Source of the DNA: Proteromonas lacertae
Lineage: Eukaryota; Sar; Bigyra; Opalinata; Proteromonadidae
Direction of reading: 5' to 3'
NCBI GenBank assembly: GCA_002245135.1
Contig: NGBS01000002.1
Span: forward strand, 310,001 to 374,000
Length of the DNA: 64,000 nt
Part shown: one piece after another, positions 1 to 64,000 of the stretch
Layout: each line of letters begins with the position of its first letter
Numbering within the stretch: position 1 is the stretch's first letter
Translations under genes and position numbers: made by a program
The notes under the pieces: generated by a model
What the model saw: only the letters and a program-made list of their open reading frames with translations
Told to the model about the DNA's origin: nothing
Database searches by the model: none

Positions 1-3000
1 TAAATATGACTTTAATTTATTCTGGAAATGTGGTAATAATATACTGTAGATTGATGTTTCGTTAATACCATATTCTAATTCAATTACTTTATAGTTAAAG
101 TAAAATGGTAATTCTTTATTCAATGAATCTAAGAACATACTGCTTGGTGTATTTCCTTTCAATGTAAATAAAACCATTTCATATTTATTCTTAGAATATT
201 CAATCATAGTATCTTTTATTAAACTGACATAATTACCAGGATCAATTGTATTTAATAGAATGTTATTATTACATAACTTCACATCGTCAACATATAACAA
301 TGAAGTAGAAATTAATAAGTTATGATTTATATCTATTTTATCCATCATTCTGCTAATCTCATAATTAGAAAAGTCACTAATATATATAACAAAATCATTA
401 CCAAAATTATGTTGTTTAACAATATTAACTAAATCATTCACTATTGTTTCATACATGACAACAATATTAATATCATATTTATCCTTCATATCAATCTTAG
501 TTTTCAATAATGAAGAATATAATCTAATAGTATAACCTTGTGGGTGAGTTTTTCTATTGATTAATACTATTTTCAATGGTAAAGCTGATGTATTTTTATA
601 TCCATTAGTTGGGATTCTCATATAATCAACAATCATCATTTTATCTCGAATAAATGGATATACTTCAAACTGATCATTTTGATTAACATCAGCTGAACTA
701 TTATTATTATTAACTCTAGATAGTATATTTGCATTATTATTATTATTATTATTACTATATTCAAACCAATTCTTTATATATTTATTCACTGTTATATTAA
801 CTACATATGGAACAGAGAATATCCAATCAGGATAAACTACTGAATCATATATATTAATATATTCTTCAGAATAGGGTATATAATTGATAGTATTGAATGA
901 ATAAACGTGATAATTATTACTAGTGCCATTTATATAAGAATTTAATATATCAATATTCATATTAATAACCAACAAATCATTATGAATTCTGGTTAGATTG
1001 TAATACTGAAAACACTCTTTACATTGATCATTATCCATTAATGTTATAATTAAATCATCTTCTTCAAGTGTATTATAAACTGCAGGACTGTATGAAGCAT
1101 TGGTTATATCAGTAACAATACTTGTCTTTAACTGATAATCTTTACTTATATTATCTATCATTAACTTTATTTTATCATTATAATCATTTAGTTTGTAGAT
1201 GAATACAAATCTTGTGTATTTATGTATTTGTAGTATTGTATGTAATTGGTAATAAATCATCATACTGCTAGACATTCCTACTTTATTTATACTCTCAATA
1301 TTATCTAATTCATCATTAGTAATGTAAGGATCAAGATAATAATATTCTATCTTTCTTTGTTTAAAGTAATTACCTAATAATGCACCACAATCATTATCTC
1401 CATTACTCAATACTGTTAATATATTATCATTATCAATCTCATCAAACTTAGAGATTATATTATTACAATTCTGAGTATTATAATTTCTATATTCAATCTT
1501 TACTACTAAATTGTAACTTGCTGCTAATGAAACATATTCATTTGTAATTGCTGTAATTTTAGTTAGAAGTTGAGAATCTGAAACTTTATTCTGATTATTA
1601 ATGCTATTCTTCTTAATGTCTAATATAAATATTCCTTTTGTATATATTATTGGACTACACTTTGATTTACAATCACACTGTAATGGATATATATAATTGG
1701 GCTGTAAGAACTCCTGACTAAATGCTGAATTGTAATTGGCTGTATTATCTACAGTGATTTCATTATAATTAGTAACTCCTTGTAGTTTAAACAGTGATGT
1801 TTGATGTTGTAATATATTATCAGATGTATAATATAAATCACCCTTTGGCGCATAGTTTAATCCAGTTTCTTTATTACCATATAAATCATAAATATTCTTT
1901 CTTAAACAATTACTGAAATCTTTACTTTGTTCATGACAATCAGTTAGTAATTTTGGTACAACCAACGAACATGTCAAATGTACAATAAACATACGTTCAT
2001 TGTAATTAACTTGATTAAACGTATAACTTATTAAATCCTTCATTATTTCTGCATACATCTTCTTAGAATCAAAGATTGTAGTTGAAAATATATTCCACAT
2101 AGTATGTGCACCACTTTGTTTATAATCTTCTAATAATACTTTTGGATCTTCACTTATATGTAATATATTCAATTCAATACTTAGATTCTTAACAATGAAC
2201 TTATTAATAAATGAACTTCTACAGTTTGTATAATTATATGGTAAATAAATAATCACATCTGTTATTTTATTAACATTATCTGGTAATAGATTCTCATCAA
2301 AACTACAAGTTATTGGATCAATTAACACTGCAGTAGACACTTGTTTATTCCAACTCTTTACTTTAGCATTGATTAAATCAACAGCTAATTTACCATCATC
2401 AGTATCAACAGTAATAACCACATACTTTTCATTATTGTTATTATTGATTCTTGGTACATTAGCATCATAATATTTCATATCTCTTAATAGGAAATTACCG
2501 GTATACATAATATTCTTATCACACTGTTGTCCTACCAATGAAGATGTTGATATTAATAACGAATTACTGTTGGATATGTCATCTAAAATAACCTTTGGAA
2601 TTGGAGTGTTGAATATCCATACAAATACACCAAAGCAACTACTGTTACTACTGAATAAGAATGAATGAATAGCGTTAATTACCTTACTACTATCATTACT
2701 AATCCAAATATAAGGTAATGCATTATCATCTAAGTGATACAAGGTAATAAATAGTGTATTAATCTCCTGATAATGGTTTTTATTATTATTGGTCTTCATT
2801 TCATCTAATCCAATAAAGAATATCTTGTTATATTTATTATCTACATCATTTGTGGCTGATATTATCTTCTTATTACCATTTATACTGCATATTGTACGTT
2901 GATAAGAGGGCTGTAATAATCTATCTTCATTATTGAATGTATAAGTTGTTTTTTCTATTACTAATGGGTAGTATAAATTGTTATAAACATCATTATCATC

Positions 3001-3951
3001 TCTTAATGTATAGATGCTGTATTTATTGTGCAAATAATTAGATAATATTTCTTTATTATCTACGTAATATTGCTTAATTAAATTCTGGAATAATGGTGTA
3101 TAAAACATATGTAATGTTGAATATATCTTCTTCACTATATTCAAGTATCTAATGTAAGCATCAATACTGCTGTACTTAAAATGAATATCTTCATAACGAT
3201 CACCTTGATGTTGCTGTATTGCCATTGGGAAATAAATTGTATGAATACCCCAATAACCTCCTTGATTCTTTGATCTATTTAAAATCTCTCTCTGAGTAAG
3301 GAAATCTAAAAATACATAACGGTTCATTGAGTGGTATATATTATTAAATATTTTATCGATAAAAATATTCTTTTTCTCCATTGAAACGATTGTAATTCCA
3401 TTACCATATTTTGATTTGACAGTGGCACCATCATCAATTGGGTAATATGGACATGCTAAACCAGCTACAGCACAATAATTACTTATCCATTCATATTCAG
3501 GTGGTGGAGTGGAATCTTCACCTACAAAGATAATTGGACCATCATATGTGAAATACTTAATAACTATTTAAATTAAATAATATAAAAATGTAATATTTAT
3601 ACTGATTTCATAGGGAAAAGTGGGATTTCCAGTAGAATATACATTAGGAAGGCAGCCACTATATTCATCCATAATAAATACACTGTTAGATGTTGTATCA
3701 ATAGGTTGATTTACAAAAGTACCTGAATGGGTATAAATAACAACATCATTAACAGGACTAAAGGATTCGTTAGAACATTTGAATAAAAGATTAATATTAC
3801 TTTGATGTTTAAATACATTTGAGTAAACTCCTGATAAATAGGAAATAGACTCTGAAGTACACTCGTTCGTCTCTTTGTTTAGCACAATATAAAGGCTTTT
3901 ATCTGCAGCAACCAGTGAGATAAGTAAAAGCAGCAAAATTAATCTGTTCAT
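1..3951 (-). CDS. tandem Venus-flytrap (urea/amide-binding-like) receptor protein, 3' part outside window
   Basis: Begins at ATG 3951 with a clear signal peptide (MNRLILLLLLISLVAA). A 39-nt intron (3564-3602, phase 1) is followed by an uninterrupted frame to the window edge, giving 1,304 codons so far. The translation holds at least three complete flytrap-like units and part of a fourth. Unit boundaries are marked by Cys-rich junctions such as QCDCKSKC near 1,670. Units carry a Cys-Asn motif (VGQQCDKNIMYTG near 2,520; KLCNNNILLNT near 260) like the EGxECSxNxxYTG signature of bacterial urea/short-chain-amide ABC substrate-binding proteins (UrtA/AmiC type). The same module builds the receptor at 17.4-29.1 kb, so the two are paralogues. 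The domains should face outside the cell. Whether a 7TM domain follows cannot be seen because the 3' end is missing. Ligand unknown. Confidence 0.8.
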
Positions 3952-4635
3952 ATCTAAAACAGAATGATTTTATTTTATTAGAATAACTGCAATTTGACCT
4001 TTGACATGTATTTTGGTCAAATTACTTTTTTTGCATTTCTATTTTTTCATCGCCAAACAGATGATATAATATACTTTTGAAATGTTAATTTATCTAAGGT
4101 TGTTGTATGTTATAGCGGTTAGTTTAGTAATGATTTATTAAGCTCAGAATTTAGATGATAATGTATATATTATAATATAATCATGGATTTGTTTTACTTA
4201 TCATTTTGCTTACTTTTAAAGATTTTTAATAGCCAGATTAATAACGATTTTTATACATTTACTGTAAACTTCGTCGCTTGTCCTGGCAAAATAGATTTTG
4301 TATTTATCTGATTCTTTTTACTTGTTTATGGTAATTTAGTTATTGATAAATACATTCATTATTTTAATTTTATTGTATAGATTCAGGCATAGATGAGGTG
4401 AAACGTCCTGATGCTGTAAGTAGAAGATGTGAAAGCATTTGAGTGAGGTTCAGTAACTTTTGTAAAATGATAATTTAATGTTTTATTTGTCAGTTTAAAA
4501 ATGTTGTTTGTTGCATAATGTAATTCATATCTCAAATAATTACCACATCTATATTGGCTATGTAAAGATATTCTTTATTTTTATTTTCAAGTCAAAGCTT
4601 GACAGTTTGGATCTTTAATTGGGATTTTTGAAAGA
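3952..4635. other. divergent intergenic region
   Basis: About 680 bp between two divergent genes, very AT-rich. A short frame from ATG 4183 (DLFYLSFCLLL...) starts like a signal peptide, and a peptide-like stretch near 4,390-4,441 could be a second exon, but no splice joins them in frame. No gene is called. The segment next to 4636 should hold the Hsp110 promoter. Confidence 0.4.
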
Positions 4636-7433
4636 ATGTCGATTTATGGAATTGATATTGGTGGTACGAATATAGTTATCGGCACAATTGTCACTGAAAG
4701 ATTAATTAAAGGGAGTGTTGGATGTGAGATTTTACTTAATGACTGTTCTCATCGTAAAACACCGTATATCAATATACTCTTTATTATGCTAGTGCTGTTG
4801 TTTCTTTTAAAGATCAACAAAGGTTCATTGGTGAACATGCTTCACAACAGGAACTAACTAATTATAAAAATACTGTCTCTTACATCAAAGATTTGTTTGG
4901 TAAAAAAATGTCAGACCAAGATATACAACATAGTCTAAGATATCATCCTACTGTAATGAAAGGTCAAAATGATGAAATTTCATTTCAAGTGAATTATATG
5001 AATAAAAATCAAGTATTTACAACAGAACAAATCTACCTTACCCTTCTACACAGAATTTCTCAAATTATCAACAACGACAGAAGTAATAAATACGATCCTA
5101 TCACATGTACAATCGCAGTCCCATCATATTATAATCTCAATCAAAGAGCTATACTCACTGACTTAGCAAAAATGACAGATTATAAATGTAGTGGAGTTAT
5201 ACCAGAATGCACAGCTACAGCATTAGCATATGGTATAATGAATTTACAAAGACTGAATGCCGAAGAAAAGGACACGATTGTGATGTTTGTAGATATGGGT
5301 TATATTTCAGCATCAGCTTCTGTTGTAAAATATTCAAAGAATTCACTAACTGTCTTATCCAATGAATTTGATTCATCATTAGGTGGTAGATTGATAGATG
5401 AGATTGTCTCTGATTTTATAGCAGATGCATTTGTTCAAAAGTATCATGAAGATCCGAGAAAAAATCCAAAAGCACTATTAAAGCTAAGAAAAGCAGCTGA
5501 AAAGTGTAAATTGAGTTTAAGTCCACAGGGAGTAAGTCATGCAGAAGTTGATGTTGAAAGTTTAATGAATGATATTGATTTCCATACAAGAATGCAATTA
5601 ACTGATTTAGAAAGTGGATTAAAAGCAAAACATATACCTGAAAGATTAACGGCAATAATAGAAAGAGCCTTGAAATCAGCTGGTATTACTGATTTATCTA
5701 TGATTAGTTCTACTGAAATTACAGGTGGATCTATTCGTATTCCTTTGTTGAAGAAAACAGTTGCCGAATTTTTACATTACGATTTAACAGTGATTAATTA
5801 TGGATTAAGTACAACATTGAATATGGATGAATGTATCGCAATTGGTTGTACATATTACAATGCAATTGGTAATGGAAAATGGAAATATGAAGTGAATGAA
5901 TGTCAATCCATTAAAATAGATCCTTCTGATCTTATAGGAAAAGGATTATCGTTAAATCAAGTTAGTGCATTCAAGAAAGTAGAAAAAGATATGCAAAATC
6001 AAGATGAAATGTTAAAAGAAAAAGCTGAAAAATGTAATAAATTAGAATCATTGATATATTTATATCGTAATAAATTAGATAGTATTAAAGACATTCCTCC
6101 TCCAAAGAAATTAGCATTTCAAGAAACATTAAGAGCAACTCAGGATTGGTTAGAATCATATGAATGTGAAAATGCTGATGCATTTACTGTTGATCATAAA
6201 GTTTCCAGTTTGCAGAACGATTTTGAAGCATTAACAATGAAGAATTTAACACCAAAAAATGAAAGAAAAGAAGCGTATAATCAGATTGAGGAATTGGTGA
6301 AAGAATATACAGATATTATACAATCATTTGTATTTTTAATTGTTATTATATTTTATGAATAGGATAGTAAATATACTGCATTAACATTCGAAACAAAAGA
6401 TAAAGTCCGTGGAGTGTGTAAAGAAGCAACTGATTGGTTAGATGCTGCTCAAGATAGACCAATCCAACCAAAACCAGAAGAGATTCTTCAACAGAAAGAT
6501 GAATTTGAAAAAAGATTAAAAGAATTAGTTTTCCCAGGTTCAACCTCTTCAGGAAAGAAATTAACTCGTAGAGGATCAAGTGTTACTGATTTACCAGCAA
6601 TGGCTTCAGCTGCACCATCAGCAACACCTTCAGCAGCTCCACAAGTAAGTCCATCTGTTGCACAACCTTCTCATAGAAGAGGATCAAGTGTTGGTGTTTT
6701 ACCTCCTACTGCTCCTCAGGCAAATGCACCACCAAGACCATCACAACCACAACGTCCAGCAGCTACTGCAGCTTCTAATAATCCATTCGCACAAGGTGGA
6801 GCAGCAGCATCAATACAAAGAGCATCTTCTGGAAATACTAATCCATTTGCACAGAATTATCAACAAAGACAACCAACAGCAGGAGCAGCAGCTCAAGCTG
6901 GTTATACCCCACAACAACTACAGCAGCAACAGCAACAACAACAATATGCAGCATATCAGCAACAACAAGCTGCAGCTGCTAGAGGATATCCTCAACAACA
7001 ACAAGCAGCTTATCCACAACAACAGGCTTATGCTCAACAACAGCGGGCATATCCTCGACAACAAGTTGCATATCCACAGCAACAAGCTTATCCACAACAG
7101 CAACAATATACTCCCCAACAATTACAGCAACAACAATATGCAGCTTATCAACAGCAACAAGCTGCTGCAGCTGCAGCTAGAGGTTATCCACAACAACAAG
7201 CATATCCACAACAAGCTGGTTATGCTCAACAACAGGCTTATCCACAACAACAAGCATATCCACAACAACAATATGGTGCTTATCCTCAACAACAACAACA
7301 ATACACTCCACAACAACAACAAGCATATAATGCTCAATATGCTGCTTACCAGCAACAACAAGCTGCTGCTGCAGCTGCAGCAAGAGGATATCCACAGCAA
7401 CAACAACAATATCCTAGACAAGGAGGATGGTAA
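4636..7433 (+). CDS. Hsp110/Hsp70-superfamily chaperone with Q-rich prion-like tail
   Basis: Three exons (4636-4763, 4793-6329, 6363-7433) with introns of 29 and 33 nt give 911 aa. The N-terminal ATPase domain (about 1-380) starts YGIDIGGTNIVIGTI and contains RKTPAVVSF, the Hsp110-like FVDMGYISASASVV, and SLGGRLID. Spacing and substitutions match Hsp110/Sse1 nucleotide-exchange chaperones better than canonical Hsp70. A substrate-binding-like region with a helical C-lobe follows (TDWLDAAQDRP). From about residue 640 the protein becomes an S/P/A-rich linker and then a YPQQQ/AAYQQQQ repeat tail to the end. Known family role: nucleotide exchange for Hsp70 and disaggregation in the cytosol. There is no ER signal or KDEL. 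The prion-like tail is not usual for the family. Confidence 0.88.
6910..7425 (+). repeat. CAA-rich Y-P-Q-Q-Q coding repeat
   Basis: Imperfect tandem repeat inside the Hsp110-like gene, encoding units such as AYPQQQ, GYAQQQ and AAYQQQQAAAA. CAA/CAG-rich composition leaves other frames and the antisense strand open, which explains long spurious ORFs here. Confidence 0.85.
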
Positions 7434-7674
7434 TTATCATTTCTATTTAGGTTATTATTCAATCATACATATTGTAATTTACATATGTAATGTGAGATTA
7501 TTTTTTTTATTTGCATTGTGTGAATTATGTAATTTGTTAAAACAAAATATAACAGAATTGAATAGATTCTTTTGAATATATATACCATATGTTTAAAGAA
7601 AAAACATAACAAAAGCAAAATGTAAAAACAAAATATAACATATCAAAAAGATTAAATAAATAGAATAATATTCT

Positions 7675-8087
7675 TCACTTATAATCACTCCTAATAGGTT
7701 GCAGTACAAACTTATTTCTAGGTTCTTTTATTGGAGGAGTAGTGGGATGATTATCATTAGACTTAAATTCAGGCACTGGACGGCTGTCAATTGGATCTAA
7801 CAGAGAAGTCCTTCTTGGAGCAGATACTATGTTATGTTTTTCAACTATCAAAAAATAGAATTGAATAATAATACCTTCAATAGGGGAAAAACGAGGTAGA
7901 GGTCCTTCTATAGGATCAAGGCTTTGCCTTGCACGGGCTGATTTTGGTATGTGTATTGGAGAATCATAGTCGTATTTACTATCTTGAACAGTTGGTATAT
8001 CTGTTTTTAATTCAATTGGTTCTAATGTTCTAATTACTGGCTTATATTTCTGTAGAATATAGTAAAAATATTGAACTATACTGGCAT
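7675..8087 (-). CDS. hypothetical small protein with (L)(D/E)PIE repeats
   Basis: Not recognised. Three exons: 8082-8087 (only ATG CCA), 7875-8049 and 7675-7844, with introns of 32 and 30 nt, stop TGA, 116 aa. The protein repeats a short motif at irregular spacing: LEPIEL, LDPIEG, FSPIEV, LDPIDS, LQPIRS. It is basic and proline-rich, without a signal peptide or membrane segment, so it looks disordered and perhaps a linear-motif partner of something else. Support is compositional: coherent codons across three exons with canonical GTAT...TAG introns. The six-base first exon is the weakest part. It lies tail-to-tail with the Hsp110-like gene. Confidence 0.6.
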
Positions 8088-8270
8088 TTTTTATAAAATT
8101 ATAAACTCATTCTAATTATAGAGAAAAATTGATTTTATTTAATATGGCCGTTTTTGCAGTTATTTTTTAATTGTTGTTTTTTTATCAAATTACTTTTTCA
8201 TTCCCAACAAAAACAAGAAAATTCTATACATTATGTCATCAAAGTGCATTTCAGAAGAATATGACCTGCT

Positions 8271-10166
8271 TCAACATTTCTGCACAGGATATTTAATACT
8301 CAAATAAAGATAGTATGGTATCAGTGAAGGAGCAATCCTCATTGCACATAAATAACCAGACATAAATGCTCCTAAAAATCCATTAGTAACTGTTTAAACA
8401 AAATTAAAAAAAAATCATTTATATAAACAAAATATCAAAAAAAAGATATATCTTGTCCACATGTATACAGATTACTAAATGGAGTTTCATATGCAAATTC
8501 CTTCCAATTTGAAAATCTCTTTGGACAGCCAGATAATCCATAACTCGAACCATCTGGAGAGTTGATATAATATTGAGTAGTAACAGGAGTACTAGTTTCT
8601 TTAAACAATACATTGCCTTTCATCTTTGGGAATCTTTTATACATTAAATCTAATACTTTACTTTCAAATTCATTCTTTAATTCAGTATAATCTTCATCTC
8701 GATGTCGCGGTTTTTGATCATTCCATTTCTTATACCAATCATATTCACCACCTTCTGTCATTATTATAGCAATTGTTTTACCTGGATATTTCTCTAATAA
8801 TTCAGGATTCTTACTGCTTGGAAATGATGCAAATAAACCAGGTATAACTTTGGTCTTTTTATAATCTGATGTTATTTTATCAACATCATAATCAATTAAA
8901 TTCCAATAATTAGCAGCGGATATTCCTAATTCATCAGGTTTACCGTTTAATACCATCATTATCATGAAATGACCTAAGGATTGTGGAACACCTTCAAAGA
9001 TTTTGGTTAATTTGTATTGATCTCTTAATTTCTATTTTTATATAATACATAATAAATATATACTTCTGGTACAAGTTGTTTATATGTAATTGGCATTCCA
9101 ACAGCACTTACTACCTTGGATGCTCTTATCTCTATATCCTCTCTATTATTATATTTTACATTCACTCCAACTGCTTCATTCTTATCATTGAATAATATTG
9201 AAGTTACATTTGCACCTGTTAACACTCTTCCTCCTCTTCTTTCGATATATCTTATCCACTGTTTTGCTGGTTCTGATGCACCTTTCTAATCAAATAAATA
9301 AATAAATATTATTATTATACTTTAGGATAATAAGCACCGCTTATATAATGTGTTAAACCTACAGCATGCATAGCAAATGATGCTTTACAAGGAGGATCAC
9401 CATATACACCATATGGATGAGCTAATACTGCATATAACTTCTTATTAGAAGTTAATGAATCTAAAACTTCTTTCAATGTCATATTTGAATATTTGTTGAA
9501 CGGATCAGCAAAGTATTTGTCTAATAAATTGGCTAGTGGTCTTGGCAGCACTTTTAAAGCTTCGAAAAAATTCATTTTCTTAGCTGAGTCATATACCATG
9601 TTGATGAATTTGTCAATTGCTAGTTTTTCATCTGGAAACCATTTGTAGAGATTGTCTCTATATCTATCAAGTCCTTCTTCAAACACATATATATCATCCC
9701 CCATTTGTAACTCATCATATACATGTCCACTTTTTCCTCCATGCATTTCGTAAAATTCAATTGGTTCATCAGCAACACTATTCATAACATGATAGTATTG
9801 GTATTTATCTCCCATTTGACCTAAATAATGAATTCCTGTATCAAATTCATATCCATCCTTTTGGTAAGTGTGCATACAACCTCCTGCAACATCATGCTTC
9901 TCAAGTACTAATACTTTATATCCTGCTTGGCTTAAATGAGCAGCACAACCTAATCCACCTGGACCACTACCAATAACAATTGCATCTATGTCTGTGGGAA
10001 TTTTTTCTTTCTTAAATCCTATGGAAAACAATATTACGAGATAAATACGATTCTGAACAGGATTGTGTTCGTTTTTCAAATCTGCATCAGGATCAGGTGG
10101 GCATGGTGAAAAATATTTATACAATAAATAAATAAATAAGGGCAATGCGGTTAAGATGACAAACAT
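8271..10166 (-). CDS. FAD-dependent all-trans-retinol 13,14-reductase / carotenoid isomerase-like oxidoreductase
   Basis: Starts with a hydrophobic anchor (FVILTALPLFIYLLYKYF), followed by the dinucleotide-binding motif VIGSGPGGLG near residue 50, the second conserved block VLEKHDVAGGCMHTY, and FDTGIHYLG, all typical of RETSAT/CRTISO. Exons: 10049-10166, 9321-10018, 9064-9285, a fourth from 9031, and a last exon 8271-8389 ending in TNGFLGAFMSGYL, the family's C-terminal FAD-contact block after LYTCGQD. Introns are 30, 35 and 32 nt. The final junction is irregular: homology puts the exon end near 8446, where there is no GT, and an 8-T run precedes a TGA in frame (see findings). Probably an ER-membrane reductase or isomerase of polyene lipids; substrate not predictable. 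Confidence 0.85.
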
Positions 10167-10232
10167 TTTATTTTCTTTTTTCGAAAACCAGATCTTAATT
10201 CACATTCAAATAACCAATTTTTCATTTTTAAA

Positions 10233-10568
10233 ATGACATCTGAACTACAAGAAGGAACAATCAAGAAGATAGCTGTGTCAGTTGCAGATGAATCCAAAGT
10301 ATAGATATATAAGGTGATTATTCTAACATTAGTTTTCTAAAGATTCAATCACTGCTATTACTCAGGCGGCAACAGCATTTGCTTTATATCTTGCTTCAGC
10401 GTATTATTTTATATTGTTAAACAATTATATTTTAGGTCAAATGAGTTTACAAAAGAGAGAAGAGCTCAAAACATCAACAGTGCTGATGTTTTAGCTGCAC
10501 TCGATGAAATAAATTTCGATGAGTTTGTAGAACCAATTAAAAAGCATCTTGAAACTTGTGCTAAGTGA
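10233..10568 (+). CDS. POLE3: POLE3/Dpb4-like histone-fold protein
   Basis: Three exons (10233-10298, 10333-10400, 10436-10568; introns 34 and 35 nt) encode 88 aa. The whole protein is one NF-YB-type histone fold: FSKDSITAITQAATAFALYL, then SADVLAALDEINFDEFV and PIKKHLE. The order and spacing match DNA polymerase epsilon subunit 3 (Dpb4/CHRAC17), which pairs with POLE4 or CHRAC15 in replication and chromatin remodelling. Alternatives are another NF-YB-like subunit; the acidic tail common in POLE3 is missing. Its ATG lies 66 bp from that of the divergent RETSAT-like gene, implying a shared promoter region. Confidence 0.8.
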
Positions 10569-10696
10569 AATGAAAAGTGATTTACTAGATTTTGAATATA
10601 TAAAGTCGTAATTTAATTTTTTTTAACTCTATGTCTATGTATTATACAAAAACAAAACTACAACAAAAACATTTCATTCTAAAACAATATTTAAAT

Positions 10697-13513
10697 CTAT
10701 TCATTCCACAAAGGTAAAAACAAATGATTCATCAGTAATACAATAATAGCTGTAACAATATCAAATAAGAATTTGGGTATAAAAATATCTTTCAACATTA
10801 AATGCCTTCTTACAAACACAACGAATATCAAAGTGCATATTGTATTTAATAAATGCCATATACTTGAGATATAAACATACTGTCTTAAATATAACACTTG
10901 TCTATGACATATAAACAATACAAATAAAAATAATAATATCCAACATCCAAAAGTATTTAACAACACTAAAAATCCACTAATAAAGAAATTGAAATTAAAT
11001 AAACCAATAAAACCTGCATTATATTGTACTCTATTCAATTTACAAACATGACCAGTTATAAAGAATAAATGGTAACCCAACGTGCTTAATAATATTGATT
11101 TAAAATACATATTATTGGTTAAAAAATCTACTTCTTCAATATTGAATTCTAATAATACAAAACTGATGTATAAAGAAAACATAAATAATGTGAAATAAAA
11201 TAACATCACTGGAGAATTTGGACCAATCACCATTGCAAACAGTAATGTAAATGTTAATAATGTTAAATAGAAATAAGAATTATTATTTCTAAATACATAA
11301 TGACAAATTAATAAAATAGCTGATAATAGATAAATTGTTCTAGGAATTACTATCTGTAAGTTTAAATCAAATGGATTTGCTTCATTGGGAACTCCCCAGA
11401 ATAATGCTAATAGAAATACTTCAATATATATAACAAAGAAATATAAATATATATAAAGTGGTTGATTCATAAATACACTGATTATACCATTATTCTCATT
11501 ATTATTATAGTCATTATCATTATCTTCATCATCACTATTGTATAATAACGTATAAATTATATAGATTAATGGTAAACCAAATAATGGATAGAATGTATGT
11601 GATGAAGTGGATTGAATACTTTCAATAGCATGTGTTGTATAATCTGTTGTTTTTCTTAATGATAATATAGCAATTATTGGATAAAGTATTGTCATGAATG
11701 GTAAAGAATCTTTCTTATAATAATATTGTATATATAACTTAATAATATCAAACAATACAAAATATAATCCAATTTGAACAATGACAAACACAAAATAATT
11801 TTCATTTTCTATATAACTATTCGAAAATAAAGACCATAAATGCAATCCTAACATAACAATAGGAATAATTAAATATTTACCAACTTCTATAACAACTTCT
11901 TTATTAAAATTATGAACCAATTGTGATAAACATGTAAATAAACTGATTAATCCTATTGCTGTAGTTGCATGACTTATTCCTGTATATACAGAATCTGCTA
12001 CATAAGCTAAGAATAATGCATGAAGTAAAGAAATGACAACAGATACACTAAATTCAAAATTAAAGAATAATAAAGTAATAAGCAATACTAATGGACTAAA
12101 TGATAGTATTATTCCATTAATCATTCCTTTTACATCAATAGTTTCCCATATTTCCTTTGTGGCTGATCTTATACTTTTAAATATGGAGATATATAATTGT
12201 ATTTCATCATTTAAATCATATTCTTCTTCTTCTGATATATTATCTTTGTATGGTTTGATTTTTAATGACTGAAATATGGATAATAATTTCAAATCACTAA
12301 ATTTTGAATATTTTGAAATTAAAGGAATTATTGTTTTACCAGTAACTAAATCATATTCATTTATATATTTATATATTTGCATTAAATTCAATGATAATGA
12401 TTGATGTATTCTGTATAATGATGATAAGGTTAAATTCTTATGTTTATAACTAATTGGATAGTTTATTAATGGTATAAATGCATGACCAATATTACTAAAT
12501 GGAATTGGAATATTATATAACAAAGACAAAGTAGCTACTAAATCAATCTGTATAAAATAATCATCAAAATCACTATACATCGGATAACTATACTCACTCA
12601 ATAATCCTTGTTTACTATACATGAATAATCCAGCTTCAATTTCTTCTTTACTTTCTCCACCATGATCTCCTTGTGCAGTCATTCCATGATCACCAAATAC
12701 CAATAATAGTGTTTGATCATCAATTGTATTTATATCTCTACTTAACTCTCTGTTCATTTCATCTAATTTCTGAGACATTATTGCTGAATTTGCTTCGTAT
12801 CTATGTCCAATATGATCTACACCCAAGAAATGAGATATTATTAAAGATGATTTGTTCCTTGATATAGCCTTTGTTAAATGATTGTGACATCCATTGTCAA
12901 CAGTGTATAAATCTCTCACATTGAATGAATCATATGGATATACTTCATCCATTGTATTTGGATATAAAGAGATCCATGTATCATCACCCATAAATGTGAT
13001 TCTTTTATTGGCTTTTTTGAGTTGGTATAATATATTATCTTCTTTGATTTCTGCAGCTGCAAAGTTATCTTTCATATCTAAAAAAGATGGTATTGTACCT
13101 GTTGTTAGACCATAGAGTCTTTGGGATGTTATTGTTGGTGCATCAGCGATGAAATGAAATATATGAGAATTTTCTTTTTCTTCTTCTAATAGTTCTTTTA
13201 CAATTTTGAATCTGTTGGAATAATTGAAATTCTCAGAAGCATTTGGTGCTATGAAATCATAACGCAAAGCATCGATTAAGAGAATAACAACTTTGTTATA
13301 TCTAGTAACACCATTAAAAATTGTATTTTCAATATTTGACTTAGATTTAACATAGTCATCTACATCATATGAACTGTTCTTGTATATTTGTGTTCTATAG
13401 AATAAATGTTAAAGTTTTTACCTTGATGAAAGAAATCCAAGTAGATATATTGCTATTGCAGCAAGCACAACAGCATAAATGAAAAAATATTCATGGAGAA
13501 CAATGTAATACAT
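10697..13513 (-). CDS. PIGO: GPI ethanolamine phosphate transferase 3 (PIG-O/Gpi13)
   Basis: Two exons (13422-13513 and 10697-13394) joined by a 27-nt intron give 929 aa. After an N-terminal anchor (VVLAAIAIYLLGFL) comes the alkaline-phosphatase-like lumenal domain: VILLIDALRYDF near 65-77, FIADAPTITSQRLYGLTTG, FMGDDTW, SFNVRDLYTVDNG, HFLGVDHIGH, and FGDHGMTAQGDHGG near 265. These are the metal- and substrate-site blocks of PIG-O rather than PIG-G or PIG-N. The C-terminal half is a run of more than ten hydrophobic helices. The enzyme adds phosphoethanolamine to the third mannose of the GPI precursor in the ER, the group later linked to protein. Divergent from the TTC7-like gene with 59 bp between start codons. 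Confidence 0.93.
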
Positions 13514-13531
13514 GAATTAAAAAGTTGATAA

Positions 13532-13544
13532 TCAAGCCAAGTTT
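13532..13544 (+). promoter_or_regulatory. TCAAGCCAAGTTT promoter element
   Basis: Full 13-base copy in the 59-bp divergent spacer, 28 bp upstream of the TTC7-like ATG on its sense strand. The flanks extend the identity with the copy at 44,676 to ATCAAGCCAAGTTTAT. Function inferred from recurrence only. Confidence 0.55.
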
Positions 13545-13572
13545 ATTATACTTCTTAATTAATCTTCTTAGT

Positions 13573-16318
13573 ATGGAAGAATTGGTTGTATGAATCTGTT
13601 CTTGTTATTTTTAAATTAATAGAGAGAATATGAGGAGATAAGGAGAGTTAAAAAGTATGAAAACATGGGTGATAAATTACGAGACAGATATGCACAAATA
13701 GAATCAGAAACTGATTGGGATGATTCTTTTATGAGCAGAGAAGAGTCTTTAGCTTATGTTTTCTCTGTATTTTGAATAATTTTATTGCTTTTTTAGGTTT
13801 ATGCAGATTATGAATATTACAGAAGAAGAGATATTGATGTACTTCTTTGGGCAAGTAGTAAAGCACTTCAATATTGTCCTACTTTCTTTGTATTCTTGTT
13901 ATGGTTATATAAATAGGATTCAGTTTGTATATTAGCTAGATTCATATGCCATCCAATTAAAGCACCACTACGTACAACTGTAGAAAAAGAATTAAATTCT
14001 TTAAAAGAAAATTTCGCAAATGCAGTTAAAAAGGACAAACAAGAGAAACAAGGTAAAGATCATCTTGATGCACCACCAGAATCAGCAACAGATATACTGC
14101 GCAGAGTGATTGACACATTTTCAGCAGAATTAATTATGAATTATGTTAGAAGTCATACAGAAGACTTGTATATATATATATATATATAAATTATTATTAT
14201 TATAGTGATTATCGATTAATATTATACATATGTGGATCAATAGATTTAGCCTATATCTTCCAACAAGAAAGAAAAATAAAGAAATGCATAGAATATACAA
14301 AACTATCTTATGACTTATTACACGTTGCTTATTTAAGGAATTTATATGGTAAAAAGGATGAAGCAAATCCTAGTAATCCATTTATTAATATTTTACCCAA
14401 TGATATTGATTATAGGAAGTTATTTATTGAAATATATTTACAATTACCTAATAATTATACAATAAGTGGAGATTTTAAAAATGTATTTTATTATTATTAT
14501 TATTATTATTATAAAATAGGCTTTAACTACTTATAGAATCTGTATAATGTCATTATATCAGAAAACCGGAGTTTTATTAACCGAAACACTAGTCAACAAT
14601 CTCCTCAAAGATTTTGCATTCTTTTTAGTCCACATAATGAGTGATAGTAATTACATCAAAATAACATCAGAAGTAAATGATAATAATAAGAAATATATAC
14701 CCACATCATTAACAGAGGAAAGGTTATTAGTGTGTTTATTAGCTGAACATTGTTTTATTAAAAGATCACAAGTGGAAGATGATATTTATAACAACTTATC
14801 ATTAATCACAAATGGTTTAGAATCTACTCAAATTACTGTAAAACTGCTGGAGAAGTGTATATCTAGTTTAGATGTGGATTATAGTAATTATTGGATGTTA
14901 GGGTTATCTTTATATAATAAGAAACAATATGATAAATCATTAATTATACTATCAAAATGTATTAAATTCATGGAAGAGAATGAGATTAGAAGTGAAGTTG
15001 AGTATTATTGTCCAAGTTATTTACCTTCATTATTATGTTCTAATATTTATTTATATTATTATTTGAGAATAGATGAAGGAATAGAGTATTTTTATTATTA
15101 TAATTATTTATAGTTTATTATATAAAGAACTATCACATAATCGATATGATACTTCATCTTATTTCATTATACTTCGACATATTGGTGAAGCATTTATACT
15201 AAAGGCTCGAAACTCCAAGCTTTCTAGTGAAAGATATCAAACCTTACAAGATGCAATCTCAAATCTACAAGCAACTTATAGTAAATGTAAAGATCCACTA
15301 CATCAAGCTTCTTTGGCATATGATTTAGCTTTAGCACATGCTGAGTCACATAATGTATATAGTATTAATTATTATGTATAGCTTGAAAAAGCAATGACTG
15401 CAGTACAATCTGATTTATTTAAAAGTTCACAAAATAAATATCTTTGGGCTTTATATACCTTATTATTAACATCATATCGATCTTATAGAGATTCATTAGA
15501 GTTTATATTAACTGCTTTAGATTTCTTCCCAAATGATTTATTGTTATTATATATTAGAGCAAGTATTGAATATTCAATAAAACCAGCTAAAGGATATGCA
15601 TTATTCGTATATATATATATATATTATTTATTTATTTTTTTAGAATAATATATATAAGTTATTCCATCAAGAATTTGTTAAAGGTGTTGAATCTACAAGC
15701 CATAATGATAATGATATAAAGATCAGTTTAACCAATTATAAAAAGACTAATTTACCTTACAATACAAGACTCTATTTGCATTTCTTATTTAAATATATCC
15801 AACTACCAGAATCAATAGATAATGCAATAGATTTAATTAATGAAATAAAGAATCTAACATATGAATATCCTGAGTATTATTCAATAGCAGTGACTTTAGT
15901 ATATATATATATATATATATGTATAATAATTATTATTTATTAGAATGCAATTATTAGTGAAGCAATTGATATCAAACACAATGTTAAAGATTTATCAAGA
16001 TATGAGGAGATATATACAAACGCTTTGTGTATAGATGCTCCAAATACATTTGCTTCATTGAAATATGTTGAGTTTATGATTCGTAATAATCAAGTAATGG
16101 ATGAAAGTACAAGTGAAATATGTATCTCGAGATGTAATAGAGCTATAGTGATGAATGAATATTCACATGTTGCTTGGAGATTAATGAGTGATATTTATAA
16201 TATCAAAAAGGATTATGAAAATGCTACTAATGCTATGTTAAGAGCTTTAGATTATGAGAAAAACACTCCCATATTAAGTTATTCAATTTTACCAATCTCA
16301 TTAGAATTAACTGTTTAA
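13573..16318 (+). CDS. TTC7-like tetratricopeptide-repeat protein
   Basis: Ten exons with nine introns of 27-45 nt (13588-13622, 13758-13796, 13890-13916, 14168-14205, 14483-14519, 15086-15113, 15355-15381, 15607-15643, 15899-15943) join to 810 codons in one frame. Visible TPR-like pairs include YWMLGLSLYNKKQYDKSLII and HVAWRLMSDIYNIKKDYENA, with the last repeat followed by ALDYEKNTPILSYSILP, like the C-terminus of TTC7 (ALxLExSSPxxPFxxIP). TTC7/Ypp1 scaffolds PI4-kinase III-alpha with EFR3 at the plasma membrane. Assignment rests on length, all-helical TPR content and the C-terminal block, so a different TPR scaffold is possible. Several introns contain (TA)n tracts. Confidence 0.72.
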
Positions 16319-16419
16319 AAATGATAATTAATAATTATTGTTTTTGTATAAGTATGTATTTAATGAAAACACAGAACAAAAATTAAGAAGAACAAAATAA
16401 ATAGGTGAAATTCTTAATA

Positions 16420-16979
16420 CTAGACTAAACTTGTTCCAAATCTATTGTTAAAGGATGTATACATTGGATTAAAATCATCTTGATGCTCTCTTTCTAACTG
16501 CTGCTTCTTTTGAATAATTCTTTGATTGTTATACTATAAATGCTTATAAAAAGTATTAATACTAACAAATTTTCTTGCTCAATTGTTTTATAATGTTGAC
16601 GCATATTCTGCTCCTTCTGACGAGCAACTTCATTTATCTGAGAAAAACTGTTCAAGTGTATTTTAATGAAATATATACTGTTGTTGCATTTTAAGTACAG
16701 CTATTCTCTCTTTGTGATTCTCTTGCTGACGAGCTTTATCACGAGCAATTTGAGATTCTTTTATATATTGAAGATTTCTTTCATGATTTATTTGAGGTTT
16801 TTGATATGCACTTAATATTCTTTGTGTTGCTTCTTGCCTTCTAGCTTGGAGTATTTGAATTCTCCTCTTCATTAAATAAATAATCCTAAATATACTGTCT
16901 CAGCATCAATTTCATTATTCATAGATTCTTCATGCATGCGTGATGGTTTTCTAGGAGACCTTTTTATTATGCTATTCAT
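16420..16979 (-). CDS. hypothetical basic coiled-coil protein
   Basis: Not recognised. Four exons (16896-16979, 16679-16866, 16563-16647, 16420-16533; introns 29, 31 and 29 nt) encode 156 aa. It starts MNSIIKRSPRKPSR and continues as a Q/R/K/E-rich, almost certainly helical stretch with repeats of the form RQ-E...: RRQEATQRILSAYQKP, ARDKARQQENHKERIAVL, EVARQKEQNMRQHY. It ends in the aromatic tail FNPMYTSFNNRFGTSLV. No signal peptide or membrane segment. Such short charged helices with a defined tail are common in axonemal or cytoskeletal accessory proteins, but no family can be named. Exon joins use canonical borders and keep frame throughout. Confidence 0.6.
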
Positions 16980-17415
16980 TCTATTTAGAAATATCAACTG
17001 TGAAATTCAAATTTATTTTGAATAATCATTATGAAACGAATATATTTACTACATTAAAGTCTAAATCATTTAATTAACATATGAAATAATTCTATATGGA
17101 ATGTTGAAATGATAGGCAATGTAAAGTTAAGTAGAATAACCATAATTCGAAATACAAAAGCAATTTCAGGTTATATCATCCAATTCTCTATATTAATAGT
17201 ATTTTTATATAAAATGACAATATTTTATAGCCAAAGCCTCTCAAATGCTTATTCTTTAATGCTTATTATTCAATCTTTTATTCAGCATAATCAATTATAA
17301 AAATCATTTTCTTAACCTTATCTAAAAAGTAGTGCTAAATAAGATGAATTAAAATATGTCAGTTACAAAATTAAATTAAACCAAAAAAATCCCCATAACT
17401 ATTTTATTGTTCGTT
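16980..17415. other. divergent intergenic region
   Basis: 436 bp between the coiled-coil gene and the giant receptor gene. It contains one 63-codon frame (17109-17300) of hydrophobic, low-complexity composition that does not look coding. No RNA gene seen. Confidence 0.4.
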
Positions 17416-20400
17416 ATGTATCAGAAGTTGGTGATAATATTTTATCTGATATACTTTTGTAGTGCTGATGCTATTACAAGACCATTTATATACACTGATA
17501 CTTTATCTACTGAAATGGCTGCTATAGTTGAATACTTTGGAGCTAAGAATAATAAACTTAGGTTTGAATCAAAACAGATTGATAATTCTGAAGATACAAT
17601 CAGTAAAGAGTTTTTGAAAATTAAGAATGACGGTTATGACACTGTTTTCGCATACATACCCGATGCCAACTTTACGATGATCAATCTATATGCAGCTAAG
17701 TATAACATTTATGTGTGGAATGCCATAATAATTCCTGATGACGCATGCTTTACTAACATCATATTTGGATATGATTTCCCTCTTACCAGTCTTAAAAGTA
17801 TATATATTTTATATTTTATATCATATAATAGTTATTTCTGAAAAAGTTGAGACCATGAAACATTTTGGTTATGCTTACGATTCTACCAAAATAAATAAAA
17901 ACTATATTGCTTATCTTAAAAAGACATTAGATTTTCTTAGAATAACCCCAGAAATAGAAACAGATACTCCATCTTCAGATACTTCAGCAAAGGAGATAAT
18001 AGACAGAATTGATATTGCCAATTTAGGTGGTAGTAATTTCATTTTATTCAACTATTACGATGATACTAAATTAATAAAAGCATGGTACGATAATTCAAAC
18101 AAAGATAAAATTACATTAGTCAATATGGAAACTCATGATAGAAAAACTAATCTAATTCCTGAAGCAGAAGGTTCAATGTTTCAACTTGCAAATGCTATTC
18201 TACCACAAGAATTCTTTGATGAAGTTAATAGTAAATTTGATCTTCCAAATAATAACAAAGTTGATAGCGATTTCAATGAAGAATCAATCATTTTGTTTCA
18301 GATGGGTAATTTGTATTATAAAATAGGAATGGAATATTTAGACAGTGATTTCAGTAGAGGTTATGAAATAGTAATAACAGCCTATGGTATTCCAGATATG
18401 ACTGATATAAATGGAACAAAAGTAACAATTGTCTCATCCAATAAACTACAACCTGTAACTCAATCAGGTTATTATATAAGTGATGGTAGTGGTAGTGTGA
18501 AGGTAGATACAGCGACTGATTATACTCCTTCTACAACTACTACTTATACATATGTTGATGGATTTCCAATTGAAAACATATGTGATGTACAAGATAATCT
18601 GATTAATCAAAAGACTGATAAATTATCGTATGTTATATTTATGACTTATAAATCACAAGTGTCTGATAATCCATTAGCAAAATATGAAAAGTATTTGATT
18701 GATGCATTAAATGCTGGTATAGAATATATTAATGAAAATGTATATATTTGTTATTATTATTTATATTGTATAGATGAATTTATTAGATAAAACACTATAT
18801 GCTATACATATCGACATTACCACCAGTGTAGAAAATGCATATAAAGAATTTAAAGAAAGATATACAGCATTTGAACCAATAGCAATATTCAGTTCAGCTG
18901 AATATGACTATAGAAATGCATTTCTTTCAAAGTTAATAAATGATCCAGTTGAATCTTCAAGTGGTGTTTCCAGTAGTAATATATTTTACATTCAAATCAT
19001 CCCTAGTAGTGGTAATGAATGTAAAAAGAATGTAATGTCTGGTATTAGTTTATATTCATGGTGGAAGTATGGTTTACAAATATTAGCTGAAGAATTACCA
19101 TTTAGGAAGTTATTTATAGCTTATGCTGAAAATGATGTATTCTCCAGTAACTCTGCTGTTGGTATTACCAATCTTACAACTGGTACAGGATCATTTACTA
19201 AAATTGTATCATTTTCAATGGAAGATGCTAATGTAGAACAAGCTCAGAATATATGTGGTAGTATATATAGTGAATGTCAACCAACATCAGGTTGTATTAT
19301 TGTGAATGTATTACCACGAGACTATCAAGAGATATTCTTTAAATATTATTATGATAAACGTTTAGATCCAACTATGTATCCAGTAGTTGCAATGACTTTA
19401 GATGAAGCAATAATCGAGAATTCAGGTCATCCAGAATATTATGATCAACAATATATTATTCAATATTATATTGATGATATAAATACTACTGTTGTTGATG
19501 AATTTAAAGGTTATTTATACAGAGTAAACACTTCTCAAATTCCAAATGTAACACCAGAAATGGGTTATGCATATACTGCTGTTAAGAATTTAGCAAATGT
19601 ATATATATTATTTATTTATTTATATATTTAAATAGATTATTGAATTAGCACAATCATTCTGAACTATCAAAGATATCAGCAATGATTAGATACTCCTCAG
19701 CTTTTGATGAAGTGGGTGGTAAAATAGAATGGAATGATCAAGGTTATATCAACTGTGATTTACATTTCGCAAAATATAATGCAACTGAAAAGAGATTTAT
19801 TACATTATCCTCATCACCATATATTGAACAAACTAATTCGTTCAATGATATATCCAAGAAATGCGATTGGTTTAATGGTGTACAAACTGCTACAGATTTA
19901 TATGACGTCATATTCTTATATGTAACTGATGATTATGTTGGTGATTATTTAAATGATTATAGTAAAAATGCTAATGTTATGATTGACTTTGTTAATAATG
20001 CTGGTGGTATAAATGATAAACTATTAAGAGTAACAATACAGATATTTAACAGTATTAAAGAATTAAAAGATTATGTTAGTTTACATGCAAAAGATGAAAA
20101 TATTTTAACATTTATTGGAACGACTTCAAATGATCAAAGAGATGCAATTCATGATATTCTTGTGGAAAATAATAAATTCTTATTTAGTATACATCCAAGT
20201 GAAGGTGAAAGGTGTTATAGTAATGTCATTCAAGTTGGAAGAGTTCCAAATCATTATGTTAACTCTCTTGCAAGTTTTGCGTGGAGAAAAAGTGAAGATA
20301 AAAAGGTTGTGCTTTTAGCTTATGATAATCCATTGCCTACAAGTATTGTCTATCATGTAAAAGTCTATTTTGATACATTCAGATTATTTAATAGTACATA

Positions 20401-23400
20401 TTTCATTTTAGGTGATAATTTGACTTTAGATCAATTTGTAGATAATATAACTGAGTTGTATGGTACTGATAAAGAAATTGTTATTGTAACTGCAATTGGA
20501 CAATATACTAATGAATTATTAGATAAATTAGATGGGACAAAATACTTCTTGTTTGTGTTAGATGGAAGAAAATTATTTATAAAGAGTGAACGTTGGATTG
20601 GTTCATACTTAATGTCATCGTATTTACCATCGAATACTAACTCAGCTAATACAATTTTCATTAAAACTTTTCAATCTGAATTTGGTACAAATATGCAGTT
20701 ATTGAATGAAAATGCACTCAATATCTATACATCCTTAATGTTCCTTAAGAATGCATATTCTCAAGCAACAGAATATGAATTTAATGAAATTAAAAGACAA
20801 TTAACTCAACTTACACTTAATTTACCAATTGGTGATAATATTGAGATAAATGCTAGAGATTATACAGTAACTAATTTCTATCATATATCAAAAATTGAAG
20901 ATGCAACTTTAGATATGAAAGAACAAGGTACAAATATTGTTGGAATGGTTGTATCACCATATTTACAATATGTATATATATTATTATTATTTATTTTATT
21001 ATAGAGATTTGATGAAAATCCAGGAACATGCGTATTACCTGGTTCTACAGCTACAAAATCAGAGACAATGTATATAATTATTAAACCAGAACAAGATATT
21101 GTCTTTATGATGATCAATGCGTATTGGTTTACATATTCAGTTGGTACTTCCAATGGATTTACAAAGATTTATTGTGGGGAATTTAATGCAACAGATTTAA
21201 CAGCATCTGATATGGTTATAACCTCATGTCCAACTGAAGAACAAGTTCAAATGACTAAAGATAATGAAAATCTATTAATAGTATCGGTTATTGATAAAGG
21301 GTATGGTGATTGTAATAATAAGATTGTTGATATTGGTACATTTCCTAGTCAGAGAATTATTCCATATGTTTCTTATATTGTTACATACTTTTCAAAGAAT
21401 GTTATGCTTATTTTACCAAATTCAACTACATACGAAGAAAAAACAGTATTAAATGAGACTATTATTCAAATGGGTGGTAGTATTAAGGATGTGTTAGTAG
21501 TTCCTGATGAAGATGATGTTAATAACACTAAAGTGTTATTTGATGATTTTGTATCATCTTATCAAGTTTCAATACCTGATGGTGGTGTATTTATTAATTA
21601 TTTAGAAAAACAATCCTCCTATGAAAGTCTATTTAAATCTTACTACCAAATTATGAAGAATGAATTTGATTCCATGGGTGATGCTGCAAAGAAATATACT
21701 ATATTTAGTTGGCATACTGCAAATCAAGTTTCATTAGATATTGATTTGATTGAAGGTCATTTCATGTATGCTAGTAGTTATGCAGATAGTGAAACTGCTC
21801 CAGATATATATGCAGTTGGTACAAATGTACTTGGACCATCCTATGTGTCTGAAAGTATTCAATCTAGAGTGTTATCTGCTTATGAATTTTTAAGACAAGC
21901 ATTTTATGTAACAGGCACATTTAAAGGAGATATAATGTGGGAACATATTTCCAATAATGAAGTCAGTAGTCCATTTGGTAATTTGAAAATGAATAAGAAT
22001 GATACTGGTATTACATTCCCAATGTATGTAGTTCAATCAACTAAAGAGGATGAAGTAAGTCATGTGAAAAGATATGCATTATTATCTAAAACATGGCCAG
22101 CTCAACAGTTTAGAAGAAGATTTAATGTATTTAATTATGCAATTTGTAACAAGTTCATTGGTAATGGTGAAATATCTGTTATTGATGCTATAAAGTTCTT
22201 AATTATATTACCATTATCAGGAAGATTATCATATTTTGTCAATGCATATGTTTCTGGTTATTTAGTAGCAATTGATTATATTAATGAATACTATGGAGGT
22301 ATTAAAGGTAGAATGCTTATACCAGTAATAGAGAATAGTGATTCAAATGCAGAAAATGTTAAATCATTGTTAAGAAAAGCCAAATCAGAACATAATACTA
22401 GATTAGTATTTGGTTTAGGTGAATCAAGTGTTAGAAAGAATGTACAGTCAGTATTAAAAGAAGAAGAATTATTATTATTCTATCCAGCAAGATATGAAGG
22501 TTTTGAATGTTTTAAGAATGTTATTTATATGAGTCCTCCATTTACTGAATATATAGCATCTATTATATTCTTCTATGCAAGATTAAGTTCTGATGTTTAT
22601 GTAATTTATTCTGATACAGTCAGAGATACTCAAAATGCGTATAATACTCAAGATGAACTTAGAAAAAGAGGAATTAGTGTAGTGAATATGCTTAGAATCC
22701 CGTTAGAGAATTACAAAATTGATATTATATTGAGTATTATCGTAAATGAAATGAAATCTGGTATTATTGCATCATTTTTAGATGGAAAAGCTTCTACAGA
22801 TATATTCACAGCTTTATATGATAGTGGATATGATTCAAGTACTTATGTGATTTATTCATTCAATATTCAAACAACTGATATTACAGATGAATCAATATAT
22901 CCATATTTAGATGGTCATTATTTTGTGGAAGGTTTAAATATTAAACTATTCCATACTAATGCTATTTCTGATTTAGATAAGTCAAGATATTCATATATTC
23001 AAGAAGAAGCTTCCATGCCATCAATATTATCTGTTATCTTTGCTACAAGAGCATTAAATGAAACTGAATTCACTAATGACACAGTTCCTTATTCGTTAGA
23101 CAGTGTGTTACATGCAATTCATCATGTCAATTTGAGTGATCTTATTGATAATGTTACTATTAATACGAATAACCAAATATCATTGTATTATGAAGTATCA
23201 AAGATTATATATAATCCAGAAGATGGTAGTTATGTGAAAGATAGAGTAGCTCATGTTAATAGAAACCATAATGTTAATCCATATTACAGTCAATATAGTT
23301 TAGAAGGTATTGTATATACATGTGATTGGTCATATAGTCATGATAATGTTACTAATACAACAGAAATACCAACAACTACTTTATATAATAGTGATGAAAT

Positions 23401-26400
23401 ATCCACTGACACTGAAGAAGATAGTGGAGATGATGAAACATTTAGTAGAGGAAAAATAAAACAAAAGACCATAAATATCGCTTTATTATATGAAATAACC
23501 AGTTTAGAAAATTCACAATACAATATTAGAGCACTAGATATCATGATTGGTGTAATAGACTCAATTAATCAAGAGAATTTATTCAATGAAACATATTTCA
23601 ATTACATTATATATGATGTATCAGATGAAACTAATTTGACCAATATAGCAAAAGCAATTGTAGCAGATAAGACGATCGTATTAGCAATGGGTTGTTATGA
23701 TGATAATTGTAGAACGACAGTCTCTGAGATATTCAACGATGATAATAATGAAAGAAAACTAAGTTTGTGGTTCCCAGGTCCATCATCAGGTGAAGAATGT
23801 AATAAATATACATTTTATACAGGTTTAGTACCATCTACCTATGTCAAACCATTATCATCATTCTTAGATCAAGTGAATAGTAATAATCTGATATATTTAA
23901 TAGGTGAAGATACTGACAATGATAGAGTGCTTCATAATATATTATTAAATGCATATGAAGGATTACATACATCAATGGGTGATAGTTATATTGAATCTGG
24001 TAGTAGTGGTTTGAGTTATGCAGTAGCGAATACAATAATAGCAAAGTGTCCAAGAGGATGTACTGTTATATCAACTTTAGATAGAACATCAACTATTGAT
24101 TTTGTTAATTATTTTGATACATTAATTACCACTTCCATGAAAGATTTATTCAATGTGATTATACTTGAATTAGATCAAGATATTGTTTCATCATTTAAGA
24201 TAAGTGGTAATGTTCACTATTATATAGGTGCATCTTATTTTGAATCTATTAATCCTACCTGTGCATTCATTGAAACAATCACAGAGAATTACGGTACAAT
24301 GACTTCTAATGAACTAGCTCATAACTCCTATTTATCATTAAGAATATGGACAAAAGCAGCATCTGTAGTTGGATATACAGACAGAGAAGCTTTAAGAAAA
24401 GAATTATATTCATTGACTTATGAAGGATGTCTTACTACTGTAATGATGTTTAGTAATAACCATTTATCACTACCTTATTACATAATGGAAGTTAATAAAG
24501 ATTTAACATTATCTGTTGCTTATAGTCAAACAAGAATACAAGAACCATTAGCTTGGAGTTGGGATTTAAAAGAATCTGATGGTAAGATTTGTGACTGGTC
24601 AGCTACTGGTGTTGGTGAGAAAGGAAGTGTCGAATTGTTTACAATTGCAGTTGCATTGTCAATCAGTGGTGCTTATAGAGATATTGATATGTATGTATTG
24701 AATATATTTGAGTTAATATTTGCTGATTTAAATAACAACAAGCAAGGATTATTAAGTAAAAGAGTAACTGTTCAAAGTTATGATATTGAATCTAATGATA
24801 ATATATGCGCTAATTTATTGAAAGAATATTTACATGATAAAGAAGATGGTAAAGGTGATGGAGTTATATTTACATCAGCATCCTCCTCATGTATTAGTAT
24901 GATTTCATCAGAGTTGATTGAAAAGGATATTCCAATGTTCATTATAGGTTATACAGGAGGTGAAGAATGCTATGATAATGTGTTTTATATTCAAAAAGAA
25001 CCAAGTTTTGTTGATAGATTAATTGATTTTATGATGGTTCCATCTGATCCAAAATCATTAACTTATTGTGTTATTGCTCCAGCTGATGCTATGGGACAAG
25101 GATATTATGATTATATTATTAAATATCTCAACTTTGTTGGTGCTGTAGTTGCTTATGGTGATAAAAATAGTAAAGTTGATAGTGATGATTTCTCAATTAC
25201 TGTTACAAATATGATTGATCAAGCTTCTGATGGATGTAATATTCTATTCTTAGGTAGTGTAGCAATGCATGTTACTTTAGATAAAGGCTTAACAGATGCT
25301 AAAGTAGATAGAAGTAAATTCCCTATTATTTCATTAACAACAGCATCAAATGCAGCAGTAAAAGGAGTTCATCCATTCTATTCAGCTCAGAATTATTTCA
25401 CTAATTTAGAAGGTGAATTAAATCAACAAATGAAAGATGATATATTATCTGTTACTACTTATGTGACTGAACCTATGTTTGTGTCTTATGTAATATCAAA
25501 GATGTATATAAATGCTGTAAATACTTTAAAGAAATCAAGTGCAGTTGATATAAGAGAGTATTTATATACAGCTACATTTGAAAGTGCAAGTGGTGAATTA
25601 ACTATTGGCTATAACAATTATATGAATCATTTCATATTCTTTGGTTTAATGAAAGAGAATGATCCTGAATATGGATTTGATATAGTGTTTAAATCATCTG
25701 ATATTCATAAAGCAAACACATGGAAGCATTTAATAACTAGTGGATTCTATAGATGTAATTTCCACGATACAGATGAAGGTAGTTCGTATATAGAACCATC
25801 TATTTCAATTGGTATTCTTACATCCTACAGTGGTGAGTATAGTACAACAGAAATATCAATAACCAGAGGTATAATGCTAGCAGTAAATCAATTGAACAAG
25901 AATGGTGGTATATTGAATAAGAAAATTGATATGGTAATTAGAGATGCTAAATCTGATATTAGTTTGTATGTAAAGTATGCTAAGGAATTAACAAGATTAG
26001 ATAATGTTGTATTAGTATTTGGTGGAAGTAGAGCTGTAATATATGAAGAATTAACACCCTTCTTTGAATCAAGTAGTAAATTATTCTTCTTCACTGGTAT
26101 TGCTACAACAGAGAATTGTCCAAAGTACAGTTTTAAAACGCAAATGACTGTTAGTCAAATGGTAAATGGTGTATGGAAGTATATATTACCGAATGTTGAT
26201 CATGTTTATATTGTTCAAGATTATTCAAAATTAAGTCAACAGTTTAGCAGAGGTTTAGATATATTATGTGAAAAGATACAATTAGAAACACACGTTTTGA
26301 ATCTTACATGGATTGTTGATCCATCTAATGAATTAGAAGAAATAAAGAAAGAATTCCCATTTGATACATTAGATAAAACAAGTGCGATTGTATTGACAGT

Positions 26401-29134
26401 AGAAGCTGAGAATAATAAACCAATTTTAGATTGGTTATGTAATAATAACTTTGTTGCCAGTAAAACATACGTTGTATCTGCTACTTTGGATAGATATTTA
26501 ATGGAATTTATATCTGCAAAGTGTTTAGCTGGTGCTTATCTATTAACTCCATTTATTAAAGAAATGGGTTTATCCACATCAGATACAACTACTTATTTAT
26601 CATCAGCATCAGAATTTGTAGAGAATTTCTTAGAGAATTTTGGTGATATGGAACATATAACAGCTTCTACAGAAAGTGGATATTCAGCAATCACATTATG
26701 GTCAGATGTAGTAAGTGCTTATACCATGTCATTTGATAATGATAAAGTAAGAAGTGCATTATATGGTTTTTCAACAGTTATTCCATCTGGAAGTGTAGTA
26801 ATGAATTCAAATGGTTTTGCTAGTAGAATTATATACTTGTGTTTAATAGGTCAAGATAAGAGTATCTCTGTATATGATTATGCAGCTAGTAATGAAGAAG
26901 GTGAAGCTTGGAATCATGTTTATCCTGAGAATGAAGGTTATATCTGTGATTGGTCAACTTCTGATGGTGGTCATGAGAAATACAGACCAGATTCATTAAA
27001 GATATTGTTCTTACATGAAACTAATGCGTTAAGATCAAAAGAAGTTAATTCAATGATAATGGAATATTCATTAGTACAAGATATTAACTCTGGTGGAATA
27101 AATGGAAGACAAATAGTTCCAATATTTATATTTGCTGATGCTTATGAAGATTTTAAGAATGCAACAACACCATATTTAAAGGATGAGGAAGTAGTTGCAT
27201 TATTTGGTTGTAGTAATAAAGGTTGTAATGAAAATGCTAAAGAATTTGCTGCTGCTACTGGTACATTATGGATGTATTATTCAAAATTAGAAGGAAATGC
27301 TTGTTATGGTAATAGAATAGCAATTAGTTCAACTCCAGCACAAAGATTCTTATCTGCTGAGTATTATTTAGATTCAATAGGTGTAAGAACATTGATGTTT
27401 ATAGGAGATGATAGTGCAGTGATGGATAAATACTTTAATACGGTTTATTATTATGTAAAGAATCATTATAATACAATGAAACAAACAGTTAGTAGAATTA
27501 CAATTAAAGATAAAAGTGAAATTTCAAATGTATTGACTAATATAAAGAAGAAGAAAGAGAATGATGATATTGATAGAATTGGATTATTATACTATCTCTC
27601 AGGTACTTTGAGTAATGATTTTATATCTGCATATACCAGTAATTCATTCAATAGTCGAGAAATATTAATTGTGTTTATGAATTATGTTAATGGTGATTAT
27701 TCATCCACCGCTTTATCTAATATTTATGGTTCTTTGGTTATTAATTCATTTGATAGTATTATTACAACAGCTTTATCTCAATCATTTGTCAATGCAGCAC
27801 AAGGTTTCTTAGGTATTACAAAAACTGTTGATGAAACTATTGAAGCAATTAAAGATTCATTTGTAGTATGGCAGACTGTATATACGACATCATCAACAGA
27901 TTCTAGTAAAATCATTCCACCAATTAGATATATGCAGTTATCTGCAGTTAATTTACAAGTAGATGTTCCATCAGGTTTATTATTAATTGATGAGTCATTG
28001 TACGTATCTAGAAACTCATTTATATTTGAAATCAATCGTAATGCTAAGTTTATTCAACTGTTCCCATCCAGTGGTTCAAATCATTTATTCAATTCTGATG
28101 CTTATCCAGAAGGTTTACCAGATGAATGTAAATTTGGAAAAGATCAAGTATTCCATAAGTATGATGATGCAATTTTAGGGTTAAGCTATGCATTAATGGC
28201 AATATCATTTATATTTGGTATTTCATGTTTAATATTCACAGCAATTCATAGAAAGATGAAAATTATAAAGACATTAGGTAGAGCTCATAATTATATGTGT
28301 TCAATTTCAATTATTTTATTATCAATTTCATCAATACCAATTACATTATATCCATCAGATGATGGTATAGTTTGTGCTGCAAGAGTTGTTTGTTTAGGTA
28401 TAGCTGTAAAAGGTTTGATTGGTACATTCATGGCGACTGAAGTGAAGTTATATATGAAGAGTAGAAGAGTTGGTAATTCAACAATTAAGAAAACTAAAAT
28501 ACCATTTACATTAGTATTGTCTTTTTGGTTAGGATTTATAGTATTTGAAGTGTTGATTGTGTTATTATGGTTCTTAGTTGATCCTAATCAATACATGGAA
28601 ACTGAAAGTGTATCTGAAAGTGATTATTTCAATGTTGTTAAAACAAGAGAATGTACAATTTCAACTCCATTTATAATAATTGAATTAGTTTCTGATTTTG
28701 TACCAGTTGCATCATTATTATATATGTCAAATGTAACAAAAGCACTTGCTAATCAACACAATGATTCATTTGGATTGTTTATATCTTCTATTGTTGTAAC
28801 TATACTTGGTGCTATTATGGTATTATTGGATTTCAACATTAATACTGATCCTGATTCAGTGTTATTGCTAAGATCAATGGGTATCCACTTAACAGGAATT
28901 ATATTAGCGTCGTTGTTGTTTGGCTTAAAGTTGGTTAATTTATACTTTGATGAAGATGCTAAAGATTTGACATCAAGTGGAAGTGCTGGTGTAAATGCAA
29001 CTGGTCTAGGTTCTGTTAAATCTACAAGTAAGACTTCTCATAAATCTCTTTCAAATATGTCATTTACTACCAATTTATCAAAGACATTTAATACACAAAC
29101 AAGAAGCAAATTTACAACCCTTACTAAACAATAA
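17416..29134 (+). CDS. giant class C GPCR with nine tandem Venus-flytrap domains
   Basis: Five exons (17416-17797, 17832-18739, 18774-19598, about 19649-20971, 21005-29134) give about 3,855 aa. A signal peptide (YQKLVIIFYLIYFCSADA) is followed by nine periplasmic-binding-protein-like modules of about 390 aa. They end at Cys junctions ICDVQD (~377), KCDWF (~776), TCVLPGS (~1155), ICNKF (~1526), TCDWS (~1918), ICDWSATG (~2341), RCNFH (~2730), ICDWST (~3126) and ECKFG (~3521). Modules share the signature seen in EGERCYSNVIQVG, GGEECYDNVFYIQ and SGEECNKYTFYTG, as in UrtA/AmiC-type urea or amide binders. Residues 3530-3790 form seven helices with the class C Cys pair (ARVVCLG in helix 3, RECTIST in the second outer loop). 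A short Ser/Thr-rich tail follows. The exon 3-4 junction has a frame problem (see findings). Ligand unknown. Confidence 0.88.
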
Positions 29135-29249
29135 ATATTATTATTATTATAAGTTTGTTTTGTTTTTGATTGAAAAAAAAAGAATCAAACATCTCTCAAA
29201 CCTCAATTTTTCATTTTTATCGATTTTTTTGTGACATTAAAGAAATATA

Positions 29250-30432
29250 ATGTCATTTGAAGTAGAATTAGTTAGAGGAGCAGCTAGAGCATGTTCATAC
29301 AAAGGTTTGAAGACACCATGTTTGTATCTTCAAAGTAAAGGTGGAGTTGTTCCATATTTAATGAGAGGTATAAAACTCAAGTAGCTTAATTAAATAGAAT
29401 ATCTTGATAAATTACCAAAAAACTTCGGGATTTGTCTTAATTATGGAGATGTGTATAACAACATCGTAATTTAATATTTTAGTTTTAATTATATCGATTT
29501 ATTGGATAAAGGGAATTCACTTAAGAAGTTATTATCATATGAAGGTTATAATATTCATATACAACTTAGAGATCCACTCACATTTCAAATTCCAAAAACA
29601 AATGATAATACATGTTCATTTGACACAATAAGTGGAAAAAAGAAAACCACTTTAGAAGATTATAACAGTTCCATAATGAAGTTGAATCCTGACTCATTTA
29701 CCATATTAAATGATGAAGTAGATTATACAACAGGTAAAAATCGAAGTAATGAAGCAACAAAAAGATCAATAAAATGGTTATCTCAAACAATTCAAATAGA
29801 TATTCCAAATATATCAAAATTTTGTTTAATTCCAACAGGAAACGATCTTAAATCTAGAATAGATATAGCTAAGCAAATAAGTCACTATAATGGAGTAGAT
29901 GGTTATCAAGTCGGTGGTATTGGTACTGGTGAATATCCAAATGATCGAGTGAATATTTTAAATGGAATAATAAGTGAATTACCTGCTAATACACCAAAAT
30001 TAATAATTGGAATGAATAATCCATATGAAATAATCCAAGCAGTGAAATGTGGTATTGATTTAGTTGTAACTAATTATCCATATATATTAACAGAGACTGG
30101 AAGTGCTTCAACGTATAACTAATTTACATTTAATTTATACTATGTATAGAATGGAAAGTAGAGATTGTAATGGAGTAGATAGTTTGGATTTGACTGATCC
30201 TATTTATGCAAAAGATGAAAGTCCACTCATGACAGATTGTGATTGTTATGCTTGTAAGAACCATAGCAGATGTTATGTCCATCATTTATTGAATTGCAAA
30301 GAAATATTAGGTAGAGTATTGTTATGCATTCATAATACATACAGAATGTTGGTATTTATGAATTCTCTGAGAGATTCAATAATGAATGATACTTTATCTG
30401 ATTTTGAAAAGAAATACCAATCTAATTTATAA
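29250..30432 (+). CDS. QTRT2: queuine tRNA-ribosyltransferase accessory subunit 2
   Basis: Four exons (29250-29367, 29398-29452, 29483-30112, 30150-30432; introns 30, 30 and 37 nt) give 361 aa. Family blocks seen in order: TPCLYLQSKGGVVPYL, HIQLRDPLT, VDGYQVGGIGTGEYPNDR, ELPANTPKLIIGMNNPYEII, and the zinc site in CDCYACKNHSRCYVHHLL (C-x-C-x2-C plus His), followed by LLCIHNTYRM. This is the TGT fold. Divergence from the catalytic subunit around the active-site Asp region and the overall length point to the non-catalytic partner QTRT2. With QTRT1 it exchanges guanine-34 for queuine in certain tRNAs, so this organism probably salvages queuine from food or bacteria. QTRT2 sits at mitochondria in animals. 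Confidence 0.9.
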
Positions 30433-30593
30433 ATTCAAATAACTTTCTTTACTTTATTTTAATGGTAAATTTTAATTTTGTTTTTTCATTTGAAAATTAA
30501 AATGACAAATAGATTTGGCTCGAACATTTCATTTCTTGGAATTGTGTTCTTGCGTTTTTCTTTCCATATTTTTGATTAATTAGTCTTTATAAA

Positions 30594-31563
30594 ATGGGAA
30601 AACATTCTAAAGATAAAGCTGAACTTGTGGCAGCAAAAATAGGAGGACACGTGGTAGTTAAAGATGAGTATAACAAATCAGTTTGTTTTTACGAAGTTTG
30701 TTCAGTAATAGAATCACAAAAATATGGTAAATTTATTGTCACACAGCATCACAGATACCAAGACTTTGATATACTACAAAAAGCCATTGTGAAAGCATTG
30801 AAAGGTGATAAAGAGATGAGAGTAATTCCAGCTCCTCCACCTAAAACATTCTCATTGTTTACAAATACCTTAAGCAAAGAATTCATAAAAAAGCGAGCTA
30901 GTCAATTGAATTCCTATGTAAAAGCATTAGCTACCTTACGTAAATTTAAGAATTTGGATTGTGTACTTCATTTCTTTGGATATTATCCAAGAACTAAATC
31001 TCGAGAATCATCAGTTGCTTTCCCCAGTATATTGATATTATTTATTTTAAATAGAGGAATTTGGAATGAAAATAACTGATCCAGGTAAAAAATATGATTG
31101 TCATGCAGTTGTAAAGCAATTCAAACAAACTAAGCATCACAAGAAGAGTCCAGCCGAAAAATCAGGAAGAATAGCTATTAATGATCTTATAACAAGAGTT
31201 AATGGTAGAGCAACAATAGATTTACAATATGGACAAATTTTCGAGTTAATTAAGTCATTTGAAAAACCAATAATATTAAACTTCTTAGGATTCCCAATCC
31301 CAGCTTCTGAAGAACAAATTCAAGAGTTTATTGATAATGAAAAAGTAACTTCAAGTGGAGCAGAAGATAAGAAAGAAGAAAGTGAGAGTGAATCAGAAGG
31401 TGAGGTAGAAGAAGATTCTAAAAAAGATGAATCTGAAGAAGAAGAAGAAGATGAGGATAAAGAAGAAAGTGAGGATAGTGGAAGTGATAGTGACAGTGAT
31501 AGAAAAAGACCAAAGAGACATGCTAAAAGAGCCTATGATACTAGCGATTCAGATGATGATTAA
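30594..31563 (+). CDS. PX domain plus PDZ-like domain protein with acidic tail
   Basis: Two exons (30594-31026, 31055-31563) and a 28-nt intron give 313 aa. Residues about 14-125 form a PX domain: a beta strand with KSVCFYEVCSVI, the phosphoinositide-binding core HHRYQDFDIL, a PPxK-type loop (PAPPPKTFS), then FIKKRASQLNSYVKALA. Residues about 145-235 look like a PDZ fold: CHAVVKQFKQ, SPAEKSGRIAINDLITRVNG, and IFELIKSFEKPIILNFLG. From about residue 240 the tail is dominated by E, D, S and K with casein-kinase-like SDSDSD stretches and a basic RKRPKRHAKR patch. PX binds phosphoinositides on endosomal membranes, and the PDZ could bind cargo tails, as in SNX27, where the order is reversed. Function is inferred from domains only. 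Confidence 0.78.
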
Positions 31564-31752
31564 GTGTAATTATTAAATGAAATTAATTTGTTTAATGTAT
31601 ATCCTAAGTTTTTATTGTTTCTTTGTTATTTGTCCCAATAAACAATAATATTATTTAACATTGTCATGTATTATCAAATAAATATATTTAATCTTACTAT
31701 AAAAATTGAAAATCTCTCATATTCATATATATGCTTTTCAATATGAATAAAA

Positions 31753-32373
31753 TTATTGATTTACTCCAACGACACACTTTCTACTTCGCTTAAGCGAATG
31801 AGATAGTGAATCAATTGGATCAGTTTCAGTTGATAAAGGAGGTGGATAAAACATAGAAGATGATTTGGTTGGATATGGAGGAATTGACATGAACTGAGTG
31901 GCAGAATGAGAATTCTCAGGGTTAAATTGAAAGGAGATAGTTGAAGTGGTTGTATTGTTATAATTATTCAATTCAGAATCAGGAATTCTTCTTAATACTA
32001 AATCATCATCGATAGATGGTAATTCACCAGGTGGTTCTACTATGATTTGGCTATTGGTAAGTGGATTATTCTGATTGGAAGAATATAATGATATTGGTTC
32101 ATTTGACTCCATTGAAGTTGACGAAGCAGAGGATGTTGTGGATGTTGTGGATGATGATAATGATGATGATGATGTTGCGGAATGTACAGAACGTTTTCTA
32201 CTAATGTTATTATTATTATTTGAAATAGATGGTTTGAATAATGGCAGAGATGTATTTACTACTTCTTGTTGTGGTGTTGAAGGATGTATTGGTGGTGGAG
32301 ATGGAGGTAATGATATTGGTTGTGATGGTGATGATTGCTGTTGTTGTTGCTGCTGAGGAGGAGGAAGTGTTTG

Positions 32374-32415
<42 letters not shown>

Positions 32416-34189
32416 AGGTTGTGGTTGTGGTGATGGATTAATAATTGGTTGTAATATAGGTGGAGGAGAAGCTAATGGTTGTTGTTGTTGTTGTTGTATT
32501 ACAAGTTCATTTCTATAATCATCATCATATTCTTCGTCGTCGTCGTCAATATTATTATTAGTGCTGTTACTATTATCACTGCTATATAAACTCAATGGAG
32601 TAATTGGGATTTGGTGTAGTGATGTATTAAATAATGACATTCTGTTGTTATTAATTGAATGTTTATTATTCAATGATGATCTTGTTGATTTGGTGGATGA
32701 ATAATGATTATTATATTTCTTCATCTTTCTCTTTGGCATTAATGATAATGGATCATATGGATCATCAAATATAACTGGTGGATCTAACATATATGGTGAA
32801 TTGAAATACATATCATTATTCAATAATGGCTGGTTAATACTGTCATTGTTACTATTATTATTATTATTATGTTGTTGTTTTATTATTCTACCATTGTAAT
32901 TATTGCTCTGTTGTAGCCTATGTTGTTGTTGTTGTTGTTGTGGATCTGATTGTGGAGTAGTATTGAAATCCGTAAATGGTTGACTATTAAACTTGAAATA
33001 TGGTTGTGGAGGAGGTGATGGTGGTTTATTAAACAAACCAAAAGGATGGAAAAATGGTTGGAATATTTTATAACCTAATGATTCCTCTTCGTCTTGTCGT
33101 TGTCGTTGTTGTTGTTGTTGTCGTTGATTCTGTTGGGATAATGGATTAATACAACGTGATACAGATTTCCTCTTTGTTGTTAATGATGATGATGCAGTTG
33201 TTGTTAATGAATTATGCACTGATTCTCGTTGATTATTTACTGGATTTGACAATAATGGAATAGGTACTGGAGGAACTGAAGCTGTTGGATCTATTGGGAT
33301 GATTATTGAACCATCATTCTTCACTGTCTTTATAATATTATTATTATTATGGGTACTTGTGTTTATTATTGGATTATATGGTGCTGTAGATGATCTACTG
33401 CTATCACTATCATCAGGAGTACGATAAGATGTTGTATTCGGTGTATTATCTTCAGATGACAGTAATCTAGAATCATCTCTCATTTTCTTAATTTCCGGGT
33501 AATTATACTCTAATATTCTATCAAAAATTGGTTTGAAACAACAACATGGGAAATACATAAACGTCCTATTAAAAAATCCCCAATGATTAAGAAAAAATAT
33601 GTGTATAGCTGGAATTATATATATGAATATAACACAATGAGCATATCCTATCCAACACAATACCATTAGTGTTATATATGTCCCTCTAAATGAATCACTT
33701 TTATTAGGAAAAAAGACGTTTGTACAGCCTAAAACTAACCACGGTAGAGTAAGTATAACTAATATTACATGAAAAGCTATAGCTATATTATAATATGTGA
33801 CATTCCACAATCTAGAAAATGAGATATTGACTAAAAAATACATTTTGTGAAACTCTGTCCTTGTCTTCTTCCTGATCCTTGACATTTTTCTGTTTACAAT
33901 AAAATATAAATATATTAGAAAACAAAACTGAAATGCATGCATTATACCAACAGTCTATCATATTATAATTTTAATTTTATACTAATGCCCAGCCTGCTGC
34001 TGTGGATTTATTGTGTGATAATTCAACACCAGAAACTGGTATAAACACTGATGCTTCTGTTAGGTGATATATAGCTGAAAAAAGAACACAAGAAAATCTA
34101 TGTAAATAAATTGAAATAATGTACTGATAATCTGATGAGAAGGGAGATGTTAAAATCCTATAAATCCCCTGACAAACGAACGACGCCAT
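31753..34189 (-). CDS. multipass membrane protein with long Q/N/S/T-rich cytoplasmic tail
   Basis: Not recognised. Three exons (34125-34189, 33983-34097, 31753-33954; introns 27 and 28 nt) give 793 aa. The first 190 residues hold three or four hydrophobic segments (a possible one near 25-42, IMHAFQFCFLIYLYFIV, IAIAFHVILVILTLPWLVLG, YAHCVIFIYIIPAIHIFF), then a Cys-rich PCCCFKP that could be lipidated. The remaining 600 residues are low-complexity: poly-Q, poly-N, poly-T (TTTTTT near 32,390), proline stretches (PPSPPP) and dispersed basic patches. The 27-nt first intron is a multiple of three and could be retained. The tail suggests a scaffold or condensate-forming region. No enzyme motif is visible. 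Confidence 0.6.
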
Positions 34190-34572
34190 ATATATTGTGA
34201 ATAATTAAATATTATAAATATAAATGCACTTAAATTCTTAAATGATAGTATTGATTCAATCTCACTCAAAAACAAAAAAAGAGCACTCAAACCTACACAA
34301 TTTTTGGCTTGAATTAATATTTTGTGTTTTTATGTCCAACGCACTTTTGTAACATTAATTGTCAAACTAAAATTATTGAATAGTAATTGTCTATTTTTAC
34401 GAAATGCCAGTAGAATCTTATGAAAACATTTTTGTAAGTGAAATATCTAAACAGCTTAAAGTTATTATTTTCCATATATTTATAATTTGCTCATAGTAGC
34501 ACTGCATTTTCACAACAGTAATGATTAAAAAAAGAGAAATATTAATGAATATAGTGTAATTACAGTTTAAAT
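34190..34572. other. intergenic region with a TCAAGCCAA element
   Basis: 383 bp between two minus-strand genes. It holds the upstream region of the membrane-protein gene, including a promoter-like element at 34,304-34,312, and the 3' flank of the RGS-DENN gene. No open frame of note. Confidence 0.45.
34304..34312 (-). promoter_or_regulatory. TCAAGCCAA promoter element
   Basis: Nine-base match to the TCAAGCCAAGTTT element, on the sense strand of the membrane-protein gene, 115 bp upstream of its ATG. Confidence 0.4.
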
Positions 34573-37435
34573 CTACTCAGACCATATACTCTGCAAGTGT
34601 ACATTGAAATCTTGAGACTTTAAGAATGTTTTCATGAATGGATGATTGAGTGATGGTGAAGTTTTCACTAATGAGTTATAATCAAAGAAAACTCTATCAA
34701 TCTTTCCATTATCATCATAATTTCTATGAGTCAAAGTAACTTCTCTATATCTCTTTGATAATGAAGTGATCAAATGTGTAAAATAGGAAATATACTGATT
34801 CCATAATTCATCAGTTGATTCAGCAAGTGGATCTAAATGTCTATAAAACTCAGTAATATTAGAGTATAATTCATCATCTAATCCACTGGGTGCAACAGGT
34901 AAAGGAACAACTGACTGATAAACAACATCATTATCAACATTAATAATTGTTGCATTTTGTAATAACAAATGTAAACTTGGATATATTGAACCAAGTGGCA
35001 TAGAATCAGGGAAATAAGATAATAAATCAGAACCTTGAGACTCAGGGCAAACACCAATGATAAATGGTTCTTGTTGTAAATTCATAGTAAAAGTAGGTAA
35101 CATTGATAATGGAACACAATATTCAACTTTATGATGCCATTTCAAAGGTTCTAATAATGATAAGAAACATTTGATGAAGTATTCCAACATTGTTTTTCTT
35201 GCTGAAAATACAACTATTTGTCTTTCCATTATTAATGAGTAGAATATTGATAATACATTACTTGAGTGTAAAGATCTAAATAATTGAACTCCAATTAATG
35301 GTAATGGTGGTGGTATTTTGTGATGTAATAATAATGGATTATCTAATAATGCAACAAAATCATTCCAAGATGGGAATTCATTACCTTTATTTATAAATTG
35401 TTTAATTTCTTGTAATACTTCAAACTGATTTGATTCTTTATATAATATTGTATAACAATGAGGTAATGAAATATAAAATTTCTTCCATACTAATTTTGGT
35501 TCAATACTTTTCTTTCTTGAATCAACAACAACTGAATTGACTTTTCTAAATGAAGATTTCTGTATTTCTTCATCAAAATTAACACTTCCTTGAGCAGATA
35601 TTGACTTTGGCAAACCTTCAGACTTTCTTTCTAATTGATTACCAATATTTCTAATAAATCTTCCTATCTTTAAGTTACTAAAACTGTCTTTTAAACTTGG
35701 AGATGGTGATAATGCTGGTGATAATGGTTCTGTCTCATCTGTATCATCATCAACTTCACTGATCACTTCGGATGGTACAAAATCTTGTTTTACTTGATAT
35801 CTTGTTGTTCTTGATTCATATGTTGTTACAGTTATTCCTCTATACGATGTTCCAGCCATTTCAAATGTGTGAATTAATGGATTTGGTACTAATAAATAGA
35901 ATAATAATATTTAAATACATGTTACTTTAGGAAGTGGTGGATCATCTACATCGTCTAATTGTTCATGATATATAATATTCAAACCACCACTGAATGTATA
36001 GCACTATTGTTTATATATATATATATATATATATACATGTAAATCATGTTTAAATAAATCATCTGCTTCTATTCCATTAGTAGTGACTTTCTCAACTAAT
36101 TCACTACTATAATAACCACCTTCATATGTTCCTTTCACTGGACCTTCTACTGATTGTAAATCACTATTCTTTGCAGTGAAATGATATACAGCTAATATAT
36201 TACATTTGTGATCACCATCATTCTCTGATTTACATGGAATATAATTCTCAGGTAATTCTGTTTCGATTGGTTTCTTATCTGGATTAAATCCAATTACATT
36301 ATATCCATTATAATCTTTACCTTTTAAATAGGCAGTATGAGTTGCATCTATCATAATTAAAATTTATATATTTTATACAAACAGAATTATTTAATGATAA
36401 TGCAGCACTATACAAAGCATAAAATACAGTATATGTAAAAGGAAGTGATATATTCTCAAGCCAAACTTTAACTGCATCTTTTGCTGGTTTAAAGTATTCA
36501 AACACATTTTCCATATATTCATCTAAACTCATTCTTGATCTACTTGATTTCAATCCATCCATTTTCACTTCAATATCATATATTTGATCTGCTGCAGCTG
36601 ATGCAACTGTTGGACTACTAGAATCCATATAAGTATCCATAAATTCTCTAACTCCTTTAATAAAGTCTTTTACATCAGAAAATGACTGTTGTTTTAATTG
36701 TTTTAGTTTATTTAAAAACATTAAGTTATATTGTCCCATAGGTGATTGGTATAATAAGAACATATGTAATAGTTTTTTAGCTGCTTCTGATTTTAGTAAT
36801 TTCCTCATTGGAGTTGGTACTTTCTGTAAAGTGGAGATCATTTGGTTATAATTATCACTTTTGATGAATTCTTCATATTTTGGTTTTATTAATAAAAAGC
36901 AATGATACTATATACGTATAATAATAATAATAATTATTATTATTATTATTATACTTTAAATGTAGTAAATAAATCAAGAGATGGAACTTTACTATCAATA
37001 ACATGTTTTGTCTTTTCAATTAATTCCTTGATTAATCCTTGATCTGGAAATAGAGATATATCAATAAATGTTTTGGATTTATCCTATTATACACAGAGTA
37101 TAGACAAAAAAATTCATACATCTAAGAATTTTTGATATAATTTCTTGGAAGATTCAAATAACTTTTGACCAGATCCAGATAATTCTTGATGGTTTAATAT
37201 TTCTGCATAAAAATTCAAACTAAGAAATAACAATAATTTCTACATACATATTTTCTAAAGGTGTATCTTTCAAAAATTTTTGAAGATATGTAATCATAGT
37301 AGAGGCTAAAAGTAAATTCTTGATAAACATACAATTAATAATCCAAATATAAGGCACTTTTATATCAGGATCCTCTCCATATTTAATTTTTATGTCATTC
37401 AAGTGGAGATCATCAAAGATAAATTGCTCTTCCAT
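34573..37435 (-). CDS. tandem RGS-like domains fused to a DENN domain
   Basis: Seven exons (37248-37435, 37120-37219, 36955-37083, 36379-36907, 36037-36347, 35919-36003, 34573-35888; introns 28-47 nt) give 885 aa. Residues about 15-160 read as an RGS domain: YLQKFLKDTPLENILNFYAE, SSKKLYQKFLD, IDISLFPDQ, and FIKSDNYNQM. Residues about 165-290 look like a second, more divergent RGS box (LLHMFLLYQSP, YNLMFLNKLKQLK, EVKMDG). From about 400 an upstream DENN region (FEMAGTSYRGITV) leads to the central DENN: PPPLPLIGVQLFRSL, FYSLIMERQIVVFSARKTML, EPLKWHHKVEYCVPLS, GVCPESQGSDLL. DENN proteins are Rab GEFs and RGS proteins are G-alpha GAPs, so this fusion could link G-protein and Rab signalling. Start at ATG 37435; 51 bp separate it from the FPPS ATG. 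Confidence 0.75.
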
Positions 37436-37463
37436 GAAAAATCCAACAAGAATCAAAGATAGT

Positions 37464-37470
37464 GGCTTGA
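37464..37470 (-). promoter_or_regulatory. TCAAGCC promoter element (core)
   Basis: Core match in the 51-bp divergent spacer between the RGS-DENN and FPPS genes, on the RGS-DENN sense strand about 30 bp upstream of its ATG. Confidence 0.35.
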
Positions 37471-37486
37471 GGTGAATCAAACTTGA

Positions 37487-38497
37487 ATGGATTATAATAA
37501 GCTTTTTTTACAGTATTATGAAGATGTAAAAGAAAATCTAATATCTTATATTAAAGAGTATAAACTTCCTGAACATGCAATGGATTATTTAGAGGCAATG
37601 ATAAACTACAATGTTACAAATGGTAAATTAGCAAGAGGAATTGCAACATTAACAACTGTTTATGAATTAGCAGACAGTAAACCATCAGATAACCAAATTA
37701 GAGAAGCGTGTATCTTAGGATGGGCAATAGAGTGGTTACAAGCCTGTTTTTTGTTATTTGATGATATTATGGATAAATCAGAAATGAGACGAAATAAAAA
37801 GTGTTGGTATAGAAGAGAAGAGGTAGGTCAAGAAGCAATTAATGATGGCCTTTTACTATTGACTCAAGTATATATAATATTAAGAAAGTATTTCAGTACA
37901 AATCCAAATTATTTGGCTATTTGTGAATTATTTAATACAATCAAAATAGAAACATCAATAGGTCAATTGTTAGATTCAAAACCCTGCAATTTAGAAGATT
38001 TTAATATGGAATTTTATAAACAAATAACTCATATGAAGACTGCAGTTTATACATTCTATTTTCCTATTGCTGCAGGATATATTTATATGAATCATACATC
38101 GAATGAAATATTAAGCGAAATAAGAGAAATTTCATATGTTTTTGGTGAATATTTTCAAATTCAAGATGATTATTTGGATTGTTTTGGTGATGCAACTATT
38201 ACAGGCAAAGTTGGTACTGATATCCAAGATAAGAAATGTACTTGGATGGTGATTAAAATACTAGAAGATGGAAATGAAGAAGATAAAAAGATATTAAATG
38301 ATCATTTAGGGAAAGATAGTAAAGAAGATGTAGAAATAGTGAAGAATTTGTATGTAAAGATGAATATTCCAGATAAATATAATCAGTTAGAAGAAGAGAT
38401 GAAAATGAGAATAGAAAATATGATAAATAATGAAAAAATAAAATCAAAGAAAGTCTTTAATAATCTCTTGAAGATGATTTATAAAAGAAAGAAGTGA
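37487..38497 (+). CDS. farnesyl diphosphate synthase (possibly bifunctional FPP/GGPP)
   Basis: Single exon of 336 aa, normal for eukaryotic FPPS. It has the first Asp-rich motif DDIMD (about 92-96) followed by RRN, and the second Asp-rich motif DDYLD near 227 followed by CFGD and GKVGTDIQDKKCTW. It condenses dimethylallyl and geranyl diphosphates with isopentenyl diphosphate to give FPP for sterols, dolichol, ubiquinone and prenylation. The chain-length region before the first motif is QACFLLF-DDIMD. The residue five before the motif is Cys, where animal and yeast FPPS have Phe (FFLVADDIMD). Smaller residues there lengthen the product. No transit peptide, so cytosolic. Trans-isoprenyl synthase identity is certain; product length is inference. 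Confidence 0.9.
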   Translation: MDYNKLFLQYYEDVKENLISYIKEYKLPEHAMDYLEAMINYNVTNGKLARGIATLTTVYELADSKPSDNQIREACILGWAIEWLQACFLLFDDIMDKSEMRRNKKCWYRREEVGQEAINDGLLLLTQVYIILRKYFSTNPNYLAICELFNTIKIETSIGQLLDSKPCNLEDFNMEFYKQITHMKTAVYTFYFPIAAGYIYMNHTSNEILSEIREISYVFGEYFQIQDDYLDCFGDATITGKVGTDIQDKKCTWMVIKILEDGNEEDKKILNDHLGKDSKEDVEIVKNLYVKMNIPDKYNQLEEEMKMRIENMINNEKIKSKKVFNNLLKMIYKRKK

Positions 38498-38866
38498 ATT
38501 GATAAATAAGTTTTCTGTTATTTATATATTCTTTTTATGTTATATTTGTTATTGTATGTTTATGGAAGTGAAAAAAAGAAAATAATATGATATTAGTATG
38601 AATTATTATTATATTTTCAAAATAAAAAAGAAGAAAAAATGAAAAAAATAATAATTATCTAGGTTTAGGAATATGAAAATCTTTCCCAACAAGAGGTGAA
38701 GAAAAGTAATGACTAGCAATAGTTGAATAATCTCTTTTAGCTGTATAATGATATAATGGAGTTGAATTATTATCATAATTATTACTTGAAGAATAATTCA
38801 TATTATTCTCTTTTTCTTTCTTTTTCTCTTCTTCTTCTTTGACATTATTCTTTTCTTCTTCTACTT

Positions 38867-40280
38867 TTATTTTTTTATATTTCTCAATTGATCTAAACTA
38901 GTTAATATTTTAGCATGTTGTTTATTTTTATATACATTCCCTTTATTATTACTATATTCATTATTAAAGTATGGCGATTTGATATATTTATTGACATTAT
39001 TGTTTCTATTAGTGGTTTTTGATTTAATTGGTGATTTAATGATATTATTATTATTATTATTATTATTAGGTTTAATAATTTGATTTTCATACTTAGGAAC
39101 AAAATCAAAATTCAATTTTGATTGAATTGTTCTTTTTTTATTATCATTTAAAGTTAAATTATCATATTTATTATCCTTTAATGAATAAGTATGTTGAAAT
39201 GGCAATTTAGAGATAGGATCAATCAAGCACATTGCAAGTTTCTTTGATATATCATCAGGTAAAGATCTACCTATATAATCATGTTTTATATTAGTTGTAT
39301 TAGTTTCAAATGGAGTTAAAGGAACAGTTTTCTATATTCAAAATAATAAATATTAATACAAATGTTCTAGGATCAATCACATATTGATGATGAAATGTAA
39401 ACACAGCATTATGAAATGCTTCAAAATAAGAGTCAGTGCAATTATATTTTACTCTCAAGATATTGAATATTCCTTCTAGATCTTTCCCTTGATGAATGAT
39501 CTTTATTGCTGTTTTCAATCCAATACCTGGAGGTGATGGAGCATAGTCACATCCACTCAATACACACGCCCATAGTATCTGCTCATCACTGAAGTCATTG
39601 AAGGGTAAATCATTAACATAAATATCAGATTTTCGATATTCATCTACATAATATTCGCTATCTAGTTTAAATAAGACGTGTGGACATAAATATGGGATTG
39701 AATCACTATCTTCAGTGAGAATTATGTCGATTATTTGATTTCTTATTAAATAGGCTAGCTGTGCATCTGCTTCATAGGGTGCTACGATAAATGGAATGCC
39801 TTTATCATGGAGGGACTATTTATATAAATAATAAATTATAAATCTATACTATTACCCAATTATTACACATTTCTGGAGTTACATCTATAGATGCTAATAA
39901 AGTGCTTTTGGCATTATAATAATCTCCGTTTTTTAATAATTCTATTCCTTTTTTATATGCTGTTTTTCTATGATTCTCTCTTTCCTCCTCAGTGATTTTC
40001 TTTTGTGGTAAATAATCACCATCAAATACAACAAATGGTTTAATTCCATAATTTCTTAGATCTTCTATCCTTTGCATGCAATAATCAACATATCTATCCA
40101 TAAATGAATCAATTTATACTTCAATGTATTACTTCCAGTAGCTAATTCAATACTGCAAGTCGTTAAAGATTTATGCAACCACACATAGCCATCAATCCCT
40201 ATTACTTTTGATCTAAAATCAGATATGTGTGCTCTTCGCATAATAGGTTTTATTAATGGTAATAATCCTTGAATTCCCAT
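38867..40280 (-). CDS. EXO1: exonuclease 1 (FEN1/XPG family), C-terminus interrupted
   Basis: Four exons (40120-40280, 39850-40093, 39360-39815, 38867-39331; introns 26, 34 and 28 nt) give 441 aa. N-terminal MGIQGLLPLIKP with IDGYVWLHK, KYVDYCMQRIEDLRNYGIKP and FVVFDGDYLPQK; catalytic block VAPYEADAQLAYL with LTEDSDS; then SGCDYAPSPPGIGLKTA (helix-two-turn-helix). The order and spacing match EXO1, a 5'-3' exonuclease in mismatch repair and double-strand-break resection, rather than FEN1. The tail is N/K-rich. The frame stops at TAA 38867 just after an A7 run, while another frame stays open a further 210 bp to 38655 and reads as plausible protein (see findings). Known EXO1 proteins are longer, so truncation or a base-call error is likely. 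Confidence 0.85.
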
Positions 40281-40449
40281 TTCACAAATACGATTAAATG
40301 TGAATGGCGCGAAATAATCAACTCTCTTTCAATTTAAATATTACAGCGATTAGATGATTATAATTATTCTATTGCATCTTTATATTGTTTATTATATCAG
40401 ATAAATATTGAATCAACAAGAATATACAGTAAATCAAAGAAATTTTAAT

Positions 40450-41213
40450 TTAATTATATTTAGTTACTTCATTCAACCATGGAACTGGATGTTCAGTATT
40501 GTCAAGAGATGCTTTATCAGTATTTACACTTTTAGCTCTTCTATCTGAAGCAATATATGCTTTGTACCATCCTAAAGTAGCAAAATTATCCATAAATGAA
40601 GATAATTTTGGGAATTTATCAAATATCTTTGGACATAATCTATAACCCATGTATAATACATCAAATAAACAAATCTAGATAAAAGATAGATAACGAAGAT
40701 AGAATATACATCAGCAACAGATATTTTATTTCCAACAAAGTAATCTCCTTCATTTTTACTCTTTAATGTCTCAAAATAATCACACCAAGTTGGTAATGTT
40801 GTTTCTTGAAAATGCTTTACAGCTTCCATAGCTTTTTCATTATATACTACTGCAAAGTATGCTTTTTTCAAATCTTCACATCCATCTAGTAATATATCAA
40901 TTCTAACTTCTTCATTTTCATTTGAACCGTATAAATCATATACTCTACCATAGTGTCTAACAATCGACATTGACTGTACCATACACATTCCATCTTCCTC
41001 AACTAATGGACATTGACTAAACGCCAATTTTGTTTTTGTGTTTTCTTCTTTGAATTTTAACCATTCTGGTCTTGTTAATCTATTAAATTTTGTTATATTT
41101 ATATAATTTTTATACTTTGCTTGCTCATATTTTTGTCCAGCACATTCAAGTACTAATCTAATACATTCAACTCTGGATCTAGCATCAAAATAAGTGATCT
41201 TGATATTTGGCGT
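40450..41213 (-). CDS. sigma-class-like glutathione S-transferase, apparent ACG start
   Basis: Three exons (41116-41213, 40710-41079, 40450-40674; introns 36 and 35 nt) give 230 codons in frame. Thioredoxin-like half: ITYFDARSRVECIRLVLE (Tyr of ITYF is the catalytic position) and the glutathione-binding MCMVQSMSIVRHYGR, where VQS is the conserved cis-Pro/Ser-type segment. All-helical half: DYFVGNKISVADICLFDVL. Sigma-class GSTs conjugate glutathione or isomerise prostaglandin-like lipids in the cytosol. No ATG is available: the residue aligning with the usual initiator (MPNxxxTYF) is encoded ACG at 41211-41213, and an in-frame TAA lies a little upstream. The gene is divergent from HSP60, 112 bp apart. 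Confidence 0.8.
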
Positions 41214-41282
41214 AGCGGATGAGTTATTATTTAAATTTTAGATTTGGGTTATTGAAAAATGTAGATTTTTTATTCTAGAAAA

Positions 41283-41295
41283 AAACTTGGCTTGA
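41283..41295 (-). promoter_or_regulatory. TCAAGCCAAGTTT promoter element
   Basis: Full 13-base copy on the GST sense strand, 70 bp upstream of its inferred start and 31 bp before the HSP60 start on the other strand. Confidence 0.5.
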
Positions 41296-41325
41296 GATAT
41301 TTCTTCTAGAAATTCTATTTGCATT

Positions 41326-43153
<1,828 letters not shown>

Positions 43154-43290
43154 GAAATTCATTTCACAACTAAATTTTTACTTTATTTTTTTTGTTACTT
43201 ACAATGTTGTTAGTTTTTTGATAAATTAAGTGAGAAAATGAAAAAAAAGAAATTTACTAGCCGTTAACTTTTATTATTTTTCTAATTTCT

Positions 43291-43956
43291 ATGCAAATAA
43301 ATGTATTTAGAGATATAACAAACTCATCAAGTCATTTAAATAGTCCATTCAATGTTAGTGTGAAAAGAGTGAGATCTATAGAAACAGATACAGAAAATAC
43401 ATACTTAGAACCAGCATTAAAAAGGAATAACATATTTATTAACTCAAATAATGATGTAAAAGGTGTAAAAAATATAAATAAACAGAAAAATGCAGTTAAT
43501 ATTATATCTTCATGGTATTTAGTGATATCAAGGAAGAATAAGATGAAAAAATATAGCAACGCAGTTAAAATAATAGAAAGATATAGATATGGTAAGAAAA
43601 TAAAGAGATTATATAGAAGAGCTTTAATTAAACAGCAGTTGTTAATGATTAAATCATGTGTCATAAAAATTCAACAATGGTATAGATACATCAAAGAAAG
43701 AAAGAAGAGATTAGGAGAGATAAAGCTGTTTTTAGAATTTCAGAATTTAATTATTCATTTTCAAGCACATATAAGAGGAAGGAATGTCAGAAAGAGGAAA
43801 TTACTGAATGAATATTCTCTTATTGCAGACCAAAACCAATCTCCAGAGGAAAACACTAAAAGTGATATAACAAATAATAATCTGATTGAAATATCAAATA
43901 TAATAGTTGATCCTTTATTAGGTGTGTCAAGATTATCATTAGCTATTCAACAGCTG

Positions 43957-43993
<37 letters not shown>

Positions 43994-44562
43994 TCACTCC
44001 TTTATCTACACCTACTGCAGAAATGATGAGACAATTTAATGAATTAGATATTGATAAAGATGAAAATGAGAATGATGATGATAGTTATTCATATAAACAT
44101 ATAAATTGTTATAGTCCTACAATTCATCTAAGTACACATACAGATAATATTATTACAGATGACTATACTATAGATAATACTAATAAAAGATGTAGTATCT
44201 GGGATGAAGTTATTGATAAAGCAATAGATTCCAGTGAAGGAATAATTAATAAATCAAATAGAATATGTTGGAAATATGATTTGTATATTTTAATCATTTC
44301 TATATTTTTTGTAGAATAAATGATGATGAAGAGAAAGAAAGACATGAACCTAACCCAGTTATTTCTGTAAAACCAATTTACCATTCACCATCTCCTCAAA
44401 CTAAAAGAACACTTGAAAGTCAATTGAAATTACTAAAGAACCAAGAAAAAAGGGTATATAATACATACTGTTTATATAATTGAATAATAGAAAGAAAATA
44501 TATTTACTAAATCAATTATGAAGAATAAAAACAGATTTAGATTTGGTCATTTGTTTACATAA
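43291..44562 (+). CDS. IQ-motif protein with poly-N tract
   Basis: Three exons (43291-44282, 44315-44453, 44491-44562; introns 32 and 37 nt) give 400 aa. It begins MQINVFRDITN, similar to the short FxDITN motif found at the start of several cell-cycle proteins. The middle has IQ-like helices: IISSWYLVISRKNKMKK, AVKIIERYRYGKKIKRLYRR, VIKIQQWYRYIKERKKR and IIHFQAHIRGRNVRKRK. These would bind calmodulin or myosin-type light chains. A poly-Asn run near 43,965 (AAT repeats) and an acidic DKDENENDDD patch follow. The last two exons are short but keep frame and use normal intron borders. Possible relatives are ASPM-like or centrosomal IQ proteins, but only the motifs can be claimed. Confidence 0.65.
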
Positions 44563-44675
44563 CTATTAAGTTCTTTTAATGTTATTTATGTTATGTTGTT
44601 CTTCCGTTTTGAATATTCAAAACTAATCATAAATGCTTATATTCACTATTATCTAACATTAATCAAAATAGATTA

Positions 44676-44688
44676 TCAAGCCAAGTTT
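44676..44688 (+). promoter_or_regulatory. TCAAGCCAAGTTT promoter element
   Basis: Full 13-base copy, 34 bp upstream of the SR-protein ATG on the sense strand; identical over 16 bases (ATCAAGCCAAGTTTAT) with the copy at 13,532. Confidence 0.55.
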
Positions 44689-44722
44689 ATAATTCATTTT
44701 TCTTATTTAATATAATACCAAA

Positions 44723-45677
44723 ATGTCTGCTTCAGATAAAAAGTACGCTTAAAATAAACTCATTGTTGTATTGCTAGATTATATATTGGTGACTTAAATG
44801 CAGATTTAACAGAGAGTGTTCTAGAAAAAGAATTTTCAAAGTTCGGACCAGTAGAAAGCATTTGGACAGCAAAAAATCCTCCTGGATTTGGTTTTGTAAC
44901 ATTTAAAAGTTCAGAGGATGCTACTAAAGCTTTAAGAGAAATGAATGGAGCTTCTATACTAAGCAGAAAAATAAGGGTGGAATATTCAAGATCATCAGAT
45001 AAAAAATCACAAAAATGTTATGAATGTGGAAGAGTATAATAGTTTTATATGATAATTATTCTATAACTTATTTCTAGGTTGGACATTTTGCTCGTGACTG
45101 TCCAGACAGACGTTCTTATAGTCGTAGTAGCAGTAGCAGTAGTTATAGTTCCTCTCCCAGTAGAGGCAGACATAGTAGTCATCATGGTAAACATCGAAGT
45201 CATCGAAGTAGAAGTCGAGGTCATCATCGTAGTCGACATTATTCTTCATCAAGATCTAGATCATCTGATGAAAGTCCGTCAACATCGAGATCTCGTTCTA
45301 GAAGAAGATCTAATTCTTCTGATTCAGGTGATAGACATCATCGCCATCATGATTCTAGAAGTGAAAGTAAAAATAATAGTAAATCTCCATCACCAAAACC
45401 CTCTTCTCCTCCTACAAAAGAAAAATCTTCAGACAATACAAAAACATCATCTTCTCCCAAATCTTCACATTCTCGATCATCTGAAAAGACTAAAACTACG
45501 AGTAAAGATAAGAAAAATGAAGAATCTCCCAAAAAGAAGAGTGAGAGTAAAGCTAGTAAATCAGCTTCATCATGTAGAAGTCGTTCCGGTAGTTTAAGTT
45601 CTAGATCTGCATCTAGATCAAGATCTAGTAGTGGTAGTTCCGGTAGTTCAAGATCTTCTTCAAGATCTAAGTCATAG
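44723..45677 (+). CDS. SR splicing factor, RRM plus zinc knuckle plus RS domain (SRSF7/RSZ type)
   Basis: Three exons (44723-44742, 44778-45033, 45078-45677; introns 35 and 44 nt) give 291 aa. RRM at about 8-80 with RNP2 LYIGDL and RNP1-like GFGFVTF (preceded by NPPGF), as in SRSF3/SRSF7. Then a CCHC zinc knuckle CYECGRVGHFARDC, and a long RS-rich region: SRSRSS, SRSRSRRRSNSS, a K/S/P/T-rich middle, and a terminal SRSRSSSGSSGSS. The single RRM plus one knuckle plus RS tail is the 9G8/RSZ22 architecture. These proteins bind exonic RNA and recruit spliceosome components, and shuttle mRNA out of the nucleus. In a genome with introns of 25-50 nt, such exon-definition proteins may work differently. 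Confidence 0.9.
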
Positions 45678-45796
45678 AAAATATTAAATTCTTTTTTACT
45701 GTTATATTATATTATAATCTCATTTTTGTTACTTTTTATTCAAATGTGAAAGTACTCCCTCCAAAAGAAACATATAAACTAACAATAACTCAATCA

Positions 45797-46917
45797 TTAT
45801 GTTACTTTTCTCGATACATTGGTATATCCTATACCTACACAGGAAAATATCAATGTATTATCATCTTCCTTAATTTTAAAAGTAATTCCAAAAAAATCTT
45901 TCAAATGTCTAATATATTGAACTGTATATTTCGATAATTTACCAATTCGAATTTTTGATACATCTTCTGGACATAATACCATCAATAATAAAGCTAAGGA
46001 TTGTAAAGAAGTATCAACACATCCTCTTTTGTTTATTTCTTCTAATAATAATTTTGCTGCATATTCACCTATATCTTCAGGAGTAGAACCAGCTTCAGCA
46101 TAATATTCTGCACTATATAAAACACCTTCTGTAGTTTCAGCTATTAAATTCATTCCATAACCACTACTATTACCTCCTTCTTTACCTTTAAAATGATCAG
46201 AAAATATATAAACATCAGATAATAAATTATTAAATACATTTCTAGCTTTATCGATCATTCTATTACTGATTTGGGGACTTACTCTGGTACTATAAGCTGT
46301 TCCTCTTATTCTCTTTATTAAACCTTCTTCTAACATATTTATACTACTTAAACTTCTAACACAAGGACAACTCAATATTACTTCACCTCCTCCTTCAGGT
46401 GGTGCACCTCTTACTTTGATTGATAAATTCAAACCTTCATTTATTCCATATTTTGATAGAAAAGGTAACATTACACTTTTTATTGTATCTACACTTAAAT
46501 CGGTGTTATCGTTTGTAATTCCAATAAATGATATTTGGGATGGATTCTTGCCAAATATTAATAATGGAATCACTCCTTCTAGATAGTAACCAATACTTCT
46601 TGAAGTTCCACAATCAAATGCGATTTTTCCTCCTGTGATAAATCCAGGAATTAATTTTATATTTGTTCCAGTTTCATTGATTGATATTTGGGATCCATTT
46701 GATATCTTTTCTATTAACTTTAAAAAGTTTGATTCATAATCTATTCATAACATAATCTAGTAGACAAATACCTTTAACACCTGGTTCTTCATCTGAGTCT
46801 CGAATTTTAGAAATCTGAATAGTCTTTCCACTGAGTATGGAGCAGACAATTCTCTGTCTAAAGTTTGCACCTATTAAATAAAAATAAATTACAAATACAC
46901 CCTTGGAACTTCAGCAT
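45797..46917 (-). CDS. RCL1: RNA 3'-terminal phosphate cyclase-like protein (18S rRNA processing)
   Basis: Three exons (46899-46917, 46772-46870, 45797-46740; introns 28 and 31 nt) give 353 aa, the normal size. Blocks in order: GCANFRQRIVCSILSGK, SNFLKLIEKISNGS, IGYYLEGVIPLL, IGITNDNTDLSVDTIKSVML, VRGAPPEGGGEVILSCPC, KRIRGTAYSTRVSPQ, STPEDIGEYAAKLLLEEI, RGCVDTSLQSLALLL, and DVSKIRIGKLS. Compared with true RtcA cyclases, the C-terminal catalytic His region is not visible, while the RCL1-specific RKVT-type end is. RCL1 acts in the U3 snoRNP/SSU processome with Bms1, needed for cleavage of pre-18S rRNA in the nucleolus. The tiny 19-nt first exon was chosen because it supplies the in-frame ATG. 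Confidence 0.9.
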
Positions 46918-46999
46918 TTGCGGAATGATAAATAAAAAGTTTGTTAGAGTCAAGCTTAAAATAATTATAAAATATGTTTAAAAATAAAAGTTATATTAA

Positions 47000-47824
47000 T
47001 TATTCAACATTTACATATTCTTCTGTAATATAAAATGTTTCTAAGAATGATTTTAATTCTGATTTATCTATATTTTCTTTTACAGTTATTAATTCATTTA
47101 AATTATCAAATTCTTCTTCACTTTCATCTAATTCATTTCCTATCTATCTCTTTTAGTGGTTTATAATATTTTAATCCTTTTTCACTCAATATCTTTTCAC
47201 ATAATATAATATTTATTAAATACCATATAATCTCCATTCCTTCATATCCATTAAACTCTTCAGGGTTTGATAATTTACATCTCCGTTTTCATTATCATTT
47301 CTCAATGTATTTATAAATAAATCACATATCTTTACATTCTCATATATATCATCATTTTCTACTACATATACCACATTTGAACTCTTCAAATTACCTATTA
47401 CTATATCATATTCACTCATAATCATCAAAATATTACATAATCTACATATCACATTAATAATCTCACAACTTGACAAACATTCACACTTTAATAAATCTTC
47501 TAAATCTCCTGAATAATAATTTCTTCTTAATAAAACTACATTATCACCGATTATTTCACTATAACATGAATATATCATCTCACAACAACATTCTGACAAT
47601 AATGAGTTTACTTCGAAGAATTCTTTTATTCTTTTTTCTTTAACATTTTCTAAATTTAATATCTTAACCATTTTCATATCATTTTGATCTTCTAATACTA
47701 AACCTACTTCATTCTCGCCTTTTTCAACACTTTCTTTTATCTATTGTTTATAAATCAATTAGAATACTTCCATTTCACATGATAATAACGAATTTATATA
47801 GCTATTAACATAAAAATCAAACAT
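47000..47824 (-). CDS. divergent protein kinase-like protein, probable pseudokinase
   Basis: Starts ATG 47822-47824; a 27-nt intron (47741-47767) leads to the main exon. Kinase-fold landmarks are degenerate: glycine loop KGENEVGLV, beta-3 MKMVKIL (Lys kept), then a hinge-like LLRRNYYSGDLEDLLKC, IVIGNLKSSNVVYV where HRDLKxxN should be (catalytic HRD replaced by IGN), and ICDLF for DFG. So it keeps the fold but probably cannot transfer phosphate. The 3' end is ambiguous. The main frame ends at 47216 (GI, TAA). An 83-nt intron (donor GTATTTAA, acceptor ATAG) would join it to NELDESEEEFDN...EEYVNVE ending at 47000, but that intron also carries coding-like sequence in another frame. Cys-rich throughout. 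Divergent from the secreted GST with 52 bp between starts. Confidence 0.55.
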
Positions 47825-47876
47825 TTTTAAAGAGTTTCAAAATATTTAGTCGTTTCAATTTTAGATTTCTTTTTGA

Positions 47877-48683
47877 ATGAAGTTGATTATCTTAATCAGT
47901 TTAATTTGTATTGTATTTTCAGCACCATTTGATTATGAAAGAGCATCTGCTGAATATAGAATTACGTATTTTAATTCAAAAGGAAGAGCAGAAGCCATTA
48001 GGTATTTTCTTTTCTTGCTACTTTAGACTTGTATTAGAATTGTCAGGAAAAAAATATGAAAGCAATGTGTATAAGTTGTATTGAATAATATAATTAATAG
48101 ATTTGAAGGATCTGAATGGCCAGACATAAAAAAGAGGTTATATGATGATGGTAGTTTAGCATATGGAAGTGTTCCTATGTTAGAAAACAATGGAAATAAG
48201 ATAGTTCAGAGTCTTGCAATTGGTAGATATCTGGGAAGACAGTATAATTCTGTTAGTAATTTATGTTTAGATTAAATCTATATGGATCTAATGATGATGA
48301 AAAATGGCAAATTGATGTTTTATTAGATGGAACGAATGATTTGAGAGTGTTTTATTATAATGTAGTATTTGGTGGAACAGAAGAATCTCAAAAGAAATTT
48401 AAGAGTATCACCATATATAACATACTATTATTATATAGCTGAAACTGCTCCATTATGGTTAGGTCATTTTGAAAGATTGAAACAAAAGAATGAAGGTGAT
48501 TGGTTTGTTGGAAAGACTCCTTCAATAGCAGATTGCTATTTATATGATATATTGGATGTAATGAATTCATATATACCTGGAATAATGGATAACTATCCTA
48601 AATTAAAGAAATTCATGAAGTCCTTTGTAGAATTACCAAATATTGATTCTTATATGAAGTCTGATAGAAGATTAAACCATTAG
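47877..48683 (+). CDS. glutathione S-transferase (sigma-like) with signal peptide
   Basis: Five exons (47877-48001, 48027-48068, 48101-48241, 48271-48404, 48439-48683; introns 25, 32, 29 and 34 nt) give 228 aa. The first intron, 25 nt, is the shortest in this window. The N-terminus MKLIILISLICIVFSAPF is a signal peptide ahead of the GST fold: YRITYFNSKGRAEAIRLVLE (catalytic Tyr in ITYF), SVPMLENNGNKIVQSLAIGR (Val/Pro-Met and Gln-Ser glutathione contacts), LYGSNDDEK, and GDWFVGKTPSIADCYLYDIL. It is a paralogue of the GST at 40.4-41.2 kb, with the same block order, but the other lacks a signal peptide. Secretion or ER targeting of a sigma GST is unusual. Substrate unknown. Confidence 0.88.
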
Positions 48684-48803
48684 TTATATTAAATGTTATT
48701 CCAGTACATTCATTTCTTTTTTTTTTGATTAATACCAAATACTACAACATAATAGTTTAACATTATTAACAATAAATACCTAATTATTAGCTTGTTATTG
48801 CTT

Positions 48804-49271
48804 TTAACCTAAAATCGGATTAGTAACGACTGTAGGAGAAGGATTTCCACTAGTATAATTTCTATTCATGTCATCATCCTCATGATCATCGCTATTTCTA
48901 CTGTTATTTATATAAATCAGTTCTGTGTTAGTATTTCTGTTATTACTACTATTTTCAGACACAACTTCTGTTCTTTTGCTTCTTGGAGCTTCAATTACAT
49001 ATCCAGATGTTTCAATATGCATCTTAAAACTATATATATAATAAAAGTGAAAATATTACTTGTAAGTTTCAAGTAAATCCTTCAATACTCTATCACTTAG
49101 TGTGATTTTATATTCTCTTTTAATAGTGCTTAATAATCTTTGTAAATGTTTTATTTCGTACAAACCTTTACTTGGATTAAAACTAGCAAGATGTTCTTTA
49201 GTTGCTTTTCTAAGCCATTTTATAATTAATTCTTCATTTTTAGGATATCTTAGTTTTGCAAAAGATGGCAT
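48804..49271 (-). CDS. hypothetical protein, helical N-terminus and disordered tail
   Basis: Not recognised. Two exons (49060-49271, 48804-49029) with a 30-nt intron give 145 aa. The first 75 residues are charged and helical (LRYPKNEELIIKWLRKATKE, LQRLLSTIKREYKITLSD, RVLKDLLETY) and could be a small helical DNA- or protein-binding domain. The rest is N/S/E/D-rich and disordered (SENSSNNRNTN, DDHEDDDMNRN) and ends PSPTVVTNPILG. No signal peptide or membrane segment. It sits tail-to-tail with the secreted GST. Support is an in-frame splice with canonical ends and a good start (MPSFAKLRYP). Confidence 0.55.
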
Positions 49272-49853
49272 ATAAAATCAACTTTTTTAAAAAGAAAAGA
49301 TTTTCTAAAAAATATCCGTTTTTACTGAAATAATATAAAATCTATATTATTGAGAAGTAAAATTCAACATTATGACTGTATATAGTGTGTATGATACATC
49401 GTGACAATATATTTTAACAACGGTTGGGTGATATATTATCATCAGAACTGTATAAATAACTATATAGCCTATGTACTGTTTTATAATTGAATCAACCAAC
49501 AGAATAAAGTATTTATGATTATATAATGTGAGGGAGAAAATATTTTAAAATTTGGTCATTCAAAAACATTTTCATACCCCTATTAGAAATGAAAAATTGA
49601 AAAATTTAAAATGTATGTATATATATAACTTATGCTGTTTTTAAACACTTCTTATTGTTATATGGATTATATGCGTAATAATCTAATAAATATTTAGATC
49701 AGAGAAGAATAATCCATAAATATTATCATAAAATAACAGAGAAGTATTACTCAAATTATGTATTCTTTCTATTCTTTATGATAAATTTTATTTATATACC
49801 CTATATAGAAACAAATACTAATCAAAAATAAGATATCCATATTTTAAAGGAAT
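49272..49853. other. intergenic region
   Basis: 582 bp, AT-rich, with no open frame, RNA gene or repeat that I can support. The end next to 49,271 should contain the promoter of the small minus-strand gene. Confidence 0.35.
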
Positions 49854-51227
49854 TTACAAAATTGTATAATAAGAAGTATAATTGCATAAAAGCTTATGCT
49901 TAGCTAAATCCATATGTCTCTTATATATACAAAAGCATTTATCACATATAATCAAAGGAGGATTTACAGTATCGTACTTCTGCAATTCGGTTTCTATATA
50001 CATATTCCTAATTACACGTTTGAATGTTGATTCAATATATTCATCTTTATATACAAATGAGGGTTTCATTTTAGTTATACCTATACACATAGATTTTATA
50101 TATCCACTAAATGAGTATGATTGTTTTCTATCACTTTTATACCATTCATAAAAGACTTTAAAAGGTATTTCGTCGTTTGAAAAAGTATCTAATTGATCTA
50201 CTAACAAAAACGAGCTAAAATCAGTAATAGGTTCATTTAATACAACATATATTAAATATTGCAACTGTATTCGTGTAACAGTACCGTAATCTAACTCTGA
50301 TTCTGATCTCTTTTTACTTATCCTATTATCATGATTTGTCTCATGAATATTATATCGACTATTCTCTCGATAATCGTTATTTTGTACAAATTCAAATAAA
50401 TACAATAATATTCTTCTTTCTTCTTCAACTCTTATATATTTATTTTCTAGTCTTTTTACTTTGTCATTTATAATACGGGTTAATTTACGGTATATATACT
50501 TTTGATATTTTGGTAAATTCTTTAGCATATCCACTGATTCGTTTAATTCATTCACTGCATCTCTTTGAATTACCATTCTTCTATCAATTCTTTCTATTTC
50601 ATTAAGATCATTATGACGTATTACTAACCAACGACGAACATGAGATTGAATCTTAATTATTGATTTAATTTCTTCTTTTGTATAATTATGTTTGTTTTCT
50701 AAAGATAGTTTATGAGGATAGTTTATATGACCTTTAAATAGTTTTGAATCATAATCACCATAGTACTCTTTGTCTCTTAATAACATATTTCTAATATCAG
50801 CTGATAGAAAATCTTTTGAAGATTGCTGTTTGCAGAATTCACTATAATTAATATCTTTTTCACTGAGAATAATGGATGGAAGTGTTATATTATCCTCAGA
50901 ATATTTGGGGTTCTGTTTTGAGGGTGATTGAAACTCAGCAATGTGTATTTTTCTAACAGGAGAATAGTATTTCTGGTTATATTCATCATCGGATTCGGCA
51001 TTAATTGGATATGACTTTATTCTTGGTCTAGAAGGTGATACAAATATAGGAGTGATTGGCTAATTTAAAATAGAGTAGGCTCATAATACCTTTTTATTTC
51101 TTCTACTGTAACACGAATCAGTAGTTGAACTAATGTTATCCGATTGTCCTGATACTTCTGAACTGTCCACGGAATATTTATCAGCATTATTTGACATTAT
51201 ATAAGGCACATCCAACACTTCACACAT
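49854..51227 (-). CDS. IQ-motif protein with C-terminal C2H2-like zinc finger
   Basis: Two exons (51090-51227, 49854-51059; intron 30 nt) give 447 aa. The first 150 residues are disordered and S/P-rich (PITPIFVSPSRPRIKS, YSPVRKIHIAEF), perhaps phosphorylated. An IQ motif follows, IKSIIKIQSHVRRWLVIRHN, directly before a long charged helix (IERIDRRMVIQRDAVNELNE...RVEEERRILLYLF). A folded helical region with DYGTVTRIQLQYLIYVVL and FKVFYEWYKSDR has EF-hand- or DEP-like size but no clear motif. The end is a C2H2-like finger: CDKCFCIYKRHMDLAKHKLLC (second His replaced by Cys, so C2HC). Calmodulin binding is likely; the rest is unknown. The start at 51227 is the first in-frame ATG after a stop. Confidence 0.65.
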
Positions 51228-52694
51228 CTATTTCACTCATAATTTAAAAAGTCATATGACACTATGAGAATTCAAAACTATTTTGCAAATAGGACTTACA
51301 TACTTGACTCAAATCGGGCTTGTCTAATTTTCACTTTTATACTATTTTCTTTTCGTTTTTTCGTTATGTTGTAGTTTGAGTTTGGAAATAAAATTTTGTA
51401 TACTTACTGATATCGTGTCCTAGTTTCAAATGAGCATAAAATAACAAAAATTAATTTTTGACATTTTTTAATCAGAAGTTATATAACCATAAAAACTATT
51501 AAGAGTTGCTAAGATACACAGTTATAATGAATTTTTATTATAAAAAGTACATTCTATAAACAATCCACAGTTTAATTAGCAATTCTTTTGCTCTTTAGGA
51601 TTCATATATTTTTATAATGTCATTTACTTTAACCTATTGTGCGAAACCTTTATAAATTGTAAATTGCGTTGTTCAATTAATTTTTAATTTGAAGATTTTC
51701 GATTTCATTAAAAGGATGCACTTAATTGGTTTTATTAGTTATCAACATGTGTTAATTGTTTTGCATATTTTGTTTTATTGTTCTATGTGAAATTAGAGAA
51801 ATTAGAGATTGAAAGAGGTGTTATAAGTATAAAATGTAAAAGAATCTATTTATTGTTTAAAATAAATTATGTAGATTATATAAATTCACTTAAAATAATA
51901 GTATATACAGAGATAAAACATGATATAGTTAATACAAAAATACAAAATTTTAAGTGTATTGTCATTTACAGTAACGAATATAAATTCATAAATCACCATA
52001 AAACAGAAACAAAAAAAGAAAATCCTCAATCAGCAGATTAGATATATTTAATAAATAATTATGTTTAGATTGGTGAGTATAAATATTCGAAAACATAAGC
52101 TAATTAGATATAGTGGTGTTAATTACGATACTGTCAAACGAGAAACATGAAAATAAAATGGTAGTATATTGATAGATAATAATTTATGAGTATATTGAAA
52201 ATGAGGCTTATTTTATATAGCTTTATATTAGTAATTTAGCCTTAATAATGTTTTAGAAGTTTTAAGAATTTCTAGATTTTTAATGTCAATAACTAATTAA
52301 TATATGTGTTAGAAAAGTAGAGGATGTATAACTGTTAATATATTTTTTAGATATGTAGAAAACCATCATTGTTAACATAGAATGTAGGATATCTTGTAAA
52401 TTCTATTCTTATTTCACAGGAACAACTTACAGAGGATGTAATTTAAATATTTTTGAATACATTAGTTTATCCACATTCACTAGTCAGAAAGTAATCAGAG
52501 ATATAGTAATTGTAACATGGAACGCTAACCCTAACACCATGTAATATATAACAACAAAAATCTATTTATGATTAAAAGAATAATGTATGAGTAGTTTGTT
52601 TCATATATGTTTTTAGACCACAATCTGCAGCCCACTACAAACTGGTGTCTATATTCCTGGCTGTATAATTTTAAGCTTAACTTTTGTTAGTCAA
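51228..52694. other. gene-poor AT-rich region
   Basis: About 1.5 kb with no recognisable gene. It contains an open frame at 51778-52041 (listed separately), a short CTAACCCTAAC at 52,525 and the 5' flank of a kinase pseudogene. No tRNA cloverleaf was apparent by eye. Confidence 0.4.
51778..52041 (+). CDS. uncertain open frame, no ATG
   Basis: An 88-codon open stretch without an in-frame ATG at its start, K/I/Y/N-rich (KCKRIYLLFKINYVDYINSL). It is longer than expected by chance in such AT-rich DNA, so it may be an exon or relic, but no splice partner or family is visible. Confidence 0.2.
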   Translation: MFYVKLEKLEIERGVISIKCKRIYLLFKINYVDYINSLKIIVYTEIKHDIVNTKIQNFKCIVIYSNEYKFINHHKTETKKENPQSAD

Positions 52695-53406
52695 ATGGGA
52701 AATGGAGTATTTGAAGTTGTTTGGAAAGTGAAGATATTAACCGTAGCAAATCGTAAACAAGCAATTCAAGAAGTATTAATATTAAGAAGACTTATCCATT
52801 CCAATTTCCTTCATTATTACAACACTTTTGTAGAACAAAGTATATATATTTTAGTTTTTATGTAGAGGTTAAATATTGCAATGGAATGTATAGCAAATGG
52901 TGATTTAGATCAACTGATAGAATATATCAATTCAAAGAAAAGTATATCATCATATTATATTATGCATAGAGATTTAAAACCTTCTAACATATTTCTAGAT
53001 GAGAAAAACAACCCTAAAATTGGTGATTTATTAACTTCAGAGATATTACGAAGTGAGAAATATAATTATCCAGTGGATATTTGGTCATTAGGAGTAGTAT
53101 TATATTGTATGATGAAATTTAACTTACCTTTCAAATAATACAAAGAAATTGAATATTTAATTAGTATATTATATTATATTGTTAATAGTGTATAAAGAAA
53201 TAAAGGAATTACCATCTTGTTATAGTAATAATTTAAGAAGATGTGTAAATGGAATGTTAAAGAAAAATCAGTATGATAGATATAATGTGAATGATATGAA
53301 GCTATGTTATTCAGATCAGATTAAGGAACTATTTAATGATTCTTATAACAGTAACAATCAGTATTTAAAGGATACTATCAGTATAGAAGAGAAGAGAAGA
53401 GAATGA
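52695..53406 (+). pseudogene. decayed NEK-like protein kinase
   Basis: Pieces of one Ser/Thr kinase in order: MGNGVFEVVWKVK (glycine loop), QAIQEVLILRRLIHSNFLHY (alpha-C), NIAMECIANGDLDQLIEYI (hinge and alpha-D), MHRDLKPSNIFLDEKNNPKI (catalytic loop intact), then YPVDIWSLGVVLYCMM (alpha-F), LPSCYSNNLRRCVNGMLKK (C-lobe end). Closest in flavour to NEK kinases. Defects: beta-3 Lys region lost, alpha-E missing between KKSI and MHRDL, activation segment gone (KIGD runs straight into LTSEILRSEKYNYP, so no DFG or APE), a TAG at about 52,864 and a TAA at about 53,137 in the reading frame. A 25-nt intron-like GTATAT...ATAG survives near 53,165. Deletions remove catalytic essentials, so it is non-functional. 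Confidence 0.75.
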
Positions 53407-54311
53407 AGTGAATTAAAGTACTGTAGAAGTAATTTTAAGTATTTTATATTTATTTATTGTGTTTATATAATATTATACAACCATATACACCACCTATTGA
53501 TTCTATGTACTTTTAGGAATATCTCCATAATTAGGATGAATTAGTTAAAAATATTATTACTACAAAATAGATACCTGATATATTATGTTGTAATCCAATA
53601 AAATTACGAAAATATGGAATTACCACTCAAATACCATTCACCTCCTATTCAAAAAATAAGCATACTAAAAATTTGCAAATCCCATTTCCCGGAAAATCTT
53701 ATAAAGCCATTTAAATATGATTCCTCCTTCGGCTAAAAAGCTCAAAAATGTCCAATTTTGACTCAAATCTCACGAACTTTTTTGTTTTTTTAAATTCATT
53801 TTTTGAGTGATAAAGACAGAATTTTGAGTTAATAATTATTAAAATCAAAAATATATGATGTAATTTAGTAATATCTAGAAAATTAATTTAAATAAACTGA
53901 CAAATGAAAAAATTACCTAAATCAGGTAATATAGTAACTAAGTATATTTTCATAGACCTTATAACATTAGTCACAATTTGTGAAATTTTTATTTTCTAAT
54001 TCCTTTTAGTTGCTGAGATAAATAACAAAAAAGACAAAAAAAGCACTTAGAAAATTCTCATAGTGGAAAAATAAACGCATAGTTATTTTTTACTGCTTTG
54101 AATATCAAAGAGAAAATATTGAAAGTGTATTTTTCAGCATCTTCTACAGTTTATGCAGATACAAATACCATATTTTTAAGTTACTATGTACTATAGAGAA
54201 TGAGTGATTATAAATGTAAAACTAATTTAAAAATATGAAAAAGACGTTTAATATTTTCTTTAAAATTCTTTCGATTAATTACATATTCACATGATTAACT
54301 AGGAAAATAAC
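53407..54311. other. intergenic region
   Basis: About 900 bp between the kinase pseudogene and the 3' end of the DHHC gene. Short runs only, no frame above noise, no RNA gene recognised. Confidence 0.35.
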
Positions 54312-54923
54312 TTAAATATATTCAGCTACCAGCGATGATGCTATTAACTCATCATCATCTTCTCTATCTTTAATACTAACAGCAAACGAAGGAAATAACC
54401 ATCTCAAATGTTTACTATATACAGTATAATAACGCTAATAACAATAATAATACGATTGACCAACACCAAACACTTCTTCAAAATTTCTTTTTCTTCCTTT
54501 GTCATATTCATTTATATATACAATTCCTCTAATCTTAGATCTCATTTCTTCTCTTTTATTATCATAGAACTCCAATGTAGTTTGATTGGATAATATTAAA
54601 TATGCATGGAAGATCATCATTCCAGCTACACATATCGAGAAACTGATTGCTAAAACATACACAAACATTAATCGATCAAAACTACTACCTTTTATATCTT
54701 TTCTCTAGTTTTATGATATATATATATATATATATATAATATACAAATAACAATGGTGTCATATAAATAGTTATTAATAAACATGCAATAGTTACATAGA
54801 AGAGAAACATGAAAAAATACTATCAATTATAATAAATAAAATCACAAAAAAAAAGAATACTTTCTGATTGTATTTTCCAACACAACCACCAAACCAAGGA
54901 CAATGATGATCCATCTATATAAT

Positions 54924-54954
<31 letters not shown>

Positions 54955-55343
54955 ATATTATAAGTAATACTTTTATAACACACTTATTACATAATCTACA
55001 ATGATGAGTTCTAGGTGGTTTATAATTCTTACAGAAAGTACAATATTTCCTTTTCACTATACCTCTTCTTATTCCTTCATCATTTGATTGATCGTAAGAT
55101 AGTGCTAAATCTAATACTTCTTGACTAGATGTAGGAGGAAAATTCATCTATTATTCATATAATAAAAAAAATACTTTTTGTCTCAAAACACACATTATAT
55201 AGTTAAATACTAAACAGACCAATATATATATTCCAAGAAGTATGTGTGCATAATACTATATTCAAAAAATTATTAGAATATACCCAAAATGAATATTTTT
55301 CAAATATTAAAGGTATAATGTAGGTAAAAATTTCATGTGACAT
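54312..55343 (-). CDS. DHHC-type protein S-acyltransferase (palmitoyltransferase)
   Basis: Seven exons (55284-55343, 55175-55255, 54971-55147, 54861-54914, 54745-54819, 54454-54704, 54312-54414; introns 28, 27, 56, 41, 40 and 39 nt) give 266 aa. Two N-terminal membrane helices (HILLGIYILVCLVFNYI is the second), then the Cys-rich domain YCTFCKNYKPPRTHHCRLCN...MDHHCPWFGGCVG with the catalytic DHHC. Two more helices follow (FFMFLFYVTIACLLITIYM, MFVYVLAISFSICVAGMM), a TTxE motif variant (NQTTLEFY), and the C-terminal NEYDKGRKRNFEEVFG with WLFPS. This is a complete four-helix DHHC enzyme acting on cytosolic Cys residues at Golgi, ER or plasma membrane. The start was set at ATG 55343 because the upstream helix is then included in frame. 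Confidence 0.88.
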
Positions 55344-55585
55344 ATAACATATCAATCCTGGATGTTAACAGACAAAAATATATACCTAAGCAAAATAGAA
55401 TCAAAAGAGGACCTAAAACCTTTGACATTATCATCAATGCCCTTATTGAATTATCTGCCAATTTTTCAGCTAGTCTTGGAAGAGGCATATTCACTAAAGA
55501 AGAAATAAAAAGTTTGAAAAAGCTCGATAGTTTAAAACAAGTTTATGTCGTAATGAGGAATGTATTTAGTATAAATACATTATAA
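55337..55585 (+). other. open frame without start codon, possible relic or exon
   Basis: An open stretch reading KRGPKTFDIIINALIELSAN and GRGIFTKEEIKSLKKLDSL has a protein-like composition and a GTATTT-type donor candidate at the end, but no in-frame ATG. Its 5' end overlaps the antisense first exon of the DHHC gene by a few bases. I do not recognise it. It could be a gene fragment or an exon whose partners are missed. Confidence 0.25.
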
Positions 55586-56021
55586 GCAGATGTATATATG
55601 TATATGATATCAGATTATAAAATAACTTACTAGAATATCACTGTTGTTACAAATATTTAAATTAATACTGTTGAGATAATACTTTACACAATATTAGTAA
55701 CAATTATTTTATACTTAACAATTAAAATTTTTAATATAATCTACCATAAGAATAGCTTTTTGAAGTATTAATTGGCATTAATTATTCAACTAATTATTTT
55801 GTTTCTATCTGTTATATTATCAATAATTATCTTCAGTGATAACTTTTTGAAATTGTTTATGTATATAGACTTAAATTATAGATTCTTCTTATTCTTTTAG
55901 CTCTATATTACTCACAGTGAAAGAAGGCAGTGAATTAATCTATATTCATCAATAACATTCTTCATTAACAATCTCAAACACTTTCAACCTCAAACCATCA
56001 CTTTTTTCTTTTTTATTCTGC
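55586..56021. other. intergenic region upstream of ubiquilin
   Basis: 436 bp of AT-rich sequence. The last 120 bp, before ATG 56022, are relatively C-rich on the sense strand (CATTAACAATCTCAAAC and CTTTCAACCTCAAACC), suggesting a 5' leader. No gene seen. Confidence 0.35.
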
Positions 56022-57656
56022 ATGACTATTTTGAAGCTTAAAATTCGATGCTCAACTGGTGAAGATTATTCTATAGAAGTTGAAGATAGTAAAACTGTTC
56101 TGGAGTTGAAGAATGAGATCGAAAAACAATTTAATGTTCCTTCTTCTTCACAAAGATTGATTTATCGTGGTAGAATATTACAGGATGATAAAACTTGTAA
56201 TGAATATGGTATACAAACAGATCAAACTGTTCATATGGTGAAAGCTAAATCTGCCGCATCTAATACCGCTGGTTCAACTCCTTCTGCACCAGTAACATCA
56301 GCAACAACTCCTGCTGGACCAGCTCAACCATCAACAACAACACCATCAACGATTCCTCCAACAGCAGCTCCAACTCAACCTCCATTGGCTACACCTTTTG
56401 GCTTTGGAGCAAATCCATTTGGTTTTCCAATGCCTCCTCCTGGTACAGATCCATTTTCACCTGCCAGTCTTCAAGCTCAAGCACAACAACTCATGCAAAA
56501 CCCAGATATGTTAAGAAATATTATGCAAAATCCAATGGTTCAAAGTATGATGAGTAATCCAGAAACTATACGAAATATGATGACTCAAAACCCTCAAATG
56601 AGAGAAGTGATTGAAAATAACCCTGAACTATCCCAAGTAATGAACAATCCTGAATTAATGAGAGAAACCATGGAATTAATGTCAAATCCTCATGCACTGC
56701 AGGAGATATTACGTTCTCAAGATCGTGCGATTAATAATATAACAGCAATGGATGGTGGATATGATGCATTAACAAGAATGTACCGAGATATTCAAGAGCC
56801 AATGATGAATGCAGCTGAGAATATGAATAGAACAGCTACTCCTACATCTGTTCCAACTCAACCATCCTCTACACTCTATAATGATGCTGTACCTAATCCA
56901 TGGGGAGCTGCTCCTGGTAGTGCAGGTGGAACAACAGCACAAGCACCGCCAGTCAATCCTTATTTTGCTAATATGATGAATATGTTTGGTGGAACAACAC
57001 CAGCAGCTACACCAGCAACTCCAGCAGGAACAACACCATCAACACCAGCTACAGCATCAACTACTGGAAGTACTACAGCTCCTACAGCACCTACTGCACC
57101 AGCAGCTAGTAGTACAACATCATCACAACCAGCACCACCATTACCACCTTTTGGAGCAGGAGGTGGTATGCCTGGGATGGGTGATCCAGCTATGTTACAA
57201 TCAATGTTAAATAATCCAGCAATGTCAAGTATGTTACAAGCAATGATGAATGATCCAAATACAATTGAAATGATAATTAATATGAATCCACAAATCAGAG
57301 ATAATCCTATGTTATGTAATATGTTAAGAAATCCACAAATGAGAAGTATGTTATTGAATCCACAAACAATACAAGCTGCTTTACAGATGCAACAACAATT
57401 TGGAGGTTTAAATCCAGCAGCTGCTGCTGGTGGAGCAGCTACAGGTGGAGCAGCAGGTGCTGGAGTTAATCCCTTTATGAATCCAATGTTTATGGCACCA
57501 CCACCAGCATCAACACTACCACCCAGAGAACAATATGCTGAACAACTAAAAGAGTTGAAAAATATGGGATTTTATGATGAAGATGAAAATTTAAGAATTT
57601 TACAGATATGTCACGGAAATATCAATATGGCAGTGGATAGATTACTTCAGAATTAG
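56022..57656 (+). CDS. UBQLN: ubiquilin (UBL-STI1-UBA shuttle protein)
   Basis: Single exon of 544 aa. Ubiquitin-like domain 1-75 (LKIRCSTGEDYSIEVEDS, SQRLIYRGRILQDDKT, GIQTDQTVHMV), then a low-complexity A/T/P linker. STI1-type repeats rich in Met, Asn and Pro follow (LRNIMQNPMVQSMMSNPE, REVIENNPELSQVMNNPELM, RSQDRAINNITAMDGGYDAL), then a second A/T/P linker with further STI1 repeats. The C-terminal UBA domain is KNMGFYDEDENLRILQIC then GNINMAVDRLLQN. Full ubiquilin/Dsk2 order. It delivers ubiquitinated and aggregation-prone or membrane proteins to the proteasome. The linkers contain expanded CCA/ACA-type repeats that leave other frames open. Its neighbour downstream is an RBR ubiquitin ligase, a possibly chance pairing. 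Confidence 0.95.
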   Translation: MTILKLKIRCSTGEDYSIEVEDSKTVLELKNEIEKQFNVPSSSQRLIYRGRILQDDKTCNEYGIQTDQTVHMVKAKSAASNTAGSTPSAPVTSATTPAGPAQPSTTTPSTIPPTAAPTQPPLATPFGFGANPFGFPMPPPGTDPFSPASLQAQAQQLMQNPDMLRNIMQNPMVQSMMSNPETIRNMMTQNPQMREVIENNPELSQVMNNPELMRETMELMSNPHALQEILRSQDRAINNITAMDGGYDALTRMYRDIQEPMMNAAENMNRTATPTSVPTQPSSTLYNDAVPNPWGAAPGSAGGTTAQAPPVNPYFANMMNMFGGTTPAATPATPAGTTPSTPATASTTGSTTAPTAPTAPAASSTTSSQPAPPLPPFGAGGGMPGMGDPAMLQSMLNNPAMSSMLQAMMNDPNTIEMIINMNPQIRDNPMLCNMLRNPQMRSMLLNPQTIQAALQMQQQFGGLNPAAAAGGAATGGAAGAGVNPFMNPMFMAPPPASTLPPREQYAEQLKELKNMGFYDEDENLRILQICHGNINMAVDRLLQN

Positions 57657-57724
57657 TCTATATATAATAACATATAAGTGTTTTGTGTATTGGGGAATAA
57701 AATGTTTCTTATGTAAAAACTGGA

Positions 57725-57731
57725 TCAAGCC
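57725..57731 (+). promoter_or_regulatory. TCAAGCC promoter element (core)
   Basis: Core match on the sense strand, 79 bp upstream of the RBR-ligase ATG, in the gap after ubiquilin. Confidence 0.35.
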
Positions 57732-57810
57732 TTGAGTTTGACCATTTTCATTAATTTATTTTATTTTACACTAAAAGAAAGAATAATAACCGTATAAACA
57801 TTACATAAAT

Positions 57811-60513
57811 ATGAATAATAATGCTACAATTGGAACACAATATATAAATCAACAGAATAGTGGAAATAATAAATACTTGAAAATTAAACTGCAAAATGAT
57901 AATAATAGTAAATTATATGATAACAATACTTGTAACAATTATTATACTCCATATAATCAACAGACGCAACAAATGCAGCAAACTTACACTACTCCTATAA
58001 ATAACACTCAAAATTATAATCAATCACCACCAATAAATCCTATTGTAACTCAAAATTGTCGTAGTTCTACATCTCCTCAAACGCCATCTTCATACATGGT
58101 TTGTACTCCAATATATCAGCAAGATATGGTGCATACGTATCCACATGTAGCATCTACATATATACCTCCTCTTCCATCATATCCACTACAACCATCTCAA
58201 CCTCCACAACCTCCAAAATCACCTCAATTTCAAACTACAACTATTCCAATATTCTATGAATCTTCACCACCACCACCACGACCTTATCAACAACCTCCTC
58301 CACAACCAACACAACCTTATCAACAACAACCAACTCAAACAATACAACAATCTTATCAACAACAACCAACTCAAACAATACAACAACCTTATCAACAACA
58401 ACCTCCTCCACAACCAACACAACCTTATCAACAACAACCAACTCAAACAATACAACAACCTTATCAACAACAACCAACTCAAACAATACAACAACCTTAT
58501 CAACAACAACCAACTCAAACAATACAACAACCTTATCAACAACAACCAACTCAAACAATACAACAACCTTATCAACAACAACCAACTCAAACAATACAAC
58601 AACCTTATCAACAACAACCTCCTCCACAACCAACACAACCTTATCAACAACAACCAACTCAAACAATACAACAACCTTATCAACAACAACCAACTCAAAC
58701 AATACAACAATCTTATCAACAACAACCAACTCAAACAATACAACAATCTTATCAACAACAACCAACTCAAACAATACAACAATCTTATCAACAGCCTTAT
58801 CCATCTCCACTTCAACCATACCAAACATCACCTATACCACAACTTCCACCACAATATTATCAAAACTATATTCCTTGTGCTACTTCATTAATTTATCCAA
58901 TTAATAGACAACCATTACCACCAAAAGCAAAGGCTAAAAGAATTGGTAAAGAATTGGATATGTTTACTAATTATATTGATTTTCTTGAGAATGAAAAATT
59001 AATTGATCTTCTAAAGATAAAGAAAATAAAGAAAAGAATGGTTAATGTTATTAATAAGATCCAAGAAATATATCCAGAAATAAAATCTCAAAAATTCTAT
59101 AAAATACTTAAAAAATTCACTAGAAAATATAAGAGAAATAAAAAACAAATAAAGAAAGAAATAATGGAAGATAAAGATAGATTTGATGATTTTAATGAAT
59201 TGAATGATTATTTAACAAAATTAAAATCTGAATTTAAATATGATGGTAGTGATAGTGATAGTGATAGTGATAGTGATGATGATAATAGACATAAGAAATC
59301 TAAACATTATTCAGATCCATCATCACCAATTAATGTATCTCCTAGAATAAATGATTCACCAGTCAATTCATTTACAAAGAAATATGACTCACCAAAAGAT
59401 TCCTTTACTTCTTTATTTAAACGATCAGATACTCCACCATTATCCTTAAAAAGATCAATAACACCTCCTCCTCCACCAAAATCAAAATTTGAAACAAAAC
59501 CAATTAAAAGAGAACCAACTGAAAGATGTGATATTTGTATGGAAGATGTACCACAATCAAAAATGTATTTATCAAAGTGTAAAGAACATCATAGATTCTG
59601 TATTGATTGTGCAAAAAGTTCATTTAATAATGATCTAAACACAAAGGTATTACCAACTTGTGCTATGCAGTGTGGATATGAATATACTATTGATGATGCA
59701 TCAAAGATATTTGAAGATGCAGCTGGATTACCATTTGTATTGCAAAGATTTAGTGATTTACATGATGAGGTATTTTTAAGAAGCAAAATGGTAGAATGTC
59801 CAAGAGAAGGTTGTCATGGTAAAGGATATCTTGACAATGGAGATATAACCGAAGAAGTTGAATGTCCAAAATGTCATGAATTATTTTGTCCAAAATGTCA
59901 ATTAACAAGCCATCCAGGTTTTGAGTGTGATTCTATTAGACATTTTCAACAACAATGGTATGAATGGAATATAAAAGGAAGAGATGAAAGAAGAGCACAG
60001 AAAGGTCAGGTAGAAAGATTAACAAATGAGGCAAGAGCAAAAGATGCTAGAAGAAAAGAAGAAATAAGAAAAAGATTAAGAGAATTACAAGCTGATGAAG
60101 AATTTAAAAGAAAGAATTGTAGATTATGTCCAAGATGCAGAGTTCCTATAGAAAAGACAGGTGGTTGTAGAGATATGATATGTGGTCAGAATTATCACGG
60201 AGGTAATGGACAGCCAGGATGTGGACATCATTTTGATTATTATGACGAAGGCTTAGATTATGTTCCAACAATTGAGAATCATATGGAAAATGAAGATTTC
60301 TTTAAAAACATACCCAAGATTAATGATGAAGATCATGAATATGCATGTAGTTACTGCAATAATAGAATTAAGGGTATGAGATTTGGCTGTTTACATGTTC
60401 TTGGTTACTATTTATGTGAAGATTGTGAGGCCAATGAAGATATAAGAAGAAATCATCATCATCATGGAGATGAACATATTTTTAGAGTAATTACTTCTCC
60501 TGATGATTATTAA
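57811..60513 (+). CDS. RBR-type E3 ubiquitin ligase with ZZ-like zinc finger and Q/P repeat N-terminus
   Basis: Single exon of 900 aa. Residues 1-370 are N/Q/P-rich, including the 36-bp minisatellite. A basic helical region follows (KRIGKELDMFTNYIDFLE), then an SDSDSDSD acidic run. RING1 starts near 572 (CDICMEDVPQSKMYL, HHRFCIDCAKSSF), then an IBR with CPREGCHGKGYL and CPKCHELFCPKCQ. A charged helix leads to RING2 near 769 (CRLCPRCRVPIEKTGGCRDM); the Cys in GGC is the RBR catalytic position. RING2 is unusually stretched (GQNYHGGNGQPGCGHHFDYY). Residues from about 843 resemble a ZZ finger (YACSYCNNRIKGMRFGC, YYLCEDCEAN, HHHHGDEHIF). RBR ligases form a thioester with ubiquitin before transfer. 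Substrates unknown. Confidence 0.87.
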   Translation: MNNNATIGTQYINQQNSGNNKYLKIKLQNDNNSKLYDNNTCNNYYTPYNQQTQQMQQTYTTPINNTQNYNQSPPINPIVTQNCRSSTSPQTPSSYMVCTPIYQQDMVHTYPHVASTYIPPLPSYPLQPSQPPQPPKSPQFQTTTIPIFYESSPPPPRPYQQPPPQPTQPYQQQPTQTIQQSYQQQPTQTIQQPYQQQPPPQPTQPYQQQPTQTIQQPYQQQPTQTIQQPYQQQPTQTIQQPYQQQPTQTIQQPYQQQPTQTIQQPYQQQPPPQPTQPYQQQPTQTIQQPYQQQPTQTIQQSYQQQPTQTIQQSYQQQPTQTIQQSYQQPYPSPLQPYQTSPIPQLPPQYYQNYIPCATSLIYPINRQPLPPKAKAKRIGKELDMFTNYIDFLENEKLIDLLKIKKIKKRMVNVINKIQEIYPEIKSQKFYKILKKFTRKYKRNKKQIKKEIMEDKDRFDDFNELNDYLTKLKSEFKYDGSDSDSDSDSDDDNRHKKSKHYSDPSSPINVSPRINDSPVNSFTKKYDSPKDSFTSLFKRSDTPPLSLKRSITPPPPPKSKFETKPIKREPTERCDICMEDVPQSKMYLSKCKEHHRFCIDCAKSSFNNDLNTKVLPTCAMQCGYEYTIDDASKIFEDAAGLPFVLQRFSDLHDEVFLRSKMVECPREGCHGKGYLDNGDITEEVECPKCHELFCPKCQLTSHPGFECDSIRHFQQQWYEWNIKGRDERRAQKGQVERLTNEARAKDARRKEEIRKRLRELQADEEFKRKNCRLCPRCRVPIEKTGGCRDMICGQNYHGGNGQPGCGHHFDYYDEGLDYVPTIENHMENEDFFKNIPKINDEDHEYACSYCNNRIKGMRFGCLHVLGYYLCEDCEANEDIRRNHHHHGDEHIFRVITSPDDY
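58285..58797 (+). repeat. 36-bp minisatellite encoding YQQQPTQTIQQ(P/S)
   Basis: Eleven copies of a 12-codon unit YQQQPTQTIQQP or ...QQS, plus three interspersed YQQ(Q)PPPQPTQP variants, in the RBR-ligase gene. Unit DNA is nearly invariant, indicating recent expansion or homogenisation. Because the unit is a multiple of three, several frames on both strands remain open here. Confidence 0.95.
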
Positions 60514-60683
60514 TTATCATATATATTGTGAATAATTAAAATAAATATAATAAAACATAAGTAATACTAATTGAAATAATATTTGTGATTTATTTTGGGA
60601 AATTGAAAAATCCAATTTTGACCAATGTTATACACGTTTTCGTTTATTCAAACAAAGATGGAAGTAATACTTATATATTTAAA

Positions 60684-63600
60684 ATGAACAATCTAGACGA
60701 TAAACATTCTAATAGTGAGTAAAACTGATAGAAAAAATTGATTAAATGAAACGATCAAAAAATATAACGACAGTTCTTCTTATCAAATTTTAATCATTTG
60801 TTAAGGATAATCAATCCTGTAAACGATATATTTATAGAAAGAATATAATATAAATACAATGTATTGGATTACATTGATATAATTGATAGGAGTGAGGGGA
60901 TTGACAAATCCACAACAAAACTTCAAGCTCTTCCTTCCACAAATAAAAGAGCCAGTAAAGTAACAACTCCACAAAAACCAAAACAAGCACAAGAATCAAG
61001 TCCTGTGAAACTTCCTGATATTAACTCAGCAAGAAAGTCTAGAACTGATAAAAAGTATTTATATCTATTCAATAATTTAATGAAAACAAATAGATCTATT
61101 CACAATCCAAATACATCAGAAAAGCTTAATACTATTGCTTCTAGTACAGTTATAGACAATTCAAATACAATAAGTCCTGCTCCACTGCGTAAATCTTCGT
61201 CTCTAAAGGCAGCAAAAGCGAACATAGAATCAAATGTCAAATTACCTTCTCCTCACAATAATGACAATAGAAATGAAAAAGAAGAAGTAGAAGAAGAACG
61301 AGGAAAACGTGTACCCTTATTAGGTATAAGTCCTTCGCAATTAGGAGTATCTTCCGATAAAAAAGCTCCAAAAACTGCTAAAATCCGTGCATTATTATCT
61401 AGTGCATTAAGAGATCATTTTTTATTTTCTAAAATAGGTCCAGACATGGAAAGCGCAGTAATTGATGCTATGGATTCAATGAGTGTACCTAAAAACACAA
61501 TGATCATAAAAGAAGGAGATATTGGAGATAATTGCTATGTAATAGAAAAAGGAACATTCCATTTCTTCGAACAGGCTCGAGGTAATGAATTAGTAAATCA
61601 ATTAGGATCAGGTTCAATATTTGGTGAATTAGCACTACTCTATAATTGTCCAAGAACAGCATCAGTGAAAGCAGCAACTGATTGTAAGGTATGGATATTA
61701 GATAGAGTAGCATTTAGAGCAATATTAGCACATTTATCAGAACAAGAATTGTTACAAGCCAAAGAGACACTAAGGTCAATAACTAGTTTGAAATTACTAA
61801 CGGATGAACAATTATCACATGTCGCAGAAGTTGTACAATTCACAGAATATGAAGATGGTGATGCAATTATTGAAAAGAATGTTGAGAATTATGTAGTTTA
61901 TGTAATACAAACTGGTAAAGTGAAGAAAACTGAAGTTGGTAAAGATAAAAAGAATGTTATTACTGAATTAGAACCAGGCCAATGTTTTGGCGAAGAAAGT
62001 CTCTACGAGGAATTACCTACTTACAGTATTGATGCAATAGGTGAAGTATCCTGTTTATGTTTTCATCAAAATGATTTTGTAAGAGTTGTTGGTAATTTGA
62101 AAGAAGTATTAGATCATAATAAACGTATTAATGCATTAAGATCAATTCCAATATTACAATATCTATCAGAAAGTGATTTAGAACAATTAGATGAAGCATT
62201 TGAAGTTGAGAATTATGAAAATGGTTCATTTATAGTAAAACAAGGAGAAATAGGACATAAATTCTATATTATACAAAAAGGAAAATGTAAGATCACTAAA
62301 GTAGTCGATGGAAAAGAGGAAATTCTCCGTACAATCAGCGACGAATCAGGTGGATATTTTGGAGAATTAGCATTACTTCATGATGATACAAGAACTGCCA
62401 ATGTTATTGCTACAGATGGTAAAGTATCATGTTTTGTATTGAATCGTAAATCATTTGATCGATTATTAGGTTCTATGAGAGATATTATGAGCCAGCATTC
62501 AGTTATGAGGACACTACAATCAGTATCTTTATTCCAAACACTTACTATAAAAGAATTAGAAGTAATGGCACAAGCATTTAGAATAAGACATTATAATAGA
62601 AATGAATATATTATGAAACAAGATTCTCCTTCTAGGGAGTTTTATATAATTAGTGAAGGTACAGTTGCATTAACTAAAGTAGAAAATGTAAATAATAAAG
62701 AAACTGTAAAGAGTGTTGGTCAATTAACAAGTGGAGATTATATTGGTGAAGTTGGTTTAATATCCAATGAAATTAGAGATACGAATGCAGTCGCAGAGAC
62801 AGAAGTGGAAGTATTTGTATTAGATGCTAAAGATTTCAGTACACTTTGTGCTCCAATGGTTACTAAACTAGAAGAATGTTTAGCTGAAAGTAAGAATGCA
62901 AATTCAAAGGTTCACATTGACAGACAGAATTATATTAAATCCACCACACTGAATGACTTTGATACTATTGCACTACTAGGTACAGGTGTATTAGGTAGAG
63001 TAACACTAGTTAAATTAAAGAAAACAGGGGAAGTATTTGGATTAAAAGCAATGTCAAAAGTAGCAATTGTGTCAAAGAAACAACAGAAAGCAGTAACCAA
63101 TGAAAAGAAGATATTATTAGCTCTAAATCATCCATTTATATTGAAATTATATAGAACCTATCAAGACAGAGATAGAATCTTTCTACTAATGGAATATGTT
63201 CAAGGTGGTGAACTTTATGGTTTATTAAGGAAATCTAATAAACATCGATTAAGAAGTAGTAAAGCAAGATTTTATGCTGCCTCTGTAATATTAGCATTGG
63301 AATATATTCATAGCAGGAAATTGGTACATAGAGATTTAAAACCTGAAAATATATTGATTGATAGTAAAGGCTTTATTAAATTAATCGATTTTGGTTTTGC
63401 TAAAGAAATCAAAGATAAGACTTATACATTATGTGGTACACCTGATTATCTTGCTCCTGAGGTTATTCTAGGTAGAGGTTATAATAAAAGCTGTGATTAT
63501 TGGTCAGTTGGTATTTTGATCTTTGAAATGTTATGCGGTCGTCCACCATTTAGAGCATCACAAGATGATAAATTATTCCAAAAAATTACTGAAGGAAACT

Positions 63601-63893
63601 ACGAATTTCCACCGAAATTTAGTGATTTTGGAGCTAAAGATATAATACAGAAATTTTTAGTGTTAGAACCACAACACAGAATAGGATGTTTAAAGAGAGG
63701 TATTAGAGATATTAAAGATCACGTTTGGTTCAATGGATTAGATTGGAAGTCGTTGTATCGTAGGAAGATTGAAGTACCATGGGTTCCACAAGTGAAAAGT
63801 GATTGTGATTATACAAATTTTGGTTGTAACGATCCTGAAGAACCAATACCAAAATATGTAGATGATGGAACTGGTTGGGATAAAGATTTTTAG
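60684..63893 (+). CDS. cGMP-dependent protein kinase-like (PKG), four cyclic-nucleotide domains
   Basis: Main exon 60890-63893; a 35-nt first exon from ATG 60684 joined by a 171-nt intron (60719-60889) fits in frame, giving 1,012 aa, but that intron is far longer than the rest. Four cyclic-nucleotide-binding domains: D1 phosphate cassette FGELALLYNCPRTASV (~256) intact; D2 FGEESLYEELPTYSID (~378) without the phosphate-binding Arg; D3 FGELALLHDDTRTANV (~501) intact; D4 IGEVGLISNEIRDTNA (~629), Arg kept but context altered. AGC kinase from ~700: GTGVLGRVTLV, AMSKVAI, HRDLKPENIL, DFGFAK, CGTPDYLAPE, and an AGC tail. RTA/RTAS contexts favour cGMP over cAMP. This is the order of alveolate PKGs. 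Cytosolic or membrane; cGMP source not in this window. Confidence 0.85.
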
Positions 63894-64000
63894 ATAGTTT
63901 TAAATTCACTTGTAATCTTTTTAGAGGATATATTTATATTATTATCATGGTTGTTTTTTTGATTAGAAAAACAAAACACGTGTATGTTTGATTACTGTTT

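Follow-up and report, generated by a model that had tools for sequence, protein, structure and literature searches.

The window, a stretch of 64,000 nucleotides of Proteromonas lacertae DNA, carries on its + strand a receptor gene whose five joined exons (17416-17797, 17832-18739, 18774-19598, 19649-20971 and 21005-29134) encode 3,855 amino acids without an inner stop. With the exons joined, the extent (17416-29134) and the length of about 3,855 residues given by the first-pass annotation were correct. All four introns are GT-AG introns of 33-50 nt confined to the first 3.6 kb of the gene: intron 1 (17798-17831, 34 nt), whose removal restored the frame, intron 2 (18740-18773, 34 nt), intron 3 (19599-19648, 50 nt as read, acceptor uncertain) and intron 4 (20972-21004, 33 nt). 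For intron 3, an acceptor at 19635, which would give a shorter intron like the neighbouring ones, broke the frame; that at 19648 preserved it. Positions 21005-29131 form a single open frame of 2,709 codons, which holds modules M4-M9 and the seven-transmembrane (7TM) domain. The GC content of the window is 24-36% per 2-kb step, and the assembly comprises 50.2 Mb in 1,181 contigs. Elsewhere in this genome a search for COX1 gave no match, Fe-hydrogenase-like matches were confined to a single place and could be the widespread NAR1, and a chitin synthase fragment and a stretch of 18S were present; the solved structures nearest to its alpha-tubulin were uninformative about its kinship.

The protein starts with a signal-peptide-like N-terminus (aa 1-18, 17416-17469), recognised as a hydrophobic stretch. 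Cutting at a recurring Cys gave nine pieces of 372-423 aa and one 7TM piece. Of the C-(D/N)-W/F junction in the first-pass annotation, the Cys recurs at the module ends, and five of these nine ends continue with D/N and then W/F. M1 (aa 19-378, 17470-18583) is split by intron 1, M2 (aa 379-777, 18584-19864) by introns 2 and 3, and M3 (aa 778-1155, 19865-21031) by intron 4. They are followed by M4 (aa 1156-1527, 21032-22147), M5 (aa 1528-1919, 22148-23323), M6 (aa 1920-2342, 23324-24592), which is preceded by a Thr/Ser/Asp-rich linker, M7 (aa 2343-2730, 24593-25756), M8 (aa 2731-3127, 25757-26947) and M9 (aa 3128-3521, 26948-28129), which adjoins the membrane. The class C 7TM domain (aa 3522-3800, 28130-28966) and a Ser/Thr-rich cytoplasmic tail with the stop codon (28967-29134, from the translation) complete the chain. 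The modules are only 10-20% identical in pairs, and on this basis the earlier view that the array is not a recent duplication was accepted.

The first-pass annotation had proposed nine flytrap modules of about 390 aa, to be checked against Pfam. Six of the nine passed the Peripla_BP_5 cut-off of 27 bits: M3 (73.6 bits), M5 (109.7), M6 (92.4), M7 (56.1, with 62.4 for Peripla_BP_6), M8 and M9 (60.6). M2 and M4 remained below it (20.2 and 20.8 bits), and M1 had no flytrap match in Pfam. An HMM built from 70 full paralogue modules and no window sequences matched all of M2-M9 with E values from 2.8e-16 to 1.3e-61 (M2, 1e-27; M3, 5.4e-42; M4, 2.8e-16 over residues 60-369 of the piece, its N-terminal part being divergent), and none of 200 shuffled modules was matched. 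M1 was not matched by this HMM, reached a best hhalign probability of 7/100 against the position groups, and in direct comparison with the first module of the relative P0004 scored no better than shuffles. The pitch of the array and M2-M9 thus bore out the proposal. Since M1 went unmatched by sequence, eight flytraps are established for the window gene, and M1 would be the ninth by its place and length, its C..N motif and the relative P0004, in which all nine modules were matched by the HMM (the first with E 1.3e-12). Judged by the family, nine is the right count.

The proposed kinship of the modules with the bacterial urea and amide binders UrtA and AmiC was upheld. In a scan of M3-M9 against NCBIfam (M1 and M2 set aside), UrtA ranked first for M3 and M5-M9, always far under its cut-off (TIGR03407, at best 107.5 bits for M8 against 492.75); M4 had no NCBIfam match. 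The EGxxCxxNxxY motif is also present in UrtA 7s6e. Structure prediction by modules, which had likewise been proposed, gave a flytrap fold for M8, the one module folded, and UrtA and AmiC ranked above the GABA-B ectodomain as its structural relatives; an AF2 model of M9 with the 7TM domain, from an alignment of 4 rows, reached a pLDDT of only 44.

The single class C 7TM domain expected at the C-terminus was confirmed by a 7tm_3 match of 70 bits against the curated Pfam cut-off of 33.5. The profile of the 7TM family (16 rows) scored highest with GABA-B2 (up to 95 bits), followed by GABA-B1 (68-77), GPR156 (64) and mGlu2 (63); the window 7TM domain searched alone gave a sole, weak match to mGlu8 (E 0.03). 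Columns C474 and C567 are invariant in alignment A1 of the family and, by our reading, would be the cysteines at the top of TM3 and in ECL2. No Pfam match to a Cys-rich domain lies between M9 and the 7TM domain, and the 7tm_3 match starts 11 residues past the M9 boundary. A KAWRIH loop follows TM3 in all 15 other A1 rows. The window protein is different there, and the motif is also absent from its consensus with three relatives, P0001-P0003. The divergent loop may point to coupling with another G protein or to a role as partner, and because the loop is missing, G-protein coupling by the window protein itself is doubtful. The genome gave 12 matches to G-alpha genes.

The first-pass annotation had treated a single gene; the same array was found across a large family in this genome and in a close relative. 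The genome holds 132 matches to 7tm_3, a number that includes exon pieces and near-identical contigs and does not stand for 132 genes. Of the 26 best-scoring places, 20 were read at length, together with part of the left neighbour, and six were skipped as apparent duplicates or fragments. Module strings precede the 7TM domain in 19 of the 20; the remaining locus (L024) has filamin repeats in their place. Eight modules, whole or in part, lie within 10 kb in 15 of the 16 uncut array loci (seven in L010), and three array loci are truncated by contig ends at 4, 5 and 6 modules. Three loci, when extended upstream, gave nine modules with the first one seen in part, and nine was constant in the five arrays traced to their start. 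For Peripla_BP_5, 683 first-look candidates yielded 112 scored matches, 106 of which lie upstream of a 7TM place, on its strand and no more than 11.5 kb away. The comparison took in 107 7TM places, with 25 of the 132 7TM rows excluded, and at least 58 of them have a match so placed. The last module and 7TM domain of another paralogue (L015) found 70 matches in the genome; 90% or more of the query is covered by 38 of them, and 34 of those are stop-free. The window gene belongs to a subfamily of paralogues 49-58% identical over M9 and the 7TM domain, several of which lie on separate contigs and are almost copies of one another.

Relatives were also searched among 5.8 billion proteins. Of the 7,616 candidates for M9 with the 7TM domain of the window gene, three were long relatives; for the same region of paralogue L012 there were four among 6,245. 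All of these relatives (P0001-P0007) belong to one source class. Over 76-99% of M9 and the 7TM domain, the identity of P0001-P0003 is 51-52%. Among the sequences compared, a set without the closest paralogues of the window gene, the window gene itself lies nearest to them (43-45% identity across some 2,400-2,700 aa). P0004 is a protein of 3,886 aa in one open frame, from another source, with nine modules and a 7TM domain. It shares 87% identity with paralogue L022 across 1,840 aa, which places its source close to this organism, and it is no proof of long-distance conservation; its standing as a distant relative was rejected. P0005 and P0007 are 80-83% identical to L020 and L016. Profile A1 found no single-flytrap relatives at E 1e-10 among 7,998 scored candidates, within the scope set by a word filter and a length window.

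A FastTree analysis of 94 modules (from the window gene, its paralogues and P0001-P0003) and two UrtA sequences, labelled by position counted back from the 7TM domain, required 9 label changes, the fewest that ten labels allow; 200 shuffles required at least 57. Positions 3, 4, 5, 7, 8 and 9 formed pure clades, and 14 of the 15 position-6 modules also clustered; positions 1 and 2, with one tree member each, were uninformative. Same-position modules across genes were closer than different modules within one gene. Furthermore, the modules of P0004-P0007 best matched the profile of their own position wherever a profile exists (positions 3-9). Judged from these comparisons, the array is old and was inherited whole, with distinct positions from 3 to 9.

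The residues that contact urea in UrtA are W120, S122, Y141, Q144, E146, Y190, N246 and S274 (PMC10392092, in the part available). The full set is retained at no module position, therefore some or most modules may bind nothing; position 5 is nearest. At the pocket columns the window modules, like their relatives, depart from UrtA and also vary from position to position, and the idea of nine equal urea sensors was discarded on these residues. Position 5 has W in 6 of 11 sequences, Arg at the R125 site in 11/11, Glu at the Glu146 site in 8/11 and Ser at the Asn246 site in 10/11. At position 9, Arg occupies the Gln144 site in 11/19 and Asp the Glu146 site in 12/19. The Cys at the UrtA C150 site is retained in most sequences at six of seven positions, position 3 being the exception, and the Gly beside it is gone in most sequences at position 7 and in over half at position 8. 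Pocket conservation was measured by comparing the mean pair identity of ten pocket columns, among which two alternatives stand for S274, with the value for the entire module. It was 0.40 versus 0.24 at position 5, where 4 of 300 random column sets were as high (nominal p about 0.013, seven positions tested). Positions 4 (0.33 versus 0.25) and 3 (0.31 versus 0.25) were also above their mean, positions 6 (0.21 versus 0.28) and 7 (0.18 versus 0.26) below it, and positions 8 and 9 close to it. Within the window gene and P0001-P0003 (n=4), the values were 0.69 versus 0.42 at position 5, 0.62 versus 0.46 at position 7 and 0.15 versus 0.42 at position 6. A position-5 pocket common to the family, a variable position 6, and a position 7 variable family-wide and steady within the subfamily are suggested as a lead, since seven such tests were made on a deep alignment.

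A gene-model or assembly artefact, with adjacent genes read as one or a pseudogene taken for a gene, is most improbable. The gene model was predicted from DNA alone, intron 3 is in frame only as a longer intron, and several paralogue frames are interrupted within their arrays. However, six modules and the 7TM domain share the 2,709-codon frame, P0004 has the whole architecture in a single open frame (3,886 codons), the identity of P0001-P0003 is slightly above half over most or nearly all of M9 and the 7TM domain, and stop-free paralogue matches are numerous. The first-pass annotation had suggested a multi-ligand or avidity receptor, and the second half of this suggestion is the weaker, given that pockets vary from one position to the next. 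Nine copies sharing a single specificity, and so raising the sensitivity to one ligand, would suit the fold type shared by the tested modules and UrtA as their top-scoring relative, but the low identity among modules and the greater closeness of same-position modules across genes make this very unlikely.

A mostly structural array, in which one or two flytraps (for example those at positions 5 and 9) bind and the others are spacers that lift the site or serve adhesion, is a possibility of somewhat greater weight, though we doubt it. Long ectodomains serve as spacers in adhesion GPCRs, and such a role would agree with the replacement of most UrtA contact residues outside position 5, with the degenerate M1 and M4, and with pocket columns at positions 6-9 that are no more conserved than others. 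Yet all seven testable positions (3-9) retain their own identity and order, the C150-site Cys persists at six of them even where the neighbouring Gly is often lost (positions 7 and 8), and the number of spacers could vary, whereas nine is constant in the arrays traced to their start. The window protein might instead capture ligand without G-protein coupling of its own and pair with the main subfamily, in the manner of GABA-B1 with GABA-B2. The lack of the KAWRIH loop in this protein and in the consensus with P0001-P0003, set against its presence in 15/15 other rows, and the existence of a separate subfamily with its own paralogues speak for this arrangement; the pairing is hypothetical, however, the loop change may only alter G-protein preference, and the comparison covers just 15 other paralogues, so we consider it unlikely.

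We favour, with some confidence, a single-chain class C GPCR chemoreceptor with nine UrtA/AmiC-type flytraps, in which position 5 would read a common cue and other positions receptor-specific ones. The signal peptide would direct export of the nine flytraps to the outside of the cell, with M9 leading straight into a GABA-B-like 7TM domain and no Cys-rich domain between the two. The flytraps would close on small solutes; our guess would be amino acids, amides or further small nitrogen-containing compounds. Flytrap closure within a dimer activates the 7TM domain of known class C receptors. The corresponding step would probably occur at position 9, upstream modules acting through their neighbours, and closures relayed along the string to the 7TM domain would activate a heterotrimeric G protein. 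The pocket at position 5 would be family-wide and the others, that at position 6 above all, would differ among paralogues, so that each receptor would report a common cue together with its own. A stronger form of this reading seems rather improbable to us: a nine-input receptor whose ancient flytraps, each specific to its position, would each detect a small molecule of its own, with the one 7TM domain combining the nine inputs into one G-protein output. If this stronger form is right, the organism would sense chemical mixtures with single proteins, position 5 being a shared gate and the others tuned per paralogue. A fixed set of nine flytraps on one switch raises the questions of how closure travels and whether one protein can compute several inputs. 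Binding modules nearer to bacterial urea and amide binders than to animal receptors bear on the origin of class C, and the modules can be produced singly, which makes their ligands testable.

To our knowledge, characterised class C receptors have one flytrap per chain. GABA-B receptors have one and no Cys-rich domain between it and the 7TM domain. The family resembles GABA-B in its 7TM domain, nearest by profile score, in the junction without a Cys-rich domain and in the type I flytrap fold, but for M8 the GABA-B ectodomain is a more distant match than bacterial UrtA and AmiC are. The 7tm_3 match, the TM3/ECL2 cysteines and the type I flytrap place the protein in class C, although it departs from the class in its number of flytraps per chain and in its missing Cys-rich domain. 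UrtA and AmiC share the fold and sequence of the modules; unlike these, they are stand-alone single-module proteins, and the urea contacts are largely replaced in the receptor. According to the available portions of the literature, the ciliates surveyed lack family C receptors (PMC9960496), class C N-termini reach 1,667 aa (PMC3251606), those of gut fungi reach 1,600 aa and carry type II or pectin-lyase domains (PMC5168858), and class C ectodomains are varied in choanoflagellates and relatives (PMC12716839). Class C families that are specific to a lineage and have binding domains of bacterial type, known from early fungi, gut fungi and amoebae (PMC3251606, PMC5168858), are a parallel; expanded families occur in Allomyces (78 class C GPCRs), anaerobic gut fungi, Dictyostelium and other non-animals. 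The nine-fold array is absent from those portions of the accounts of fungal, amoebal and choanoflagellate families (PMC3251606, PMC5168858, PMC12716839). In the open-licence literature searched for this architecture, as far as its available text extends, no chain with more than two flytraps was found, and our claim of novelty is made on that basis. Trypanosome receptor adenylate cyclases likewise carry tandem flytraps outside and signalling inside, but with two flytraps, one membrane helix and a cyclase, according to the accessible part of the account (PMC6027212). Within the reach of these sources, class C families with bacterial-type binders were already known, and the new feature is nine flytraps placed before one class C 7TM domain.

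Another multi-flytrap receptor resembling the main gene probably has its N-terminal part encoded at the window's left end. This putative second receptor was located on the minus strand at window positions 1-3567, and perhaps also 3571-3969, and continued into the left-neighbouring DNA of the same contig (L046, C1160:302501-310000). The part lying within the window gave a weak signal (E values of 4.8e-5 and 0.14), with no Pfam match and no signal in a separate scan of the window. Its modules are probably divergent, with the 7TM domain probably situated beyond the window.

Within the main gene, the intron 3 region (window 19599-19660) contained an intron of 50 nt as read, compared with 33-34 nt for the neighbouring introns, and reading it shorter broke the frame. 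The extra length may represent an allele, an assembly error or the true acceptor.

Elsewhere in the genome, receptor places with near-identical scores were found on different contigs (C304/C914/C1021, C842/C859/C1106, C134/C1000, C18/C957 and C1113/C1163), corresponding either to haplotypes or to recent duplicates. On the minus strand of another genome locus (L024:110-4594), a 1,494-aa protein combined a class C 7TM domain with three filamin stretches in place of the flytraps. The reading frames of two related database proteins, P0003 and P0006, stopped within the 7TM domain; the low-complexity Ile/Tyr tail at the end of P0006 resembles a retained intron.

Tubulin matches occurred as pairs on opposite strands, approximately 2 kb apart, on C102, C146, C375, C573, C1005, C1155 and C1157, one partner scoring 175.1 bits on all seven contigs. 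The window also contained, at 60864-63893 on the plus strand, a single-frame kinase gene in which a protein kinase domain is combined with four stretches of the cyclic-nucleotide-binding type, an arrangement like that of a PKG.
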